Shown here: positions 1 to 64,000 of the stretch, one piece after another
How positions within the stretch are numbered: the stretch's first letter is position 1
Layout of the letters: each line of letters starts with the position of its first letter
Source: Pontixanthobacter aestiaquae
GTDB taxonomy: Bacteria > Pseudomonadota > Alphaproteobacteria > Sphingomonadales > Sphingomonadaceae
Length of the DNA: 64,000 nucleotides
Assembly (NCBI RefSeq): GCF_009827455.1
Contig: NZ_WTYZ01000001.1
Coordinates: 186,001-250,000, forward strand
Direction: 5' to 3'
Translations under genes and position numbers: made by a program
Notes under the pieces: generated by a model
The model's input: the letters and a program-made list of their open reading frames with translations, nothing else
What the model was told of the DNA's origin: nothing
Database searches by the model: none

Positions 1-137
1 TTGGGCGTGTTCTTGCTCATGGATGCCGCTTAGGCGGTTGCCGCGCCGCTCGCAATATGGCCCGCGATATAGTCCCTTTACCGCAGTGCAGCATTTTCTT
101 GCTTGGCCTGCATGGCGGTGGCAGCTAGTGGAGCCTT

Positions 138-665
138 ATGGATATCAGCAAACTCACCATCGGCGACAACCCGCCCGAAAGCCTCAACGTCATCATCGAA
201 GTGCCCACCGGCGGCGAACCGGTGAAGTACGAATTCGACAAGGATTCAGGCGCTCTGTTCGTCGACCGCATTCTGCACACGCCGATGCGCTATCCGGCCA
301 ATTACGGATTCGTTCCGCACACGCTCTCGCCCGATGGCGACCCGCTGGATGCGCTGGTAATATCGCGCAGCCCGTTCATCGCCGGCTGCGTGGTTCGCGC
401 GCGCCCGATTGGCGTTCTCAATCTGGAAGACGAGCATGGCGGGGATGAAAAGCTGATCTGCGTGCCGGTCGACACGACTTTCCCGTATTATTCGGATGTC
501 GGTGAGACCAAGGATTTACCCTCGATCATTTTCCAGCAGATCGAGCATTTTTTCACCCACTACAAAGATCTTGAGCCTGAAAAATGGGTCCGCGTCGGCA
601 ATTGGGGCGATGCCGAAGAAGCCAGACGGGTTGTGCTGGAAGCTATCGAACTGGCGAAGAAATAG
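138..665 (+). CDS. ppa: Inorganic pyrophosphatase
   Basis: This 175-residue protein is a family I soluble inorganic pyrophosphatase, which hydrolyses pyrophosphate to two phosphates in the cytoplasm and so pulls biosynthetic reactions forward. The family signature DGDPLDALV is at about residues 66-74 and supplies the Mg-binding aspartates; the RYPANYGFVP segment just before it is also typical, and the length is normal for bacteria. The ATG has a GGAG four bases upstream. It converges with the MscS-type gene, whose stop lies two bases downstream. The 137 bases before it show no confident gene. Confidence 0.97.
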   Translation: MDISKLTIGDNPPESLNVIIEVPTGGEPVKYEFDKDSGALFVDRILHTPMRYPANYGFVPHTLSPDGDPLDALVISRSPFIAGCVVRARPIGVLNLEDEHGGDEKLICVPVDTTFPYYSDVGETKDLPSIIFQQIEHFFTHYKDLEPEKWVRVGNWGDAEEARRVVLEAIELAKK

Positions 666-667
666 GC

Positions 668-2074
668 TTACTCGACCGGGCGGCTTGAATCGAGCAGATC
701 GTTCTCGTCGGGTTCGGCTGCGCGCTCGGCTTCAACCATGTGTCCAACCTGATTGTCGGGCGAAACATCCTCGCTCTGCGCTAAGGTTGACGCTTTCTTC
801 GCAGGCTTATCCTTTACCGGCCCGGGGTCGGTTTTCCCGGTGTCTCCCGATGCAGCCGAAATCGACGCATCGCCCTGCAGATTGAGCGGCGCGGAAGAAT
901 CGAAACGCAGGCGGTAAATTGGCTCGGGCAGCGCAAAGCCTTCCGCTTCCAGCGCATCCTTCACCGCATGAATAGCGCGGCTGCGCGCCTTGTGCCAATC
1001 GGCCTCGCGTTGATCGATCCAGCCGAGATAGCGGATCACGATGTTGGAATCGCCGACCTGCTCGACCCGCGCGGTCGGCTCGGGATCGCCGAGAACAAAA
1101 TCGAGACCTTTCAGTATTTTGACGCCCAATCGCCGCGCGGCTGTCGGATCATCTTCTGCATCGACACCGAGCTCGAAATCGAAGCGGCGCTGGGGGTTGC
1201 GGGTGTAATTGACAATGACCGCTTTGAATACAGTCGAATTGGGGACACGCAAATGATTGCCATCCAATGTCATCAATACCGTGGCGCGGCTGGTCAGGCG
1301 GATCACCCGCCCTTCCAGATCGCCGATCAGCACATGGTCGTTCGCGCGGAATGGCTGGCGCAGGCTGAGCATCAGCGAAGCGACGTAATTCTCGATTGTA
1401 TCGCGCATGGCAAAACCCAGCGCGATACCGATCACACCCGCACCGCCCAGCACTGCACCCAGCAGCGCGCCTGCGCCTATCATTTCCAGAGCAATCACGA
1501 TGCCGCCGACGACAAAGACAAAGCGAATCGCGCTGGCAACCAGCTCGGCAAGAAACACATTGGGGGTGACTTTGCGCCAGAACGCGGCGAAGCCCGCTAT
1601 AATATAGCCGAGCACGCCGATAACCAACGCAACCAGCAGCGCGGCAGCCAGTAGCGGCAGAAACTTTACAAACTCAGCGAATTTGTCGGAGATACTGCTC
1701 AATGCACCGAGATTCTGCCCGACAGAGAGATCGCGTTCGATTCTGTTCTGGACGGCAACAACGCCTTCGACTTGTCCGGCCAGCCGTTCGGCTTCGTCGA
1801 TATCCTCTTGCGTCGCGAGAATTCCGGACAGCGTAACGACGCCTTGCTCGACCTCTACCGAGATCTCTGAAAGCCCGTCGAGCGCTCCGAAAAAGCCGCG
1901 AATGCGGTCCGCAATCTGCTGATCGGCGCCAGGTTCCACCTCCGCATTGATTGTCTGGTCTACGCTCGCATCCTCTGCAGCCGCATCGCTGGCTGGCGGC
2001 ACAAGAGCAAATGCTGGTGCGGCCAAGAGGCCAATTGTCAGGATTAAGCTCAGCCAAAACGCGCGCATATTCAT
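668..2074 (-). CDS. BON domain-containing mechanosensitive channel (MscS family)
   Basis: This 468-residue inner-membrane protein probably opens an ion pore under membrane tension. After an N-terminal signal-like hydrophobic stretch (about residues 5-24) comes a periplasmic BON domain (about 50-118, with the pattern GVVTLSG and a C-terminal VVAVQNRI), then hydrophobic helices from about 133 to 240. The last is Gly/Ala-rich, ending in GAGVIGIALGFAMRD as in MscS pore helices, and a soluble beta domain follows (LEGRVIRLTSRATVLMTLDGN). The C-terminal tail of about 60 residues is acidic and probably disordered. Its ATG overlaps the pmbA stop (ATGA), so the two are probably co-transcribed and coupled. 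The BON fusion suggests contact with the periplasm or lipid surface; that is inference. Confidence 0.9.
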   Translation of the reverse strand: MNMRAFWLSLILTIGLLAAPAFALVPPASDAAAEDASVDQTINAEVEPGADQQIADRIRGFFGALDGLSEISVEVEQGVVTLSGILATQEDIDEAERLAGQVEGVVAVQNRIERDLSVGQNLGALSSISDKFAEFVKFLPLLAAALLVALVIGVLGYIIAGFAAFWRKVTPNVFLAELVASAIRFVFVVGGIVIALEMIGAGALLGAVLGGAGVIGIALGFAMRDTIENYVASLMLSLRQPFRANDHVLIGDLEGRVIRLTSRATVLMTLDGNHLRVPNSTVFKAVIVNYTRNPQRRFDFELGVDAEDDPTAARRLGVKILKGLDFVLGDPEPTARVEQVGDSNIVIRYLGWIDQREADWHKARSRAIHAVKDALEAEGFALPEPIYRLRFDSSAPLNLQGDASISAASGDTGKTDPGPVKDKPAKKASTLAQSEDVSPDNQVGHMVEAERAAEPDENDLLDSSRPVE

Positions 2075-3417
2075 TCCCCCGCTATCGTCATGCCATCGAC
2101 CCGTAATGTCGGGACGTTGATGGCGCGGTACATTTCCAGGTCATTCGCCGCTGTCAGGCTCGCAAACATATCAATCAGATTACCGGCAATTGTAAAGTCG
2201 GAAACCGGGCCAGAAATCTTGCCGTCTTTAATCCTGAAGCCTGACGCACCGCGGCTGTAATCGCCGGTAATGCCGTTGACGCCCTGGCCGATCAGTTCGT
2301 TCACCAATACGCCATCCTGAATGTCGGCGATGAGTTCATCACGCGTCACTGCGCCCGCCTCGAGATGGACATTGCTGGCCGCAACACCCGGCGAGCCGCC
2401 TGAACCGCGCGATGCGTGGCCGGTTGGCGTCAGTTCCAACTGCTTGGCCGAAGCGGCATTGAGCAGCCAACCGGTGAGCCGGCCATTCTCCACCAATGCG
2501 CGCGGAGCGGTCGGCAGCCCTTCACCATCAAAGGGGCGTGAGCGCGGCCCGCGCAATCTGTGCGGGTCGTCCATGATCCGGATCGGTTTTGCGAACAGAT
2601 CATCCTCCAAACGGTCAAGCAGGAAACTCGATCGGCGGGCAATTGCCATTCCGCTCATTGCACCGAGCAAATGCGAGACAAGCGTTCCCCCTACCCGCGG
2701 ATCGAACACGACCAGCATTGGCCCGCTGGGCAAAAAGCCGGGATTGAGCCGCGCAACCGATCGCTCACCCGCATTTGCGCCGATGAATTGCGCCGCTGGA
2801 AGATCGGACAAATGCCGTGCGACGCGGTAATCATAGTCGCGCTGCATAGCCTCGCCTTCCCCCGCGATCATGCTCACGCTCAGACTGTGGCTGGTGGCTT
2901 CGTAGCCAGCCGAAAAGCCATGGCTGGTGACCAATGCCGAGATCGACCGGGAGAAACCGGCACTGGCGCCATTGCTGTTGGTCACACCTTCTACCGCGCG
3001 CGCAGCGTCCTCAGCTTCCAAAGCACGCGCTTTGATTTCACTTGGCGTAGGCTCCGCCGGATCACACACATCGAGATCGCGCGGCGCACCGGTGGCAAGC
3101 AAATGTTCGGGAGCCAATCCCGCATAGGGATCTTCTGGTGCCAGTCTGGCCATGGCCACAGCGCGTTCGGCCAAATCGCCCAGCCCGCTTGCAGAAAAAT
3201 CGCTCGTGCTGGTGGTTGCGAAACGTTTCCCCGCGAATACGCGCAGGCCGATCTCTTCGCCTTCCGACCGCTCAACATCTTCCAGCGCACCGAGCCGGAC
3301 AGTGACGCTTTCCGATGCACTCGCTGCCGTTACGGCATCAGCCGCATCAGCACCTGCCTTGACCGCAAGCTCGATCAATCGCGCGCAGCGATCCTGCGCC
3401 TCTGAAGAGGTAATCAT
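2071..3417 (-). CDS. pmbA: TldD/PmbA family protease subunit (PmbA)
   Basis: This 448-residue protein belongs to the TldD/PmbA (TldE) family, a cytoplasmic metalloprotease complex that in other bacteria matures peptide antibiotics and degrades unfolded short proteins. It has the length and layout of PmbA/TldE: an N-terminal alpha/beta half (GLRVFAGKRFATTSTSDFS near residues 57-76) and a C-terminal half with conserved VENGRLTGWLLN and NELIGQGVNGITGDYSRGASG segments. TldD carries the zinc-binding HExxxH; no such motif is seen here, consistent with the PmbA subunit. No tldD partner is in the window. It is the first gene of a two-gene unit with the MscS-type channel. Confidence 0.92.
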   Translation of the reverse strand: MITSSEAQDRCARLIELAVKAGADAADAVTAASASESVTVRLGALEDVERSEGEEIGLRVFAGKRFATTSTSDFSASGLGDLAERAVAMARLAPEDPYAGLAPEHLLATGAPRDLDVCDPAEPTPSEIKARALEAEDAARAVEGVTNSNGASAGFSRSISALVTSHGFSAGYEATSHSLSVSMIAGEGEAMQRDYDYRVARHLSDLPAAQFIGANAGERSVARLNPGFLPSGPMLVVFDPRVGGTLVSHLLGAMSGMAIARRSSFLLDRLEDDLFAKPIRIMDDPHRLRGPRSRPFDGEGLPTAPRALVENGRLTGWLLNAASAKQLELTPTGHASRGSGGSPGVAASNVHLEAGAVTRDELIADIQDGVLVNELIGQGVNGITGDYSRGASGFRIKDGKISGPVSDFTIAGNLIDMFASLTAANDLEMYRAINVPTLRVDGMTIAGE

Positions 3418-3504
3418 GTCAGTAGCTGGCCCGTAACATCATTCTGCGGACCTAGGGTGGCTGATGGGCAGAGGCAACGCCCTGCCGTGCTGTAAGCGGC
3501 TAAA

Positions 3505-3858
3505 TTAACCGGCAGCGGCCCGGAAAATGAAGGTCAGCGCCACCGGCAAGCCAATCGCCGCGACCCACAAAAGCGTCAAATCACGCTTATAAGCAGGAGC
3601 AAAAGAAGGATCGACCGCTTGTTCATCGCTAAGATTCTTCCAGCGCTTCTCAAACTTGCGCAAAGCCGGAATGACTGCGGCGACCAATATACACAGAGCG
3701 AATAGAGCACCTGTTTTGAGACCCGTCGCTTTCATCGCGCCGACAGTCGCGAAAATATGGATCGCAGTATATACCAGCAGAGCATAGGCTACGTGGTCGC
3801 TGATGCTCTTGCGCCAGTCTTTCGTCTGAGCTGCAGTTTTGTTTAGCGCCTTGTTCAC
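3505..3858 (-). CDS. Small membrane protein of unknown function
   Basis: I do not recognise this roughly 117-residue protein. It has three hydrophobic segments (about residues 24-45, 50-67 and 95-115 counted from the chosen start), so it is probably an inner-membrane protein, with a basic N-terminus and a central soluble loop. A GTG six bases upstream (3864) is in frame, but the GTG at 3858 sits seven bases after GGGAG and is preferred. The gene faces away from lptB; the roughly 190-base divergent spacer must hold both promoters. Confidence 0.7.
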   Translation of the reverse strand: MNKALNKTAAQTKDWRKSISDHVAYALLVYTAIHIFATVGAMKATGLKTGALFALCILVAAVIPALRKFEKRWKNLSDEQAVDPSFAPAYKRDLTLLWVAAIGLPVALTFIFRAAAG

Positions 3859-4045
3859 GCGCACTCTCCCAATGTCCTCGTCCCTCCCAGGAGTATTTCA
3901 AAGTCTGGCCGTACAATCAAGGCCGGTAACCACAATGATGCCTCCTCGACATTTTCAGCCCCATTGCATGAATACCATGCACGAATCTTGCCAGTTTGTA
4001 GAAAACGGCTTCTCAACGTGCCTCTGAATGCTACATGGGACGCCT

Positions 4046-4840
4046 ATGAGTATGCAGGAAACCGCAGAACGCCCGGCGGCCGAGGGGCCAACCATCGCCG
4101 CGACGGCCCCACTTCCCAATGGTGGCTTGGAAGTGATTTCCATCGCCAAAAGTTATGACAAGCGCGCGGTCCTGACCGATATCTCGCTGACCGTCGGCAA
4201 GGGTGAAGTGCTTGGCCTACTCGGGCCCAACGGTGCCGGCAAAACGACTTGCTTCTATTCGATCATGGGATTGGTGAAGCCGGATTCGGGCCGCATTCTG
4301 ATGGATGGTGACGACGTGACCAAGCTGCCGATGTATCGCCGCGCGATTCTGGGCTTGGGATATTTGCCGCAGGAAACGAGCATTTTTCGCGGAATGACGG
4401 TCGAGCAGAATATCAACTGCGTGCTCGAAATGGTTGAGCCCGATGCCGATACGCGTTCGGCGGAGTTGGAGCGGCTACTCGGCGAATTCGGTCTGGAGCG
4501 TCTCAGGACTTCTCCCGCCATGGCACTGTCGGGCGGTGAGCGCCGGCGGTGTGAAATCGCGCGCGCGCTGGCGGCAAAACCATCGATTATGCTGCTGGAC
4601 GAACCGTTCGCCGGTATCGACCCGCTGTCGATCAGCGATATTCGCGATCTTGTAAAGGATTTGAAGACGCGCGGTATCGGCGTGCTCATCACCGATCACA
4701 ATGTTCGTGAAACGCTCGAAATCGTCGATCGCGCCTGCATCATCTATGGCGGGCAGGTGCTGTTCGCAGGTGCGCCGCAAGATCTTGTTGCCGACGAGAA
4801 TGTGAAACGCCTCTATCTGGGCGAAGGTTTCACCCTGTGA
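4046..4840 (+). CDS. lptB: LPS export ABC transporter ATPase LptB
   Basis: LptB is the cytoplasmic ATPase that drives lipopolysaccharide extraction by LptFG. The 264-residue protein has Walker A GPNGAGKTT (about 60-68), Q-loop LPQETSIFRGMTVEQN, signature LSGGERRR (about 161-168), Walker B IMLLDEPFAGIDPL and the H-loop ITDHNVRETL, all in the LptB-specific forms. The extra N-terminal 30 or so residues are low-complexity and common in alphaproteobacteria. I chose ATG 4046, which has GGGA five bases upstream; an in-frame ATG at 4028 lacks a ribosome site. It is followed after 26 bases by rpoN, a widespread gene order. lptA and lptC are not next to it here. Confidence 0.95.
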   Translation: MSMQETAERPAAEGPTIAATAPLPNGGLEVISIAKSYDKRAVLTDISLTVGKGEVLGLLGPNGAGKTTCFYSIMGLVKPDSGRILMDGDDVTKLPMYRRAILGLGYLPQETSIFRGMTVEQNINCVLEMVEPDADTRSAELERLLGEFGLERLRTSPAMALSGGERRRCEIARALAAKPSIMLLDEPFAGIDPLSISDIRDLVKDLKTRGIGVLITDHNVRETLEIVDRACIIYGGQVLFAGAPQDLVADENVKRLYLGEGFTL

Positions 4841-4866
4841 TGAGAATTCCGGCGGGACATTGATCC

Positions 4867-6321
4867 ATGGCCTTAGGTCCGCGCCTAGACCTTAGACAGT
4901 CACAATCGCTGGTGATGACGCCGCAATTGCAGCAGGCGATCAAGCTGCTCGCATTGTCCAATCTGGAAATCGAAACTTTCATCGGTGATGCTCTGGAAGC
5001 CAACCCGCTGCTCGAAGCTGGCGATCTTCGCAGCGAGGACACCCCGGTCATTGATGAGGCTGTCAGCGAACCCACCGCCGATGCACCCGCAGGCCAGGAG
5101 GCCGCGCTCGACATCGACAAAACCGCGATTGATGTGGACCGCGATACCGGAGACGGTGAATGGGGCGCTGCGGGCTCGGGCGCGCCAGCCGGTGATCTGC
5201 CGGGGATCGAAGAAAACAGCGCGGATTCCATATCGCTGGCCGACCATTTGCACGATCAGATAGGTGCAGCGTGCTGCGGTGTCCGTGAGGAGTTCATCGC
5301 TCGCAACCTCATCGGACAACTCGATGAAGCAGGGTATTTGCGCGGCCAGCTACGCGAGATAGCAGCGGAACTTGGTGTTTCGCTTGCAGAAACCGAACAA
5401 GCGCTAAAGGCCGTCCAGACGCTTGACCCGACCGGCGTGGGTGCGCGTAACTTAAGCGAATGCCTCGCTCTGCAAGCCAAGGAAATCGATCGCTACGATC
5501 CCTGTATGGAGCGCCTGATCGAAAATCTCGATCTGGTCGCCAAGGGTGAATTCGCCCGCCTCAAACGGATGTGCGATGTCGATGACGAGGATTTTGCCGA
5601 CATGCTCGGCGAACTGCGCGCATTCGATCCGAAACCCGGCCTTGCCTATGGTGGTGCGCCCGAAAGCGCGGTCGTTCCTGACATTCTGATTGCGCAGAAC
5701 GAAGCGAATGGCTGGGACATAAAGCTCAACGAAGCGACACTGCCACGCCTTGTGGTCAATCGCGGTTATTTCATCGAACTCAAGCAAGGATGTACCGATA
5801 AAGAGTCACGCGGATGGCTTAATGAGAAGCTCAATGATGCGAACTGGCTGATCAAGGCGCTCGACCAGAGACAGAAGACAATCCTCAAAACCGCCGCCGA
5901 AATTGTGAAGAAGCAGGACGGCTTCTTTCGAAATGGTGTTTCGCAGCTGCGCCCGCTAACGCTGCGCGAGGTTGCCGAAGAGATCGAAATGCACGAAAGC
6001 ACGGTCAGCCGGGTAACTTCCAACAAATATCTCCACTGTGACCGCGGCACTTTCGAACTCAAATATTTCTTCATGAGCGGAGTGGGCGGCGGCGCCGATG
6101 GCGAAGGCGGCGCATCGTCCGAAAGCGTCAAAGCGCGGATCAAAGCGCTCACCGATGCAGAGGACCCGAAGAAAATCCTGTCGGACGACAAGCTCGTCGA
6201 AATGCTCAAAGGCGAGGGCTTCGACATCGCCCGCCGCACCGTCGCCAAATATCGCGAGGCGATGGGAATTGGCAGCAGTGTGCAGCGCAGACGGGCGAAA
6301 AAACTGCAGGCTTTGGGGTGA
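4867..6321 (+). CDS. rpoN: RNA polymerase sigma-54 factor RpoN
   Basis: RpoN directs RNA polymerase to -24/-12 promoters and needs an enhancer-binding ATPase to open them. The 484-residue protein shows the activator-interacting region I at its start (LRQSQSLVMTPQLQQAIKLL), an acidic region II (about 55-115), the core-binding domain (about 120-310), a DNA-binding helix-turn-helix (LTLREVAEEIEMHESTVSR) and the C-terminal RpoN box ARRTVAKYRE. It follows lptB closely and is probably co-transcribed. A perfect sigma-54 promoter is seen in this window upstream of glnK. A palindromic T-rich stretch (6341-6379) follows the gene. Confidence 0.97.
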   Translation: MALGPRLDLRQSQSLVMTPQLQQAIKLLALSNLEIETFIGDALEANPLLEAGDLRSEDTPVIDEAVSEPTADAPAGQEAALDIDKTAIDVDRDTGDGEWGAAGSGAPAGDLPGIEENSADSISLADHLHDQIGAACCGVREEFIARNLIGQLDEAGYLRGQLREIAAELGVSLAETEQALKAVQTLDPTGVGARNLSECLALQAKEIDRYDPCMERLIENLDLVAKGEFARLKRMCDVDDEDFADMLGELRAFDPKPGLAYGGAPESAVVPDILIAQNEANGWDIKLNEATLPRLVVNRGYFIELKQGCTDKESRGWLNEKLNDANWLIKALDQRQKTILKTAAEIVKKQDGFFRNGVSQLRPLTLREVAEEIEMHESTVSRVTSNKYLHCDRGTFELKYFFMSGVGGGADGEGGASSESVKARIKALTDAEDPKKILSDDKLVEMLKGEGFDIARRTVAKYREAMGIGSSVQRRRAKKLQALG

Positions 6322-6347
6322 GTCCCGAAGGCAACACCAAAAAAGTG

Positions 6348-6373
6348 TTAACGGTCTTTACCGCGCGTTAACC
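6348..6373 (+). promoter_or_regulatory. Predicted CtrA boxes upstream of ctrA
   Basis: Between rpoN and ctrA there are two TTAAC-type CtrA half-sites. TTAACGGTCTTTACC at 6348-6362 matches TTAA-N7-TTAA in its first half and weakly in its second, and TTAACC lies at 6368-6373. CtrA autoregulation is established in Caulobacter; its presence here is inferred. The two TTAAC blocks are also in inverted orientation and flanked by A6 and T6, so the same DNA could act as a rho-independent terminator for rpoN. Confidence 0.45.
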
Positions 6374-6464
6374 TTTTTTGTTCAGATGTTGTGTGGTTAA
6401 TCCGCGGCAACACCTCTTAGCGAAGTGTTACCAAACGAATTTGGGCGATGAAGGGGAACCACCC

Positions 6465-7160
6465 ATGCGTGTATTGTTGATCGAAGACGAGCCAACAACA
6501 GCGAAGGCCATCGAGCTGATGCTGACGACTGAAGGCTTTAACGTCTACGCAACCGATCTGGGCGAAGAAGGGCTCGATCTGGGCAAGCTGTATGATTACG
6601 ATATCATCCTGCTCGACCTGAACCTGCCAGACATGCACGGCTATGACGTGCTCAAGAAACTGCGTGTAGCCAAAGTGCAAACGCCGGTTCTTATCCTCTC
6701 GGGCATCGCCGAAATGGACAGCAAAATCCGCAGCTTCGGCTTCGGCGCTGACGACTATGTGACCAAGCCGTTCCACCGCGAAGAGCTGGTTGCCCGCATT
6801 CACGCCGTTGTGCGCCGTTCGAAAGGCCACAGCCAATCGATCATCCGCACCGGCAAACTGGCGGTGAACCTCGATGCGAAAACTGTCGAAGTCGACAGCG
6901 CCCGCGTTCACCTGACCGGCAAAGAATACGCCATGCTGGAGCTTCTTTCGCTCCGCAAAGGCACGACGCTCACCAAGGAAATGTTCCTCAACCACCTTTA
7001 TGGCGGCATGGATGAGCCCGAACTCAAGATTATCGACGTCTTCATTTGCAAGCTGCGCAAGAAGCTCAGCCATGCATGTGACGGCGAGAATTACATCGAA
7101 ACAGTGTGGGGCCGTGGTTACGTTCTGCGCGATCCGGAAGCCGCCGCAGAAGCTGCCTAA
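6465..7160 (+). CDS. ctrA: Cell cycle response regulator CtrA
   Basis: CtrA is the essential master cell-cycle transcription factor of alphaproteobacteria; phosphorylated via CckA-ChpT it binds TTAA-N7-TTAA sites and controls division, motility and often GTA genes. The ATG at 6465 gives 231 residues, the same length as Caulobacter CtrA. The receiver domain has the phospho-acceptor D51 ([14 protein letters not shown]) and TKPF near 104; the OmpR-type winged helix covers about 125-225, with a perfectly typical [10 protein letters not shown] end. An upstream in-frame extension is possible but carries no homology. A strong terminator follows at 7186-7222. DivK, which acts in the same circuit, is encoded at 29.6 kb. 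Confidence 0.98.
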
Positions 7161-7185
7161 TTCTTCAGTCTCCTGATACAGCGAG

Positions 7186-7222
7186 AACGCGCCCTGTGTT
7201 GAAGAACTCAGGGCGCGTTTTT
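7186..7222 (+). terminator. Rho-independent terminator of ctrA
   Basis: A perfect 11-bp stem (AACGCGCCCTG at 7186-7196 pairing with 7209-7219) with a 12-base loop runs straight into a T tract. It lies 25 bases after the ctrA stop. Confidence 0.92.
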
Positions 7223-7230
7223 GTGTGAGC

Positions 7231-7305
7231 TGTTTGTATTAGCCCCTCAGTCGCCGGATGGGACGCGGATGCGTCCCGCCCGGCGACTGAGGGACAAAAA
7301 CAAGA
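7231..7305. repeat. Palindromic copy of a dispersed intergenic repeat
   Basis: CCCTCAGTCGCCGG (7244-7257) is perfectly inverted at 7280-7293, and an inner inverted pair GGACGC/GCGTCC (7261-7266, 7271-7276) lies between them. Both arms are led by a T-rich stretch (TGTTTGTATTAG outside the left arm, and its like on the other strand outside the right arm). Related single arms occur at 36039-36064 and 57625-57650. It may act as a bidirectional terminator or a REP-like element. Confidence 0.7.
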
Positions 7306-7339
7306 GACTCCCCCGCTTGAGGCAAAACAAAAAACATGT

Positions 7340-8053
7340 ATGCGCAGCTCCATGACTGCTCATAAGCCCGGCGACCCCACAACACTCAACCGACTCTATG
7401 GCCGCAGCCAAGGCAAACCTTTGCGTGCGAGCCAACAGGACCTGGTCGAGAATTTCTTACCGAAGATTGCGGTGCCGCTGGAAGGCGACATCACATCGCA
7501 AGGCCTGTTCGGCGACGATCGGCCAATGCATTTCGAAATCGGCTTCGGTTCGGGCGAACATATGGCCGACCGCGCCGACATGCTGCCCGATCACGGCTTT
7601 ATCGGCGCCGAACCCTTCTTGAACGGTGTCGCAGGCGCGCTCACTCACGCCAAAGAGCGCGGGCTTGCCAATATCCGGATCCATCACGGCGATGCGCTGC
7701 AAGTGCTCGCCCGTATTCCCGATGGGGCGCTCAGCTTTGTCTATCTGCTGCATCCCGATCCATGGCCCAAAGCGCGCCATGCGAAGCGCCGGATGATGAA
7801 TGACGGCCCGGTGCAAATGATCGCAGCGAAGCTCAAAAAAGGCGGCGAGTTCCGCTTCGGCACCGATCATGACATCTATCTGCGCCACGCGCTAATGGTG
7901 ATGCGCCGCCATACCGACGAGTTCGAATGGCTCGCCGAAAGCCCTGCCGACTGGCAGAACCGCCCCGCGGGATGGAGCGAGACGCGGTACGAAAGAAAGG
8001 CCCGTGAAGTGTTTGGTCACGAGGTCTGGTATTTCAGGTATCGGCGGAAATAA
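7340..8053 (+). CDS. trmB: tRNA (guanine-N7-)-methyltransferase TrmB
   Basis: TrmB methylates G46 of tRNA to m7G using S-adenosylmethionine. The 237-residue protein shows the SAM-binding motif MHFEIGFGSGEH (about 56-67), an acidic pair in the next strands, and the family-specific LHPDPWPKARHAKRRM block (about 137-152) and TDHDIYLRHAL. The length fits the family. An in-frame ATG at 7352 is an alternative start; neither has a clear ribosome site. The gene stands alone after the palindromic repeat and before the LytTR regulator. Confidence 0.96.
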   Translation: MRSSMTAHKPGDPTTLNRLYGRSQGKPLRASQQDLVENFLPKIAVPLEGDITSQGLFGDDRPMHFEIGFGSGEHMADRADMLPDHGFIGAEPFLNGVAGALTHAKERGLANIRIHHGDALQVLARIPDGALSFVYLLHPDPWPKARHAKRRMMNDGPVQMIAAKLKKGGEFRFGTDHDIYLRHALMVMRRHTDEFEWLAESPADWQNRPAGWSETRYERKAREVFGHEVWYFRYRRK

Positions 8054-8079
8054 GATCACGGATTAGTGGGAGAAAGCGG

Positions 8080-8760
8080 GTGCTGGCATCATATCAAAAC
8101 TATCCGATAGGGCTGAGGCTGATGTTCACGTGCACTGGCGCAGTCGCCGTGAGCGCAGCCTATTGTCTGCTCTACAATTATTTCGCCGGTAATCCGGAGA
8201 CCCTGTTCAACGCCGCTGCGTGGGGTGTTATAAACATCGTCCCGTGGATCGCAGCCGTAGAAATAGCGCGTCACTTCCGCACGCTGCGGGCGGTATGCTG
8301 CGCGCTAACCGCGGCGATGGTCCTGTCGCTCGCCATCGAACTACCGATTTACGGGGAGTACCGTAGTGATTTGAGTTTTGAGATCGTGCGCCGACTACCG
8401 GGAGTAGCAGTGTCGGTAGCGGTACTCGGCATACTGGCGCTCAGGCCGCGTCCCCACCGGGCAAAAGATGCGGCGATCGATATGCGGCTGGAGCACTTTG
8501 ATTGGGCGCGCGCCGCAGGCAATTATGTTGAACTGCACCGCCACAATGAATCGCCCGTGCTTATCCGATCGACGCTGTCGGCATTGCTCGACCGAGATAC
8601 GGACGGGCTTTGTCAGATACACAGATCGTACATTGTCCGGCGTCAATTGGTGACACGGCTGGATCGTCAGGGCGTTCTACTCGCGAATGGCAAGCGGTTA
8701 CCGGTTGGCAATGCTTTTCGGGATGCGCTCAATTTCGTCCCTTCATCCCAGCGATCTTGA
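8080..8760 (+). CDS. Membrane-anchored LytTR-family transcriptional regulator
   Basis: The 226-residue protein has about four hydrophobic segments in its first 130 residues and a LytTR DNA-binding domain at about 135-220, including the pattern IHRSYIVRRQ and a preceding NYVELH strand. It has no receiver domain, so it probably senses a membrane signal directly and binds DNA from the membrane, as proposed for other sphingomonad membrane-LytTR proteins. The start is GTG at 8080 with GGGAGAAAG just upstream. The exported hydrolase gene begins 30 bases after its stop and is a plausible target or partner. Confidence 0.85.
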   Translation: MLASYQNYPIGLRLMFTCTGAVAVSAAYCLLYNYFAGNPETLFNAAAWGVINIVPWIAAVEIARHFRTLRAVCCALTAAMVLSLAIELPIYGEYRSDLSFEIVRRLPGVAVSVAVLGILALRPRPHRAKDAAIDMRLEHFDWARAAGNYVELHRHNESPVLIRSTLSALLDRDTDGLCQIHRSYIVRRQLVTRLDRQGVLLANGKRLPVGNAFRDALNFVPSSQRS

Positions 8761-8790
8761 TACGAAGCGAATTCGCGGCACCTTTGCCGC

Positions 8791-9840
8791 ATGATTTATC
8801 GCATCCTATCCGCGGCCCTGCTCCTGTTCGGTTTCGCTGTCCCGACCTATGCGTCGACACCAAAAGACAATGCGCTCGAGCACCGGACAGTTTCCGTTTC
8901 AACGACCGATGGCCTCGCTCTGTCAGCCTATATCAGCAGGCCGAAAAATTCGCGGGGGCCATTACCTGCATTGTTCCTGACCCAGTGGGTATCCTGCGGC
9001 TCTATCGCCCCGCGCGAGGATCGTGTGAGTTTGGAGGAGAAGCTGGCGCTCGCCGCCGGCTACGCCCTTATCCGCGTTGATCGAGCCGGAGAGGGATCGA
9101 GCGAGGGCCCGGGCTGCGATGCACTCGATTACAATACCGAGGTGCGTCACTACCGCGAAGCATTGGACCAATTGTCGATAGACCATTGGGTCGATCCACA
9201 CCGAATTGTCATTTACGGCAGCAGCTTGGGCTCCACGACTGCGCCGCTTGTCGCCGACGGAATGAACGTGGCCGGAGTTGTCGTCCAAGGCGGCGGGGCG
9301 CTGACTTATCTCGAACGGATGCTGCATTTCGACCGCCAGCAACTCGAACGGCAAGCCGATTTCCACCCACAAACCATTCACGCAGAGATGCTGCGCCGGA
9401 TGGAATTTCAGCGTTATTATCTGCTCGACAAGATGACCCCGGAAGCGATTGAAGATGCCCACCCCCATTTGGCAGGGGTCTGGGACTCGCTGCTGGGAAC
9501 CGATACCAAACCGCATTATGGCCGCCCCCACTCATGGCACTGGCAGGCAGCTGAGAAAGACTGGCTATCGGCTTGGACGCGGATCAATGCGCCCGTGATG
9601 GTGGTGTATGGACAATATGATCAGTTCGAACCCCGCCAAAGCCATCGCATCATCGTCGATACACTCAACCGGCTGCGCCCCGGCACTGCGACATGGCTCG
9701 AAATTCCGCGTGCTGGTCACGGGCTGCGTATCTACCCGGACCCGGTTTCTGCTTATGCATGGACAGGCGGGAAAAACCGCCCCGAATTGTTTGTCGACCC
9801 CGTCAGCAAATGGCTACGTTCCGTCGTCCAAGCAGAGTAA
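8791..9840 (+). CDS. Secreted alpha/beta hydrolase
   Basis: This 349-residue protein has a cleavable signal peptide (about residues 1-21, ending VPTYAS) and an alpha/beta-hydrolase fold. The nucleophile elbow is GSSLGS at about 145-150, the acid is probably in VVYGQYDQFEP, and the histidine in RAGHGLR near 313. The substrate cannot be told; a C-C or ester bond hydrolase or peptidase acting in the periplasm is possible. It follows the LytTR gene on the same strand and converges with maeB two bases after its stop. Confidence 0.8.
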   Translation: MIYRILSAALLLFGFAVPTYASTPKDNALEHRTVSVSTTDGLALSAYISRPKNSRGPLPALFLTQWVSCGSIAPREDRVSLEEKLALAAGYALIRVDRAGEGSSEGPGCDALDYNTEVRHYREALDQLSIDHWVDPHRIVIYGSSLGSTTAPLVADGMNVAGVVVQGGGALTYLERMLHFDRQQLERQADFHPQTIHAEMLRRMEFQRYYLLDKMTPEAIEDAHPHLAGVWDSLLGTDTKPHYGRPHSWHWQAAEKDWLSAWTRINAPVMVVYGQYDQFEPRQSHRIIVDTLNRLRPGTATWLEIPRAGHGLRIYPDPVSAYAWTGGKNRPELFVDPVSKWLRSVVQAE

Positions 9841-9842
9841 AC

Positions 9843-12104
9843 TCACCCGACAACCCCCGCCGCCGCCAGAACGGCCAGGGTCAACACATCGGGGGCAATC
9901 GCGGTCATCGGGACGATCTGCACCGGCTTTTCCATGCCGATCAGCATTGGGCCAATCGTGTCATCGCCCCCAAGCTCGCGCAGGATTTTCGCAGACAGGT
10001 TCGCCGATTGCAGGCCTGGCATGACCAGCACATTGGCCGGACCGGACAGGCGGTTGAAGGGGTAAAGCTCCATCACTTTCGGGTTCAGCGCAGCATCGGG
10101 GGCCATTTCGCCTTCATATTCGAAGCCTGGATCTTCCTTATCGAGAATGGCCACCGCTCCGCGAATATTGTCGAGCCATTTACCGCTGGGGTTGCCGAAG
10201 GTCGAATAGGACAGAAACGCAACGCGCGGTTCGTGGCCCATACGGCGCGCAACAGCGGCGGTTTCGCGGGCGATATGCGCCAGCTCCTCCGCGCTCGGAC
10301 GTTCGTTGATCGTAGTGTCGGCAAGGAATGTGGTGTGGTTTTTGCCGATCATCATATGGATGCCGAACGGCAGCGCGTCTGCTTTGGAATCGAGCACCAG
10401 ATTCACTTCGCGCGCAGTCTGCGCAAATGTTCGCGTGACACCGGATATCATCGCATCGCCATGGCCAAGCGCGACCAGCAGCGCGGCAAAAACATTCCGT
10501 TCCTGATTGACCATCCGACCGACGTCGCGCTGGGTATATCCTTTCCGCTGGAGCCGTTTATAGAGATAGTCGACCATCGCGGGGACATGCTCGCTGTCTT
10601 TCGAGTTCTGGATTTCGAAATCGCGATGATCCTCCACCCCCAGCATATGCATTTTGTCGGCGATGGCCTTTGTCCGGCCAACCAGTACCGGTGTGCCATA
10701 ACCAAAATCACGGAACTGAATCGCGGCGCGCAGCACAACTTCTTCCTCTGCTTCGGCAAAGACAACGCGTTTGGGATTGGCTTTGGCGATCTCATAGGTG
10801 TTGGTCAGAACCGATGTGGTCGGATTGAGCCGCGCTTTGAGCGATAGACGATAGGCCTCGAAATCCTCGATCGGTGCGAGCGCCACACCCGAATCCATCG
10901 CAGCTTTCGCCACGGCGGACGAAACAACTTCCATCAGGCGCGGGTCGAATGGAGCGGGGATGATATAATCGGTGCCGAATTTGTGGTTCTTGCCGTAAGC
11001 CGCCGCGACTTCTTCGGGCACTTGCCGCCGTGCGAGTTCCGCGATCGAATGCGCTGCCGCAACCTTCATCTCTTCATTGATTGCGGTGGCTTGCACATCC
11101 AGCGCCCCGCGGAAAATAAACGGGAAACCAAGGACATTGTTCACCTGGTTCGGGAAGTCCGAGCGGCCCGTCGCGATAATCGCATCGGGGCGGACGGCCT
11201 TGGCATCATCCGGGGTGATTTCAGGGTCGGGATTGGCCATGGCGAAAATGATCGGCCTGTCCGCCATCTTCTTGACCCATTCCGGCTTGAGCGCGCCTGC
11301 TGCCGACAGGCCAAGGAAGATGTCCGCGCCATCGAGCGCTTCTTCCAGCGTGCGTGCCTCGGTCTCGACCGCATGTGCGCTTTTCCACTGGTCAACATTT
11401 TCACGGCCCGGATAGATGGGGCCGCTACGGTCGCAAACGGTCACATTGTCATGCGGGACACCGATGCTCTTGATCAGCGCCGTACAGGCCAGCGCAGACG
11501 CGCCCGCACCATTGACCACCATCTTCACATTTTTGAAATCTCGTCCGGTCAAATGACACGCATTGATCAGACCCGCCGCCGCGATAATTGCCGTGCCATG
11601 CTGGTCATCATGCATGATCGGAATATTCATCCGCTCGCGCAGAGCCTGCTCGATGATGAAGCATTCGGGCGCGGCGATGTCTTCCAGATTGATCCCGCCA
11701 AAGCTCGGTTCCATCAGCGCAACCGCTTCGATAAACTTGTCCGGGTCTTCGGTATCCAGCTCGATATCGATCGAATCGACATCGGCGAAGCGTTTGAACA
11801 AAACCGCTTTGCCCTCCATCACAGGCTTGGATGCCAATGCGCCCAAATTGCCCATGCCAAGGATAGCGGTACCGTTCGAAATCACCGCGACCAGATTGCT
11901 GCGTGCTGTGTATTTCGCGGCGTTGGCGGGATCGTCGGCAATGGCTTGGACGGGAACCGCGACACCGGGCGAGTAGGCCAATGCCAGATCGCGCTGCGTT
12001 GCCATAGGCTTGGACGCGACAATCTCGATTTTGCCGGGCCGGATTGTCTCGTGGTAAAACAATGCTTCGCGTTTGGTGAACCCTGCATTTTTGTCGTCGG
12101 CCAC
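9843..12104 (-). CDS. maeB: NADP-dependent malic enzyme (fused to phosphotransacetylase-like domain)
   Basis: The protein decarboxylates malate to pyruvate while reducing NADP, linking the TCA cycle to NADPH supply. Its N-terminal 430 or so residues are malic enzyme (KPVMEGKAVLFKRFADVD, MHDDQHGTAI, the NAD-fold VVNGAGASALACTALI), and the C-terminal 320 or so are a phosphotransacetylase-type domain, the usual proteobacterial MaeB fusion. I place the start at GTG 12104 (GTGGCCGACGAC), which has GAGGG nine bases upstream and gives 753 residues. A longer in-frame reading to 12242 would run into the divergent mutS and lacks homology. Confidence 0.95.
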   Translation of the reverse strand: MADDKNAGFTKREALFYHETIRPGKIEIVASKPMATQRDLALAYSPGVAVPVQAIADDPANAAKYTARSNLVAVISNGTAILGMGNLGALASKPVMEGKAVLFKRFADVDSIDIELDTEDPDKFIEAVALMEPSFGGINLEDIAAPECFIIEQALRERMNIPIMHDDQHGTAIIAAAGLINACHLTGRDFKNVKMVVNGAGASALACTALIKSIGVPHDNVTVCDRSGPIYPGRENVDQWKSAHAVETEARTLEEALDGADIFLGLSAAGALKPEWVKKMADRPIIFAMANPDPEITPDDAKAVRPDAIIATGRSDFPNQVNNVLGFPFIFRGALDVQATAINEEMKVAAAHSIAELARRQVPEEVAAAYGKNHKFGTDYIIPAPFDPRLMEVVSSAVAKAAMDSGVALAPIEDFEAYRLSLKARLNPTTSVLTNTYEIAKANPKRVVFAEAEEEVVLRAAIQFRDFGYGTPVLVGRTKAIADKMHMLGVEDHRDFEIQNSKDSEHVPAMVDYLYKRLQRKGYTQRDVGRMVNQERNVFAALLVALGHGDAMISGVTRTFAQTAREVNLVLDSKADALPFGIHMMIGKNHTTFLADTTINERPSAEELAHIARETAAVARRMGHEPRVAFLSYSTFGNPSGKWLDNIRGAVAILDKEDPGFEYEGEMAPDAALNPKVMELYPFNRLSGPANVLVMPGLQSANLSAKILRELGGDDTIGPMLIGMEKPVQIVPMTAIAPDVLTLAVLAAAGVVG

Positions 12105-12225
12105 GTAGCTAATCCCTCTGTTTCGAACTCTTGGTGGCCATTTAAACCAGCTTTGCCCAATGCGATAGGGGAAAGGCATCACGCCGCCCTTCCCGAATCG
12201 GATCAGCCCCGAGTAACCCCCGTGC

Positions 12226-14853
12226 ATGGCGGGCAAGTCCACACCGATGATGGAGCAGTATCATGCTCTCAAACAGCAGGCCGAAGGGTGCCTGTTGTTC
12301 TACCGGATGGGCGATTTTTTCGAGCTGTTCTTCGAAGATGCCAAGATCGCCTCGGGCATTCTCGATATTGCGCTGACCGCGCGCGGGAAAGACAGCGGAG
12401 ACCCCGTGCCGATGTGCGGCGTGCCGGTACATTCGGCAGAAGGCTATCTGGCGCGGCTGATCAAGGCCGGCTGCCGCGTCGCAATTGCCGAACAGGTCGA
12501 AACGCCCGAAGAAGCCAAAATCCGCGCCAAGAAGGAAGGCACGCCGGCCTCCAAAGCACTGGTGAAGCGCGACATCGTGCGCTTCGTGACCGCCGGTACG
12601 CTTACAGAGGAGGCTTTGCTTGAACCGCGCCGAGCCAATATGCTGGCCGCGATCTGCGATGTGCGCGGCTCTATCGGGATTGCAAGCTGCGATATTTCAA
12701 CCGGACAGATGATCTTGCAGCGCTGCGACCCATTGGATGTTGGCGCGTCGCTGGCGCAAATCGGGGCCAGCGAAATCGTCGCGCCTGACGGTTTCGAGCA
12801 TGCAGTCGATGATGTGATAGAGCGCCCACGCGGTGATTTCGGCAGCGATGATGGAGAGCGGCAGCTCACGCATATCCACGAGGTCAAAACCCTTGATGCG
12901 TTCGGTGACTTCACGCGCGAGATGCTGGCGGCAGCGGGCGGGCTGATCACCTATCTCGACCATGTCGGGCGCGGGAATCTGCCGCTGCTGCTTCCTCCTC
13001 AGCTCCGCGCAAGCGACGCGCAGATGGCGATGGATGAAGCAACCCGGGCAAGTCTGGAAATTCTCACCTCCCAGCAGGGAGGGCGCGCCGGTAGTCTGGT
13101 CGCCGCCGTCGACCGCTGTGTGACCGGAGCGGGAGCCCGGCAATTGGCCGATGATCTGGCCGCCCCTCTTTGCGATCTAGATGCCATTTCGCAGCGGCTT
13201 GCTCTCGTTCATTATCTGCATCAGGACCCGCTCCTAAGGGCCGATTTGCGCGAAGTTCTGCGCGCTCTGCCGGACATCGGGCGAGCCTTGGGCCGGGTGG
13301 TGGCTGGCAGAGGCAGCCCGCGCGACCTCGGGCAAATTCGTGACGGCCTGGCAGAAGCGCGGCGGATTCGCGACTTCTTGAGCCAGAAGAGTGACCGCCC
13401 GCCCCTGCTCGAAAAGCTGCTGCCAATTATGGGCGGGCACGGGGCTTTGGTGGATTTGATGCAGCGCGCGCTGGTCGCAGCGCCACCGACCGAGCGGCAA
13501 AATGGCGGCTTTATCGCGGAAGGCTATGACGCCGCGCTGGATGAGCTGCGGCAGGTGTCGGGCAATGCGCGGCGCGCCATTGCCGCGCTCGAAGCGCGCT
13601 ACCGCGAAGACACCGGCATCGCCTCGCTCAAGATCAAACATAATGGCGTGCTCGGATATTTCATCGAGGTCCCGCCCAAACATGCCGATGCATTGATGGC
13701 ACCCGATAGCGGCTTCACGCACCGCCAGACGATGGCCAATGCCGTGCGTTTCAACTCGCTATCGCTGCATGAGGAGGCCGGGCGCATCGCAGAGGCAGGT
13801 GGCCACGCCTTGGCCGCAGAAGAAGCCCATTTCGAAGACTTGACCGCGCAAATGGTGCGAGCCCGCCAAGCCATTGCCGCAACCGCATCAGCGCTTGCAA
13901 GACTGGATGTTTCCGCAGGACAAGCAGAGCGCGCCGCCGAAGGCGATTGGTGCAAACCGAATATTCGAGACGACACTTGTCTGGATATACATGCCGGGCG
14001 GCATCCGGTGGTTGAGGCAGCCCTGGCGGCAAGTGGTGATCGCTTTGTCGCCAATGATTGCGCGCTCGATATCGACGATCGGCTGTGGCTCATTGGCGGC
14101 CCGAACATGGGCGGTAAATCGACATTTCTGCGGCAGAATGCGCTGATCGTGTTGCTCGCTCAGGCAGGCGGTTATGTTCCTGCAACCAGCGCAACAATTG
14201 GTCTGGTGGACCGGCTTTTCAGCCGCGTCGGCGCATCGGACAATCTTGCACGCGGGCGCTCCACATTCATGGTCGAGATGGTCGAAACCGCGGCCATCCT
14301 CTCACAAGCGACCGAGCGCAGCTTTGTGATTTTGGACGAAGTCGGGCGCGGCACGTCGACCTATGACGGGCTGGCGCTCGCTTGGGCTGTGGTCGAGGCG
14401 GTTCACGAAACCAATCGTTGTCGCTGCCTGTTCGCCACGCATTATCACGAACTGGCGCGCCTCGCAGACAGCTGCGACGCGCTCTCGCTCCACCATGTTC
14501 GGGCGCGCGAATGGAAAGGTGACCTAGTGCTGCTGCACGAGCTGGCGGAAGGGCCCGCAGATCGTAGCTACGGCCTTGCAGTGGCGCGCCTGGCAGGCAT
14601 TCCCAAGCCGGTCGTTTCGCGGGCCAAATCGGTTCTCGACAAGCTGGAGAAAGGCCGTGCGGAGACTGGCGGCCTGGCTGCCGGCCTGGGCGATCTACCG
14701 CTCTTCGCAGCCGCCGCCGAGCCAGCAGAAGAGAGCGCGGATGCCAAGCTCCGCGAGAAGCTCACCGAACTTGATCTTGATTCTCTATCACCCAGAGACG
14801 CGCTTGATTTGCTGTACGAGTTGAAGCAAGCAGCACGGTCTACCGAAATTTAA
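12226..14853 (+). CDS. mutS: DNA mismatch repair protein MutS
   Basis: MutS recognises mismatches and small loops and starts repair with MutL. The 875-residue protein begins with the mismatch-binding domain, including the FYRMGDFFELF segment with the stacking Phe and Glu (about 25-36). It ends with the ABC-type ATPase: Walker A GPNMGGKST near 625, then ARGRSTFMVEM, Walker B VILDEVGRGTSTYDG and FATHYHEL, plus the dimer helix. Length and order are normal. It is divergent from maeB with about 120 bases between the starts. Confidence 0.98.
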   Translation: MAGKSTPMMEQYHALKQQAEGCLLFYRMGDFFELFFEDAKIASGILDIALTARGKDSGDPVPMCGVPVHSAEGYLARLIKAGCRVAIAEQVETPEEAKIRAKKEGTPASKALVKRDIVRFVTAGTLTEEALLEPRRANMLAAICDVRGSIGIASCDISTGQMILQRCDPLDVGASLAQIGASEIVAPDGFEHAVDDVIERPRGDFGSDDGERQLTHIHEVKTLDAFGDFTREMLAAAGGLITYLDHVGRGNLPLLLPPQLRASDAQMAMDEATRASLEILTSQQGGRAGSLVAAVDRCVTGAGARQLADDLAAPLCDLDAISQRLALVHYLHQDPLLRADLREVLRALPDIGRALGRVVAGRGSPRDLGQIRDGLAEARRIRDFLSQKSDRPPLLEKLLPIMGGHGALVDLMQRALVAAPPTERQNGGFIAEGYDAALDELRQVSGNARRAIAALEARYREDTGIASLKIKHNGVLGYFIEVPPKHADALMAPDSGFTHRQTMANAVRFNSLSLHEEAGRIAEAGGHALAAEEAHFEDLTAQMVRARQAIAATASALARLDVSAGQAERAAEGDWCKPNIRDDTCLDIHAGRHPVVEAALAASGDRFVANDCALDIDDRLWLIGGPNMGGKSTFLRQNALIVLLAQAGGYVPATSATIGLVDRLFSRVGASDNLARGRSTFMVEMVETAAILSQATERSFVILDEVGRGTSTYDGLALAWAVVEAVHETNRCRCLFATHYHELARLADSCDALSLHHVRAREWKGDLVLLHELAEGPADRSYGLAVARLAGIPKPVVSRAKSVLDKLEKGRAETGGLAAGLGDLPLFAAAAEPAEESADAKLREKLTELDLDSLSPRDALDLLYELKQAARSTEI

Positions 14854-14877
14854 GGATTCTGGGGCAAATATCGCCGC

Positions 14878-15360
14878 ATGGGTTCCTTTATCTCTCGCAA
14901 CAGCCTCGCATCGCTGTTTTTCCTCGGGCTGATCATGTTCGGGATATCCCAGCTTGTCGGTTCGGAAGGCGAAGACGGCTTGCTGATGAGGATAACGAAG
15001 GATTTCACGGGCGAAGCAGAAAAAACGCCGGCAAAAGCCAATCCGGCACCCGTTGCGGCTCCAGTACAAACAGCACCGGATGTCGCCGAACCAGACGCGG
15101 GATTTTTTGAAGACAGCGACCTCATCGACAGGGCAGAGGGCTTCAATCCTGCGCCCACTCTTGATCCCGGTTCCGGCAACAATGCCACCGACGAATCCAT
15201 ACTCTTGCCTCCGGAAGCACTACCTCAACCGGTCGGACCTGCGCCAAGACGGCTGTCCAATGCTCCCCTCACCGCTGGACCATCCGGCCCGCCAACCGCA
15301 GGCATGGTTGTCGGCGACGGTATAAATATCGTACCAGGTGGGGATGACGAAGAAGAGTGA
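14878..15360 (+). CDS. Single-pass membrane-anchored protein of unknown function
   Basis: I do not recognise this 160-residue protein. It has one N-terminal membrane segment (about residues 8-27) followed by an acidic, Pro/Ala-rich, probably disordered tail ending in GGDDEEE. It starts 24 bases after mutS with GGGGCAAAT upstream, and its 3' end overlaps the start of the DUF202 gene, so it is probably part of a short operon. No catalytic motif is visible. Confidence 0.65.
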   Translation: MGSFISRNSLASLFFLGLIMFGISQLVGSEGEDGLLMRITKDFTGEAEKTPAKANPAPVAAPVQTAPDVAEPDAGFFEDSDLIDRAEGFNPAPTLDPGSGNNATDESILLPPEALPQPVGPAPRRLSNAPLTAGPSGPPTAGMVVGDGINIVPGGDDEEE

Positions 15361-15754
15361 TTCTAACGATTTAGCCGAACAGCGCACCGATTGGGCCGAA
15401 GACCGGACCGATCTCGCTGAAGATCGCACCATCCAAGCGACCGAGCGAACCTACGCGGGGTGGTTGCGTACGGCATTCGCCGCCATCGGTATTGGCCTCG
15501 GCTTCCGCGCGGTGTTTGGAGAATTCGAGCCGCCATGGCTGGCCCAGGCAATCGCAACCGTTTTTATCATTCTGGGCGGGATTATCTCCTGGCAAGCCCA
15601 GAAAAACGCCTGCAAATCGCTGTCGAGAATGGACCCGCACGAAGTCGATGTGCCCAAACCGCTGCAAATGCGGTGGCTGAGCTATATCATCAGTGCGGCT
15701 GCGTTCATTTTGGCGATCGCGCTATGGCTTCTTCACCAGCCGGAAGCGCTTTAG
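15344..15754 (+). CDS. DUF202 (YidH-type) inner-membrane protein
   Basis: This protein of about 136 residues has the DUF202 signature: ERTYAGWLRTAFAAIGIGLG followed by two more hydrophobic helices, three in all. Members such as E. coli YidH are inner-membrane proteins of unknown role. The N-terminal 35 residues hold a repeated charged pattern (three EDRT/EQRT/AEDRT units) that looks like a short internal duplication. The start overlaps the 3' end of the preceding gene; GTG at 15338 is an alternative to ATG 15344. Confidence 0.8.
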   Translation: MTKKSDSNDLAEQRTDWAEDRTDLAEDRTIQATERTYAGWLRTAFAAIGIGLGFRAVFGEFEPPWLAQAIATVFIILGGIISWQAQKNACKSLSRMDPHEVDVPKPLQMRWLSYIISAAAFILAIALWLLHQPEAL

Positions 15755-15760
15755 CGCGTA

Positions 15761-16105
15761 TCAGCTGCCGTCGCCGCGCAGACCATCGGGTTTGACGCTC
15801 TTGCCGTATTTGTCGACATTGTCATCGTGATTGGGTTCACCGGCATAGGCATCCATATCAATCCGGCCCGAGCTTTCCATGTCGCGCATGTGATCGACCG
15901 TATCCTGCGCCGAACTGCCTAAAGGCTCGCCATCGCGATTGACCTTCGCGCTTTCGGTCGGACTTGATGTCTCGCCCGTAATTGCACGTGCTTGCTCGGC
16001 GACTTCCTGGGCTTGCGAGCGGTGGTCATCCTGCTCGTCATTATGCGTTTCGGGCGCAAGATCGGCCTGGCGCTGTTCTTGGCTGAGCGGTTTTGGATCG
16101 GTCAT
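15761..16105 (-). CDS. Hydrophilic protein of unknown function
   Basis: This 114-residue protein is rich in Asp, Glu, Gln and Ser, has no hydrophobic segment, and is probably disordered. The start ATG has an AAGGAG about seven bases upstream (reverse strand of 16112-16117), which supports expression. It lies convergent to the DUF202 gene and downstream of the 3-hydroxyacyl-CoA dehydrogenase. Such proteins are sometimes stress- or desiccation-related, but nothing here proves that. Confidence 0.65.
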   Translation of the reverse strand: MTDPKPLSQEQRQADLAPETHNDEQDDHRSQAQEVAEQARAITGETSSPTESAKVNRDGEPLGSSAQDTVDHMRDMESSGRIDMDAYAGEPNHDDNVDKYGKSVKPDGLRGDGS

Positions 16106-16157
16106 TTGAAATACTCCTTTGCCTCACCAACGGCCGGGCATGGCAGAGTGTTCCGAA

Positions 16158-17027
16158 CTACCGTGTAGGAACAGGAGTTTCGCCCGAATAATCGTAGAAG
16201 CCGCGCCCTGTTTTGCGGCCCAGCCATCCGGCTTCGACATATTTCACAAGCAAAGGCGCGGGGCGATATTTGCTGTCGCCCGTGGTGTCGTAGAGCACTT
16301 TGATAATCTCGAAGCAGGTATCGAGACCGACGAAATCGGCCAGCTGCAGCGGGCCCATCGGGTGGTTCAGACCAAGGCGGCAGCCTTTGTCGATATCTTC
16401 GATATTGGCTGTGCTTTGCCCCAATACGAAGATCGCTTCATTGATCATCGGAAGCAGAATCCGGTTGACGACAAAGCCGGGCTCATCCTGCGAAAGCACG
16501 ACTTCCTTGCCGAGGCTTTCGGCGAAAGCGATGATCTGGTCGGTCGTGTCCTGAGCCGTGGCCAAGCCGGGAATCACCTCGATCAGGCCCATCACCGGTA
16601 CCGGATTAAAGAAGTGCAGTCCGATAAACCGCGCTGGATCGGGCGCGAAATTGGCCATTCGGGTAATCGGGATCGAGCTGGTATTGCTCGCCATGATCGC
16701 ATCATCGCGCAGGACTTTGCCGGCCGCTTCGAAAATCGCTTTCTTGATATGCTCCTGCTCGGTCGCAGCCTCGATAATCAGATCGGCCTCAACCATCGGC
16801 GCATTCTCGCCAATCGGGGTAATCCGCGAAAGAGCTGCTTCAACATCGGAAATTTCGATTTTGCCGCGCCCGACCAGCTTGCCAAGCGCTGTCTCGATAC
16901 CGTCTTTGGCTTTTTCAGCCACTGCCAGATCGATATCCGATAGCATGACTTGAATGCCATGCTGCGCCACGGTCTGGGCAATGCCCGACCCCATCTGACC
17001 TGCACCGATTACCGCGACTTTCCGCAT
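16158..17027 (-). CDS. 3-hydroxybutyryl-CoA dehydrogenase family protein
   Basis: The 289-residue protein oxidises 3-hydroxyacyl-CoA (or reduces acetoacetyl-CoA) with NAD(P). It has the N-terminal dinucleotide fold [15 protein letters not shown], the catalytic His in [11 protein letters not shown], and the C-terminal HCDH domain ([33 protein letters not shown]). I chose the ATG at 17027 (MRKVAVIG), which has AAGGG eight bases upstream, over in-frame ATGs at 17033 and 17054. It may serve beta-oxidation, butyrate or phenylacetate routes; the neighbours do not decide. Confidence 0.93.
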
Positions 17028-17097
17028 CAACATATCCCTTCGCAACTGCAGCAAAGGCGCCTGTTAACGGCTTGATCCGGCGCTGACTAGCGGTTTG

Positions 17098-17682
17098 CTA
17101 TCTGTTTGCCCCGGGGACCCACTGGACGTCCACTGCGCCATTGTCGTTCAGCACGCGGGCGAGGACGAAAAAGTAGTCCGATAGACGGTTGATATAGGCG
17201 ATGGCTTGGGGATTGACCGGGTCAACATCCGCGAGCGCCGTTACCGAACGCTCCGCGCGGCGGACGACAGACCGGGCAATGTGAGCGCGCGCAGCAGCTT
17301 CTGTCCCGCCAGGCAGAATGAAGCTGGTAAGCGGCTTCAGCTTGGCATTCATGTCGTCGATCGCATTTTCGAGCCAATCGACTTGCGATGCGACTACGCG
17401 CAACACCATCTCGGTCGGCTCGAAATCCTCGCTGCCAAATTCGCCCAGCGGGGTCGCGAGATCGGCGCCGAGATCGAACAGATCGTTTTGAATGCGCGAA
17501 ATCGATCGGTCATGGCCGCTGCCATGGAGCGAACCGGAAGCAAGCCCGATCACGCTGTTCGCCTCGTCCACATCACCAATAGCGGTGATCCGCGCCGAGT
17601 GTTTTTTCGCGCGCGAACCGTCAACCAGACCGGTTGTGCCATCGTCACCGGTGCGGGTGTAAATTTTGTTGAGCTTTACCAT
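17098..17682 (-). CDS. Cob(I)alamin adenosyltransferase, PduO type
   Basis: This enzyme transfers the adenosyl group of ATP to cob(I)alamin to make coenzyme B12. The 194-residue protein has the PduO-type ATP-binding start YTRTGDDGTTGLVDGSR and the later RSVVRRAERSV motif near residues 130-140, both typical. It sits between the hydroxyacyl-CoA dehydrogenase and a small twin-membrane protein gene on the same strand, 17 bases from the latter. No cobalamin riboswitch was seen upstream. Confidence 0.95.
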   Translation of the reverse strand: MVKLNKIYTRTGDDGTTGLVDGSRAKKHSARITAIGDVDEANSVIGLASGSLHGSGHDRSISRIQNDLFDLGADLATPLGEFGSEDFEPTEMVLRVVASQVDWLENAIDDMNAKLKPLTSFILPGGTEAAARAHIARSVVRRAERSVTALADVDPVNPQAIAYINRLSDYFFVLARVLNDNGAVDVQWVPGANR

Positions 17683-17699
17683 GGCTATAAATCCCCGCC

Positions 17700-17930
17700 T
17701 TAATTAGCGAGTGCCAGCAACACGCCGACCACCACAATGGCCAGCGCCTGATATTTGATCCGCGCGAACATCATCTTGTTCTGCATCAACTGCATATCGG
17801 AGGCGTCCTGGCTTTCGCCGGTTTCAAGATCGATCTTGGTGCTTTTCATAAAAGCGACGATCCCGCGGATGAGTGACACAAGCACCAAAACCATCAGAAT
17901 AACGAGAGCGAGTATAAGGATATAGTTCAT
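17700..17930 (-). CDS. HIG1-like twin transmembrane protein
   Basis: This 76-residue protein has two hydrophobic helices (about 3-27 and 60-75) joined by a charged loop with MQNKMMFARIKYQALAI, the pattern of bacterial HIG1-domain twin transmembrane proteins, which are linked to respiratory complex assembly in mitochondria and bacteria. Its role here is unproven. It is followed by the cobalamin adenosyltransferase gene and preceded by gluQ, all on one strand with short gaps. Confidence 0.8.
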   Translation of the reverse strand: MNYILILALVILMVLVLVSLIRGIVAFMKSTKIDLETGESQDASDMQLMQNKMMFARIKYQALAIVVVGVLLALAN

Positions 17931-17939
17931 GGAAAGTAT

Positions 17940-18800
17940 CTAGCCCTTCCTTAGCGACATTCCAATGGGAAAGCGGCCCAATCGAATATCGCTTGCAATC
18001 TTTGCACCATCCACGGCTGCTTCACGCAGGTCGGCAAGCGATGCGGAGCCGCGCCGTTTCGCGAGTTTCTTTCCTATTTCATCAAGCAACAAGGGGTGAT
18101 GATGCCAACGCGGCACGGGCAGATCGAGCAAGGCCTGAAGCAGCCGGTGAATATGGGTTGCGGCAAACAGGTCCTGACCGCGCGTAACCAGCGTTACTCC
18201 GTCCGCTGCATCATCGATCGTCACCGCGAGGTGATAGCTGGCAGGCGCATCCTTGCGCATTATCAAGACATCACCAAGCCGCTCCGGAACGGCTACTTGC
18301 GGGCCCGCTAAGGCGTCAAACCAATCTAGCGGACCGACCGCCGCTTGAGCGCGCCCGATGTCGAGCCGCCATGCGACAGGCTGCGAGAGATCGACATCCT
18401 TGCCTTTGCATGTGCCGGGATAGATCGGACCTTCGGGTCCAAACTTTGTCGCAGCGGCTTTGATGTCGGCGCGGGTGCATTGGCAGGGGTACAGCAAGCC
18501 CGCTGACTTCAATCGCTCCGCAGCCGCTTCATAACCGGCCAAGCGGGTGGATTGCGCGGAGACCTCCTCCCACTCCAGCCCCAGCCATTCCAGATCAGCG
18601 CGGAAGCTCTCGGCCAGTTCAGGCCGGCTGCGCGCGCCGTCAATATCCTCGATCCGCAGCAAAAACTGGCCGCCAGCGTCTTTGGCCAGATCATGCGCGG
18701 TGATTGCCGACAAAGCGTGGCCGAGATGCAACGGACCATTGGGGCTCGGGGCAAAGCGCGTCACTATCACGTCCGTTCTCCTTCCGCTTGGCCGCATCAA
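17940..18800 (-). CDS. gluQ: Glutamyl-Q tRNA(Asp) synthetase
   Basis: GluQRS is a shortened glutamyl-tRNA synthetase paralogue that attaches glutamate to queuosine at position 34 of tRNA-Asp. The 286-residue protein has the class I motif FAPSPNGPLHLGHA, a KMSKS-like KKLAKRRG near residue 245, and lacks the anticodon-binding domain, as expected. It contains the zinc-ligand pair CQCT near 105. queC for queuosine synthesis lies at 46 kb, so the modification substrate is probably made. Confidence 0.93.
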   Translation of the reverse strand: MMRPSGRRTDVIVTRFAPSPNGPLHLGHALSAITAHDLAKDAGGQFLLRIEDIDGARSRPELAESFRADLEWLGLEWEEVSAQSTRLAGYEAAAERLKSAGLLYPCQCTRADIKAAATKFGPEGPIYPGTCKGKDVDLSQPVAWRLDIGRAQAAVGPLDWFDALAGPQVAVPERLGDVLIMRKDAPASYHLAVTIDDAADGVTLVTRGQDLFAATHIHRLLQALLDLPVPRWHHHPLLLDEIGKKLAKRRGSASLADLREAAVDGAKIASDIRLGRFPIGMSLRKG

Positions 18801-18891
18801 TTAAAAATGGCTGTGGATTCACACCCTGTAACAGGGTTGACGCTTTTTGGCGCAAATGCTCCTCTCATGTCCATCAGGAAGGAGCGGCCAC

Positions 18892-19497
18892 ATGTTTAAG
18901 GCTGAACTGATCGAGCAAGCGGCGCAATTCAAAAGCGCCAGTGGGGACGGAGACCGCAATCTCGCGGGTTGTCCGGCGCTCGTCCTGAATGCCGATTACA
19001 CGCCGCTGTCTTACTATCCGCTCAGCCTGTGGCCGTGGCAGACCGCGATCAAGGCGGTGTTCCTCGACCGGGTTGATATTATCGAGTGTTACGACCGCGA
19101 AGTGCATTCGCCTTCGCTCGATATGAAGATTCCCTCGGTGATCGCGCTGCGCCAATATGTGAAGCAGAGCGAATTCCCGGCCTTCACCCGCTTCAACCTG
19201 TTCCTGCGTGACCGCTTCACCTGCCAATATTGCGGCAGCGAGGAGAATTTGACATTCGACCATGTGATCCCGCGCCGTCTGGGCGGGAAGACGACGTGGG
19301 AGAACATCGCCAGCGCCTGCGCACCGTGCAATATGAAGAAAGGCGGCCGCACACCCAAGCAAGCAGGCATGACGATGGTCAATCCGATCCGCCCGACCAG
19401 CTGGCAATTGCAACATATCGGCAAAGGCTTCCCGCCAAACTACCTCCACGAAACATGGCGCGATTGGCTCTATTGGGACATCGAGTTGGAGGGTTGA
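18892..19497 (+). CDS. HNH endonuclease family protein
   Basis: The 201-residue protein carries an HNH nuclease fold with two CxxC zinc knuckles: CQYCGS near residue 112, then the catalytic DHVIPRRLGG, then CAPCNMKKGGRTP. A conserved N-terminal part (LVLNADYTPLSYYPLSLW, VEC-like YDREVHSPS) is shared by widespread chromosomal HNH proteins of unknown biological role. ATG 18892 has AAGGAG upstream and is clearly the start. It is not next to any restriction genes, so a housekeeping DNA role is as likely as defence. Confidence 0.92.
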   Translation: MFKAELIEQAAQFKSASGDGDRNLAGCPALVLNADYTPLSYYPLSLWPWQTAIKAVFLDRVDIIECYDREVHSPSLDMKIPSVIALRQYVKQSEFPAFTRFNLFLRDRFTCQYCGSEENLTFDHVIPRRLGGKTTWENIASACAPCNMKKGGRTPKQAGMTMVNPIRPTSWQLQHIGKGFPPNYLHETWRDWLYWDIELEG

Positions 19498-19542
19498 AAT
19501 ATGCCCTTTTTGTTCTCATCTCCATTTCAAAGGAGATAAGTA

Positions 19543-19902
19543 ATGCGCGACATTTTTACAGCCAGTACTCAATATAACGACTTCAAGGGGACAGTAGCAG
19601 CAGACCGCTCTGACGGAGAATTGATTTCTGACTACTTGAACTCGAAAGGCTTGAGCGGCGAAAACGAGCGCGTTGTCGGATGGCGGCTTATCTTCAGCGA
19701 GAACTCCGGACAAGAAATCTCTCACCCCGGGTTGGTTGTTTATCTCGCGCCAGCCGAAGAAAATCCCAGTAGAATTCGGGCTGTCGAGCTTCAACTATCA
19801 AACGCAGAGTGGTTTAAGTATTTTAAGCGGTTTGATCTCGTTATGACCGTTAACGGTTCCGATTTCAGTGGTATAGAGATTGACGGGCCGCACTACGGTT
19901 AA
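19543..19902 (+). CDS. Protein of unknown function
   Basis: I do not recognise this 119-residue soluble protein. It has a mixed alpha/beta look, with hydrophobic strands such as RVVGWRLIF and GLVVYLAP and an aromatic patch near EWFKYFKRFDLVMTV. The ATG has AAGGAG eight bases upstream (19530-19535). Its stop lies four bases from the convergent kynU stop. The DNA looks more A+T-rich than its neighbours by eye, which hints at acquisition but is not decisive. Confidence 0.65.
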   Translation: MRDIFTASTQYNDFKGTVAADRSDGELISDYLNSKGLSGENERVVGWRLIFSENSGQEISHPGLVVYLAPAEENPSRIRAVELQLSNAEWFKYFKRFDLVMTVNGSDFSGIEIDGPHYG

Positions 19903-19906
19903 ACCT

Positions 19907-21130
19907 CTAGGTTACCGCCGCGCGCTCTTTGAATTCCGCCTGATCCCATTCACCCGCCTTGATGATCTCGACCAAAGCCTCAACCGCCATCGCTACATCT
20001 TCAAACGCCACATAAGCAGGCGCAAAGCCGAACCGCAGTATATCGGGATCACGGAAGTCGCCGATAATGCCGCGCGCGATCAGGGCTTGGCAGATTGCGT
20101 AAGCCTCTGGATGGCGGAAGGATATCTGGCTGCCGCGCTGCTCCGGATCAGTCGGGCTGACCAGCTCCAGATCGGGCAGACGGTCCGACAGCTCTTGCCG
20201 GAAGAACTCGCTCAGCGCGCGGGACTTCGCAATCAGCCGGTCGATACCGATTTCGGCGATCATATCAACGCCGACTTCCAGCGCGGACAGTCCCAAGATC
20301 GGCGGGGTTCCGGCGAGCAAGCGGTCGACACCCGGCGCGGGCGCGTAATCATCATCGAAAGCGAATGGCTGTGCATGGCCCATCCAGCCGGTCAGCGGTT
20401 GTTGCAGATCGCCATGGTGCTGCTCGGCGACATAGGCATAGGCGGGCGCGCCCGGTCCGCCATTGAAATATTTGTACCCGCAGCCCACCGCGAAATCGGC
20501 GTTACACTTGTTCAATTCGACCGGTAGCGCACCGCCGCTATGCGACAGGTCCCACAGCACCAGCGCGCCCGCGTCATGCGCAGCCTTGGTCAGTGCCGCC
20601 ATGTCGAACATTGCGCCGGTCTTGTAATGCACATGGGTCAGCATCAGCAGGGCCACGTCGTCGTCCAAAGCATCAATCAAAGCATCGCGCTCGGCCAATT
20701 TGCGCGTCGCGAGACCCTGCGCTTCGAGCCCCTCTACCATGTAGATGTCGGTCGGGAAATTGCCGGGTTCGGACAGGATGGCTTTCCGGCCAGGACGCAT
20801 ATGCAGCGCCGCCGCAATCAGTTTTGACAGATTCACGCTGGTGGAATCGCAGGCAATCACTTCATGCGGCTGCGCGCCGATTAGCGGGGCAATTTTGCCG
20901 CCAACCCGCTGCGGCAGGTTGATCCAGTCAGCGCTGTTCCAACTACGGATCAGGCCCTCGCCCCATTCTTGCTCAACAACCTCAGCAATGCGCGCTTTCG
21001 TGGCTTTCGGCAGCGCGCCGAGCGAATTACCATCGAGGTAGATCACGCCCTCGGGCAGATCGAAGCGATCCCGATATGCGCGCAGCGCATCACCAGCGTC
21101 GAGTTGTTTGGCTTGGTCTAGGAGGCTCAC
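19907..21130 (-). CDS. kynU: Kynureninase
   Basis: Kynureninase is a pyridoxal-phosphate enzyme that cleaves kynurenine to anthranilate and alanine. The 407-residue protein has the fold type I layout with YLDGNSLGALPK near the start, the metal- and PLP-contact DLSHSGGALPVELN, and the PLP lysine in VGCGYKYFNGGPGAPAY. Its ATG overlaps the kynB stop (ATGA at 21127-21130). It is the last gene of kynABU. Confidence 0.97.
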   Translation of the reverse strand: MSLLDQAKQLDAGDALRAYRDRFDLPEGVIYLDGNSLGALPKATKARIAEVVEQEWGEGLIRSWNSADWINLPQRVGGKIAPLIGAQPHEVIACDSTSVNLSKLIAAALHMRPGRKAILSEPGNFPTDIYMVEGLEAQGLATRKLAERDALIDALDDDVALLMLTHVHYKTGAMFDMAALTKAAHDAGALVLWDLSHSGGALPVELNKCNADFAVGCGYKYFNGGPGAPAYAYVAEQHHGDLQQPLTGWMGHAQPFAFDDDYAPAPGVDRLLAGTPPILGLSALEVGVDMIAEIGIDRLIAKSRALSEFFRQELSDRLPDLELVSPTDPEQRGSQISFRHPEAYAICQALIARGIIGDFRDPDILRFGFAPAYVAFEDVAMAVEALVEIIKAGEWDQAEFKERAAVT

Positions 21131-21753
21131 GGCAGTTCCCTCAAAATCGCACGGATCGGCGAGGCATCGGCACCGACAATTGGCAGCGGCAGTGCAATCA
21201 GCTCATATCGCCCCTCGGGCACATCATCGAGAACCAACCCCTCCAAAATCCGCATATCGGCCGCGAGTACCGCCTTGTGCGCATCCATTGTCTTGGAGTT
21301 CTGGGGGTCGATGGATGGCGTGTCGATGCCCACCAGCGTCACACCCTGCACCGAAAGCCATTTGATCGTTTCAGCGGCAATCGCGGTGAAATCCTCTTCC
21401 CATTTATTATGCGGGAAAGTCTCGTAAGTCCGGAACAGCACGCGATCTGCGGAATCGATATGCGGCAAATCGCCGACATCAATTTCCGAGCCAACACCGC
21501 GCGCATCCACCACCAGGCATTCGCCAATATACGGCGTCAAATCGCTCGCCGCGCTGTCGAGTCCTGCTTCGTCATAATGCAGCGGAGCGTCGGCATGCGT
21601 GCCGCTATGCGTGGACATTGTGAGCTTGGAGACATTGACCGGTGAGCCATCGCCCATCGCCCAGGTGCCCTCATGTGCGAACTCGGTATCGCCGGGCCAG
21701 ACAGGTAGGCCAGGCCGCAATTTCTGCGAAATGTCCCAGATTTTTCTATTCAT
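21127..21753 (-). CDS. kynB: Kynurenine formamidase (arylformamidase)
   Basis: KynB hydrolyses N-formylkynurenine to kynurenine and formate. The 208-residue protein has the cyclase-like metal motif STHSGTHADAPLHYDE (about 50-65), with the His-Gly-Thr-His-x-Asp ligands, and the usual KIWDISQKLRPGLPVWPGDT N-terminus. The start at 21753 overlaps the kynA stop (ATGA) and gives the family length; a longer in-frame reading runs antisense-like through kynA and is not coding. The overlaps on both sides show a translationally coupled operon. Confidence 0.96.
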   Translation of the reverse strand: MNRKIWDISQKLRPGLPVWPGDTEFAHEGTWAMGDGSPVNVSKLTMSTHSGTHADAPLHYDEAGLDSAASDLTPYIGECLVVDARGVGSEIDVGDLPHIDSADRVLFRTYETFPHNKWEEDFTAIAAETIKWLSVQGVTLVGIDTPSIDPQNSKTMDAHKAVLAADMRILEGLVLDDVPEGRYELIALPLPIVGADASPIRAILRELP

Positions 21754-22553
21754 ATAGCCGTCCGGACTGACAGCAATTCGGGGAAGAAGGTCTGTTTCAG
21801 AACCGCTTCCAGATAGGGCACGCCCGCCGTGCCGCCGGTGCCTTTCTTGAAGCCGATAATCCGTTCGACCGTTTTCAAATGGCCGAACCGCCAGCGTTGG
21901 AAGTGATATTCCAGATCGACCAGCTTTTCGGCCAGTTCGTACAGATCCCAATGCTTGTTGGGGTGGCGGTAAACTTCGGCCCAAGCCGCTTCGACAGCCT
22001 CGGACGCGGTCCAGGGCAGATGCATTTCGCGCGCAAGTACTTCGCCCGGAATGTCGAACCCGCGCCGCGCGAGCAGGCGGACCGCTTCGTCATACAGGCT
22101 GGCGCGCTCCAATTCCGCATTCAGCTCCGCCGCCACATCGGGCGTTGCCTCATGCATCGTCACCATGTCGGGATTGCGGCCACCCAGCAGGAATTCCATC
22201 AGCCGGTATTGCGCCGACTGGAAACCGGAGGAGCTGCCCAAATGCGGGCGAACCAGCGAATAATCATGCGGGGTCATGGTCGAGAGCACATCCCAGCTTG
22301 AAATCAGCTGGTTCTGCGCCCGTGCCACTCGGGCCAACATTTTGAAAGCGGGGCTCAGCGTATCGGCGGCAATATGCTCGCGCGCTTCGACCAGTTCGTG
22401 CAGACACAGCTTCAGCCATAGCTCGCTTGCCTGATGAACGACGATAAAAAGCATCTCGTCATGCGCATCAGACGCTGGATGCTGTGCAGAGAGGATCTTC
22501 TGAAGATCCAGATAGCTCGAATAGGTAACGCTCTTGCTCATGCCTTTGGTCAT
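21750..22553 (-). CDS. kynA: Tryptophan 2,3-dioxygenase
   Basis: KynA is a haem enzyme that opens the indole ring of tryptophan to N-formylkynurenine, the first step of the pathway. The 267-residue protein has the substrate-pocket segment HDEMLFIVVHQASELW with the conserved His/Glu and the haem-ligand His in the LEYHFQRWRFGHLKTVERI block. An alternative start is the ATG at 22541. It heads the kynA-kynB-kynU operon, which converts tryptophan to anthranilate; no anthranilate-degrading genes are near, so the product may be recycled or exported. Confidence 0.97.
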   Translation of the reverse strand: MTKGMSKSVTYSSYLDLQKILSAQHPASDAHDEMLFIVVHQASELWLKLCLHELVEAREHIAADTLSPAFKMLARVARAQNQLISSWDVLSTMTPHDYSLVRPHLGSSSGFQSAQYRLMEFLLGGRNPDMVTMHEATPDVAAELNAELERASLYDEAVRLLARRGFDIPGEVLAREMHLPWTASEAVEAAWAEVYRHPNKHWDLYELAEKLVDLEYHFQRWRFGHLKTVERIIGFKKGTGGTAGVPYLEAVLKQTFFPELLSVRTAI

Positions 22554-22602
22554 AGGCGCGCTATAAGCACAAAGTGGTTGTATTTGAAACTATCTACGCT
22601 GT

Positions 22603-23112
22603 TCAACCATCGATCGTGCGCGCGGCAGGATGATGTTTGTCCAAGTGCTTCTTCACAATCCGTAAGTTGCGCGTGTTGGAGCGGAACAGGAAGTCGGCCG
22701 CATCACCGACCACCGGCACAGCGCCCAGCACCGCATCGAAACCAACATTGCCCATCATGCGCCAGATCTTCCATTTGGGCAGACCGAGATTCTTGGCTTC
22801 CCAAACAATATATGCACCCATCGCGGTCGTGACGATATCACCCAGGACCGGCACCAGACCGATAATCGAATCGAGCCCGATAGGGTAATTGACCCCGGGA
22901 ATACGAAAGCTGCGCTCCAGCAATTGTTCCATTGCTTCGATACGCTTGCGGACAGCAACGGGATCGGTTCCTGTAGGCAGCTCGAAACCCATTGGCTGCG
23001 CCCGGCCCGTTGTTCGCCCCGTTGCTGGCCCCGTTGCTGGCCCCGTCTCTGCTCCCGATCCCATTCTTTCGGGGCGTAATAGCTCGGGCTGCTTGCGGTC
23101 ACTATCGACCAT
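22603..23112 (-). CDS. DUF4112 domain-containing membrane protein
   Basis: The 169-residue protein matches the DUF4112 pattern: IPGVNYPIGLDSIIGLVPVLGDIVT, AYIVWEAKNLGLPKWKIWRMMGNV and a second GAVPVVGDAADFLFRSN segment. These form re-entrant or membrane helices of unknown role. The N-terminal 40 residues are low-complexity with short Thr-Gly-Pro-Ala repeats (TGPATGPATG) encoded by tandem 12-base units near 23018-23050, which may be length-variable. It lies 18 bases after the solute-binding lipoprotein gene on the same strand. Confidence 0.85.
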   Translation of the reverse strand: MVDSDRKQPELLRPERMGSGAETGPATGPATGRTTGRAQPMGFELPTGTDPVAVRKRIEAMEQLLERSFRIPGVNYPIGLDSIIGLVPVLGDIVTTAMGAYIVWEAKNLGLPKWKIWRMMGNVGFDAVLGAVPVVGDAADFLFRSNTRNLRIVKKHLDKHHPAARTIDG

Positions 23113-23130
23113 AATGCTCTCCTTCCCCCT

Positions 23131-24606
23131 TTAATTGGGGCGTGACGCCATCGGGAACAAGGGATGAAGCCCCCAACTGTTCTCTACAAAACCATCGACG
23201 CCGCCGCGGATCAGTGACCACCGGACGGGTGCACCAATCGGAATATAGGCTTGCGAGGCCAGCAATTCCTGTTCCGCCTCGGCGAGGAGTTGCGCACTTA
23301 GCTGAGGGTTGGTCTCGGACATGGAATCGAGAACAAGCGCATCTGCCTCTGGCGAGCAAAGCCCAGCGTCGAGAGTACAGTTAAACTGGTTCAAAAACCA
23401 TCGTTTGTCGGCATAGCGCGCAAGCGTGTCTATCAATACCAGATCAGCCCGTTCACTTGCGCCAACGCGTGTTAGAACAATCCCGATTGCGTCAAAATCG
23501 CTTTCGAGTTCGGTGAACAGGATATCCGATCCGGGGCTGTCAGGCAGAGACAGGGAAAGTGTAGCTTCAACCGATAGGTTTTGCGCACGCCAGGCAATCA
23601 CCCTGCGCTTCGCTTCTGCGCGACGCTCTTCAAAGGACATGTCCGCCCAGCGTTCTGTCACTGCCGAAGCCGTGTTGGGCAGTTCAGCGGGGACTATCCG
23701 GGTTGTTGGTACCCAGCCGCCCAGATTGAACGGCTGCAGCAGGGTGTCACGATCAATGCCCATCGCCACCGCCTCCCGCAGCGGGGCATCGTCCAGAAAT
23801 CCGCTGGAATTTGTGATCCGAAGACCAAACAACCCGAAGACACCATCCAGCCGTAAGGTTCCGCTGGACAAGGGCCCGGTTTCCACGAGCGCTAAATTCA
23901 GTAGGCTTCCATTGAACACGGCGTCAGCTTCACCGGCTTCGAACAGGGCAGCTGCCGAACCGGCAGACACGCTCACCACTTCGATCTGGCGAAAATCCTC
24001 CTGCCATTCTTCGCGTCTTGGCAAGCCGCGCCGTTCCGGAGGAAGAACCGAAAGCGTGATCGAGTCTTCGCCTTGCTCGATGGTCATCGGACCATTCCCG
24101 ACACCGTCCTTGCGCAAGCCGAGTTCAGGCTGCGCTATCAACTGCAAAAATTGCGGCATCGGGCTCTTCAGGCGAAACTCAATGACTCGCCCGGTCATCG
24201 CGCGAATATCCGAAATAATGTCCAGATCGACACCGAGTGACGTGCCCTGCAACTGGTCGATGTTCCGCACGATTGACTGCACCGCATTCTGGCTGGTGAT
24301 CGTCGTGCCATCGCTCCATTCCGAGTTTCGCAGGCGAAAAATATAGCTCAAGCCATCATCGGTAACGATCCATCGTTCCGCCATGGCGGGCACGACTTCA
24401 CCTATTTCGTTCAGCGCCACCAGCCCTTCTGCAGTCGCTGATCGTATATGTTGCCCGGCAGGCGCGAGCCGGATCCCTGCACCTGGAATGTCGTCGGGAG
24501 AACCGATGAATGCGATCCGCGTCACATCATCGTCGAAACCATCACTGCATCCCGGTAGAGAAGCAGCAATCGCAAATGCGACAAGGGTCCGGGCGAGTGA
24601 CGTCAT
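23131..24606 (-). CDS. ABC-type peptide/oligopeptide-family solute-binding lipoprotein
   Basis: The 491-residue protein belongs to the family 5 extracellular solute-binding proteins (DppA/OppA type), with the order WIVTDDGLSYIFRLR, WSDGTTITSQNAVQS and VAMGIDRDTL. It starts with a lipoprotein signal whose lipobox is LPGC near residue 20, so it is probably membrane-anchored in the periplasm. No permease or ATPase genes lie next to it, so it may work with a distant transporter or act on its own in sensing or murein-peptide binding. Confidence 0.87.
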   Translation of the reverse strand: MTSLARTLVAFAIAASLPGCSDGFDDDVTRIAFIGSPDDIPGAGIRLAPAGQHIRSATAEGLVALNEIGEVVPAMAERWIVTDDGLSYIFRLRNSEWSDGTTITSQNAVQSIVRNIDQLQGTSLGVDLDIISDIRAMTGRVIEFRLKSPMPQFLQLIAQPELGLRKDGVGNGPMTIEQGEDSITLSVLPPERRGLPRREEWQEDFRQIEVVSVSAGSAAALFEAGEADAVFNGSLLNLALVETGPLSSGTLRLDGVFGLFGLRITNSSGFLDDAPLREAVAMGIDRDTLLQPFNLGGWVPTTRIVPAELPNTASAVTERWADMSFEERRAEAKRRVIAWRAQNLSVEATLSLSLPDSPGSDILFTELESDFDAIGIVLTRVGASERADLVLIDTLARYADKRWFLNQFNCTLDAGLCSPEADALVLDSMSETNPQLSAQLLAEAEQELLASQAYIPIGAPVRWSLIRGGVDGFVENSWGLHPLFPMASRPN

Positions 24607-24664
24607 TCATGCGCGGATAGCAGCTAATCCATGGAACGTCAGCGGGGAATGCGCCTGCAGGACG

Positions 24665-25042
24665 TTAGATGTTACGCAGTCTTTCCCGGTCGGCGAGCTT
24701 GTCGGGCGCAAGCATTCCAATCGGGCGTGTAAAGCGCGGCGCCACATGGTCGGTTGCGATTGTTTTGCCCCTTGCCAAGCCGGGATCAATTTCTTCGGAA
24801 AACGCGATGCCGAAACGTTCTTCCTGCACCCACGCGATTACGCCTTCGACCCAGCCGATATTGCGCAGTTGGATCGATACATTACTGCCGCGCACAACAG
24901 ATGGTCCGCCTTCGGCCATCATACCGCCCGATGACAGATTGCGCACTTTCACACGGTGTTCGCCATCTTCGCCGTCCAGGCGGATTTCTGCCATCAGGAA
25001 CAGGCTGTCTCGCGAGATGTTACGGGTGTCTACTCCAGACAT
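24665..25042 (-). CDS. PilZ domain-containing protein
   Basis: This 125-residue protein consists of a PilZ domain, which in many proteins binds cyclic di-GMP. The second motif NLSSGGMMAEG (about residues 35-45) is clear; the first, RxxxR-like part is weaker (TRNISRDSLFL), so nucleotide binding is uncertain. No output domain is attached. Such single-domain PilZ proteins act as adaptors in motility or surface behaviour. It stands alone between the solute-binding lipoprotein and dksA. Confidence 0.85.
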   Translation of the reverse strand: MSGVDTRNISRDSLFLMAEIRLDGEDGEHRVKVRNLSSGGMMAEGGPSVVRGSNVSIQLRNIGWVEGVIAWVQEERFGIAFSEEIDPGLARGKTIATDHVAPRFTRPIGMLAPDKLADRERLRNI

Positions 25043-25176
25043 AATTGCAGTCAGACCCTCTTCGTCAGTCGATACACAATCCTCGTAAGAGGAATTGCCA
25101 TTTTCATAGCGGAAGAGTGGCTAACGAAGCTTTAATCTCGATCCCGAGAATTTCGCCGCGCTTGCGGCCAGCAAAC

Positions 25177-25635
25177 TCAATCGTCGCGGGAAATCTTTTC
25201 ACGCCGTTCGTGTGCTTCTTGTGCCTCGACAGTCATAGTCGCGACCGGGCGAGCCATCAGGCGTTTGAGGCCAATCGGATCGCCGGTGACTTCGCAATAG
25301 CCATATTCGCCTTCGTCAATCCTGCGCAGAGCAGAGTCGATTTTGGATATTAACTTGCGTTGGCGGTCACGGGTGCGAAGTTCGATACTCCAATCGGTTT
25401 CGCTTGAAGCGCGGTCATTCAGATCGGGCTCGCGGATCGGACCATCTTGCAACGACTGTAGAGTAACCGACGAAGCCGAATGAATCGACTTTTTCCATTC
25501 CAGCAAAAGCATCCGGAAATAGTCCAGCTGCTTTTTGTCCATATAGGGGTCACCCTCCGCCGGGACATAATCCGGCTCGAGTGATTTCTTCACTCGTTCA
25601 AGGACTTTAATATCGTCAGTCGACGCAGAGGTCAT
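25177..25635 (-). CDS. dksA: RNA polymerase-binding transcription factor DksA
   Basis: DksA enters the RNA polymerase secondary channel and, with ppGpp, tunes promoters. The start at 25635 (MTSASTDDIK) gives 152 residues. It has the coiled-coil domain (DYFRMLLLEWKKSIH onward) with the tip segment DLNDRASSETDWSIELRTRDR, and a C-terminal zinc-finger fold region YGYCEVTGDPIGLKRLMARP. Only one of the four classical zinc cysteines remains. This cysteine-poor form is known in alphaproteobacteria and keeps its fold without zinc. A longer in-frame reading to 25695 lacks homology. Confidence 0.95.
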   Translation of the reverse strand: MTSASTDDIKVLERVKKSLEPDYVPAEGDPYMDKKQLDYFRMLLLEWKKSIHSASSVTLQSLQDGPIREPDLNDRASSETDWSIELRTRDRQRKLISKIDSALRRIDEGEYGYCEVTGDPIGLKRLMARPVATMTVEAQEAHERREKISRDD

Positions 25636-25957
25636 TGGGTCCAAAACTCCCGGATTAAGCCAGTACAACGCAATTCCAAGGCGAATGCCCCGCAAAAGCC
25701 GGATTTTTCCGGTCTCTTCATTCGACCATGTGGCGGGCCTATAGGCGGCACGTTTTCACGGCACAAGATGCAATCCAAGAAAGCCGCGCAGAAGGCGCCT
25801 CCGGTCACGCCATCAGCGACCCGGCCCGCGCCGAATTACCGGGAAATGCCAGCGGGCCGGTGATTTATTTACGCGGGCGTTAACCATTTGTTGACCATGT
25901 TCGGGTGAACCAAGGGTCATTGGCAAAAAGATCAGCCAGACGAATGGGGGAATAAAA
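25636..25957. other. Intergenic region between dksA and the Sel1 gene
   Basis: This 322-base divergent spacer must hold the dksA promoter (left half) and the promoter of the Sel1 gene (right half). Apart from the CtrA-like box at 25880-25896 I see no gene or structured RNA in it. Confidence 0.6.
25880..25896 (+). promoter_or_regulatory. Predicted CtrA box upstream of the Sel1 gene
   Basis: TTAACCATTTGTTGACC fits the CtrA consensus TTAA-N7-TTAAC with one change (TTGA for TTAA) and exact spacing. It lies about 62 bases before the start of the Sel1-repeat gene, a position suited to direct control. CtrA itself is encoded at 6.5 kb. Confidence 0.6.
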
Positions 25958-26287
25958 ATGCAATTCACTGCAATCGACGGCGGAAACGCCACTCCGGTAG
26001 ATAGCAAAGCCGCCGACCTGTTGGTCGCAGAGTGCCTGGCCGCTGCATCGCAAGGCGAGGACATTGCCTATTTTGATCTGGGCGTAGCCTTTTCCACCGG
26101 CAGCCACGGTGCACCGTGCGATCTGATCGAAGCGCATAAATGGTTCAATCTGGCTGCCACCAAAGGGCATGAAGAAGCCGCCTGGTGCCGCGCCGACATT
26201 TCGGAAGAAATGACCGCTCGCGAAATCGCCGAGGCCCAGCGCCGCGCACGCGAATGGCTCCGTTCCGGACAGCGCAAAGCCGCCTAA
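25958..26287 (+). CDS. Sel1-like repeat protein
   Basis: This 109-residue protein contains Sel1-type helical repeats; the clearest unit is DLIEAHKWFNLAATKGHEEA (about residues 50-69), preceded by a weaker one. Sel1 repeats mediate protein contacts, often in signalling or cell-envelope regulation. The ATG is preceded by GGGGGAATAAAA. The predicted CtrA box upstream suggests cell-cycle control. Its stop overlaps the convergent acyltransferase-like gene by four bases. Confidence 0.85.
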   Translation: MQFTAIDGGNATPVDSKAADLLVAECLAAASQGEDIAYFDLGVAFSTGSHGAPCDLIEAHKWFNLAATKGHEEAAWCRADISEEMTAREIAEAQRRAREWLRSGQRKAA

Positions 26288-27435
26288 GGCTTACCAGATC
26301 CGTCCTTTTTGAACGGCGTTCTTTCACCCAGATACATCTGGTCGACATCAATGCCCTCGCGCTCACGCTCGAGAAAATCGGATACTGCATCCCGGAAACC
26401 GGGATCAGCGATCCAGTGGGCCGACCACGTTTTGCATGGCTCATATCCGCGAGTCAGTTTGTGACCGCCTTGAGCTCCTGCCTCAACCCGCTCCAATCCG
26501 CGTTCAATCGCCGCGTCGATAGCTTGGTAATAACACAGCTCGAAATGCAGGAAACGCTTCTCGCGGCTGCACCCCCAATAGCGGCCATAGAGCGCGGTCC
26601 CACCGACGAAATTGAGCGCCCCGGCAATCGGCTCGCCCTCTTCCAGCGCCAATATCAACAAGACGCGATCACCCATTCGCTCGCCGAACAGTGTGAACGC
26701 TTCGCGCGTCAGATAGGGCTGGCCCCATTTGCGCGCACCGGTGTCCTGATAAAATTCCCAGAACGCATCCCAATGGGCCTCCGTGATCTGGGCGCCCGAT
26801 AGATGGACAATATCCACGCCGTCTTGCGCGGCGGCCCGTTCCTTGCGAACTGCCTTGCGCTTGCGCGAGGCCAGCGCCGCCAGAAAGCCATCGAAAGACT
26901 GGTAATCGCGATTATACCAATGGAACTGGATATCGCTGCGAAGCATCCATCCGGCGTGCTCGAATAGCGGCAATTGGTCCGGCTCGATGAAAGTCGCATG
27001 GGCCGAGGAGAAGCCATTCCCGGCGCAGAGTTGTTCGGCAGCTCTCAGCAGCGCAACAGCGTATTTTTCGTCCGAATACAGCAGTCGCGGGCCCGTTGCG
27101 GGTGTGTGTGGCGCCGCGATCTGCACTTTGGGGTAATATTGGCCTCCAGCGCGCTGATAGGCGTCGGCCCAAGCGTTATCGAACACAAACTCGCCGCGGC
27201 TATTGCCTTTGAGGTAAGACGGCATTGCAGCCAGCAATTCACCATCTCCGCTTTCAATCACTATCGGCGCGCTCTGCCAACCGGTGCCGGGGCCGACGCT
27301 GCCCGATTCCTCCATGATTGTGAGGAAGTCGTACGACATGAAGGGATTATCGCTGCCTGCCAGAGCATCCCACTGGCCCCCGTCGAGAGCGCCGACCGAT
27401 CCGGCGACTTTGGCCACCAACGGCTCCTCGCTCAC
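26284..27435 (-). CDS. GNAT-fold peptidoglycan-peptide-type acyltransferase (DUF482 family)
   Basis: The 383-residue protein belongs to the DUF482 family, a double-GNAT fold related to FemX-like enzymes. Features are NPFMSYDFLTIMEESGSVG near the start, KRKAVRKERAAAQ in the middle, and FVGGTALYGRYWGC and GAQGGHKLTRGYEP late. The substrate is unknown; aminoacyl transfer or N-acetylation is likely. The start GTG 27435 overlaps the stop of the GDPD gene (GTGA), marking translational coupling. A longer reading to 27516 would lie inside the GDPD gene. Confidence 0.87.
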   Translation of the reverse strand: MSEEPLVAKVAGSVGALDGGQWDALAGSDNPFMSYDFLTIMEESGSVGPGTGWQSAPIVIESGDGELLAAMPSYLKGNSRGEFVFDNAWADAYQRAGGQYYPKVQIAAPHTPATGPRLLYSDEKYAVALLRAAEQLCAGNGFSSAHATFIEPDQLPLFEHAGWMLRSDIQFHWYNRDYQSFDGFLAALASRKRKAVRKERAAAQDGVDIVHLSGAQITEAHWDAFWEFYQDTGARKWGQPYLTREAFTLFGERMGDRVLLILALEEGEPIAGALNFVGGTALYGRYWGCSREKRFLHFELCYYQAIDAAIERGLERVEAGAQGGHKLTRGYEPCKTWSAHWIADPGFRDAVSDFLEREREGIDVDQMYLGERTPFKKDGSGKP

Positions 27436-28205
27436 GCCGCGCTTTCGAGTTCGGCGATCAACGCATCGGCGTGACGCAATCCGGTTTCGCGCAGCTCTTG
27501 CGTATTCACCGTCCATGTCAGCACAGGAATACCGCGCTTGCGCTGTGCTGCTGCAAACGGACTTGGCAAATCGCGCACATCATAGGCGAGAAAATCAGGC
27601 TTTGCGTGCCATAGCGCGGCGCGCCGTTCCCATTTGGCCTTGAGCGATTGCCGGCCCGCCTCTTTCACGACCAGTCCGCAAATCGTTTTGGGCGAGTTCT
27701 TGTGGAACCAGCTCGACACGCGCGGGTCGTAGCTCATCACTGCATATTTTCCGCGATACCCTTCAAGAGCGTGCTTCACAGCCAGACAGAGCGGAGTAAT
27801 TCGCCTGTCGAAGGCGGATTTTAGCTCGATCAGGATCGGAACTTCGCCGCCAACCTGCTCGAGCAATCGGCCAAGCTGCGGAATCGCGTCATTCGATCCC
27901 GACAGAAGAATTTTCTCGATCTCCGCTGCGTTGCGCCGGTCAACCCGCCCGGTTTCATCGGTCAGCCGGTCCAGCTCCCAATCGTGAAACACCACCGCCT
28001 GACCATCGCGCGTGCGCTGGACATCGCATTCAATCCCTAGCCCGCGCCCGATAGCTTCTGCAAAAGCCGATGGCGAGTTTTCGGGCGTGCTATCCCCGTG
28101 CAGGCCGCGATGGGCATAGTCCCACTCGCTCAGCCAGCCGACCCTTTCCGGACCAGGCGCAGGTGCGCGCCATGTATCAAGCAGGGTGAAGAGCAATGAT
28201 TGCAT
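27432..28205 (-). CDS. Glycerophosphodiester phosphodiesterase
   Basis: The enzyme cleaves glycerophosphodiesters to glycerol-3-phosphate and an alcohol. The 257-residue protein shows the catalytic HRGLHGDSTPENSPSAF (about 32-48), the metal ligands IECDVQRTRDG and VVFHDWELDRLT, and the later ILIELKS. No signal peptide is obvious, suggesting a cytoplasmic UgpQ-like form. The ATG at 28205 overlaps the RidA gene by 29 bases. It is the fourth gene of the coupled operon 29554 to 26284. Confidence 0.93.
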   Translation of the reverse strand: MQSLLFTLLDTWRAPAPGPERVGWLSEWDYAHRGLHGDSTPENSPSAFAEAIGRGLGIECDVQRTRDGQAVVFHDWELDRLTDETGRVDRRNAAEIEKILLSGSNDAIPQLGRLLEQVGGEVPILIELKSAFDRRITPLCLAVKHALEGYRGKYAVMSYDPRVSSWFHKNSPKTICGLVVKEAGRQSLKAKWERRAALWHAKPDFLAYDVRDLPSPFAAAQRKRGIPVLTWTVNTQELRETGLRHADALIAELESAA

Positions 28206-28638
28206 CCACCTCTACTGCGGCGTGGAGCGGTAGAACCGGCACACCGACTGCGCTGCGGGCATGGCGTCCGGACTCGCCAAACACATCGAACATCAGCTCT
28301 GACGCGCCATTGGCCACTTTGGGCTGATCGGAAAAACTGGAGGCCGAACTGACAAATGCGCCGAGTTTTACAATCCGCGCCACCCGGTCGAGCGGGATTT
28401 GGGCGTTTACCAATTGCGCGAGAATCATCAGACCGCACGCCCGCGCCGCTGCTGTGCCGCGTTCCAGACTGACATCTTCGCCCAATGTTCCGGTAACCAG
28501 AGTGCCATCAATGAACGGCAGTTGGCCGGAGATATAGGCCACATCATTATGCACCACGACCGGTACATAGCTCGCTACCGGGGCAGCTGCATTGGGCAGT
28601 GTGATACCCAATTCGCTCAAACGTGCGTCAATGCTCAT
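28177..28638 (-). CDS. RidA family enamine/imine deaminase-like protein
   Basis: This 153-residue protein belongs to the YjgF/RidA family, which hydrolyses reactive enamine and imine intermediates. It has the longer YjgF_Endoribonuc-like form with YISGQLPFIDGTLVTG near residue 35 and the C-terminal LPLHAAVEVDAIIALHP; the expected arginine of RidA near residue 105 falls in the ARSAVGVPVLP segment. The ATGA overlap with the HAD gene at 28635-28638 couples the two. Confidence 0.9.
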   Translation of the reverse strand: MSIDARLSELGITLPNAAAPVASYVPVVVHNDVAYISGQLPFIDGTLVTGTLGEDVSLERGTAAARACGLMILAQLVNAQIPLDRVARIVKLGAFVSSASSFSDQPKVANGASELMFDVFGESGRHARSAVGVPVLPLHAAVEVDAIIALHPA

Positions 28639-29264
28639 ACGGTTTCTCCATGCAGTTCTTTCTGGAGCCAGGGCAAGGCTTCAAACCAATTGTCGATCCG
28701 GGCGTGTGCATGCCCCGCTTCATGCGCACAATCGATCAGCGGTGCCAGCATCGGTTCGCCGCACAAATGAAGCCGCTTCACATCGGGCATGACTTCGGAA
28801 ACCGATTCATGATGCTGCGGCAGATCGTCGATAAAGATCGCTCGCTCCGGCTGATATTCGGCAATGATATTGGCGAGCGCAGGCCCTTTCGGGCCCTGAT
28901 TGGTGAACACGCGCGCATGCACGCCATGTTCGGCCAGTTGCTCCGCGCGCATTTGCTGGCGTGCATCGTTGAGATTGGTCAGAATCACGACATCAGCGTT
29001 TTCAGCAATGATGTTGATCCCGCTGATCGCACCTTCGATGGGTTTCTGCCGATACATTTCGGTGTCAAAAAACGAACCGAGCAGGCGCCAGATGTCTTTC
29101 TCTCCAACAAATTTGCCGCTGTCCTGCCACCGCATCGAATTGGCAAAATTATTGCCAGCCATGCGGAATTCGACGCCTTCATTTTCGGCCAGCCAGTCAC
29201 GGAATGGCGCAACCATGTGGAGGAGAACCTCGTCGCAATCGGAGATCAGGAGAGGTCGGTTCAT
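28635..29264 (-). CDS. HAD-superfamily hydrolase
   Basis: The 209-residue protein has the HAD motif I ISDCDEVLL (about 7-15, nucleophile Asp and acid Asp), motif II DVVILTNLND near 93 and motif IV RAIFIDDLPQH near 145. The substrate is unknown; phosphatase activity on a small metabolite is likely. The ATG overlaps the stop of the DUF3572 gene (29261-29264), so it is coupled to it. Confidence 0.9.
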   Translation of the reverse strand: MNRPLLISDCDEVLLHMVAPFRDWLAENEGVEFRMAGNNFANSMRWQDSGKFVGEKDIWRLLGSFFDTEMYRQKPIEGAISGINIIAENADVVILTNLNDARQQMRAEQLAEHGVHARVFTNQGPKGPALANIIAEYQPERAIFIDDLPQHHESVSEVMPDVKRLHLCGEPMLAPLIDCAHEAGHAHARIDNWFEALPWLQKELHGETV

Positions 29265-29554
29265 TGGGTCAGTCTTTCATGGGCGGCGATGATGTCTCGG
29301 GGTTGCACGTGCAAATCCTCCGACGCCGCGATCAGATCGGGTTCGTGGTTGATTAGAAATTCGAGTACGGCTGCCTGTACGCCCGTTTCGCCCAATCCGT
29401 CACGCAGCACATCCGGTGTCAGGCCGGTGAGCGACAACAACCGGTCGGCACGCGGCTGATCGCCCAGCACCCAGCCGAGCGCGGACAGCGCCAGAGTGCT
29501 GGCGCTACTCAGATCATCATTGCGATCAGGCGGGGAATTGCGGCGGTCTAGAAT
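29261..29554 (-). CDS. DUF3572 family protein with a non-standard start
   Basis: The reading frame encodes a DUF3572-like protein: LALSALGWVLGDQPRADRLL, LTGLTPDVLRDGL and a C-terminal helix. The only ordinary start in frame, GTG 29470, falls inside the conserved region and would remove ALSALGW. The frame is open further upstream to 29587 without ATG, GTG or TTG. ATT at 29554 has AGGA eight bases upstream and would give about 97 residues; a CTG is also possible. An ATG at 29577 lies one frame away, so a 1-base frameshift just after the start is an alternative. The product is right; the 5' end is uncertain. Confidence 0.6.
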   Translation of the reverse strand: MLDRRNSPPDRNDDLSSASTLALSALGWVLGDQPRADRLLSLTGLTPDVLRDGLGETGVQAAVLEFLINHEPDLIAASEDLHVQPRDIIAAHERLTQ

Positions 29555-29636
29555 TGTAAGATTCCTGCTGGAGTCATAAGGCTGGAGTCATTGGGGCGTA
29601 AAGGGCAAGCAACAGGCCCGGTAGATATGGGGCCGT

Positions 29637-30017
29637 ATGGCAGAGGCAATGGCAAAGAGAATACTGGTTGTCGAGGACAACGATCTAAACCGCAAATTGT
29701 TCTGCGATGTTCTGAAAGCGAACGGGTTTGAAGTGGAGCCGGTTGCCGATGGCGAATTGGCGCTGAATGCCGCGCGCGCCTTTGCACCCGATCTGGTGAT
29801 TATGGACATTCAATTGCCCAACATATCAGGGCTCGATCTGATCGTCGCGTTCAAACAGGATGCCTCGCTGACAGATACGCCCATTCTCGCGGTTACTGCC
29901 TATGCCGGGAAAGGCGATGAAGACCGGATTCGCGATGCGGGCGCAAAAGACTATCTCTCCAAGCCGGTGTCGATCAGCCCGTTCATGGCTGCTGTGAAGA
30001 ATCTACTCGAAGACTAG
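29637..30017 (+). CDS. divK: Single-domain response regulator DivK
   Basis: DivK is a stand-alone receiver protein that, when phosphorylated, acts through DivL/CckA to lower CtrA activity and controls division asymmetry. The 126-residue protein has the acidic pocket VVEDNDLN (about 11-18), phospho-acceptor D57 in VIMDIQLPNISGLD, Thr in AVTAYAGKGDE and Lys in YLSKPVS, with the DivK-type NLNRKLF and KGDEDRIR segments. An in-frame ATG at 29649 is possible. It diverges from the DUF3572 operon. No pleD follows, unlike in Caulobacter. Confidence 0.9.
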   Translation: MAEAMAKRILVVEDNDLNRKLFCDVLKANGFEVEPVADGELALNAARAFAPDLVIMDIQLPNISGLDLIVAFKQDASLTDTPILAVTAYAGKGDEDRIRDAGAKDYLSKPVSISPFMAAVKNLLED

Positions 30018-30583
30018 GCAGCCATGGCTTCTATCGCGAAGGAGATCACCGTTGCGAACAGGCCCACCACGAATATCCGGTACGCCAAAGCGAGAAACTT
30101 GTATTTGCGGCGCGCGAGCACCTGACCATTCTGATAGATGTCATGCATCATCGCGCGGAACACGGTTTCATCGGATTTGAGATCCTCCAGAACGTCTTCC
30201 GCCCAACTTTCTTCATCCATTCCGGCAAAGTGGCCGAAGAACAGCTTGTTGGGTGTGGTCACGCCCGGGTCAGGCTTTTTGACTGACGGCAAAACCGCCA
30301 TCACCGCGCAGAGCGAGCTGAGAAACGAGAACGCCGCCAGTATTATCAGCGACGGGGGAATATCGCCCACAAATGACCGGCTGACCGACAGCGAAAATAC
30401 CAGAAAGGTCGCCCCCATCAAAATCGACGCTTTCTGATCCGCCATCTGCGACAAGGTCAGCGTGTTGAGCTGCGCAGTCCGCATCATATGCACGGCATGC
30501 GCTGAATATGCCGGCTTGGCAGGCGTCGTGTTTATCTTGGTGGCCTCCGCCGGAGGTTTGGCTTTGTTGGCATTCGCAGACAT
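30014..30583 (-). CDS. Pycsar-effector-like (DUF5706) membrane protein
   Basis: The 189-residue protein has the DUF5706/PycTM layout: a conserved helix (LSQMADQKASILMGATFLVF, about 45-64) entering the first membrane segment, a second membrane segment (about 80-100), a loop with NKLFFGHFAGM, a helix MMHDIYQNGQVLARRKYKFL and a third hydrophobic end (about 165-187). In Pycsar anti-phage systems such proteins disrupt the membrane when a pyrimidine cyclase makes cUMP or cCMP. No cyclase gene is adjacent here, so it may be a solitary or housekeeping member. It converges with divK with a 4-base overlap. Confidence 0.78.
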   Translation of the reverse strand: MSANANKAKPPAEATKINTTPAKPAYSAHAVHMMRTAQLNTLTLSQMADQKASILMGATFLVFSLSVSRSFVGDIPPSLIILAAFSFLSSLCAVMAVLPSVKKPDPGVTTPNKLFFGHFAGMDEESWAEDVLEDLKSDETVFRAMMHDIYQNGQVLARRKYKFLALAYRIFVVGLFATVISFAIEAMAA

Positions 30584-30731
30584 AAATTCGTATCCCCGAC
30601 GACGATTTCAGAAGCAGATGCAGACTTGCCAGCGCACCTAACGCTTGACAAGCAGGGGTTTCAGCCGCTTTTCCGCCCCATTCAGGTGGCAAGCGCCTCG
30701 CTGAACAACAAATGTGATTGGAAATACCCAA

Positions 30732-30971
30732 ATGGACCGTGCCGAAGTCGACAGCAAAATCCGTGAACTGATTGGCCCCTTCAACAAAAAGGGCGTCGAT
30801 ATTCAGGACAGCACAACTTTCGTCGGCGACTTCGAGTTCGACAGCCTGACGGTGATGGATTTCGTCGCCGAGATCGAAGATGAATTCGACATCATCATCA
30901 GCATGAACCAACAGGCCGAGATCGAGAACTTCGGCCAGCTCGTCGACGCCGTAACCAAGCTGCAGGACTGA
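30732..30971 (+). CDS. Acyl carrier protein of sphingolipid synthesis
   Basis: This 79-residue acidic four-helix protein has the phosphopantetheine site FDSLTVMDF with Ser at about residue 38. It stops four bases before the serine palmitoyltransferase gene, the arrangement seen in sphingolipid-making alphaproteobacteria, where a dedicated ACP delivers the acyl chain to SPT. ATG 30732 is preceded by GGAAA; a GTG at 30714 is in frame but less likely. Confidence 0.92.
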   Translation: MDRAEVDSKIRELIGPFNKKGVDIQDSTTFVGDFEFDSLTVMDFVAEIEDEFDIIISMNQQAEIENFGQLVDAVTKLQD

Positions 30972-30975
30972 ACCG

Positions 30976-32229
30976 ATGAGCGAAGGTATATCCCAGCCGG
31001 ACAAGCCGGAAGCGCATGACGGCGGCACAGCCGATCTGTTCAGCAAATTCGATGACATCATCGCAATGCGCGAAGGACTGCTCGCGACCGGCGTCGAGGA
31101 TCCGTTCAATCTGGTGATGGAGAAAGTGCTCTCCCCGACGCGCGCTATCTGCAATGGCCGCGACACGATCCTGCTCGGCACGTACAATTATATGGGCATG
31201 ACGTTCGACCCCGATGTGGTCGATGCAGGCAAGCAGGCCCTGGCTGATTTCGGCACGGGCACCACCGGAAGCCGCGTTCTCAACGGTACCTACCAAGGTC
31301 ACAAGGAATGCGAAGATGCGTTGCGCGAGTTCTACGACATGGACCACGCGATGGTCTTCTCGACCGGGTATCTCGCCAATCTCGGGATCATTTCGACCAT
31401 TGCTGGCAAGGGCGATTACATCATTCTCGACATCGATTCTCACGCCAGTATCTGGGACGGCTGCGCCATGGGCAATGCCGAGGTGGTGCCCTTCAAACAT
31501 AACGACATCGAAGCGATGGAGAAACGGCTGAAGCGTGTGCCCGAAGGGGCAGGCAAGCTCGTTATCCTCGAAGGCGTCTATTCGATGATGGGCGATGTCG
31601 CACCGCTCAAAGAGATGGTCGCGATTGCCAAGAAATACGGTGCGATGGTGCTGGTCGACGAAGCCCACTCGATGGGCTTTATTGGCGAGAACGGCCGGGG
31701 CGTGGTCGAAGATGTCGGCGTGATCGATGATGTCGATTTCATCATCGGCACATTCTCCAAGAGCGTCGGCACCGTCGGCGGTTTCTGTGTTTCGAACCAC
31801 CCGAAATTCGAGATTATGCGGCTGGTCTGCCGGCCCTATGTGTTTACCGCCTCGCTCCCGCCGAGCGTTGTGGCAACTGCGGCCACCAGCATTCGCAAAT
31901 TGCAGCATGCGGGCAACAAACGCGGGCATCTGTGGGAGAATTCACGGCACTTGCACAAGGGCCTCACCGATCTCGGCTTCCAGCTGGGAACAGACGAATG
32001 TCAAAGCGCCATCGTGGCTGTGATCATGCCCGATCTGGAGCGCGGTGCCGCCATGTGGGAAGCGCTTTTGAAAGAGGGCCTCTATGTCAATCTGGCCCGT
32101 CCGCCAGCAACGCCAGCGAATATGACTCTGCTCCGCTGCTCGCTCTGCGCGGAGCATAGCGATGAAGAAGTCGGCACAATTCTCGGGATGTTCGAGCGGG
32201 CTGGTAAGGCGACGGGAATTATCTCCTAG
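30976..32229 (+). CDS. spt: Serine palmitoyltransferase
   Basis: SPT condenses serine with an acyl thioester to 3-ketosphinganine, the first step of sphingolipid synthesis, which replaces or supplements LPS lipids in sphingomonads. The 417-residue protein is an alpha-oxoamine synthase: GTGTTGSRVLNGTYQGHKEC, PLP-contacting VLVDEAHSMGFIGENGRG and the PLP lysine in IGTFSKSVGTVGG. Length and start match Sphingomonas and Caulobacter enzymes. With the ACP gene it forms a two-gene operon; the later pathway genes are not in the window. Confidence 0.95.
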   Translation: MSEGISQPDKPEAHDGGTADLFSKFDDIIAMREGLLATGVEDPFNLVMEKVLSPTRAICNGRDTILLGTYNYMGMTFDPDVVDAGKQALADFGTGTTGSRVLNGTYQGHKECEDALREFYDMDHAMVFSTGYLANLGIISTIAGKGDYIILDIDSHASIWDGCAMGNAEVVPFKHNDIEAMEKRLKRVPEGAGKLVILEGVYSMMGDVAPLKEMVAIAKKYGAMVLVDEAHSMGFIGENGRGVVEDVGVIDDVDFIIGTFSKSVGTVGGFCVSNHPKFEIMRLVCRPYVFTASLPPSVVATAATSIRKLQHAGNKRGHLWENSRHLHKGLTDLGFQLGTDECQSAIVAVIMPDLERGAAMWEALLKEGLYVNLARPPATPANMTLLRCSLCAEHSDEEVGTILGMFERAGKATGIIS

Positions 32230-32281
32230 ACAACCCAAATACTTAGGCCCAGAAAGTAAACCACATTACGCAGGGGTCTTA

Positions 32282-33748
32282 ATGTTAAAAAAAACGCTCA
32301 TTCCGTGTCGTGTGGCACCAATTCCCGCCGCGTTGGCAGCGCTTTTGCTGGGTTCTTGTGGTGGTGGTGGAGGAGAAGGAGGGGCCCCATCGACGCCGAG
32401 CCCAAGTCCTGTAGTAACGGCTCCCCGTTTTACGTCGGTGGGGGCGGCATCCGTCGCTGAGAATACGGCCGATACATTCTATACCGCAACCGCGACTGAC
32501 CCGCAGGGCGATCCAATTAGCTTTGCGGTGATTTCTGGACCCGATGCCGATAAATTTGTGATCGATGGGAGCGGCGCGCTGCGCTTCAATACGCCACCTA
32601 ATTTCGACCTGCCAACGGACTCCGATCTAAACAACATTTACGTGGTAGGTTTACGCGCAACGGCTGGCGGAGAGACTGCAAATCTGTCGCTAAGCGTTAC
32701 TATAACAAATGATCGTGAAGGTATTGCGGTCAGAAGAATCGCGACCGGCTTTGTTGATCCGGTAGATTTTTCGTTTGTTCACGACACACCAGAACTGTTG
32801 GTAGCAGAGCGTTCTGGTCGTGTCCTTCGCTTTGATCCCTCCGACGGTTCCGTGACCGAAGACACTTTCATTCGCGACAACAAAATATCAGGCGAAATAC
32901 TTGCGATTGCCTACGCGTTTCCCGGCCGGCAATTTCAGGAAGGTACCTATATTGTTACCCATAGCGATCAGGCAGGGCTGTATTTGCAGGGATTTAACGG
33001 TGAAAACGGCAGAAAGGGTTTCAGCCGTTTAGGCGATCCGTCGGCGCAACCGGGATCCGCGTCGCTCATTGCACAGAACGAGCTTTATGGGGCTATCGGA
33101 AATCCGGGGGGCGACGCCGCGCAGAACACGTCTTCAGCATACGGTAAATTGCTGCGCGCGGGGATATTCAATGTTTTCGGTGGTGCCAGCATACCCCCTC
33201 CCGGTCGCCTGATCGTTGGGGCACAGATAATCGGTGACGGAATTCAGAATCCGAGTGGTTTCACACCCGCGGCGGATTTTCTTTATTTGGCGGACCAAGG
33301 GTCGACAGTTGAGCATGAGCTCACGATCTTTCGACGTGACTGGCGACCGCTCGACTTTGGCTGGCCCTTTTATGAGGGCACACAAGCGAGCAGCACAAAT
33401 CCACCAGCCATGATAAACGGGCCAACACTTGCTTACGATTTTGGACAAGCAAACAAGCAGGGAACAGGAATCGTCGCCGGTCTACTAAATAACGCAAATT
33501 TCTTTGAGGCTCTGGGATCTACATATGTTTTTGCCGATACCAATGGCATCATTTGGTCAATACCCTACAGTACGCTGATTGACGGCTTTTTGCATCGTGC
33601 AAACGAGTTTGAAGTAAGGACCGAGGATTTTGAGCCAGATGTCGGCAGTATCGATTCGCCGGTTGCTTTCGCTAGAGGGTCTGCAGGCGACCACTTTTAT
33701 ATACTTGACAGTGACGGTGAGATTTTCAGAGTCGAACCGGCTAGCTAG
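32282..33748 (+). CDS. Lipoprotein with cadherin-like and sugar-dehydrogenase-like propeller domains
   Basis: The 488-residue protein starts with a lipoprotein signal (lipobox LLGSC at about residue 26, then a Gly/Ser/Pro-rich linker). A cadherin-type domain follows (about 48-145, with TATDPQGDPISFAVISGPDA), then a beta-propeller region like the glucose/sorbosone dehydrogenase family (PELLVAERSGRVLRF, WRPLDFGWPFYEG, late HFYILDSDGEIFRVE). Enzyme activity and substrate are unknown. ATG 32282 has GGGG about eight bases before it. The DNA looks more A+T-rich with different codon use than spt, so it may be acquired. Its 3' end overlaps the convergent sterol desaturase by 8 bases. Confidence 0.75.
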   Translation: MLKKTLIPCRVAPIPAALAALLLGSCGGGGGEGGAPSTPSPSPVVTAPRFTSVGAASVAENTADTFYTATATDPQGDPISFAVISGPDADKFVIDGSGALRFNTPPNFDLPTDSDLNNIYVVGLRATAGGETANLSLSVTITNDREGIAVRRIATGFVDPVDFSFVHDTPELLVAERSGRVLRFDPSDGSVTEDTFIRDNKISGEILAIAYAFPGRQFQEGTYIVTHSDQAGLYLQGFNGENGRKGFSRLGDPSAQPGSASLIAQNELYGAIGNPGGDAAQNTSSAYGKLLRAGIFNVFGGASIPPPGRLIVGAQIIGDGIQNPSGFTPAADFLYLADQGSTVEHELTIFRRDWRPLDFGWPFYEGTQASSTNPPAMINGPTLAYDFGQANKQGTGIVAGLLNNANFFEALGSTYVFADTNGIIWSIPYSTLIDGFLHRANEFEVRTEDFEPDVGSIDSPVAFARGSAGDHFYILDSDGEIFRVEPAS

Positions 33749-34589
33749 CTGGACTGGTAGGCGGTTTCGACATGGTTAGGGCGTCAACCTCGGTTCCCTC
33801 TTTGAACAGTGGCCACGCCAATTGCTGGCCCAGCGTCGCTCTGGGCAGGTTCTCTACGCCGTAGCTTTCTGGGTAAGTCCGGGTGATTTTCGCGGTGCCG
33901 AACAGCACGTCCCAGAAGAACAGAAGATTGCCGAAATTGCCTTTGTATTGGACTGCCGGATCGCTGGCGTGGCGGCCGTGATGGGCGTGATGCGTCGCGG
34001 GCGTGGAGATCGTACGTTCGACCACCCACATGACGGGTGAGAGCCAGGATATTTTGTAGAGCGGCTTATCCCAGGCGACATCCGAATGGGCGCCGGTGAT
34101 GACCAGCAATTTGACTACGATATACCCCGCATAGACCCAGCCGAGGCCAAGATAAATCAGCACGCCGGAGAACCACAGGCCGGGCATCATCATGTAATAA
34201 AAGAGATTATTTCTATAAACGAGCCGGATGCTCATATACCGGGCATTGTGATGGGCGCGGTGGAGATTGTACAGCCACGCATAAGAATGCGACGCGCGGT
34301 GCCAGAAATATTGCGTCAGATCGTCGAATATCAGGAAGAGCGCGATCGCAGCTATTATATTTATGCCTGCGAGCGCGCCCTCCCATTGCGGCGCGATGAC
34401 CCCCATCAGCGCAGCCGCAGAAAACAAAATGGCAGGTTGTGTGAGCGCAAGCAGCACACCCGTGCTCACCACTTCGACAATCCCGTCATCGCGGGTTTGC
34501 TCTTCCTTGCGCAGCAGATTCGAGCGCCACAGTTCCAGCAAAGCGAAGCCGAAATAGATTGCGAGAATCACGATTGTCGAAGTGGGCAT
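33741..34589 (-). CDS. Sterol desaturase/fatty acid hydroxylase family protein
   Basis: This 282-residue membrane protein belongs to the di-iron hydroxylase superfamily. The histidine clusters are visible: WHRASHSYAWLYNLHRAHH (about 117-135) and THHAHHGRHAS (about 205-215), with four or more hydrophobic segments around them. Substrates of bacterial members include lipids and carotenoids; here none can be named. It is divergent from the Crp/Fnr regulator, with 52 bases between, suggesting possible control by it. A second family member lies at 55082-56014. Confidence 0.9.
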   Translation of the reverse strand: MPTSTIVILAIYFGFALLELWRSNLLRKEEQTRDDGIVEVVSTGVLLALTQPAILFSAAALMGVIAPQWEGALAGINIIAAIALFLIFDDLTQYFWHRASHSYAWLYNLHRAHHNARYMSIRLVYRNNLFYYMMMPGLWFSGVLIYLGLGWVYAGYIVVKLLVITGAHSDVAWDKPLYKISWLSPVMWVVERTISTPATHHAHHGRHASDPAVQYKGNFGNLLFFWDVLFGTAKITRTYPESYGVENLPRATLGQQLAWPLFKEGTEVDALTMSKPPTSPAS

Positions 34590-34641
34590 TGCCTGTTCTC
34601 CTCTTGTGACGAGAAGTTTTAGGCGCTAGTTCTGGCGATGA

Positions 34642-35328
34642 ATGTCAAATAGTTTACAATCTTCCTCGCAGCTGAGATCACTGGTTGTTCCGACGCTGTT
34701 TCGGGAGCTCGACGAAGATGTCCGCAAGCGTCTGCTTGCCGGTGCGCCGCGGCGGTCGTTTGCCGATGGCAAGATCATCCAGCAACGCGGCGATGACGCG
34801 ATTGGGTTCTGGGTTATCGAGACGGGCCAGGTCAAGATCGGTCAATTCCGGCTGGATGGCGAGTTTCGCGCGATTGCCCTGCTGTCCGATGGCGATTCCT
34901 ATGGAGAGCTGGCGCTGTTTGCCGCCAACCGGCGCGTGGTTGATGCGGTCGCGGAGGGGCCGGTGGAACTGCGCTGGATCGAGGCGCAATCGTTCGAGCG
35001 GGAGATCAAATCCGATCCCGATACGATGCGGCGTTTGGTCGGGAATTTGGCGGCGCAGCTGCAGGAAGTGCTCGACCTTGTTGCGGGCTTGGGGAAGAAT
35101 TCCAGTCTTTCGCGAGTGGCCTCGGTGCTCGCTAATCTGGCGCCCAAGTCAGGCGGTTCCGCGACAATCGCCCTGGGCCAGCAGGAGCTGGGCGAGCTGA
35201 CCGGCCTGACGCGCGCCACGGTCAACAAATGTCTTTCGATCCTGGAGGCGCGCGGCGCACTCAAACGGCACTATGGGCGGATCGAGGTTCTCGACAGGAA
35301 ACAGCTGAGACTGGCTGCAATGGGCTGA
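34642..35328 (+). CDS. Crp/Fnr family transcriptional regulator
   Basis: The 228-residue protein has an N-terminal cyclic-nucleotide-binding fold (about 15-130, with GDSYGELALFAANRR near 89) and a C-terminal winged helix whose recognition helix is LGELTGLTRATVNKCLSIL (about 183-201). No N-terminal cysteine cluster of FNR type is present. The ligand is unknown. It diverges from the sterol desaturase and runs toward the convergent YqaA gene 8 bases after its stop. Confidence 0.92.
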   Translation: MSNSLQSSSQLRSLVVPTLFRELDEDVRKRLLAGAPRRSFADGKIIQQRGDDAIGFWVIETGQVKIGQFRLDGEFRAIALLSDGDSYGELALFAANRRVVDAVAEGPVELRWIEAQSFEREIKSDPDTMRRLVGNLAAQLQEVLDLVAGLGKNSSLSRVASVLANLAPKSGGSATIALGQQELGELTGLTRATVNKCLSILEARGALKRHYGRIEVLDRKQLRLAAMG

Positions 35329-35336
35329 AACTGAAA

Positions 35337-35987
35337 CTAGTCGCCCGGAACCACCTCGGTTGCTGCCTCGCATTTATCCTGCACTTCTTCGCTTCCCCCG
35401 CTGAATGATGTCAGTGCGAGGAAGCCGCCGACCACCAGAATGACGAACACCGCCGTTACAGTGCCAAGATATTTGTCGATGATCCGCTTGATCGGCGCAC
35501 CGAACAGGCGGAACAGGATGCCCACCGTCATAAAGATCATCGCGCGCGCGGCGAGGCTGGCGAGAATGAAGGGCACCAGCGCCATTTCAACGAAGCCTGC
35601 GGTGATAGTCAGCAGTTTGAACGGAACGGGAGTGGCGCCGGCGATCAAGATCGCCTCGACATCATACTCGCGCAAATAACATGCGGCGACAGGGAAACTC
35701 TCGCTAAGCCCGAGCAGCGAAATCAGCTGCGCCCCGACAGTATCGTAGAGCCCCCAGCCGATTGCATAGCCCAGCAATGCGCCCGCCACCGATGACAGCG
35801 TAGCCACTAGCGCGAAGCGAATAGCCTTCTTCGGTTCGGCCAAGCACATCAGACCGAGCAGCGGATGCGGCGGGATCGGGAAAAACGAGGATTCGATGAA
35901 ACAGAAAAACGCCAGCCACCACACGGCATGCGGATGGGCCGCTTTGTCCATCGTCCAATCGTAAAGCGCGCGCAGTAATTTCATCAT
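35337..35987 (-). CDS. YqaA/DedA-type (VTT domain) membrane protein
   Basis: The 216-residue protein has the VTT/SNARE-associated pattern: FFCFIESSFFPIPPHPLLG near residue 28, a glycine-rich helix AGALLGYAIGWGLYD, and GATPVPFKLLTITAGFV with the conserved Pro-Phe-Lys. Five or so hydrophobic segments are present. Family members are thought to scramble or transport lipids. It is the last ordinary chromosomal gene before the accessory region begins at about 36.0 kb. Confidence 0.88.
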   Translation of the reverse strand: MMKLLRALYDWTMDKAAHPHAVWWLAFFCFIESSFFPIPPHPLLGLMCLAEPKKAIRFALVATLSSVAGALLGYAIGWGLYDTVGAQLISLLGLSESFPVAACYLREYDVEAILIAGATPVPFKLLTITAGFVEMALVPFILASLAARAMIFMTVGILFRLFGAPIKRIIDKYLGTVTAVFVILVVGGFLALTSFSGGSEEVQDKCEAATEVVPGD

Positions 35988-36038
35988 CGTGCCCGCGCTT
36001 TAGGGAACGGTGGTAGGCGCGGCAATGAGAGAATAGTG

Positions 36039-36064
36039 GTTTGTTTCTGACCCTCAGTCGCCGA
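36039..36064. repeat. Dispersed intergenic repeat arm
   Basis: A T-rich lead followed by CCCTCAGTCGCCGAG (36051-36065) matches the arms of the palindrome at 7231-7305. TCGCCGA here is inverted at 36081-36087, overlapping the tip of the transposon terminal repeat. Confidence 0.6.
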
Positions 36065-36082
36065 GTTCGAGTCTTTTTGTTC

Positions 36083-36106
36083 GGCGATTTTGTACTTTAC
36101 AAACCC
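36083..36106 (+). repeat. Left terminal inverted repeat of the IS1595 element
   Basis: The repeat starts GGCGATTTTGTACTTTACAA and ends in ACCC. Its reverse complement matches 39614-39637 with three mismatches. Confidence 0.8.
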
Positions 36107-36147
36107 AGCCTTATCAGCTATAAAATAGGGGTAAGAAGCAATAAGCA

Positions 36148-37127
36148 ATGTCGGTACTTTCCAGCCCCCATTTTCACGATGAAGCCAAGGCGTTTGAGTA
36201 CCTTGAACGCATAGTGTGGGCGAATGGCGTCACCTGTCCGCATTGTGGTGTAGTTGATGGTCGCGTGTATGATCTATCAGGCGTTCGGTCCAAACCTTCT
36301 AAGAAGCATCCAGAGGGCAAAGTTCGGCATGGTCTGAAAAAATGTGGCGAATGTCGCAAGCAGTTTACCGTCAAAATCGGGACTGTTTTTGAGCACGCGC
36401 GCCTACCGCTTACCAAGATGTTGCAGGCCGTTCACCTGATAGTGTCGAGCAAAAAGGGCATTAGCGCGCATCAGCTTAGTCGCGTCCTCGAAGTCCAGTA
36501 TAAGAGTGCGTGGTTCCTCGCGCACCGTATTCGTGAAGCTATGCGCTCCGACAATTTACCTCCAATGGTCGGTAACGGTGGCGCTGTCGAAGTGGACGAG
36601 ACTTTCATCGGCAACCTGAAGGGCAAACCGACCAAGCGTGCTTTCCATCACAAAATGAAGGTTCTGGCGCTTATCGACCGTGATAGCCGTCAGGCCCGCA
36701 CTATGGTGATTAAGAACGTTCGCCCTGAAACTATTATGCCGCTGGTTGTCAAAAACGTCGCGCGTGAAGCTACGCTAATGACCGATAAACACTGGGCATA
36801 CAATTCGGCGCTAGAGCACTTTCCGGCCACGGTCGCACGGTCCACAACAAGGGGCAGTACGTGGACCTCGAAAACCGCGAAATCCATAGCAACACTGTCG
36901 AGGGCTATTTTAGCATCTTCAAGCGCGGTATGAAGGGCGTTTATCAGCATTGTGGTGAGCAGCATTTGCACCGCTATCTGGCGGAGTTCGAGTTTCGCTA
37001 TAACAACCGCGTTGCGAACGGCTTCGATGATCGTGCTCGTTCCGTCGCGGCGGTGAAGGGCATTGTCGGTAAGCGGATTACGTACCAACAACCTGACCGC
37101 CAACACGCCGCCCGAGGGCAGGCATAA
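36148..37127 (+). pseudogene. IS1595-family transposase, frameshifted
   Basis: The transposase has an N-terminal zinc ribbon (CPHC at residues 30-33 and CGEC at 66-69) and a DDE-type core: first Asp in VEVDETFIGN (D150) and second in LMTDKHWAYNS (D213). The frame then breaks near 36825-36835. The homologous end continues one frame over, with GRTVHNKGQYVDLENREIHS, NTVEGYFSIFKRGMKG and FEFRYNNR to 37127, supplying the third catalytic region. One missing base after the HFP codons explains the shift. Programmed frameshifting is possible but not usual in this family, so a disabled transposase is the simpler reading. Confidence 0.88.
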
Positions 37128-37157
37128 AAGGCGGAATCAGCGGTGGCGAACCAAGCG

Positions 37158-38039
37158 CTAAGCGGCCCGATATTGTGGGCGATGTATCTGCCTGTCGCGC
37201 ACTTCGCTTGGCATCTTTAGCCCCTTGGAAGCGACTAGCAGTTCAGTGCCGACCCTTTTGGTCTGCACAGAATAGTTGACGTCAAAACCGAACTGCCGCC
37301 TCGCTTTGTAGAGGTGAGAAATTTCAGGTGCGTTGTCGTAAGTCAGTATCCAAGGTCGCCCTAATCGGAGGACCGCTTGGCTAACCGCTAAGTGGTCCTC
37401 AGGATTGTAGAAGCTGGTATATAGGCTTCGACCCTTGTTGTAGTACGGTGGATCGATGCAATAAAATGCCCGTTCAGGCAGGGTTTCGTCCATCCGATCC
37501 ATAAACTCCAGTGCATCCAACTGGTGCAGGTGAATGCGAGAGCGATACTTCGCGATCCGCTTGATCCGTTTGGCCAAACCAAGTCGATTGAACCGGCAGT
37601 CCATTTTGTAATTGCCCTGCTGTTCCAAACCACCGATCACACCAGCACCTTTCACGATGCCCGAACGGTTTGTCCGGTTTAGAAAGAACGTGGCGAAGCC
37701 GACTGTGAGGTCATCGTAATCGTCGGCGTTCTGGTAGATATCGCGCTGGCGGAACCAGCTCTCCATATCAATCGGCGTGGTCTCAATGAGACTAACCAAG
37801 TCATCAGTCGCATTGAGAGTGCTATCCCAAAACGCCCAAATTGACCTATCATAGTCATTCAAGTGGATGTCGATTACATGGCCTTCAAATAGCAACGTAA
37901 GCGCCAATCCTGCCCCACCCGCATAGGGTTCGGCATAGTGGCCCCGCTGTAGCTTATTGAGCCGCAAAATGTGCGCAGTGAGGTCGTACAGGCAGGACTT
38001 TCCGCCTGGATATCGAAGGGGTGAATGTGAACGAGCCAT
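37158..38039 (-). CDS. D12-class DNA adenine-N6 methyltransferase
   Basis: The 293-residue protein is a Dam-type methylase. It has PGGKS (about 11-15), SAM motif I EPYAGGAGLAL (37-47), the FFLNRTNRSGI segment (about 118-128) typical of this branch, and catalytic DPPY at 196-199. The target sequence cannot be read from the protein. All motifs are intact. It starts 40 bases after the ParB-like gene on the same strand and is probably co-transcribed with it. No restriction endonuclease gene is adjacent. It lies inside the IS1595 element as a passenger. Confidence 0.92.
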   Translation of the reverse strand: MARSHSPLRYPGGKSCLYDLTAHILRLNKLQRGHYAEPYAGGAGLALTLLFEGHVIDIHLNDYDRSIWAFWDSTLNATDDLVSLIETTPIDMESWFRQRDIYQNADDYDDLTVGFATFFLNRTNRSGIVKGAGVIGGLEQQGNYKMDCRFNRLGLAKRIKRIAKYRSRIHLHQLDALEFMDRMDETLPERAFYCIDPPYYNKGRSLYTSFYNPEDHLAVSQAVLRLGRPWILTYDNAPEISHLYKARRQFGFDVNYSVQTKRVGTELLVASKGLKMPSEVRDRQIHRPQYRAA

Positions 38040-38079
38040 AGCCAGTTAAAGCATTTACGGCCGAACGGCCACAACTTTT

Positions 38080-39354
38080 TTAAGAGGCTTGGTTAGCAGC
38101 ATCCTCGATTGTCTTAAGGATCAATTTTTTCAGCGTATCCATATCGTTAACGGTTTGCTCTCCGTTGAAGTTCGCGCCGGTTCCGTGGTGTTTCGTAACA
38201 TCACCTGAGCGCGCAATACTCTCCAGAGCGCCAAAGAGCGCTTTGTTGCCTTTGCCGGTATCGAGACCATAACGTTGAAGGCGATGTGTGCTGAAAAAAC
38301 TCGTGAATGGGGTGTTTGCGTTCCGCCCAGCTAAGCCGGATAAAGACTCGATGAATGCCCACGCCCCGATTGAAACGAGAGGAGCGTGTGGTGTGAGTGG
38401 AACAGAGGTAATTGAATCGTATAAGTTAATCAGCTTCTGACTATCCAACTCCTTCAAAGCATCCATAATTTCATGCTCGAATGGCAACGTTGTACGTGGC
38501 TTTGGCTTGACGCGGCGTCTAACTGGTTTGGCGGGCTTTTCGGGCGCGGGCTTACTAAGCGGCTCCGCTTTGATGGAAGGCTTTCCCAATTGCTCGATAG
38601 CCGACAGCTCCCGCCCGTATGCCTCGAACATCTCTTTGCCCTTGGAGCGACTATTCACATGGCCGCTACCCAGATCGCCAATGAACTTAACGAGCACCTT
38701 GTCAAAGTCCGGTTTCGGCTTCGTCTTACGGATGTTGTCGAGGTCCGTTACGTCTAGACCCATTGCCTCTTGAACGGGTTTTTTGCTCACATAGCGCTGC
38801 ACGGTCGTGAGTTTTCCCTTCCGGTCATCGGCCGAAATCAGCCCCGCCTCCTCCGCATAATCAAGGACCGCTAGTGCAATCTTGTTCTTGTCACTCCCGC
38901 TATGTCGCTGCGATTGGTCTGCGCTCCACTTCTTGCGTCCAATGCCTCCCTGCTGGCCGTCATGAATACGCGTAAGCCAAGGTTTCACCGAGGGACGATC
39001 CGGAAAAATGACCGCCGGTACCGTTGGAATTCCGGCCCAACCATCAGCAAGCGCTTCAAACGAATTGCTGAGCTTAGCGGGCGCTCTGTCTGGATCGCTA
39101 AGTGGTTTGAGGGCGCATACTCGGCGGTTTCCTTCTGCAACAATGAAGGTCTGGCCATCAGCAAGCAGTGCGAACGGCTCAATCGGGTTGAGTCCGTTAT
39201 CGACAATATCCTTGGCCAGTGGCAGAATATCCTCATTGCGGCACAGATATTCGATCACCTCGCCTTCCGTATCGCAAGGCTCGTGACGTGGATTGCTCAG
39301 ATCCAAGAAAATCTGATCGACTGCAACCGGTTTACTAAACGGTGTCTGCGCCAT
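38080..39354 (-). CDS. ParB/Srx-fold domain protein with unknown C-terminal domain
   Basis: The 424-residue protein has an N-terminal ParB/sulfiredoxin-like domain: LDLSNPRHE (about 18-26), an ILPLAKDIVDNGLNPIEPF helix-strand, and the nucleotide-site variant AEGNRRVCALK (about 73-83) in place of the GERR box. A middle part (about 100-260) is helical, and a Lys/Pro/Arg-rich linker (about 265-288) precedes a C-terminal domain of about 130 residues that I do not recognise. It is not a chromosome ParB: no ParA partner or helix-turn-helix of that type is seen. The pairing with the methylase suggests a DNA-modification or defence role. Upstream, 74 bases separate it from a divergent small gene. Confidence 0.75.
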   Translation of the reverse strand: MAQTPFSKPVAVDQIFLDLSNPRHEPCDTEGEVIEYLCRNEDILPLAKDIVDNGLNPIEPFALLADGQTFIVAEGNRRVCALKPLSDPDRAPAKLSNSFEALADGWAGIPTVPAVIFPDRPSVKPWLTRIHDGQQGGIGRKKWSADQSQRHSGSDKNKIALAVLDYAEEAGLISADDRKGKLTTVQRYVSKKPVQEAMGLDVTDLDNIRKTKPKPDFDKVLVKFIGDLGSGHVNSRSKGKEMFEAYGRELSAIEQLGKPSIKAEPLSKPAPEKPAKPVRRRVKPKPRTTLPFEHEIMDALKELDSQKLINLYDSITSVPLTPHAPLVSIGAWAFIESLSGLAGRNANTPFTSFFSTHRLQRYGLDTGKGNKALFGALESIARSGDVTKHHGTGANFNGEQTVNDMDTLKKLILKTIEDAANQAS

Positions 39355-39428
39355 TGAATGCCTAACTTTCCATACCCAACTAAATCGAGTATATAGAACG
39401 GCATCATTTTTTGAGCGGAGTCAATGTA

Positions 39429-39569
39429 TTGGCTGAGAAGAAACCACAAATCGACAAGTTTAAGGAAGCTGCGCGCGAATTGGAATGCGAAGACGATGAA
39501 AAGCGCTTCGCCGACCGGCTCGGAAAACTAGTTAAACAAGTGCCTGCGGACAACGCCGCAAAGGACTAG
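39429..39569 (+). CDS. Small charged protein, transposon passenger
   Basis: A 46-residue protein starts at TTG 39429, eight bases after GGAG; an out-of-phase ATG at 39424 is too close to that site. The sequence is rich in Lys, Glu and Asp (starts MAEKKPQIDKFKEAARELEC) and is probably helical. It diverges from the ParB-like gene and lies within the IS1595 ends, so it belongs to the passenger cassette. It could be a regulator or antitoxin-like partner; that is a guess. Confidence 0.6.
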   Translation: MAEKKPQIDKFKEAARELECEDDEKRFADRLGKLVKQVPADNAAKD

Positions 39570-39604
39570 TCGAAACCAGCGCGCCGTTCGCTAACCCCGC
39601 CGCT

Positions 39605-39715
39605 TTAGGGCTTGGGTTTGTTAAATACACAATCGCCAAAGATAAAACGCAAAGCACGGCCGCCAAACAGCGGTCCGCCAAAAAGTGCGCGAGGCAAGTG
39701 ATCAATATTGCTCAC
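39605..39715 (-). CDS. Short reading frame running into the transposon end
   Basis: A 36-residue frame starts at GTG 39715 with an excellent ribosome site (GGAGG six bases upstream) and begins MSNIDHLPRALFGGPLFGGR. Its last ten or so codons lie in the right terminal repeat (39614-39637), where it ends. It may be the surviving start of a host or GTA gene cut by the insertion, or a small protein encoded across the boundary. I do not recognise the sequence. Confidence 0.45.
   Translation of the reverse strand: MSNIDHLPRALFGGPLFGGRALRFIFGDCVFNKPKP
39614..39637 (-). repeat. Right terminal inverted repeat of the IS1595 element
   Basis: The repeat reads GGGTTTGTTAAATACACAAT followed by CGCC on the plus strand and mirrors the left end at 36083-36106 with three mismatches. 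Confidence 0.8.
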
Positions 39716-39734
39716 TTAGCACCTCCAATCGCAC

Positions 39735-40875
39735 TTGGGTACGCTTCGTATAATAACACTAGAAGGTAAGCCCTGCCTTTACGATGATGCGGCAGTGAGT
39801 GCATTTGGCAGTGCCCCCGGCCATCACCGATTTGCGCGAACCACTGGATCAGGATCAAACCGATCTGCTGGATCAGGCCGGAGCGATCTTGGCACAATCG
39901 ACGCTCGATCTGGCGCAGGCAGTCCGAAATGCGACGAACGGACCGGCCGAAATTCTGCTGCTCGCGTTCACGCCGACGATCCTCGACCCCGAAATGCCCG
40001 AAGCAAAGCGTGCCAATGTGCCGCTTGGCTGGGCGTGGCCTGCTTTCGACCGGTTGCAGCTCGAAGACTATGACTGGTTGACCGCTGGCGCGGATGCCAA
40101 CCGGCGCGCAGCCTATGCAGAGTTCGACCAGCGGCTTGGCTATCCCACCGAACGGCAGGATTATCTTTCGGGCTTTGTGCTGACGCCGGACGATGCCGAC
40201 GAATATTGGCGGCGTATCGATGCCGGTCTGGATGAAGCCGCCCGCCGCGGCATCACCAAACGGTATGTCTGGGCGCTCCCGCAAATTTCCCGCGACGGCT
40301 ACACCCGCCTCGCATTGTCAGAGGAAGATGACGTGCAAGCATTCGACGATGTTCTCTATCCGCTCGCGTTGGGCCGTGACGCAGGCGTCAGTCCCGGATT
40401 TTCGACGACGGTGGCAGTCACAGCGTCCGGCCATGAGCGTCGCAACTCGCTATGGTCGGACGCCCGGCTGCGCTTCGATGTCGGTCCGGGTATCCGCTCC
40501 GAAAATGAGCTCGGTACGCTCATCGCATTCTTCCGTGCTCGGCGCGGTGCAGCGCGCGGCTTTCGGTTGACCGATCCGTTTGATTTCAGCTCCAACGCAA
40601 TGACAGGTGCGCCCAATCCGACTGATCAGAACCTCGGTACAGGTGATGGCATCACAGCCAATTTTGCCCTCATAAAATCCTATGGCGATGGCGACGAACC
40701 GCAAATCCGCCCTATCACCCGGCCGCGGCTTGAAACGCTGACGATTAGTATCGACGGCGAGGTTGCAAGCGATTGGTCATGGAACGGGGATGGCAGCATC
40801 ACCTTCACCGCCGCCCTGCCCGAGGGCGCCATTGTCACGGCGGGATTCCTGTTCGATGTTCCGGTCCGCTTTTGA
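39735..40875 (+). pseudogene. GTA tail protein (TIM-barrel/DUF2460 type), 5'-truncated and frameshifted
   Basis: This is the C-terminal part of a sphingomonad-type GTA tail protein that normally has about 750 residues. The frame at 39762-39818 encodes GKPCLYDDAAVSAFGSAP. A C5 tract (39814-39818) then shifts to the frame opening at 39799, which continues with ITDLREPLDQDQTDLLDQ, LQLEDYDWLTAG and the DUF2460 part (SDARLRFDVGPGIRSENELG, FFRARRGAARGFRLTDPFD). Deleting one C restores the expected reading. The N-terminal half is missing upstream, and at the 3' end the frame stops at FDVPVRF, earlier than usual. DUF2460 proteins build the distal tail. Taken alone, the 39799-40875 stretch could be annotated as a 358-residue protein. 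Confidence 0.8.
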
Positions 40876-41758
40876 ATTGCCTTGGGACGGATTGGGATCG
40901 CCCTACGAACCGCGAATCTTTGCGGCCGCGAGTGCAGACGCCTCCACATGGGCAGGCGCGGCATTGTTCACCGGGAACAACGGAGCGCTCGATCCCATAG
41001 GCCCCAGCGGACGACAACAAGCAACGATGGGGTCGCTGGCATCCCCGTTAGAGAGTTCGTCAGCTCTTCTTTTTGAGCCCGATGCCGAAATCGAAGTCGA
41101 TACGATATCTGACTCGATGATCTTCGCGTCTGTGGATCTTACCACTCTCGCCGTCGGGCAGAACCGTCTACTGATTGGTGATGAGATCGTGCAATTTGCC
41201 ATTGCGACGCCGCAAGGTTCAGGCCGATGGAAACTCACAGGCCTTCTGCGCGGCCGGGGTGGTAGCGAGACCGCCGCCATGGCGGGACACGCGGGCGGCA
41301 CGCCAGTCACTCTACTTGACGACCGGCTTATTGCGATCAATCCAAACCAGCTCCCGCCGAGCCAAGAACAGTTGATTGCCGCCATCGGGAAGGGCGACGA
41401 AGAGCCTGCTACCGCGTATGTTACGAATCGGGGCGCGGCGCTTCGCCCGCTGCCCCCTGTACATCCGAGAGTCGCGTTCGATCCAGTTTCCGGCCTGAAT
41501 ATCAGCTGGACCCGCCGCGCCCGCGGGGCGTGGCGCTGGCTCGACGGTGTCGAGACACCGCTCGTTGAAGCTGCCGAATCCTATCGCGTAGGTATTGGCG
41601 CAATCGATGCGCCCGACCTGCAATGGCAAGTGGGCGAACCGGCGATCACACTGCCTCCTGCACAGATAGCCCAGTATTCGGGGGCCCAGCTATGGGTGGT
41701 GCAGATCGGTAGCGAATCTCAATCGCTGCCGCTGCTCCTCGCCAGGCTGCCTCAGTAG
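40856..41758 (+). pseudogene. C-terminal fragment of the GTA tail megatron/host-specificity protein
   Basis: The 300-residue frame resembles the last quarter of the GTA megatron (RcGTA gp15 type) tail protein: ELPWDGLGSPYEPRIFAAAS, LLIGDEIVQFAIATPQGSGR, WKLTGLLRGRGGSETAAMAG, WTRRARGAWRWLDGVETPL. The homologous part begins right at the stop of the preceding DUF2460 remnant, one frame over, with no intervening DUF2163, NlpC/P60 or N-terminal megatron genes. This points to a deletion that joined the two. The ATG at 40856 lies in the upstream gene and is probably not a native start. Confidence 0.75.
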
Positions 41759-41828
41759 AAGCCGGCGCTACAAGCTGGCTCCAACTCACTCCAACTCACA
41801 TAGCAACACCAAACAGAGGAGCTCAAAC

Positions 41829-42290
41829 ATGGCCCAGCCAATTGCATTTACCGATACGTCCGGACGATTCCAATTGCCGTTCCTTTTTGCCGGGCAAGCG
41901 CAGAAGGAGTTTTTCGTCAACGAAGCGCATGCGCTCACCGATATGCTGCTGCACACCACCATACTGGGCGAGCTTGCCGGGCCCCCCAGCGAATCGGTGG
42001 ATGGCGACATCTGGCTGGTCGCGAGCGGAGCGATCGGAGAATGGGCCTGCCATGATGGCGATCTGGCAGGGCGACAAGCCGGGCTGTGGAAGTTCATCAC
42101 GCCGAGAGATGGCATGCGCATTTTCGACAGCTCGATCGGGCAATTTGCCTTGCACTCAGGCGGCTGGGTCCGGGCTGCGCCTCCGACCATCCCGGCCACA
42201 GGTCAGACCGTCGATAGTGAATTGAGAGATGCATTCGATCAATTGATTGAAGCCCTTAGGAATGCAGGAATTTTTCCTGTAACAGAATAG
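41829..42290 (+). CDS. DUF2793 domain-containing GTA/phage-type protein
   Basis: This 153-residue protein has the DUF2793 pattern: RFQLPFLFAGQAQKEFFVNE (about 13-32) then AHALTDMLLH and DIWLVASGAIGEWACHDGDL. Such genes sit at the end of GTA and prophage tail clusters and may encode fibre-like or accessory structural proteins. The frame is intact, with AGAGGAGCTCAAAC before the ATG. It is the last recognisable gene of the GTA remnant. Confidence 0.85.
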   Translation: MAQPIAFTDTSGRFQLPFLFAGQAQKEFFVNEAHALTDMLLHTTILGELAGPPSESVDGDIWLVASGAIGEWACHDGDLAGRQAGLWKFITPRDGMRIFDSSIGQFALHSGGWVRAAPPTIPATGQTVDSELRDAFDQLIEALRNAGIFPVTE

Positions 42291-42479
42291 GAACTATTTG
42301 CTGTCACTCACGTTCACAGGTCTAGAAGTAGGGAAATCGGACAAATTTTGACGGCAAACTGCTAAAGAGAGACATTCTTGCAACAGTTTGCGTCATTGAT
42401 CGCTTGCCTCTACGGATAGGAAAAGTTACAAAACTGCCACTCGGTGGCTCAATTTCGCTAATATAAGGGGAACTACATA

Positions 42480-43613
42480 ATGCGGAAACTCGTCATAGGT
42501 CTGGCGATGGCTTCAACAGCCCTTGCTTCGCCTGCCCTCGCCCGCGACGGTCAATGGTATGTCGAGGTCGGTGGCGGCCCGATGTTGATTGAAGACGTCG
42601 ATTTTAACGTTAACGACGGTGCCGGTGAAGTTACCGCTGACACCAAAGAAGGTTACGACTTCGGTGGCGTAGTCGGTTACGACTTCGGTGCGTTCCGCCT
42701 CGAAGCGGAAGCCAGCTATCGGGAAGGTGATATCGATAATCTAGTTGCAGACGCGGTGGGTATTCCGCGCACTACTGCACCTGATGTTACACCTTCGGGC
42801 ACATTCCCGGCGCGCGGCGACATTAATGTGCTGAGCTTCATGATGAACGGCTTGTTTGATTTCGGTCCTGATGATGGTCTCCAAGGCTACTTCGGCGGCG
42901 GTATCGGTGTGGCACGCACTGACGCTCAGGCATGTGCTAATCCGCGTGCTTGTGATGCATTCAACGATTCAGACACTGGGCTTGCTTGGCAAGCACTTGC
43001 AGGCGTTCGCGCACCTCTCAGCGACAGCTGGGATGTGGGTCTTCGCTATCGCTTGTTCACCGCTGAAAACTTGAACATTGTGGACCGCTTCGGCCGCGGT
43101 CTGGACGGTAAGTTCCGCTCGCACTCGCTCATGGGTACGCTGACTTACAATTTCGGTGGCGAGCCGGAAGCTCCACCACCGCCACCTGTAGTGGTGGCGC
43201 CTCCACCACCTGTAGTGGCACCTCCGCCACCTGTAGTGGTCACGCCTCCGCCACCACCGGCTTGCAACAAAGGCCCTTACATCGTGTTCTTCGAGTGGGA
43301 TCAGTCAGACATTACGCCTGAAGCTGCGAACATTCTGAACAATGCTGTAGCAGCCTACGCAAATTGTGGTTCGGCATCGGTAATGCTGGCAGGTCACACT
43401 GACACGTCCGGTTCGATGACTTACAACAACGGTCTGGCCGAACGTCGCAACGCTTCGGTCACCGATTATCTGGCAGGTCGCGGTATCCCAGCTGGACGTA
43501 TTTCCAGCGAAGGATTTGGTGAAACCCAGCTTCGCGTTCCGACAGATGACGGTGTGCGTGAACCGCAAAACCGCCGTGTTGAAGTAAATTACGGTCCAAA
43601 TGCGGGCATGTAA
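42480..43613 (+). CDS. OmpA family outer-membrane protein
   Basis: The 377-residue protein has a signal peptide (about 1-22, ending SPALARD), an eight-strand beta-barrel domain (about 24-228), a Pro/Val-rich linker (about 229-262) and a peptidoglycan-binding OmpA domain (about 265-373) with VMLAGHTDTSGSMTYNNGLA, RRNASVTDYL and EPQNRRVEVNY. It tethers the outer membrane to murein. The ATG follows AGGGGAACTACATA. A terminator follows at 43641-43669. The linker DNA contains three copies of a 13-base palindromic unit. Confidence 0.95.
   Translation: MRKLVIGLAMASTALASPALARDGQWYVEVGGGPMLIEDVDFNVNDGAGEVTADTKEGYDFGGVVGYDFGAFRLEAEASYREGDIDNLVADAVGIPRTTAPDVTPSGTFPARGDINVLSFMMNGLFDFGPDDGLQGYFGGGIGVARTDAQACANPRACDAFNDSDTGLAWQALAGVRAPLSDSWDVGLRYRLFTAENLNIVDRFGRGLDGKFRSHSLMGTLTYNFGGEPEAPPPPPVVVAPPPPVVAPPPPVVVTPPPPPACNKGPYIVFFEWDQSDITPEAANILNNAVAAYANCGSASVMLAGHTDTSGSMTYNNGLAERRNASVTDYLAGRGIPAGRISSEGFGETQLRVPTDDGVREPQNRRVEVNYGPNAGM
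43182..43239 (+). repeat. Short palindromic repeats in the OmpA linker
   Basis: CCACCTGTAGTGG occurs at 43182-43194, 43206-43218 and 43227-43239 within the codons of the Pro/Val-rich linker. The array could vary in length by slippage. Confidence 0.8.
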
Positions 43614-43640
43614 TTCGCTACAGCGATGCATATTTGAAGA

Positions 43641-43669
43641 AGGGGCTGGAGAAATCCGGCCCCTTTTTT
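43641..43669 (+). terminator. Rho-independent terminator of the OmpA-family gene
   Basis: GGGGCTGGA (43642-43650) pairs with TCCGGCCCC (43655-43663) across a GAAA loop, with one T-G wobble pair, and is followed by T7. Confidence 0.9.
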
Positions 43670-43706
43670 ATTGTGCTTACGAAACAGCACGTAATTGGAG
43701 GGCAGT

Positions 43707-44276
43707 ATGAATTATACGAAGCGCGCACTGGCCATCGCGGCCACGTCACTAACATTAGCCTGCTCAGCGAATGACACGCCGTCCGACGATGCGGCATCTC
43801 TCGCTGGCGAAGAGCGGACGCGGTTGGCATATGGTGATTTCATATTGGCGAATGGCGAGACAGTCAGTGGTGTAAAACTTGTTGCCGAAGGAACCGTAGC
43901 CAAACTTATCGTGGCCGCTAGCGATCTGCCTGCAGGCACGCGCGGTTTTCACCTCCATGAAACTGGCAGTTGCGAAGGCCCTGATTTCAAATCGGCTGGG
44001 GGACACCTCAACCCGCTCGGCAAGGCGCATGGAACCGAGTCCGAAGGCGGTAGCCATGTTGGTGACCTGCCTAATCTGGTGCTGAACGAAAGTGCGAACG
44101 AGCCGCAGACATTCACTATCGACGGTTCTTTAGAACAAGTCAGCGAATGGATTTTCGATGAGGACGGCACGGCCGTTGTGATCCACGCCGAGCCGGACGA
44201 TTACAAAACCGACCCATCCGGAGCAGCGGGCGCACGCATTGCCTGTGCCGTACTCGACCCTGATGCTACGCCCTAG
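43707..44276 (+). CDS. sodC: Cu/Zn superoxide dismutase family lipoprotein
   Basis: The 189-residue protein has a lipoprotein signal (lipobox LTLAC at residue 19) and a Cu/Zn SOD fold: FHLHETGSCEGPDFKSAGGH with Cu/Zn-binding histidines and the disulfide Cys, LNPLGKAHG, and the late VVIHAEPDDYKTDPSGAAG with a copper His. It should dismutate superoxide in the periplasm. ATG 43707 has GGAGG five bases upstream. Its stop lies in a 13-bp tandem repeat shared with the convergent MFS gene. Confidence 0.92.
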   Translation: MNYTKRALAIAATSLTLACSANDTPSDDAASLAGEERTRLAYGDFILANGETVSGVKLVAEGTVAKLIVAASDLPAGTRGFHLHETGSCEGPDFKSAGGHLNPLGKAHGTESEGGSHVGDLPNLVLNESANEPQTFTIDGSLEQVSEWIFDEDGTAVVIHAEPDDYKTDPSGAAGARIACAVLDPDATP

Positions 44277-44313
44277 TGAAACGCCCTAATCAAACGCCCT
44301 AATCAAACGCCTT
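44268..44313. repeat. 13-bp tandem repeat at a convergent gene junction
   Basis: ACGCCCTARTSAA is repeated at 44268-44280, 44281-44293 and 44294-44306, with a partial fourth copy. The sodC stop (TAG 44274-44276) and the MFS stop (44303-44305, reverse strand) both lie inside repeat units. Confidence 0.9.
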
Positions 44314-46072
44314 GTTCACCTGCAGCACGAGCGCGCTCCAGAACAGTTCGCTCTGCTTCAGGGACGGTCCGATACGCCAGATACAGCAGCACTGTCCCGA
44401 TTGGCGCGACGACCAACATCGACAGAACACCGGTCGATAGGCTCCCCGTCATAGTGGACACTTGGCCCGCCATATAAGGGCCGAGCGCCAAACCAACCAA
44501 GGTCGTCGAAAGAAAAAATGTCGCGGTCGCCGTACCTCGCATTCGGGGTAAAACCAGATCCTGCGTCGTCGCCGCAGCAGCGCCAAGCGCCGAGCTGCCA
44601 AAGAGCGAAAGCACGAAGTTCAGGAAGTAGAACAGGGCGACGTTCTCTGTTGTAAAAGCGAAGATCAGTGGGATGACCGGGGCCAACACGCCGAATGCCA
44701 CGACCATCAAACGGCCGCCCGGATTGCGCTCACGCAACCAGTCGGAAACCCGGCCCCCGATAATGACGCCCAAGAAGCCGCCAAGCGCCCCGCCGCCGCC
44801 AATCCAGAAGCCTAACACGGATTTCGAAGCACCGAGCACACGTTCAGCATAAGGCGCGGCCCAGAAAGACACGGAATAGGATGCAAAAGCCACCATTCCG
44901 TAGCCGAGGATCGTATAGAGGAATGCCGGACTCCCCCAGATCAGCTTGAATGTTGGCAGATCTCGGTGCCGCAGTGAAACTGCCCATGAGAACACAGCGT
45001 AGTAGCCGATACCCAGCGCGATCCATTGCTGGAAATTGCCGGTCAGGCTGCCAATCAGCCATGCCAGCCCTGCCGTCACGACTGCAGCGACAAAGTTCAA
45101 CGCGAACGGTACTCGGCCGAAATACAGTAGCAATCCTATACCTGCCAGAGCTGCAGCATAGCCCGCTATGGCTAGCGGAGCACTTACGCCACTTTCGAGC
45201 AGCTGGCTTGTTTGAGAAATCGCCAGCCCAAACACGACCAGCCCCATAGCCAACCAAGCGATGCGCGCCGATGCACCGCCACGTTGAGCTGATGACATGA
45301 ATGTAAATGGCGGAATCACGGCGAATAATTCGGTCGCAAAGCCGCGGAATGGCTTTTCATTCTTCACTTCCGGCAGGCGGTCCATTTGACCGCGCACGGG
45401 CTCGCGCAAAGTGAATACCCAGATCGCAAGCAACAGCCCGGGTACACCAACTGCGAGGAATGCGGCCTGCCAGCCAACCAGATCCAGCGGACCACCACCC
45501 GGATAGGCCGCATTCCATTTTTCGACTATCAAACCGCCGATAAGTAGCGATACACCGCCGCCGATATACAATCCCGCCGAATAGATCGCGAGCGCAGTGC
45601 CGCGCATTTTCTTGGGGAACCAGTCCGAAATCAGTGAGTAGGCCGATGGACTGGCGGTCGCCTCGCCTACGCCGACACCGATTCGTGCCGCACCGAGAGC
45701 GAGACCGCTTTTCGCAAAGCCGGACAATGCCGTCATCGCCGACCACAGCGCCAGACCTGCTGTCATCAGCTTCACCCGGTGCCAGCTATCGGCAAGCCGC
45801 CCCAGCGGAATCCCGAACAATGCATAAAATACGCCGAAAGCTGTGCCATACAAAAAGCCGAGATCCGCGTCGGTCAGACCCAAATCGGCTTTGATGTCAT
45901 TTGCCAGAATCGACAGAATGTTGCGGTCGATAAAATTCAGAACATAAACAAGGACAAGAACACCTAGAGCATACCAACTATACCCTGGTACCTTTTGATC
46001 CTCGACCAGTTCTTGGGCCTGATCTTGGGCCGTCACATTCTCGGCTGAGGAACTCTCATCATTGTTCTGCAT
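44303..46072 (-). CDS. MFS transporter
   Basis: This 589-residue inner-membrane protein has at least 12 hydrophobic segments and the MFS motif GIPLGRLADSWHRVKLM (about 93-109) between helices 2 and 3; the first helix ends in VYVLNFIDRNILSIL, seen in the Spinster/hexuronate-like branch. A central insertion (about 250-380) adds further hydrophobic helices and makes it longer than usual. The substrate is unknown. Its ATG overlaps the end of queC by 14 bases, so the two are co-transcribed. Confidence 0.9.
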   Translation of the reverse strand: MQNNDESSSAENVTAQDQAQELVEDQKVPGYSWYALGVLVLVYVLNFIDRNILSILANDIKADLGLTDADLGFLYGTAFGVFYALFGIPLGRLADSWHRVKLMTAGLALWSAMTALSGFAKSGLALGAARIGVGVGEATASPSAYSLISDWFPKKMRGTALAIYSAGLYIGGGVSLLIGGLIVEKWNAAYPGGGPLDLVGWQAAFLAVGVPGLLLAIWVFTLREPVRGQMDRLPEVKNEKPFRGFATELFAVIPPFTFMSSAQRGGASARIAWLAMGLVVFGLAISQTSQLLESGVSAPLAIAGYAAALAGIGLLLYFGRVPFALNFVAAVVTAGLAWLIGSLTGNFQQWIALGIGYYAVFSWAVSLRHRDLPTFKLIWGSPAFLYTILGYGMVAFASYSVSFWAAPYAERVLGASKSVLGFWIGGGGALGGFLGVIIGGRVSDWLRERNPGGRLMVVAFGVLAPVIPLIFAFTTENVALFYFLNFVLSLFGSSALGAAAATTQDLVLPRMRGTATATFFLSTTLVGLALGPYMAGQVSTMTGSLSTGVLSMLVVAPIGTVLLYLAYRTVPEAERTVLERARAAGEQGV

Positions 46073-46754
46073 ATTTGATCCCGTCCTCTAAGCCAGCTTC
46101 GGCAAAGCCCTTGTGCCTTAATCGGCAGCTATCGCAAACCCCGCACGCCAAACCATCTGATGACGGGTCGTAACAGGACCAGCTCATTCCGGTGTCGAGG
46201 CCTAGCCTGGCGGCCTCCGAAGCGATGTCGGCTTTGGTCATATCTTGCAGCGGCGTGTGGATCGAGAAGGGTGTACCTTCGACCCCGGCCTTGGTGCCTA
46301 ACCGCGCGGTTTCGGTGAAACTTGCAATGAATTCAGGCCGGCAATCAGGATAGCCGGAATAATCGAGCGCATTGACCCCGATGAAAATATCGTGCGATCC
46401 GGTTGCTTCAGCCCAAGCCGAAGTCAGCGCCAGAAACACCAGATTGCGCGCGGGGACGTAAGTGACGGGAATTTCATCGCCGACACCCTCTTTCGGCACA
46501 TCGATATCATCGGTTAGCGCGGACCCGCCAAAAGCGCGCAAATCAAGCGGTAGAACAACATGCCGTTCGCATCGAAGATGCTCGGCAATCTGCTTGGCTG
46601 ATTCGATTTCGATCTTGTGTCTTTGACCATAGTCGATGGTCAGCGCAGATAGTGTGAAGCCTTGTTCGCGCGCAATTGCGGCCGAAACCATCGAATCGAG
46701 ACCACCCGAAAGCAGTACGACAGCGGACTTCACATTCTTGGAATTGATAGCCAT
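46059..46754 (-). CDS. queC: 7-cyano-7-deazaguanine (preQ0) synthase QueC
   Basis: QueC makes preQ0 from carboxydeazaguanine, ammonia and ATP, on the way to queuosine. The 231-residue protein has the PP-loop VVLLSGGLDSMVSA (about 12-25) and the zinc site CGVCDSCRLRHKGF (about 204-217). It is followed by the MFS gene. The other queuosine genes are not near, though gluQ (17.9 kb) acts on the final product. Confidence 0.96.
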   Translation of the reverse strand: MAINSKNVKSAVVLLSGGLDSMVSAAIAREQGFTLSALTIDYGQRHKIEIESAKQIAEHLRCERHVVLPLDLRAFGGSALTDDIDVPKEGVGDEIPVTYVPARNLVFLALTSAWAEATGSHDIFIGVNALDYSGYPDCRPEFIASFTETARLGTKAGVEGTPFSIHTPLQDMTKADIASEAARLGLDTGMSWSCYDPSSDGLACGVCDSCRLRHKGFAEAGLEDGIKYAEQ

Positions 46755-46813
46755 TGCTTCTGGCTAGTAGCAATCTCTCACGAGGCTGCAATGCCGCAAG
46801 CGCTCGCGACCTA

Positions 46814-47269
46814 TCAGCCGGTACAGCGACCTACGCGTCTGGCTTCCGCCGCAACGTTGTAAACTTCCCTGCCAACCGTGGCGTTACCAGCTATCTGCAC
46901 GAGGGCCGAGGTTTCTTTCCGGATGGTCGTTTGACCATAGCCTTTACCTCGGCACGTATAGTGGACAGTGACCGCAGCGGGTCCATCACTCACAGTCGTC
47001 CACGCACATCGCGGCCCCGGATGGCGAAGCTGGATCAATTCGTGGCCCGTCCGGACGCAAATCTTCTTTGTCTCATCGACAGTCCGATAGCGCACTTCCC
47101 ACAATCCGCGATCCAGACCATCCAGCATGGCCAGTGATGGCGCTTGAGCGGTAGCGGGTATGCCGATCCCCCAAGCCGCCGCGCACAGCGCCGCAAAGGT
47201 GCCAATCCGTCTTAGAAGGCCGGCAGCTCGCGCTTTGAAAGGAGAAAGATCAGCCATCAACAATGCCAT
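46814..47269 (-). CDS. Exported DUF3617-like small protein
   Basis: The mature part resembles DUF3617 proteins: DGLDRGLWEVRYRT, a cysteine pair region (KKICVRTGHELIQL, GPRCAWTT) and YTCRGKGYGQTTIRKET, ending near RCTG. With the ATG at 47269 it has about 151 residues and a signal peptide ending around IPATAQA. A GTG at 47335 overlaps the hslO stop (GTGA) and is in frame, so a longer coupled product is possible but would have an odd 50-residue lead. Function unknown; periplasmic. Confidence 0.65.
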   Translation of the reverse strand: MALLMADLSPFKARAAGLLRRIGTFAALCAAAWGIGIPATAQAPSLAMLDGLDRGLWEVRYRTVDETKKICVRTGHELIQLRHPGPRCAWTTVSDGPAAVTVHYTCRGKGYGQTTIRKETSALVQIAGNATVGREVYNVAAEARRVGRCTG

Positions 47270-47331
47270 ACCACATGCTTTAGTGCCGGGAAATGAACAA
47301 ACACTGCATCGGGTACAATGCATCAGCCAGT

Positions 47332-48225
47332 TCACGCCTCAATAGGGAACTTTCTCGAGCAGAATTTACAGTCAACTTGGATTATTCCGTCATCATCGCG
47401 CATTTCCGCCCGTTCGGGCTCAGCGAAACGCGAAATAACCTCCTGATAGTGCTCAATCGTGCAGCGACATCCGCGCGACAGGCTGTGGCCGGGCTGTATG
47501 CGTATTTCCTCTTCCTCATGGAACAGACGCCAGACAATGGATTCCATCGACAGGCTTTCATCCAGCAATTCCTCATGCCGGATGCTACCGGCGAGGATCG
47601 AGACATGTTCCCACTCGGGGTGGTCGAGCCGTGCATGAAGGCGTTCGCGTCCTTCCTCACCATCAGGCAAATGTTGGACTAGCAGGCCGGCCGCAACGCA
47701 GCCATCCGGACCGGATTTCACTCCAAGACGGATCAGCGACGGGAGCTGTTCGGATTGCACGAAATAGGCTTCGCATGCGGCGGAAAGCGATTCGCCTTCG
47801 AGCGGTACAATCCCTTGATAGCGCCCGTCCTTACCGGGTCTGTCAAAAGTGATCGCCAGATAGCCTTTGCCAAACAGGGCGAAGAGCGACGGGTTTGCGC
47901 CCAGCTCCGTCAAGCGGCTCTCGCTGAAATCGACATAGCCGCGCAGCTCGCCTTCGCGAAAATCGCAGGCCAGCAGGCGCACAACGCCTTCTTCGGTCTG
48001 CGCCTGCATGGTCATCTGGCCACCTTCTTCTTTCAGCAAGCCGCCGATCAGCGCGGTCAGCACCAAGGCCTCTGCCAAAAGATGTGTGATCGCAGGGGGA
48101 TAATCATGCGCGCTCAGAACAGTGTCGAGCACGCCGTCCAGCCGCACCACGCGCCCGCGCGCATCGCGGCCGGGCAGGGTAAAGCCCAGTAGCTGATCGC
48201 TAAATATTTCGGATGTTTCAGTCAT
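47332..48225 (-). CDS. hslO: Redox-regulated chaperone Hsp33
   Basis: Hsp33 is a cytoplasmic holdase switched on by oxidation and heat. The 297-residue protein has the Hsp33 fold with EGVVRLLACDFREGELRGYV early and the redox zinc centre at the end: CRC near residue 255 and CKFC near 288. All four cysteines are present. It is followed by the DUF3617-like gene and preceded by argF. Confidence 0.95.
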   Translation of the reverse strand: MTETSEIFSDQLLGFTLPGRDARGRVVRLDGVLDTVLSAHDYPPAITHLLAEALVLTALIGGLLKEEGGQMTMQAQTEEGVVRLLACDFREGELRGYVDFSESRLTELGANPSLFALFGKGYLAITFDRPGKDGRYQGIVPLEGESLSAACEAYFVQSEQLPSLIRLGVKSGPDGCVAAGLLVQHLPDGEEGRERLHARLDHPEWEHVSILAGSIRHEELLDESLSMESIVWRLFHEEEEIRIQPGHSLSRGCRCTIEHYQEVISRFAEPERAEMRDDDGIIQVDCKFCSRKFPIEA

Positions 48226-48295
48226 CGGTCAAATATGGGAGTGCAATGGCGTAAAGCCACCCCAGCTCCTAAACCAGTGCCCACTCGCGCGCGTA

Positions 48296-49237
48296 TCACA
48301 GCTTGCCAAGCGCCCAAAGCAGAATAGATTTCTGTGCGTGAATGCGGTTCTCTGCCTCGTCGAACACGCTCGATTGCGGGCCTTCAAACACCGCCTCGTT
48401 CACCTCATCGCCGACATGCGCGGGCAGGCAATGCAGGAACCGCGCGTCAGGCTTCGCCTGCGCCATCAGCGCCTCATTGACTTGATAAGGTGCCATCGCG
48501 CCGAGCTTATTCTCGACATTGTCCTGCCCCATCGACACCCAAGTATCGGTGATGATGACATCTGCGCCATTCGCAGCCGCTGCAGCATCCTGCGTCAGGG
48601 TAACAGCCGCACCGCCCGCGCGGGCCATATCGACAAATTCCTGCGCTGGTTCAAAGCCTGCTGGCGTCGCGATCCGGACATTGAATTTCAGTAGCCCGGC
48701 CGCTTCGAGGATCGAATGGAGGACGTTGTTGCCATCGCCAAACCAAGCGACTTCGAGACCTGGCAGTGGTTTCTCATTCTCCAGGATTGTCAGAAGATCG
48801 GCTATGATCTGGCACGGGTGTGACCGGTCGGTCAGCCCGTTGATCACTGGCACCGATGCATGCCGCGCCATTTCCTCGATCTTGGCGTGATCGTCAGTCC
48901 GGATCATGATTGCATCGGCCATGCGGCTGAGCACGCGGGCGGTATCGGCTATAGTTTCACCACGCCCGAGCTGGCTGGTGCCGGATTCCAGAATAACAAC
49001 ACTGCCGCCAAGCTGACGCATGGCGATATCAAAGCTCACGCGTGTACGCGTCGAGTTCTTCTCAAAAATCATCGCCAGCACAAAGCCGTCGAGCGGTTTG
49101 TCAGAGTCGGGTTTGCCCTTGGGCCAGCCTGCACGCGCTGCCTTGCGGTCATGCGCGTCATTCATCATCGCTGCGATGGCATCTGCCCCCGCGTCTGACA
49201 GATCGAGAAAATGCCGCAGCTCTTTATTCCGGTCCAT
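48296..49237 (-). CDS. argF: Ornithine carbamoyltransferase
   Basis: ArgF makes citrulline from ornithine and carbamoyl phosphate. The 313-residue protein has the carbamoyl-phosphate motif [12 protein letters not shown] (about 59-70), [11 protein letters not shown] (about 139-149) and the catalytic [13 protein letters not shown] near 270. The ATG and the argD stop share a base (TGATG), so the genes form a coupled argD-argF unit. Confidence 0.97.
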
Positions 49238-50427
49238 CAGCTCGCCTGCGGGATTTCATAATCGGCAGCGCCAGCCGACAATTTTTCGAAGAACTCTTCG
49301 ATCTCCGCATCACCGATCACCAGCGGCGGAAGCAAGCGCAGCGTATTGTCACCCGCAGCAACCATTAGCAATTCGTGATTGTCGCGCAGATGGACGAAGA
49401 AGGGACGACTCTCGACCTTCATTTTGAGACCGAGCATCAGGCCTTTGCCGCGCACCAGTTCGAACAGATCGGGATAGTTGCCGATAAATTGTTCGAGGCG
49501 CGCACGGATCCGTTCGCCCTTCTCACGCACTTCGCCAAGAAATTCCTCATTAGCGACCGCTTCCATTACCGCCATACCCGCAGCCATGGCCAGTGGATTA
49601 CCGCCGTAAGTCGAACCGTGGGTGCCGAAAGTCATGCCGCGCGCCGCTTTCTCAGTTGCGAGACAGGCGCCAAGCGGGAAGCCGCCGCCGATCCCTTTGG
49701 CCGTCGCGACAATGTCCGGGACAATGCCGTATTGCTCATAGGCATAGAGCGTGCCGGTCCGCGCAACACCGCATTGTACTTCATCGAGTGCGAGCATCAG
49801 ATCATGCTCGTCCGCCAAAGCGCGCAGACCCTGCATAAACTCATCCGAAGCCGGGCGAATCCCGCCCTCGCCCTGAATCGGTTCGACCAGGAAGCCGGCG
49901 GTGTTGGGCCCGATCAGAGACTTCGCCATCTCGAGATCATCAAACTCGCAATATTTGAAACCTTCGAGCAGTGGCTTGAAACCGTGATGCATCTTGCTTT
50001 GGTTCGAGGCGCTGATCGTTGCCATGGTCCGGCCATGGAAGGCGTTGGTGAATGTGATCAGCTCATGCCGGTGCTCGTTACCTGCCGATTGGTGGTAAGC
50101 ACGTGCGGTTTTGATGGCGGTCTCGACTGCCTCAGCACCGGAATTGGTGAAGAACACTGTGTCTGCGAAAGTGTTGTCGACCAGCATCTGCGCGAGCTTC
50201 TCGCCCTGCGGGCTGCCGTAAAGGTTGGAGACATGCATCAATGTCTCGGCCTGCTGCTGGATCGCACCGATCAGGCCAGGATGCGAATGCCCCAACAGAT
50301 TGACCGCGATACCGCTCGCGAAATCGAGATATTTTGTGCCGTCTTCATCGATCAAATGGCAATGTTCTCCGCGCACCGGGCGGACACCGCAGCGGGGATA
50401 GACGGGCATGAGCGGAGTGATAGCCAT
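49237..50427 (-). CDS. argD: Acetylornithine aminotransferase
   Basis: ArgD is a class III PLP aminotransferase that makes N-acetylornithine for arginine synthesis, and may also serve in lysine synthesis. The 396-residue protein has [17 protein letters not shown] (about 95-111), [14 protein letters not shown] (about 212-225) and the PLP lysine in [14 protein letters not shown]. It is the first gene of argD-argF. Confidence 0.95.
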
Positions 50428-50467
50428 TTGGATATTCCTATTGTTCGATAGCAGTAAGACGTAACGT

Positions 50468-50503
50468 CAAAAACGAATGGCGACCCCATAGGAGCCGCCA
50501 TTC
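50468..50503 (-). terminator. Rho-independent terminator downstream of the cold-shock gene
   Basis: On the minus strand GAATGGCG (50503-50496) pairs with 50482-50475, extended by CTCC/GGGG-type pairs, and is followed by GTTTTT. It lies about 110 bases after the stop of the cold-shock gene. Confidence 0.75.
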
Positions 50504-50614
50504 AAAATATCTATTCACTTGTAACCGGTTTGGTCAATTGCCGTGCCCAATAAACGGTTGGCAATTAGCGGTTGGCACTCTGGCCGTTACAAGTGCGGGA
50601 TCAATCGCTGTGAC

Positions 50615-51382
50615 TTACTCGGCCGCAGTAAGATTGACCGCCGAATGTTTGCCTCGTCGGTCAACTTCAAGGTCGAACTGGTAACGCTCGCCTTCATTGA
50701 TTGCTGTCAGGCCGGAGCGTTCGACTGCACTGATATGCACGAACGCATCGGGCTGGCCATCGTCACGAACGAGGAAGCCAAAACCCTTCATCGCGTTAAA
50801 GAACTTGACCGTACCAGTGGCTTTTTCGCCCGTCAGTTCACGCTGCGGAGGACCGCCGCTGTCACGATCACCGCCGCCACCTTTTTTCACTTCGATAACA
50901 TCGCCAACGACCTGTAGATCCTGGGCTGATGTCTTACCGCCGCGGTCAACGAGGTTATATTCGAGGCCTTGCCCCTCGGCGAGACCCTCAAGGCCAGCGC
51001 GTTCAACAGCAGAGATGTGCACAAAGACATCTTCGCCTCCACCTTCTTGCTGGATGAAGCCAAAGCCTTTGTCGCCGTTAAAGAACTTTACGACGCCTTT
51101 GCCGGTGCCAACGACCTGCGCGGGCATGCGGTCTCCGCCGCCGCCGCGGAAACCACCGCCGCCGCCACCGCCGCCACCGAAGCGATCGCCACCGCCGCCG
51201 CCGCGATATCCGCCGCCGCCGCCGCCACGATTGCCGCCGCCGAAGCGATCACCGCCACCGCCGCCATAGCTGTCGCCGCCGCCAAAACCGCCTCCGCCGC
51301 CGCCGAACGGATCGAAGCTATCTTCACCGATATTGTCGCGCTTATCACGGCCCCGTCCACGACGCCCTTTATCATAACCCAT
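50615..51382 (-). CDS. Double cold-shock-domain protein with Gly-rich N-terminus
   Basis: The 255-residue protein has a basic start, a Gly/Arg/Asp/Phe-rich low-complexity stretch (about 25-84), and two cold-shock domains. CSD1 (about 92-160) has KGVVKFFNGDKGFGFIQ and DVFVHIS; CSD2 (about 187-253) has TGTVKFFNAMKGFGFLV and DAFVHIS. CSDs bind single-stranded RNA or DNA and melt structures; the Gly-rich region resembles RGG/FG-type RNA-binding or phase-separating tails. Two-CSD proteins are common in alphaproteobacteria, but a long N-terminal Gly-rich arm is less so. The 260-base region upstream may hold a long leader. Confidence 0.92.
   Translation of the reverse strand: MGYDKGRRGRGRDKRDNIGEDSFDPFGGGGGGFGGGDSYGGGGGDRFGGGNRGGGGGGYRGGGGGDRFGGGGGGGGGFRGGGGDRMPAQVVGTGKGVVKFFNGDKGFGFIQQEGGGEDVFVHISAVERAGLEGLAEGQGLEYNLVDRGGKTSAQDLQVVGDVIEVKKGGGGDRDSGGPPQRELTGEKATGTVKFFNAMKGFGFLVRDDGQPDAFVHISAVERSGLTAINEGERYQFDLEVDRRGKHSAVNLTAAE
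51141..51327. repeat. Low-complexity CCG/CCA-rich stretch
   Basis: This GC-rich trinucleotide-like sequence encodes the Gly-rich arm of the cold-shock protein on the minus strand; several near-identical 20-35-base units are visible. Confidence 0.8.
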
Positions 51383-51507
51383 AATCTAAAACGTACCTTC
51401 GTATTCGCCGCCCAATTTAGTATTCTGCTGGTGACACGAACGGCAGGTCCACCGGGCAATGAGGCTGCCAGAAAACGATCTGCACAGACTCGCAAGCAAC
51501 AATCATA

Positions 51508-51537
51508 GCGCAGAACGCTCCTCTGCGCGACTTTTTT
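51508..51537 (+). other. Hairpin with T tract upstream of the cold-shock gene
   Basis: GCGCAGA (51508-51514) pairs with TCTGCGC (51522-51528), followed by GAC and T6. It looks like a plus-strand terminator, but no plus-strand gene ends here; it may instead be part of the leader of the cold-shock mRNA (minus strand). Confidence 0.4.
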
Positions 51538-51642
51538 CACTTTCGCGCCCTATCTACGCTTCAAATGTGACATTTTCGCATAGCGAAATGGTTTCCGTGC
51601 TCTACATAACGTCTACATTCAGCCCCCATTTGGAGACCGTTG

Positions 51643-52080
51643 ATGAGTGATTTTCGCCGCTTAAGCGACTCGGTATTGGCCAGTCCGCAGATCGGAACCG
51701 ACGACATTGCTGAGGCCAAAAAACTTGGCGTTACGCTGATCATCAACAATCGCCCTGAAGGCGAGTCGCCTGACCAGACGGAAGGTGCGCGAATCGAACA
51801 GGCTGCGCGCGAGGCGGGTTTGGACTATTTCGCGATCCCGATTGGTCAGGCCGGATTTGGCAAGGCAGATATTGAAGCGATGTCTGGCGCATTCATGCAA
51901 GCAGGCGGTCAGGTCTTGGCGTATTGCCGGTCTGGCACACGCTCGACCTTCTTATGGTCGCTCGCGGAGGCCAGCCAAGGGGGCGATCCGGATGAGCTGA
52001 CAGCAGCCGCGGCGCAAGCGGGTTATGATCTTTCTCCGATCCGCCCTATGCTGGAGGCGCTTGCTGGAGAGGCTAGTTAG
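51643..52080 (+). CDS. TIGR01244/DUF442-family phosphatase-like or sulfur transferase protein
   Basis: This protein of about 145 residues has the DUF442 fold with SVLASPQIGTDDIAEAKKLG, TLIINNRPEGESPDQT and a cysteine loop AYCRSGTRST near residue 96, the CxxGxR-type active site shared with dual-specificity phosphatases. In other organisms the domain accompanies beta-lactamase-like persulfide dioxygenases (Blh), so sulfide metabolism is possible. ATG 51643 has GGAG seven bases upstream. Confidence 0.88.
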   Translation: MSDFRRLSDSVLASPQIGTDDIAEAKKLGVTLIINNRPEGESPDQTEGARIEQAAREAGLDYFAIPIGQAGFGKADIEAMSGAFMQAGGQVLAYCRSGTRSTFLWSLAEASQGGDPDELTAAAAQAGYDLSPIRPMLEALAGEAS

Positions 52081-52105
52081 ATTTTATTGGTCAAGGAAAG
52101 TTTTG

Positions 52106-53143
52106 ATGAAAAACCCCAGCGTCAGCCTTGCTTGCGTCATTGGTGTTCTGCCGATTTTCCCGCTTACCGTGGTCGCCAAGGACGGGCCTGGATATGGGCC
52201 CGGACATGGGCGCGATGACAGCCGCTACCTTTATGCAGTAACGTCCGAAACAGCCGCTCGCTGTGCGGTGCTGCAAAACGAATTCTCCGCTCGTCAGCGG
52301 GAGGCCAATCCGGAATGGTCGCGCCGTCATACGGCTATGTCGCTGACCTGGCAGCAATTGGTACGCGAGCTTGCACCCGATGATACGGCATTGATCGCCA
52401 AAGCAACTGCACGCGACCCGAAACTGACGGCGGAACTCGACAAACATGACGATCCGCTCATGCTACTGGCCGAGCGCTCACGGATTTGCGAAGTCACTGC
52501 GACGGTGAACAGCCTATCGTATAATGGCGCGACATTCGTGATCGAGGAACAGAACCCCGAAATCTTCGCCGATTTCGCCGCCAAAGCGAACCAATCCGGG
52601 CTCGAAGAGTTTCCCGAGCCGCCAACCAAATCAATCAAGTTCGGCGATTGGCTATTTGAAGCGAAAGGCAATTCGTGCAGCGCCACTCGAACAATGCGCG
52701 ATGGCGCGGTGCTGACATTGGGGTTCACCAATTTCTTCGACGGGTCATTGAAATTTGAGTGGGACGGACTGCCCGAATTGGACGGACAATCTGAAGAAGG
52801 CGAAGAAGAGTACGAAGCCATGATGCGGCGGCACATGGCCGGATACGCTTCGGATAATGATTTCGGCCCGGTCATTGCCGAAGGCTTCACCTTCGCGACC
52901 TATCCCGGCACGGCCCTGTTCGTCGACGACAAGCTCATCGCACGCCCCTTCGGCGAAGGAATGAGCGACGGCCGGAAATATTACTTCGGCGCCTACACCC
53001 AGGCCAATTATTACAACATGATACCCACCGGCAAAGAGGTGGTTGTGAAAGTGCTTGGCGAAGAAACTCACCGCGTGCGGATCGACGATCCGGCCATGTG
53101 GAATGAAATGTCCAATTGCATGGCGCAATACCCTTACGGTTAG
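52106..53143 (+). CDS. Exported protein of unknown function
   Basis: I do not recognise this 345-residue protein. It has a signal peptide (about 1-24, ending TVVAK) and then a Gly/Pro/His-rich stretch. The mature part is acidic, with a mixed fold and cysteines at about residues 45, 110, 180 and 339. ATG 52106 follows GGAAAG by five bases; a longer in-frame reading upstream would overlap the previous gene. It converges with the M20 amidohydrolase gene. Confidence 0.7.
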   Translation: MKNPSVSLACVIGVLPIFPLTVVAKDGPGYGPGHGRDDSRYLYAVTSETAARCAVLQNEFSARQREANPEWSRRHTAMSLTWQQLVRELAPDDTALIAKATARDPKLTAELDKHDDPLMLLAERSRICEVTATVNSLSYNGATFVIEEQNPEIFADFAAKANQSGLEEFPEPPTKSIKFGDWLFEAKGNSCSATRTMRDGAVLTLGFTNFFDGSLKFEWDGLPELDGQSEEGEEEYEAMMRRHMAGYASDNDFGPVIAEGFTFATYPGTALFVDDKLIARPFGEGMSDGRKYYFGAYTQANYYNMIPTGKEVVVKVLGEETHRVRIDDPAMWNEMSNCMAQYPYG

Positions 53144-53163
53144 GGTTTTACACCCTCCGTATC

Positions 53164-54588
53164 CTATTTGCGATAATCAAGCGGCGGGTCGCGGTCGCCT
53201 AGAAGCGATTCGTAGACGTAATCTTCCCCGCGTGCTTCGACGAATTCTGCTTTCGCCTTCGTGCGCAATTCGGGATTAGTATAAAGCTCGATTGCCGCCA
53301 ACGTCATCGCCTTGGCGGCGAATTGCGTTCCCTTTGTTCCATAGCTGTGCCCGCTCGCGGCAACCGCTTGCCAGCTATGCGCTGCTGTCCCCGGCACCCA
53401 AGCCGCAGCAGCCAAGCTCACCGTCGGCACGGCGCGCGACACATCGCCGACATCGGTCGATCCGTAACCGGTAATCACTTCATGCGGCTGGACCTCTTGA
53501 GCTTGAGAGAGGGCCGGAGCGCCCTCGCCAAAGCTTTCCTGAATCGTCTTGGCCCATGCCAGTTCTTCCGCAGAATATTCGATCGGATCGAGCTGGCGCA
53601 GTTTGTCCGTCATCATCAATTGCAGCGATTCTACCGGCAGAGTCGGGTTGTTGCCGTGAATAATTTCCCAATCGACCTTGGTTCCGGTGCCCATTGCCCC
53701 GCCTTTGGCTGCCGCCTCCAGTCGCGGCCACATGGCGCGTACCTCATCCGCGTCGGAATGGCGCAGATAATAGAACACTTCGGCAAAATCAGGGATCACA
53801 TTGGGGGCCGACCCGCCCTCTGTAATGACATAGTGGATACGCGTATCCATGCTGGTATGCTCGCGCATCATATTGACCATCATGTTCATCGCTTCGACCC
53901 CGTCGAGCGCGCTGCGACCGCGCTCCGGCGCGCCTGCCGCATGGGCAGAGATTCCGCGGAAGCGGAACTTGGCCGAACGGTTGGCGAGGCTCTTGCGCGA
54001 AGCAGCCGAATTGCGATCCGCCGGATGCCAGTCGATCACGAAATCGGCATCGTCAAACAGCCCTGCGCGGGCCATATAGACTTTGCCCGATCCGCCTTCT
54101 TCTGCCGGAGTGCCATAGAGACGGACGCGGCCGGGCGTACCAGTAGCCTCCAGCCAGTTCTTGATGGCAATCGCTGCAGTCAGTGAGCCGGCACCGAACA
54201 GATTGTGTCCGCAGGCATGGCCGGCATGTTTCCCATCCACCGGATCACGGGTCGGTGAGGAAGACTGATTGATACCGGGCAACGCATCGAATTCGGCAAG
54301 CAGGCCAATGACCGGGCCGCCTTCACCCCATTCGGCCATGAAGGCTGTGGGAATATCGGCGACGCCTTCCTGAATAGCGAAGCCTTCGCCTTTCAATTCG
54401 GTTTTCAGCAAACCGCTCGATTTGAGTTCGAGATATCCCAGCTCGGCCCAGTCCCAAATCTGTTTGGCGACTCGCTCGGTGCGCTCCTCTTGTGCGTCGA
54501 CGGCTGCAATCGGGTCCGCTTCTTGGGCAATAACGGGCGATGCTGCGAGCAACACGGTGCCAGCGATAAGGCTAAAGGCTGATTTCAT
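53164..54588 (-). CDS. Exported M20-family amidohydrolase
   Basis: The 474-residue protein belongs to the M20 metallopeptidase family, AbgB-like branch. It has a signal peptide (about 1-22, ending SPVIAQ) and metal-site segments KHAGHACGHNLFGAGSLTAA (about 120-139), TPAEEGGSGKVYMA and DWHPADRN, with the dimerisation domain between. AbgB cleaves p-aminobenzoyl-glutamate; related enzymes cleave acyl amino acids or dipeptides. The start at 54588 (MKSAFSLIAG) is preferred over 54624 because it begins the signal peptide and has GGGAC upstream. Confidence 0.92.
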   Translation of the reverse strand: MKSAFSLIAGTVLLAASPVIAQEADPIAAVDAQEERTERVAKQIWDWAELGYLELKSSGLLKTELKGEGFAIQEGVADIPTAFMAEWGEGGPVIGLLAEFDALPGINQSSSPTRDPVDGKHAGHACGHNLFGAGSLTAAIAIKNWLEATGTPGRVRLYGTPAEEGGSGKVYMARAGLFDDADFVIDWHPADRNSAASRKSLANRSAKFRFRGISAHAAGAPERGRSALDGVEAMNMMVNMMREHTSMDTRIHYVITEGGSAPNVIPDFAEVFYYLRHSDADEVRAMWPRLEAAAKGGAMGTGTKVDWEIIHGNNPTLPVESLQLMMTDKLRQLDPIEYSAEELAWAKTIQESFGEGAPALSQAQEVQPHEVITGYGSTDVGDVSRAVPTVSLAAAAWVPGTAAHSWQAVAASGHSYGTKGTQFAAKAMTLAAIELYTNPELRTKAKAEFVEARGEDYVYESLLGDRDPPLDYRK

Positions 54589-54660
54589 AGTCCCGAGTCC
54601 CCTTTCCGTCACTCTACCCCGCACGCTGCATCACGCAAGTCTCGACCCCAACTGACATTT

Positions 54661-55089
54661 ATGTCAGTAGCGTTTCCGATGGATCAGTTGGTACAAATCG
54701 GTGGGTCGCTATTGGCCATTCTTGTGCTCGCATGGCTGGCACACAAAATGGGTCTGGGCGGTGACGAACGGATTCGCGACGAGGATCATGCGCGCCATCT
54801 GGCCGACCAGTCCGTGAGCGGTTTTGAACCCGTTGATATCGTGATCGATAAAGCTGGCTATGGTGCCCTGATGCGCGACGATGCGGGACGTGTGCTCGTC
54901 CTGAAACGCCATGGAACACATTTTGCCGGACGGCTCATGACAGTCCGGCCCGAAGCGCGGCTGGATCAGGGATTGCTGACCATCCAGCCAGACGATCGCC
55001 CGTTTGGCGCCGTTACACTTAACCTTGGCGAACAAGCGCAGGTTTGGGCCGCGAGCCTGCGGCGGTTGGAGAAGCGCGCCGATGCCTGA
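54661..55089 (+). CDS. Membrane-anchored protein of unknown function
   Basis: This 142-residue protein has one N-terminal membrane segment (about 9-27) and a soluble domain with MRDDAGRVLVLKRHGTHFAG and LMTVRPEARLDQGLLTIQ. I do not recognise the domain. An in-frame ATG at 54679 is an alternative start. Its end overlaps the start of the sterol desaturase gene by 8 bases, so the two are translationally coupled and likely act together. Confidence 0.7.
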   Translation: MSVAFPMDQLVQIGGSLLAILVLAWLAHKMGLGGDERIRDEDHARHLADQSVSGFEPVDIVIDKAGYGALMRDDAGRVLVLKRHGTHFAGRLMTVRPEARLDQGLLTIQPDDRPFGAVTLNLGEQAQVWAASLRRLEKRADA

Positions 55090-56014
55090 TTTCTCGCCAA
55101 CCGAATATGCCGTGCCGGGGTTTGTTATCCTGGTCGTGCTGGAAATGCTGTGGGCCTGGAAGAAGCGTCCAGATGCCTACGAGCCCCGCGACACGCTGAC
55201 TTCGCTAGCATTCGGTTTGGGCAGCACTGTTGCGGGCGCGCTTTTCGGCGGCTTTGCGATATGGGTTTTCTTCCAGACATACGAGTACCGCATTTTCGAC
55301 TTTGGCGAACAATGGTGGACGGTGTGGTGGGCGTGGCCGCTTGCCTTTGTCATCGACGATCTCAAATATTACTGGGTGCACCGCGCGGGACACCGCATCC
55401 GCTGGATGTGGGCGGCACATGTGAACCACCATTCCAGCCAGCACTATAATCTTTCGACCGCGCTGCGCCAGACATGGACCGGAACTTTCACTTTCGGCCT
55501 GCTATTCGCGCTACCGTTGGTATTGCTTGGATTCCACCCGGTGATGCTGGCGACCGTCGGGGGTTTCAATCTGATCTACCAGTTCTGGATCCACACCGAA
55601 GCGATTGGGAAGATGCCGCGCTGGTTCGAAGCGGTGATGAACACACCGAGCCATCACCGCGTGCATCACGCCACCAACCCGCTCTATCTCGACCGGAACT
55701 ATGCAGGTGTGTTTATCGTCTGGGACAAGATGTTCGGTACTTTCCAGCCCGAAGTCGAAAGCGAGAATATTCGCTACGGAATCGTCAAACAGCTCGGCAG
55801 CTTCAATCTGCTGTGGTCCGTGTTCCATGAGTGGATCGGGATGCTCAGCGACATCTGGCGTGCACCTTGGAAGCACAAGCTGTCCTATCTGCTGCGCGAA
55901 CCCGGCTGGACGCATGATGGCAGCCGCGAGACATCCGATATGATCCGCGACCGCTGGCGCGCGCGGCAGGAACCCGATGAAGGCGAAACACTACAACAAA
56001 AACAGACCGCCTGA
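55082..56014 (+). CDS. Sterol desaturase/fatty acid hydroxylase family protein
   Basis: The 310-residue membrane protein has the di-iron histidine motifs YYWVHRAGHRIRWMWAAHVN, HHSSQHYN and HHRVHHATNPLYLDRNYAG, with several hydrophobic helices. It is the C5/alkylglycerol-monooxygenase-like branch. The start ATG 55082 (MPDFSPTEYA) overlaps the previous gene; a longer reading upstream is antisense-like. It is 20 bases before the GMC oxidoreductase gene, suggesting a lipid or alcohol oxidation operon. Confidence 0.92.
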   Translation: MPDFSPTEYAVPGFVILVVLEMLWAWKKRPDAYEPRDTLTSLAFGLGSTVAGALFGGFAIWVFFQTYEYRIFDFGEQWWTVWWAWPLAFVIDDLKYYWVHRAGHRIRWMWAAHVNHHSSQHYNLSTALRQTWTGTFTFGLLFALPLVLLGFHPVMLATVGGFNLIYQFWIHTEAIGKMPRWFEAVMNTPSHHRVHHATNPLYLDRNYAGVFIVWDKMFGTFQPEVESENIRYGIVKQLGSFNLLWSVFHEWIGMLSDIWRAPWKHKLSYLLREPGWTHDGSRETSDMIRDRWRARQEPDEGETLQQKQTA

Positions 56015-56034
56015 GAGGCAAAGAAGGTAATTTC

Positions 56035-57621
56035 ATGCAGCAATTCGATATTATTGTCATTGGCGGCGGCAGCGCAGGCAGCGCGGCGGCGGGGCGTTTG
56101 GCCGAGGATGGAACCAAGCGCGTCTGTCTGCTCGAAGCGGGCGGTAAGAATGACAATGTCCTGGTTAAAACACCGGGCTTTATGCCGTTCCTGCTGAAGA
56201 ATACGAACTACCGCTACGACACCGTTCCGCAAAAGGGATTGAATGGCCGGATCGGCTATCAACCGCGCGGGAAAGGGCTTGGTGGATCATCCGCAATCAA
56301 CGCGATGGTCTATATTCGCGGCAACAAATGGGATTACGACAATTGGGCCGCGATGGGCTGTGACGGTTGGGCCTATGATGATGTCCTGCCCTATTTCAAA
56401 CGCTCGGAAGGCAATGTGCGCGGCGCAGACGAGTTCCACGGCGGCGACGGCCCGCTTAGCGTTTCCGACCAAACTGCAGTCAACCCGACCAGCAAGGCAT
56501 TCGTAAGCAGTGCAGAATCCTTGCAATTGCGGCGCAATGAAGATTTTAATGATGCCGAGCAGTCAGGCTTTGGCATCTACCAGGTGACCCAAAAGGACGG
56601 CGAACGCTGGTCTGCTGCGCGTGCCTATGTCGAACCGCTACGCGAGCGCGACAATCTGACGATCCTGACCGGCACTTTGGTCGAGAAACTGGTGGTGGAG
56701 AATGGCCGTGTAACTGGCGTCGCGATCAAACGCGGACGCAAGCGTGAGACAATTACTGCGACCGGCGGCGTGATCTTGTCGGCAGGCGCATTCAACTCGC
56801 CGCAGATCCTGATGCTGTCAGGCATCGGGCCTGCCGACCATCTGCGTGAGCTTGGTATCGATCTCGTGCTCGACAAACCATCGGTTGGCAGCAATCTGCA
56901 GGACCATATCGATTATGTGTCAAGCTGGGAAACCGAGTCCAAAGACCCCATCGGTGACAGTTTGGCCGGCACTTGGCGCATGGTGAAAGCCATGGTCGAG
57001 CACCGCCGTCACCGTACCGGCATTATGACCACGCCCTATGCCGAGGCAGGCGGTTTCTGGACAGTGATGCCCGATGCGCCCGCACCCGATATCCAATGGC
57101 ACTTTGTACCGGCAATGCTGGAAGATCATGGGCGCGAGAAAGTGAAAGGCCACGGCTTCTCGCTCCACGCATGTGTCCTGCGCCCGGAAAGTCGGGGCAC
57201 TGTTCGCCTGAATGCGAATGATGCAGCTGCCCCGCCGCGCCTTGATCCCAACTTCCTCGATGATGACCGCGACATAGCGGCCTTGCGGGCAGGAATCAGA
57301 TTGTCGCACCGGATCGCAGAGACTTCGCCTTTGGCGGACTACAACCCAGTGGATCGCCATCCGGTTGATCTGAACGACGATGTGGCGCTCGACGCGCTGA
57401 TCCGCAATCGCTCCGACACTGTCTATCACCCCGTCGGCACATGCCGCATGGGCGGTGACGAGGACAGTGTCGTCGATCCAACGCTGAAAGCGCGCGGTAT
57501 CGAAGGCCTGTGGATTGCCGATGCCAGCATCATGCCCAAAATCGTCAGCGGAAACACCAATGCTCCGAGCATCATGATCGGTGAGCGCTGCGCGGATTTC
57601 GTGAAAGCTGCGCTGGGGTAG
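56035..57621 (+). CDS. GMC-family FAD alcohol/choline dehydrogenase
   Basis: The 528-residue flavoprotein has the FAD-binding IVIGGGSAGSAAAGRLAEDG (about 6-25), the GMC signature GKGLGGSSAINAMVYIRGN (about 79-97), GAFNSPQILMLSGIGP (about 247-262), and the catalytic His in TVYHPVGTCRMG and the C-terminal SGNTNAPSIMIGE. Substrates may be choline, long-chain or polyethylene-glycol-type alcohols. It has AAGAAGG upstream and follows the sterol desaturase gene. Confidence 0.93.
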   Translation: MQQFDIIVIGGGSAGSAAAGRLAEDGTKRVCLLEAGGKNDNVLVKTPGFMPFLLKNTNYRYDTVPQKGLNGRIGYQPRGKGLGGSSAINAMVYIRGNKWDYDNWAAMGCDGWAYDDVLPYFKRSEGNVRGADEFHGGDGPLSVSDQTAVNPTSKAFVSSAESLQLRRNEDFNDAEQSGFGIYQVTQKDGERWSAARAYVEPLRERDNLTILTGTLVEKLVVENGRVTGVAIKRGRKRETITATGGVILSAGAFNSPQILMLSGIGPADHLRELGIDLVLDKPSVGSNLQDHIDYVSSWETESKDPIGDSLAGTWRMVKAMVEHRRHRTGIMTTPYAEAGGFWTVMPDAPAPDIQWHFVPAMLEDHGREKVKGHGFSLHACVLRPESRGTVRLNANDAAAPPRLDPNFLDDDRDIAALRAGIRLSHRIAETSPLADYNPVDRHPVDLNDDVALDALIRNRSDTVYHPVGTCRMGGDEDSVVDPTLKARGIEGLWIADASIMPKIVSGNTNAPSIMIGERCADFVKAALG

Positions 57622-57624
57622 AGG

Positions 57625-57650
57625 CGTTTGTTTTGGCCCTCAGTTGACGG
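57625..57650. repeat. Dispersed intergenic repeat arm
   Basis: A T-rich lead followed by CCCTCAGTTGACGG matches the arms at 7231-7305 and 36039-36064 with two changes. Confidence 0.55.
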
Positions 57651-57894
57651 CATTTTTTGTTTGTTTAGCCTCAAGCGCCGGCACTCGCATTCGCTCGCTT
57701 AGGCTACCGCGCTAACCGCGCGTCGGGCAGTCGCCCTCTGGCTGCCGCGACCAAGAATGGGCGCTTATGCCTATGGCTTGGAATGGTTCGGTCAGCGACT
57801 AGCTGACCGCAAGCGCGACCGCGCGCCCGAGCTTATGCGAGGAAGCAAGCGAGGCGGATGCCTCGCGCCCGCAGGGTCTAAACAAATAACTCCC

Positions 57895-57928
57895 CAAAAA
57901 AAGGGCCGGAGCTTTGCAGCCCCGGCCC
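57895..57928 (-). terminator. Rho-independent terminator of glnK-amtB
   Basis: Read on the minus strand, GGGCCGGGGC pairs with GCTCCGGCCC across TGCAAA, followed by T7 (57901-57895). It lies about 100 bases after the amtB stop. Confidence 0.85.
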
Positions 57929-57961
57929 GTAAAGTGTTGTTCGCAGGAGGAACGTTGTGCG

Positions 57962-58001
57962 GCGGGAACGGGAGGGGAGAGAAAATCTCCCGATCCCGCC
58001 G
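57962..58001. repeat. Strong hairpin after amtB
   Basis: GGCGGGAACGGGAG (57962-57975) and CTCCCGATCCCGCC (57988-58001) form a 14-bp stem with one mismatch. It lies 24 bases beyond the amtB stop and may protect the mRNA 3' end or aid termination. Confidence 0.8.
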
Positions 58002-58025
58002 TACCTGGGTGTTAGTTGTGGGCCA

Positions 58026-59363
58026 TCAGTTGTAAGCGCGTTCGCCGTGTTCGCTGATGTCGAGACCATCGACTTCAACTTCTTCGGAGACACGCAGGCC
58101 AATGATTGTCTTGACGATCAAGCCAGCGATCAGGGTGCCGATACCGGCCCATGCTATTGTGACGAGAACGCCTTCCGTCTGGACCCAAAGTTGGGCGCCC
58201 AGAGCGGTCGAACCGTCTCCAGGGCCGCCCAGAAACGGCTGGTAAACTATGCCGGTGCCGATCGCGCCGACGATACCGCCAACGCCGTGGATGCCGAAAG
58301 CGTCAAGCGAGTCGTCGTAGCCGAATTTCGCTTTGAGCTTGGCAACTGCGAAGTAGCAGACAATCGACGACAGGATGCCGAGCAGGATCGCGCCGAATGG
58401 TCCGGAGTTACCGGCAGCCGGTGTGACTGCAACGAGGCCAGCAATAACGCCCGAGCAGAAGCCCAGCGCCGAGCCTTTGTGACCGGCCAGCTTCTCGATC
58501 ACCATCCAGGTGAGCGCGCCAGCTGCAGTAGCAACGAAAGTGTTGATCATGGCAAGGCCAGCAAAGCCATCGGCTTCGAGCGCCGAACCGGCGTTGAAAC
58601 CGAACCAGCCAACCCACAGCAGACCGGTACCAACCATAGTCAGTGTCATCGAGTGCGGTGGCATTGGCTCTGACGGATATCCGCGGCGTTTGCCGAGCAG
58701 ATAGGCGAGCACCAGACCCGAGACACCAGCGTTGATGTGCACAACAGTGCCACCGGCAAAGTCAAGCGCGCCCGCTTTGAACAGCAGCCCGTCACCGGCC
58801 CAAACCATATGGGCAATCGGGAAATACACGATGGTCAGCCAGATCGGTACGAACATCATCACGGCGCTGAACTTCATCCGCTCAGCCGTAGCGCCCAGGA
58901 TCAGTGCAGCGGTAATGGCTGCAAAGGTCATTTGGAAGCTGACGAAGACATATTCGCTGATCACTTCATCGGTGAACGTTGCAGCCGTCGTTTCCGCAGT
59001 CATACCGGAAAGGAAGTAGCTTCCGCCGCTAATGAAGTTGCCCAACATCCCTTCATAGCTGGTGGCACCGAATGCGAGAGAGAAACCCCACATTACCCAG
59101 ACCAGCATCGCCAGACATGCAGTCGCGCCGATCTGTGTCATGGTGGAGAGCATGTTTTTCGAACGAGTCAGGCCGCCATAGAATAGCGTCAGACCCGGGA
59201 TGATCATAAGCAACACCAGAACCGTTGCTGTCATCATCCAAGCGTTATTGCCGGGGTTGGCGACGGGCTTGGCCGCTTCGACAGCCTCTTGCGCCCAAAC
59301 GGGAGTGGCGGCGGCGAGAGACGCACCAAACGCCACTGCTCCACCAGTAAATTTGCGGATCAT
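58026..59363 (-). CDS. amtB: Ammonium transporter AmtB
   Basis: AmtB is a trimeric inner-membrane ammonium channel. The 445-residue protein has a cleavable-looking N-terminus (ending TPVWAQ), eleven hydrophobic helices, FYGGLTRSKNMLSTM near 60, AGGTVVHINAGVSGLVLAY with the first pore His, and FGIHGVGGIVGAIGTG with the second. The start ATG 59363 has AAGGA seven bases upstream; an ATG at 59396 overlapping the glnK stop is in frame but less likely. It forms an operon with glnK. Confidence 0.95.
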   Translation of the reverse strand: MIRKFTGGAVAFGASLAAATPVWAQEAVEAAKPVANPGNNAWMMTATVLVLLMIIPGLTLFYGGLTRSKNMLSTMTQIGATACLAMLVWVMWGFSLAFGATSYEGMLGNFISGGSYFLSGMTAETTAATFTDEVISEYVFVSFQMTFAAITAALILGATAERMKFSAVMMFVPIWLTIVYFPIAHMVWAGDGLLFKAGALDFAGGTVVHINAGVSGLVLAYLLGKRRGYPSEPMPPHSMTLTMVGTGLLWVGWFGFNAGSALEADGFAGLAMINTFVATAAGALTWMVIEKLAGHKGSALGFCSGVIAGLVAVTPAAGNSGPFGAILLGILSSIVCYFAVAKLKAKFGYDDSLDAFGIHGVGGIVGAIGTGIVYQPFLGGPGDGSTALGAQLWVQTEGVLVTIAWAGIGTLIAGLIVKTIIGLRVSEEVEVDGLDISEHGERAYN

Positions 59364-59392
59364 GGAACTGTCCTTTGATTTGGAGAGGGTCA

Positions 59393-59743
<351 letters not shown>

Positions 59744-59780
59744 CTAAAAATCCTGCCGGATGATCCCGACTTCGCACATG

Positions 59781-59797
59781 CAGCAAAAGCCGTGCCA
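59781..59797 (-). promoter_or_regulatory. Sigma-54 (RpoN) promoter of glnK-amtB
   Basis: The minus strand reads TGGCACGGCTTTTGCTG, an exact match to TGGCAC-N5-TTGC with correct -24/-12 spacing. It begins 66 bases and ends about 50 bases before the glnK ATG. NtrC-dependent control is expected from other proteobacteria; no NtrC site was clearly seen. Confidence 0.92.
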
Positions 59798-59866
59798 GAA
59801 TCGAAATATCCAGTCTGCAGAGGGGAAACGCGCGTAATAAAGCTGCGTTAGCCCATTGGAAGGCGC

Positions 59867-60586
59867 TTAATAATTAGGCGATGCCTGTAAATCGGGCAGT
59901 TCAAGTTCGGCGACGATGGGCAAATGGTCCGATGCCTGCGATGCGGTCGCGCTGTGGTGGACGTGCTGCTCGAGGCAGCCCCATTCATCCGAGGTAACAA
60001 TCCGGTCCAATCGCGCAATCGGCTGGCGCGAGGGAAAGCTGCGCCCCGTATCCAGCACATGCCAGTGACGGCGGAATTCCTGCATTGCGCCGGTCTGGTT
60101 GCCCCATTGATTGAAATCGCCCATCAGCACGGTTGGACATCGAGGTTCGCAGGCATCCACATGACCGATGACCGCCTTGATCTGGTCGCGCCGCCTCAAT
60201 CCGGACAGATCGAGATGCATTCCGACCACCCGGATACGCGCTCCGTCAATCTCAAGGTCACCGCGCGCTGCGCCTCGTGGCTCCAAAGTGGGTAAGTCAA
60301 TTGGCTCGGCATCAAGCACTGTGAAAGTTCTGCGCACCAAAATGGCATTGCCGTGCCAGCCGATGCTTCGCGGCCGCTTGGCTACATCGAGTACCTTCCA
60401 GGGGCTGTCATCCAGCGCCGCGCGTTCCAGAACGCTGGCACGTTCGCCGACCCGGCGGTCCGCTTCCTGCAGCGCAATGATATCCGCATCCATCTCGCGT
60501 AGGACGGTGATAATCCGATCGGGATCACGCCGGCGATCGGTGCCGACCGCTTTATGGATGTTGTAGCTGGCGAATTTGAGACGCAC
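59867..60586 (-). CDS. Endonuclease/exonuclease/phosphatase-family protein
   Basis: The 239-residue protein has the EEP fold: FASYNIHKAVGTDRRRDPDR (about 5-24), the metal Glu in IIALQEADRR, GMHLDLSG, VLMGDFNQWG and the late HHSATASQASDHLPIVAELE with the catalytic Asp-His. Substrates of such short proteins include phospholipids, RNA or DNA 3' ends; none can be chosen here. Its upstream gene is the PNPOx-like protein on the same strand, 6 bases away. Confidence 0.9.
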   Translation of the reverse strand: MRLKFASYNIHKAVGTDRRRDPDRIITVLREMDADIIALQEADRRVGERASVLERAALDDSPWKVLDVAKRPRSIGWHGNAILVRRTFTVLDAEPIDLPTLEPRGAARGDLEIDGARIRVVGMHLDLSGLRRRDQIKAVIGHVDACEPRCPTVLMGDFNQWGNQTGAMQEFRRHWHVLDTGRSFPSRQPIARLDRIVTSDEWGCLEQHVHHSATASQASDHLPIVAELELPDLQASPNY

Positions 60587-60592
60587 GCGGCC

Positions 60593-61159
60593 CTAGTCTT
60601 CGCTCTCACCGGCAATGTAACGATCCGTTGGTCGGGCTGGCAGGCCATCGATGCTCGCCAATCGCGTGGACATCTTTGCCGCCCATTCGGAAGGGTTGGC
60701 CTGAGAATGCGCCTTCTTCAACGTCGGCCGCTCGGCCTCCATCTTCATAAAGGGCACACCCCAGCCGCAGCTCGTCTGGACACTTTCAACTGCGATATCG
60801 AAGATCTGGCGCGTGCCGGAAATAAGCGTGAAGTTCTCTGCCAGCGCATCCCATTCAGGATCTTTCGGCAAGACTGCCCGACCGGTCCCATAGATGCGCA
60901 AAATCAAGGCAGGCTGCTGGAAATTGCAGAACATGATCGTGATGCGCCCATCAGCATCGAGATGCGCGCTGGTCTCATTGCCCGATCCGCCAAGATCGAG
61001 ATATCCGACCCGATCCGGCGCCAGAACACGAAACGCGTCGTACCCCTTGGGGCTGAGGTTGATCCGCGCGTCCGCAGCAGCGGTCGCAACGAAAAACATC
61101 GGCTGCGCATCGATCATCGCGATGTGCTTATCGTTCAGCGTATCAAAAAATTCTGCCAT
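60593..61159 (-). CDS. Pyridoxamine 5'-phosphate oxidase-like flavin/F420-type protein
   Basis: The 188-residue protein has the split-barrel PNPOx-like fold: FFDTLNDKHIAMIDAQPMFF, VGYLDLGGSGNETSAHLDAD, GRITIMFCNFQQPALILRIYG. It lacks the full PdxH signature, so it is more likely a general FMN- or haem-binding reductase. Its gene is followed after 6 bases by the EEP gene and preceded by prfC. Confidence 0.88.
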   Translation of the reverse strand: MAEFFDTLNDKHIAMIDAQPMFFVATAAADARINLSPKGYDAFRVLAPDRVGYLDLGGSGNETSAHLDADGRITIMFCNFQQPALILRIYGTGRAVLPKDPEWDALAENFTLISGTRQIFDIAVESVQTSCGWGVPFMKMEAERPTLKKAHSQANPSEWAAKMSTRLASIDGLPARPTDRYIAGESED

Positions 61160-61190
61160 GCAGCAATGCTACGCCGCGAAGCACAGAATG

Positions 61191-62732
61191 TCACCGTTCC
61201 TTGGTGGCGGAGAAAGTCAGATCGGGATTCTTTTCTTCCTGATAGCCGACATCCCACGGCGATTTGGCCATAAAAACCAAATCGCCATCGCGGTCTTTCG
61301 CAAGATTCGCGCGGTTGAAGCTCTCGAATTGGTCGAGCAACTCCTGCGGTCCCTTCACCCAGCGCGCGGTTGCAAAGGGAGCCGCTTCCAGCGCGGCCTC
61401 GACCTTATATTCCGCTGAAAGGCGCGAGATCAGCACTTCCAACTGAAGCTGGCCAACCACACCGACAATATGCTGCGCACCGAGCTCGGGATAGAAGACC
61501 TGGATCACACCCTCTTCGGACAGATCGTCGAGCGCTTTACGAAGCTGTTTCGTCTTGGTCGGGTCCTTGAGTCGCACCCGCCGTAAAATCTCCGGCGCAA
61601 AATTCGGCAAGCCGGTGAAACGCAGCGTGTTGGTCTCGCTCAGCGTATCGCCGACGCGCAAAGTCCCATGGTTGGGAATGCCGATAATATCGCCCGCTTC
61701 GGCAGTGTCGGCAATCTCGCGGTCCTGCGCAAAGAACAGAATCGGCGAATGGATTGCGATGGGCTTGCCAAGGCCCGAAGGCGTCAGTTTCATCCCGCGC
61801 TTAAAAGTCCCCGAAACCTGCCGCATAAAGGCGATCCGGTCACGGTGGTTCGGGTCCATATTGGCCTGCACTTTAAAGATGAAGCCGGTGACTTCGTCGC
61901 GCTCGGGACTGATATGTTCATCGCCCGCAGGTTGAGGCCGAGGCGGCGGGGCATATTTGGCAATCGCCTCGATCAGTTCGGTCACGCCGAAGTTCTTGAG
62001 CGCCGATCCGAAATAGACCGGTGTCAGATCGCCGCTGCGATAAGCCTCAAGGTCAAATTCGGGATAGCCGATCTGGGCGAGCTCGGCATTCTCGGCAAAC
62101 TGCTCTGGCAGCACCGCATTCGCATCGCGCTTGCCGAGGAATTCCTTCGACGGTCCTTCAGGCCGCGCAATCGAGCCTGTTGCGTAATCCAGAATACCCT
62201 CGAACTCGCCGCCCATACCTACAGGAAACATTTGCGGGCTGACATCGAGCGCCAGCATATCGGCGATCTCATCAAGCAGCTCGAATACCGGGCGGCCTTC
62301 ACGGTCGACTTTATTCACAAAAGTGATGATCGGCACCGAGCGCAACCGGCACACCTCGAACAGTTTGCGCGTTTGCGGCTCGATACCTTTCGCGGCATCG
62401 ATCACCATGATCGCGGAATCGACAGCGGTCAGCGTGCGGTAAGTATCTTCCGAGAAATCCTCGTGCCCCGGCGTGTCGAGCAGATTGAAAGTTACGTCCC
62501 CCAAATCGTCAAAGGCACGTTCGAACGTCATCACCGAAGACGTCACTGAAATGCCGCGCTGCTGCTCGATCTTCATCCAGTCGGATCGCGCCCGCCGCGC
62601 CGCTCCGCGCGCCTTCACTTCACCCGCAAGATGGATCGCCCCGCCTTGCAGCAACAGCTTCTCGGTTAGCGTGGTCTTACCAGCATCGGGGTGCGAAATA
62701 ATCGCAAAGGTACGGCGGGAATTGGTGGACAT
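61191..62732 (-). CDS. prfC: Peptide chain release factor 3
   Basis: RF3 is a GTPase that removes RF1/RF2 from the ribosome after termination. The 513-residue protein has G1 SHPDAGKTTLTEKLLL, G2 region RGISVTSSVM, G3 DTPGHEDFSEDTYRTL, G4 TFVNKVDRE, and the domain II-III features HGTLRVGDTL and GAQHIVGVVGQLQLEVL. The length is close to normal. The pheT stop lies four bases before its ATG, so it is probably co-transcribed with pheT. Confidence 0.97.
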   Translation of the reverse strand: MSTNSRRTFAIISHPDAGKTTLTEKLLLQGGAIHLAGEVKARGAARRARSDWMKIEQQRGISVTSSVMTFERAFDDLGDVTFNLLDTPGHEDFSEDTYRTLTAVDSAIMVIDAAKGIEPQTRKLFEVCRLRSVPIITFVNKVDREGRPVFELLDEIADMLALDVSPQMFPVGMGGEFEGILDYATGSIARPEGPSKEFLGKRDANAVLPEQFAENAELAQIGYPEFDLEAYRSGDLTPVYFGSALKNFGVTELIEAIAKYAPPPRPQPAGDEHISPERDEVTGFIFKVQANMDPNHRDRIAFMRQVSGTFKRGMKLTPSGLGKPIAIHSPILFFAQDREIADTAEAGDIIGIPNHGTLRVGDTLSETNTLRFTGLPNFAPEILRRVRLKDPTKTKQLRKALDDLSEEGVIQVFYPELGAQHIVGVVGQLQLEVLISRLSAEYKVEAALEAAPFATARWVKGPQELLDQFESFNRANLAKDRDGDLVFMAKSPWDVGYQEEKNPDLTFSATKER

Positions 62733-62736
62733 CGGC

Positions 62737-64000
62737 TTAGCCCCGAAGCTCCGCGCCCAACTTGCCGGCCGCCGCCACGACCTTGTCCGAAATCGCTTTC
62801 AGATCGTCATCTTTGTAGCTTTTCTCGCCGGGCTGAAGTGTCACTTCGACGGCAAGCGATTTCTTGCCTTCCGGGACGCCCTGGCCGCGGAAATCATCAA
62901 AGATCCGCGCTGCGACAATATTCGCCTTGTCCGCGCCTTTGATCACGCGCAGCAGATCACCCGCCGGCACATCGTCTGATATGAGAAACGCGAAGTCTCG
63001 CAGCACCGACTGCAACACTGGCGGCGCGTAGTGGGTCCGCGCGAACCCGGCATTCTTCTTGGCTGGAATGGCATCGAGATGAATTCCGCCCACCACAACC
63101 GGCATATCCACATCGAACGCCTTGAGCAGCGAAGGATGAACTGTACCGAAACTCGCAATCTGGTTTTTGGGGCCAAGCCGCAGAGTGGCCGATTGGCCGG
63201 GGTGATAGATGGTGCTTGCTCCATCATCCACGCCCATCACCATCAATTTGTCGACTGGCGCGCCAGCCGCTTCGAGAAGCGACAGACACACTGCCTTGGC
63301 ATCAAACGCATCGAACGCTTCTGCCTTGCCCTTTTGCCATGAACGCTCAGACCGTTCGCCCGCCAGAACAAAGGCGAGCGACGGATGCTCGCCATCTGCG
63401 AGATAGCGCCGCCCGATTTCGAATAGCCGTAGCGAAGTTGCTCCGCGGTCAGCGTTGCGGCGAACCGCTGATAGCAAACCGGGCAACAATGATGGCCGCA
63501 TGACTTTCATGTCTTCACTGATCGGATTGTCGAGTATCCAACGCCCACCGCCAACCGCGTCAGCCTCGGCTTGCGAAACAAACGACCATGTGATCGCTTC
63601 ATTGAGCCCGCACGCGGCAGCCGCCCGGCGGACGCGGCGTTCCAGCTTTTGCTCGGGTGAAGCGGTTGGCACCGCAACGCCTTCGGCGCGCGGCAAGGCT
63701 ACGCTTTCAATATCGTCGATCCCGTAGATCCGGACGATCTCTTCAACGAGGTCGGCTGGTCCTTCGACATCGTGACGGCGCAGCGGAGCAGTCACACTCC
63801 ACGGCGTCGATGCCGCATCCAAACCAAAGTCGAGTGATTCAAGAATGCGTTGCTGTTCGGCTGGATCGACCGACACACCGCCGAGGCGCTCGGTCAATGC
63901 CGGGTCGAATGGCACAACTTTGGCATTCGAAGGTGCAGCGCCAGCGCGCACCGGTTCGCTGGCTTCGCCTCCAGCCAGCTCGACGATCAAGCCTGTGAGC
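62737..64000 (-). CDS. pheT: Phenylalanine-tRNA ligase beta subunit, 3' part
   Basis: The frame enters from beyond the right edge of the window and encodes about 420 C-terminal residues of PheT, roughly half of the protein. Visible are the B5 domain (PWSVTAPLRRHDVEGPADLV, EEIVRIYGIDDI), the catalytic-like core (NEAITWSFVSQ, RPSLLPGLLSAVRRN, LRLFEIGRRYL) and the C-terminal anticodon-binding FDX-ACB domain (FAFLISDDVPAGDLLRVIKG, LQPGEKSYKDDDLKAI). It helps form phenylalanyl-tRNA with PheS. The stop is four bases from prfC. Confidence 0.96.
   Translation of the reverse strand, partial: LTGLIVELAGGEASEPVRAGAAPSNAKVVPFDPALTERLGGVSVDPAEQQRILESLDFGLDAASTPWSVTAPLRRHDVEGPADLVEEIVRIYGIDDIESVALPRAEGVAVPTASPEQKLERRVRRAAAACGLNEAITWSFVSQAEADAVGGGRWILDNPISEDMKVMRPSLLPGLLSAVRRNADRGATSLRLFEIGRRYLADGEHPSLAFVLAGERSERSWQKGKAEAFDAFDAKAVCLSLLEAAGAPVDKLMVMGVDDGASTIYHPGQSATLRLGPKNQIASFGTVHPSLLKAFDVDMPVVVGGIHLDAIPAKKNAGFARTHYAPPVLQSVLRDFAFLISDDVPAGDLLRVIKGADKANIVAARIFDDFRGQGVPEGKKSLAVEVTLQPGEKSYKDDDLKAISDKVVAAAGKLGAELRG

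Follow-up and report, generated by a model that had tools for sequence, protein, structure and literature searches.

Defence systems are known to travel in prophages, plasmids and islands, and IS1595-family transposons with passenger genes were reportedly the subject of a 2009 study by Siguier. In the accessible part of Vassallo et al. 2022 (PMC9519451), PD-Lambda-5 is an anti-phage system from functional selection, in what its authors present as a prophage version; the available portions of other papers locate the system in prophages, ICEs/IMEs and genomic islands. Examples of passenger-carrying IS1595 transposons (tIS) in the available text of PMC5704250 are MTnSag1/tISSag10 and tISCpe8, both mobilizable and one a lincomycin resistance element. 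ISApl4, of the IS1016 subgroup of the IS1595 family, is given in the accessible excerpts of PMC12561309 as a 712-bp element with a 654-bp transposase gene, 14-bp inverted repeats, 39 copies in one genome and direct repeats of 8 bp (7-9 bp in other IS1016 elements). Passenger-bearing IS1595 elements are known, and so is PD-Lambda-5; the combination of the two was not found in the searchable literature.

In the window analysed here, a 64,000-nucleotide stretch of Pontixanthobacter aestiaquae DNA, one unit is very probably a tIS with a PD-Lambda-5-type anti-phage module as its cargo, operating as proposed below. Its inverted repeats (TIRs), the IS1595 transposase, the homology of the cargo, and the reappearance of the complete unit in other bacteria, flanked by target duplications (TSDs) of 8 bp, were all observed directly. 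As far as the available text on MTnSag1/tISSag10 and tISCpe8 goes, the element shares with them an IS1595 transposase, 25-bp TIRs, passenger genes and target duplication, and differs in having a defence pair as cargo, a small accessory ORF and mostly alphaproteobacterial relatives. Like ISApl4, as described in the excerpts cited, it is of the IS1595 family and its relatives make an 8-bp duplication; unlike ISApl4, it is 3.5 kb long, has TIRs of ~25 bp and is present once.

The cargo comprises two open, co-oriented ORFs 40 bp apart, an arrangement like that of PD-Lambda-5. B (37158..38039, minus strand) is a D12-class adenine-specific DNA methyltransferase of 293 aa, which matched the PADLOC model PD-Lambda-5_B (PDLC04018; 4.9e-121, residues 1-285 of 293 on profile positions 1-284 of 291), Pfam MethyltransfD12 and an adenine methyltransferase in PDB (7m6b, 1e-12). 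A (38080..39354, minus strand) is a ParB-like protein of 424 aa with a putative HEPN-like C-terminal fold; it matched the PADLOC PD-Lambda-5 A model PDLC04000 (1e-166, residues 6-422 on profile positions 4-427 of 428), and its predicted model matches ParB and HEPN proteins. Searches of A gave no Pfam family (E ≤ 0.1 for the window copy, E ≤ 1 for the copies at L011, L024 and L007) and no PDB sequence match at E ≤ 1. The nearly end-to-end PADLOC matches thus assign the pair, at the level of sequence, to PD-Lambda-5. Because this is a described system, the passenger set, which the first-pass annotation did not recognise as such, is not new by itself; what departs from the published settings of PD-Lambda-5, to the extent of the accessible text, is its position inside a single IS1595 transposon.

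The 24-bp imperfect inverted repeats claimed at the ends proved correct, with 21/24 identities between the left TIR (36083..36107, plus strand, GGCGATTTTGTACTTTACAAACCCA) and the right TIR (39613..39637, minus strand, GGCGATTGTGTATTTAACAAACCCA); extended arms of 34 nt are 82% identical. With ≤3 mismatches allowed, the TIR pattern occurs at two places only in the 2.87-Mb genome, both of them the ends of the element, and a control pattern at none. The TIR consensus is common to relatives, and the same TIR type bounds six other PD-Lambda-5 elements. As a control, a TIR+TSD finder with thresholds of ≥17/24 for the TIR and ≥7/8 for the TSD was run at 120 randomly chosen placements after reversal of the downstream sequence, and reached both together in none. 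The window element reached the TIR threshold and missed the TSD threshold (1/8): no TSD is present between the flanking 8-mers ttttgttc and aaagataa, and the junction is lost. No further copy was found in the host genome, which has one transposase and one TIR pair only.

The first-pass annotation was right in reading an IS1595 transposase with zinc ribbon and DDE domains, and overlooked that a frameshift splits it. Pfam and NCBIfam matches exceed their cut-offs, yet are spread over two frames. The ORF at 36148..36933 (plus strand) holds the N-terminal part (Zn_ribbon_IS1595, 4.5e-11; DDE_Tnp_IS1595, 6.6e-13, profile positions 4-103 of 153; NCBIfam transpos_IS1595, 9.8e-34) and drops out of frame with the domain still incomplete; the remainder of the same DDE domain lies in another frame at 36861..37127 (plus strand; DDE_Tnp_IS1595, 2.9e-13, positions 111-153 of 153). 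Programmed frameshifting was rejected because the ORF is unbroken in the six related PD-Lambda-5 elements and most full-length transposase matches among those listed have no internal stop.

All three non-transposase ORFs that had been claimed between the ends are present, the third being a small ORF of ~52 aa (39411..39569, plus strand). Its family has 1030 database homologues at E ≤ 1e-3, and its profile matched in 19 of 46 IS1595 elements with unrelated cargos, always on the transposase strand, a count that took in L028, L126, L143 and the window despite ends failing the thresholds. As judged from this recurrence, the small ORF is part of the transposon and not of the cargo cassette.

A check for further copies with the same cargo succeeded outside the host genome. 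At six loci in other bacteria, similar TIRs enclose the A-B pair and a convergent IS1595 transposase gene whose frame is unbroken, and perfect 8/8-bp TSDs flank five of these elements (L028 has none); on this sequence evidence, the PD-Lambda-5-carrying IS1595 unit is a real, recurrent transposon. Genome loci were found with an alignment as query; a single protein searched against genome contigs gave no match. At 55 of the 61 genome loci, some of them ending at contig ends, A-B homologues occur with no adjoining transposase. Cargo lying outside such ends had been named as a result that would speak against the transposon; the reading stands because, at the six loci, TIRs enclose both the cargo and a transposase, with perfect TSDs at five. 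The tree of A has 36 rows (34 different), namely the window and ORFs with ≥350 matched residues from 64 loci; it and a second tree are quick trees, from whose counts gain and loss are not separable.

A was also found in 12 viral contigs, 11 of which have B as well, and matched 11 phage and five plasmid records, all at <60% identity. Phages as the source of PD-Lambda-5 were rejected given these identities and the finding of neither an IS1595 transposase of this type nor the small ORF in the 12 viral contigs. We considered L188, a P2-like phage locus of E. coli, as a yardstick and set it aside: its ParB-like protein matches PD-Lambda-5_A models over no more than the initial ~160 residues, and the hits of its methylase are to models of cytosine methylases.

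The window element occupies a place where four congeners hold a gene-transfer-agent-like cluster, whose gene names, portal and capsid excepted, are presumptive ones that we assigned from sequence. On one side is a gene conserved as neighbour in the four congeners (35337..35987, minus strand), which we take to encode a DedA-like membrane protein; on the other is a truncated gene remnant (39762..40875, plus strand; ORF 39799-40875), which corresponds to a 773-aa protein in congener L175 and whose frame breaks near the start. DNA that does not align borders the element on both sides, and the whole is part of a larger deletion scar. A suggested check for an empty site failed to yield one: with the flanks of L027 joined and used as query against 385 genomes, nothing matched across the junction, and the hits were one that covered a single side (152 bases at 74% identity) and short ones of the kind expected by chance.

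Since its transposase is frameshifted, it lacks a TSD and it is single-copy, the window copy is probably an immobile relic. The suggestion of a mobile modification or defence module thus holds best as regards the IS1595 transposon, its methylase/ParB-like cassette and the defence role, and probably fails for the mobility of this copy. With the vehicle dead and both cargo genes open, the cargo would now be a fixed chromosomal locus. That the element is instead intact and mobile, its frameshift a sequencing error, seems improbable: one shift would be enough to explain the break, the pieces of the transposase occupying overlapping positions in two frames, and the TIRs and cargo ORFs are otherwise intact, but the absent TSD, the single copy and the scar fit an old, decayed insertion. 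The absence of a TSD here and in L028 would also suit TIRs left by two separate insertions with cargo trapped between them by chance. We regard this as highly implausible for the window, where one transposase and one TIR pair make up the genome's whole complement, and for the family as a whole it is already contradicted by the six other loci of the same order and TIR type, five of which have matching 8-bp TSDs.

A somewhat stronger rival, though still unlikely, is that the pair is an ordinary restriction-modification (R-M) or orphan methylation locus with no part in phage defence, which stabilises or regulates the transposon through addiction or TIR methylation. B matches type II methyltransferase models too (PDLC03358, 1.4e-107), and post-segregational killing by R-M pairs, which is established, would favour the keeping of a single-copy element. 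Against this rival stand the lack of PDB sequence matches for A and the ParB and HEPN matches of its model, and also the occurrence of the pair in many genomes where no transposon is detectable and in viral contigs, which argues that the pair does not depend on the element. Under the preferred reading, of a tIS carrying an anti-phage module, an intact transposase would bind the TIRs and move all between them, duplicating 8 bp of target; B would methylate host adenines and thereby mark self; and A may sense incoming unmarked DNA by its ParB-like nucleotide-binding domain and act through its putative HEPN-like C-terminal domain, the two together forming a compact restriction-plus-abortive-infection response.

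Related elements carry other cargo. The 52 transposase regions fetched were a non-random set, mostly the best-scoring among the matches listed. Of 61 transposase places, 19 had no end pair passing both thresholds and were left out of cargo counts; 37 of 54 related places without PD-Lambda-5 are bounded by TIRs and TSDs and carry other ORFs. The TSD is 8/8 in 34 of these 37, ≥7/8 having been the entry condition. Some of their cargo is nuclease-, R-M- or toxin-like and most is uncharacterised; cargo ORFs were called mechanically and may in some cases not be genes. A Pfam scan of 40 of the 56 cargo ORFs of ≥140 aa gave no match above cut-off for 27, and seven of ten chosen cargo proteins matched no PADLOC model at 1e-5; for PADLOC on 50 cargo proteins, the listing covered the 25 most frequent of 94 families. 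We tentatively suggest that a large alphaproteobacterial IS1595 group may serve as a defence-cargo platform, with one transposase, ~25-bp ends, often an accessory protein of ~50 aa, and a single slot of exchangeable content into which small modules of the defence or toxin kind have repeatedly entered (PD-Lambda-5 on several occasions, R-M fusions, GmrSD+HEPN, toxSAS-like, PIN pairs).

Next to prophages, plasmids and islands, a simple transposon of 3.5 kb is a far smaller vehicle for defence and needs no phage or conjugation gene, and the intact relatives with the same cargo in other bacteria, of which the L011 element of Brevundimonas AAP58 is one, point to a simple route for the spread of defence. 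Should such modules be regular cargo of IS1595 elements, the uncharacterised part of that cargo would form a list of defence candidates whose sharply defined ends remove the usual guesswork on the limits of a defence locus; and if the platform reading is true, many of these genes would be undiscovered defence systems.

At 6 of the 61 genome loci found with an alignment of 20 A proteins, the pair formed by the ParB-like protein A and the adenine methyltransferase B (together PD-Lambda-5 by PADLOC models) is followed by a convergent IS1595 transposase, as in the window; these are the further copies with the same cargo that the first-pass annotation had proposed to seek. They come from Brevundimonas (L011), Mesorhizobium (L027), and MAGs of Hyphomonadaceae (L021), an alphaproteobacterium (L024), Rhizobiaceae (L025), and Sphingomonadales (L028). 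Terminal inverted repeats (TIRs) of one type bound all six loci (consensus including the window copy, GGCGATTTTATACTTGACAAACCC), and the transposase is one unbroken ORF in each. Perfect 8-bp target-site duplications (TSDs) occur in five (aatggaaa, gctgagct, aaaataat, ccctcaag, and caaaaaaa); none was found at L028. The PD-Lambda-5-carrying unit is a real, recurrent transposon.

In the window copy (36083–39637), the ORFs of B (37158–38039) and A (38080–39354), both on the minus strand, are open and full length. The first-pass annotation had placed the two ends, the transposase domains, and the other three ORFs correctly, and recomputing its TIR match again gave 21 identical positions out of 24. 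Two points had been overlooked. The transposase is broken, with DDE profile positions 4–103 sharing the frame of the start at 36148 (36148–36933, plus strand) and positions 111–153 falling in another frame (36861–37127, plus strand), and the 8 bases flanking the left end differ from those flanking the right. The transposase and the ParB-like gene were each single copy in genome searches, and no TIR sites beyond the window pair were found in the 2.87-Mb genome at ≤3 mismatches. The G+C content is 52.2% in the element vs 57.4% in the window.

The left flank gene (35337–35987, minus strand), which we take to be DedA-like, is shared with the four congeners that have both flanks inside the fetched region (L175, L176, L178, and L179). 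In these it lies ~9 kb (9.1 kb in L175) from the full-length counterpart of the gene whose remnant stands right of the window element (39799–40875, plus strand); the remnant corresponds to the last ~350 residues of a gene that is 773 aa in L175. Phage-type portal and capsid genes lie between the two flank genes in the four congeners, and we infer that the stretch is a gene-transfer-agent-like head-tail cluster. Of the 6 congeners tested, 5 have the portal and capsid families; both were missing from the window's genome and from the sixth congener, G252. In the window, the cluster stretch and the 5′ part of its last gene are gone, and the element occupies the scar (35988–40875), where a truncated remnant gene remains. 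Congener homology stops at 36007 on the left and restarts at ~39762 on the right, so that 75 and 124 bases adjoining the element are unaligned to congeners. These features fit a deletion beside the element, which we infer to have followed its insertion and which would explain the missing TSD. As the transposase is broken too, we take the window copy to be immobile, its cargo having become a fixed locus.

The 52-aa ORF at 39411–39569 (plus strand) has homologues in 6 of 7 PD-Lambda-5 elements, the window counted (e.g., L011, 6746–6928; L024, 9199–9387), L021 being the exception. Across 46 distinct elements, 19 have a homologue (L130 is another locus with the family), in all 19 on the transposase strand, and the cargo accompanied also includes PIN, HEPN, DUF3800, or unidentified proteins; matches were stop-to-stop frames, some overlapping a mechanically called ORF on the opposite strand. 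At E ≤ 1e-3, 1030 proteins matched in a profile search, with nearly all of the 120 listed being unnamed or 'hypothetical', and no Pfam family exceeded the cut-off in the two proteins tested. Since it recurs with unrelated cargos, on the transposase strand, the small ORF is best regarded as accompanying the transposon; that it is a putative regulator of transposition is a guess. Weak matches (E 3.5e-4), divergent from A and positioned as in the window, occur at L002 (6799–7104) and L063 (2675–2980), where no TIRs were detectable. These two loci, which may be one case because their A rows are identical, are possibly domesticated remnants of a PD-Lambda-5-type IS1595 element.

At three other loci (L007, L008, and L030) a TIR was found only upstream of A, with a score exceeding the maximum from 61 shuffled loci; L030 ends at its contig end, and L008 has a weak transposase remnant at the expected place (E 0.012). 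The IS1595 transposase at L048, several kb from A, looks like part of a separate element. The remaining loci showed neither TIR nor transposase at the thresholds used, some of them ending at contig ends, and the A-B module thus also lives outside the element. At L020, A is present in two tandem copies (7001–8230 and 8583–9860) and the B methylase was not detected.

For the seven element-borne proteins, the A tree (36 rows) requires 7 label changes. For PD-Lambda-5 cargo, 6 changes are needed on the transposase tree (57 rows), at least 5 of them forced by well-supported branches; 124 of 500 label shuffles gave a count as low, so the cargo is no more clustered than under shuffling. There have been several re-pairings of cargo with vehicle, through capture, exchange, or loss, among which these counts do not discriminate.

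Among 385 genomes belonging to the window's class, 106 contain matches to a profile of the six transposases; 52 regions, mostly the best-scoring of the matches listed, were fetched. TIRs (≥17/24) and TSDs (≥7/8; 8/8 in 34) bounded 37 of 54 transposase places without a PD-Lambda-5 link. These elements are 1833–4306 bp long (median 2483), and all 37 contain one or more ORFs of ≥140 aa outside the transposase; compact elements were not excluded by the finder, because ends directly behind the transposase were also accepted, and 0 of 120 control placements passed. Room for cargo is not peculiar to this group, since 10 of 20 more distant IS1595 places also passed, at 2.0–4.1 kb. At L128, two passenger-bearing elements lie near each other, pointing in opposite directions; a separate 8-bp TSD was scored for each.

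Pfam families exceeded the cut-off in 13 of 40 cargo proteins scanned (none in 27): two PIN, a methylase-Mrr fusion, NYN, GmrSD-HNH, GmrSD, two HEPN, RelA/SpoT, DUF433, DUF3800, DUF1828, and one IS5-type transposase that had landed inside an IS1595 element. PADLOC models identified an R-M-type methyltransferase (L120), NsnA / PD-T4-2_A (L149), and PDC-S33 (L154), and nothing in 7 of the 10 proteins run. These families give the recognisable part of the cargo a defence or toxin flavour; most cargo falls outside that part. The L120 element (G675), which has TIRs and a 7/8 TSD at its ends, combines a related transposase with a PIN-domain gene and a fusion of a DNA methylase with an Mrr-type nuclease domain; the element at L149 (G705) pairs the GmrSD_N protein (the NsnA / PD-T4-2_A match) with a HEPN_MAE_28990 protein. 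The IS5-type gene at L163 sits within a passenger element that itself has a split transposase.

Siguier et al. (2009) reportedly bears on passenger-carrying IS1595 elements. MTnSag1 and tISCpe8 are known examples (PMC5704250). Eleven papers were found to name PD-Lambda-5; four of them (PMC9519451, PMC10799925, PMC12824646, and PMC12629846) do not contain 'IS1595', and the open-access titles and abstract openings listed include no report of IS1595 (or an ISXO2-like transposase) with defence, methyltransferase, ParB, or TA/R-M cargo. As these listings cover open-access papers, the combination may be described elsewhere. Vehicle and cargo are each known, and their pairing, not found reported in the sources covered, is real and recurrent. 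A bolder, tentative reading makes the IS1595 group a platform for defence cargo, offering an exchangeable slot; we consider this possible if somewhat doubtful.
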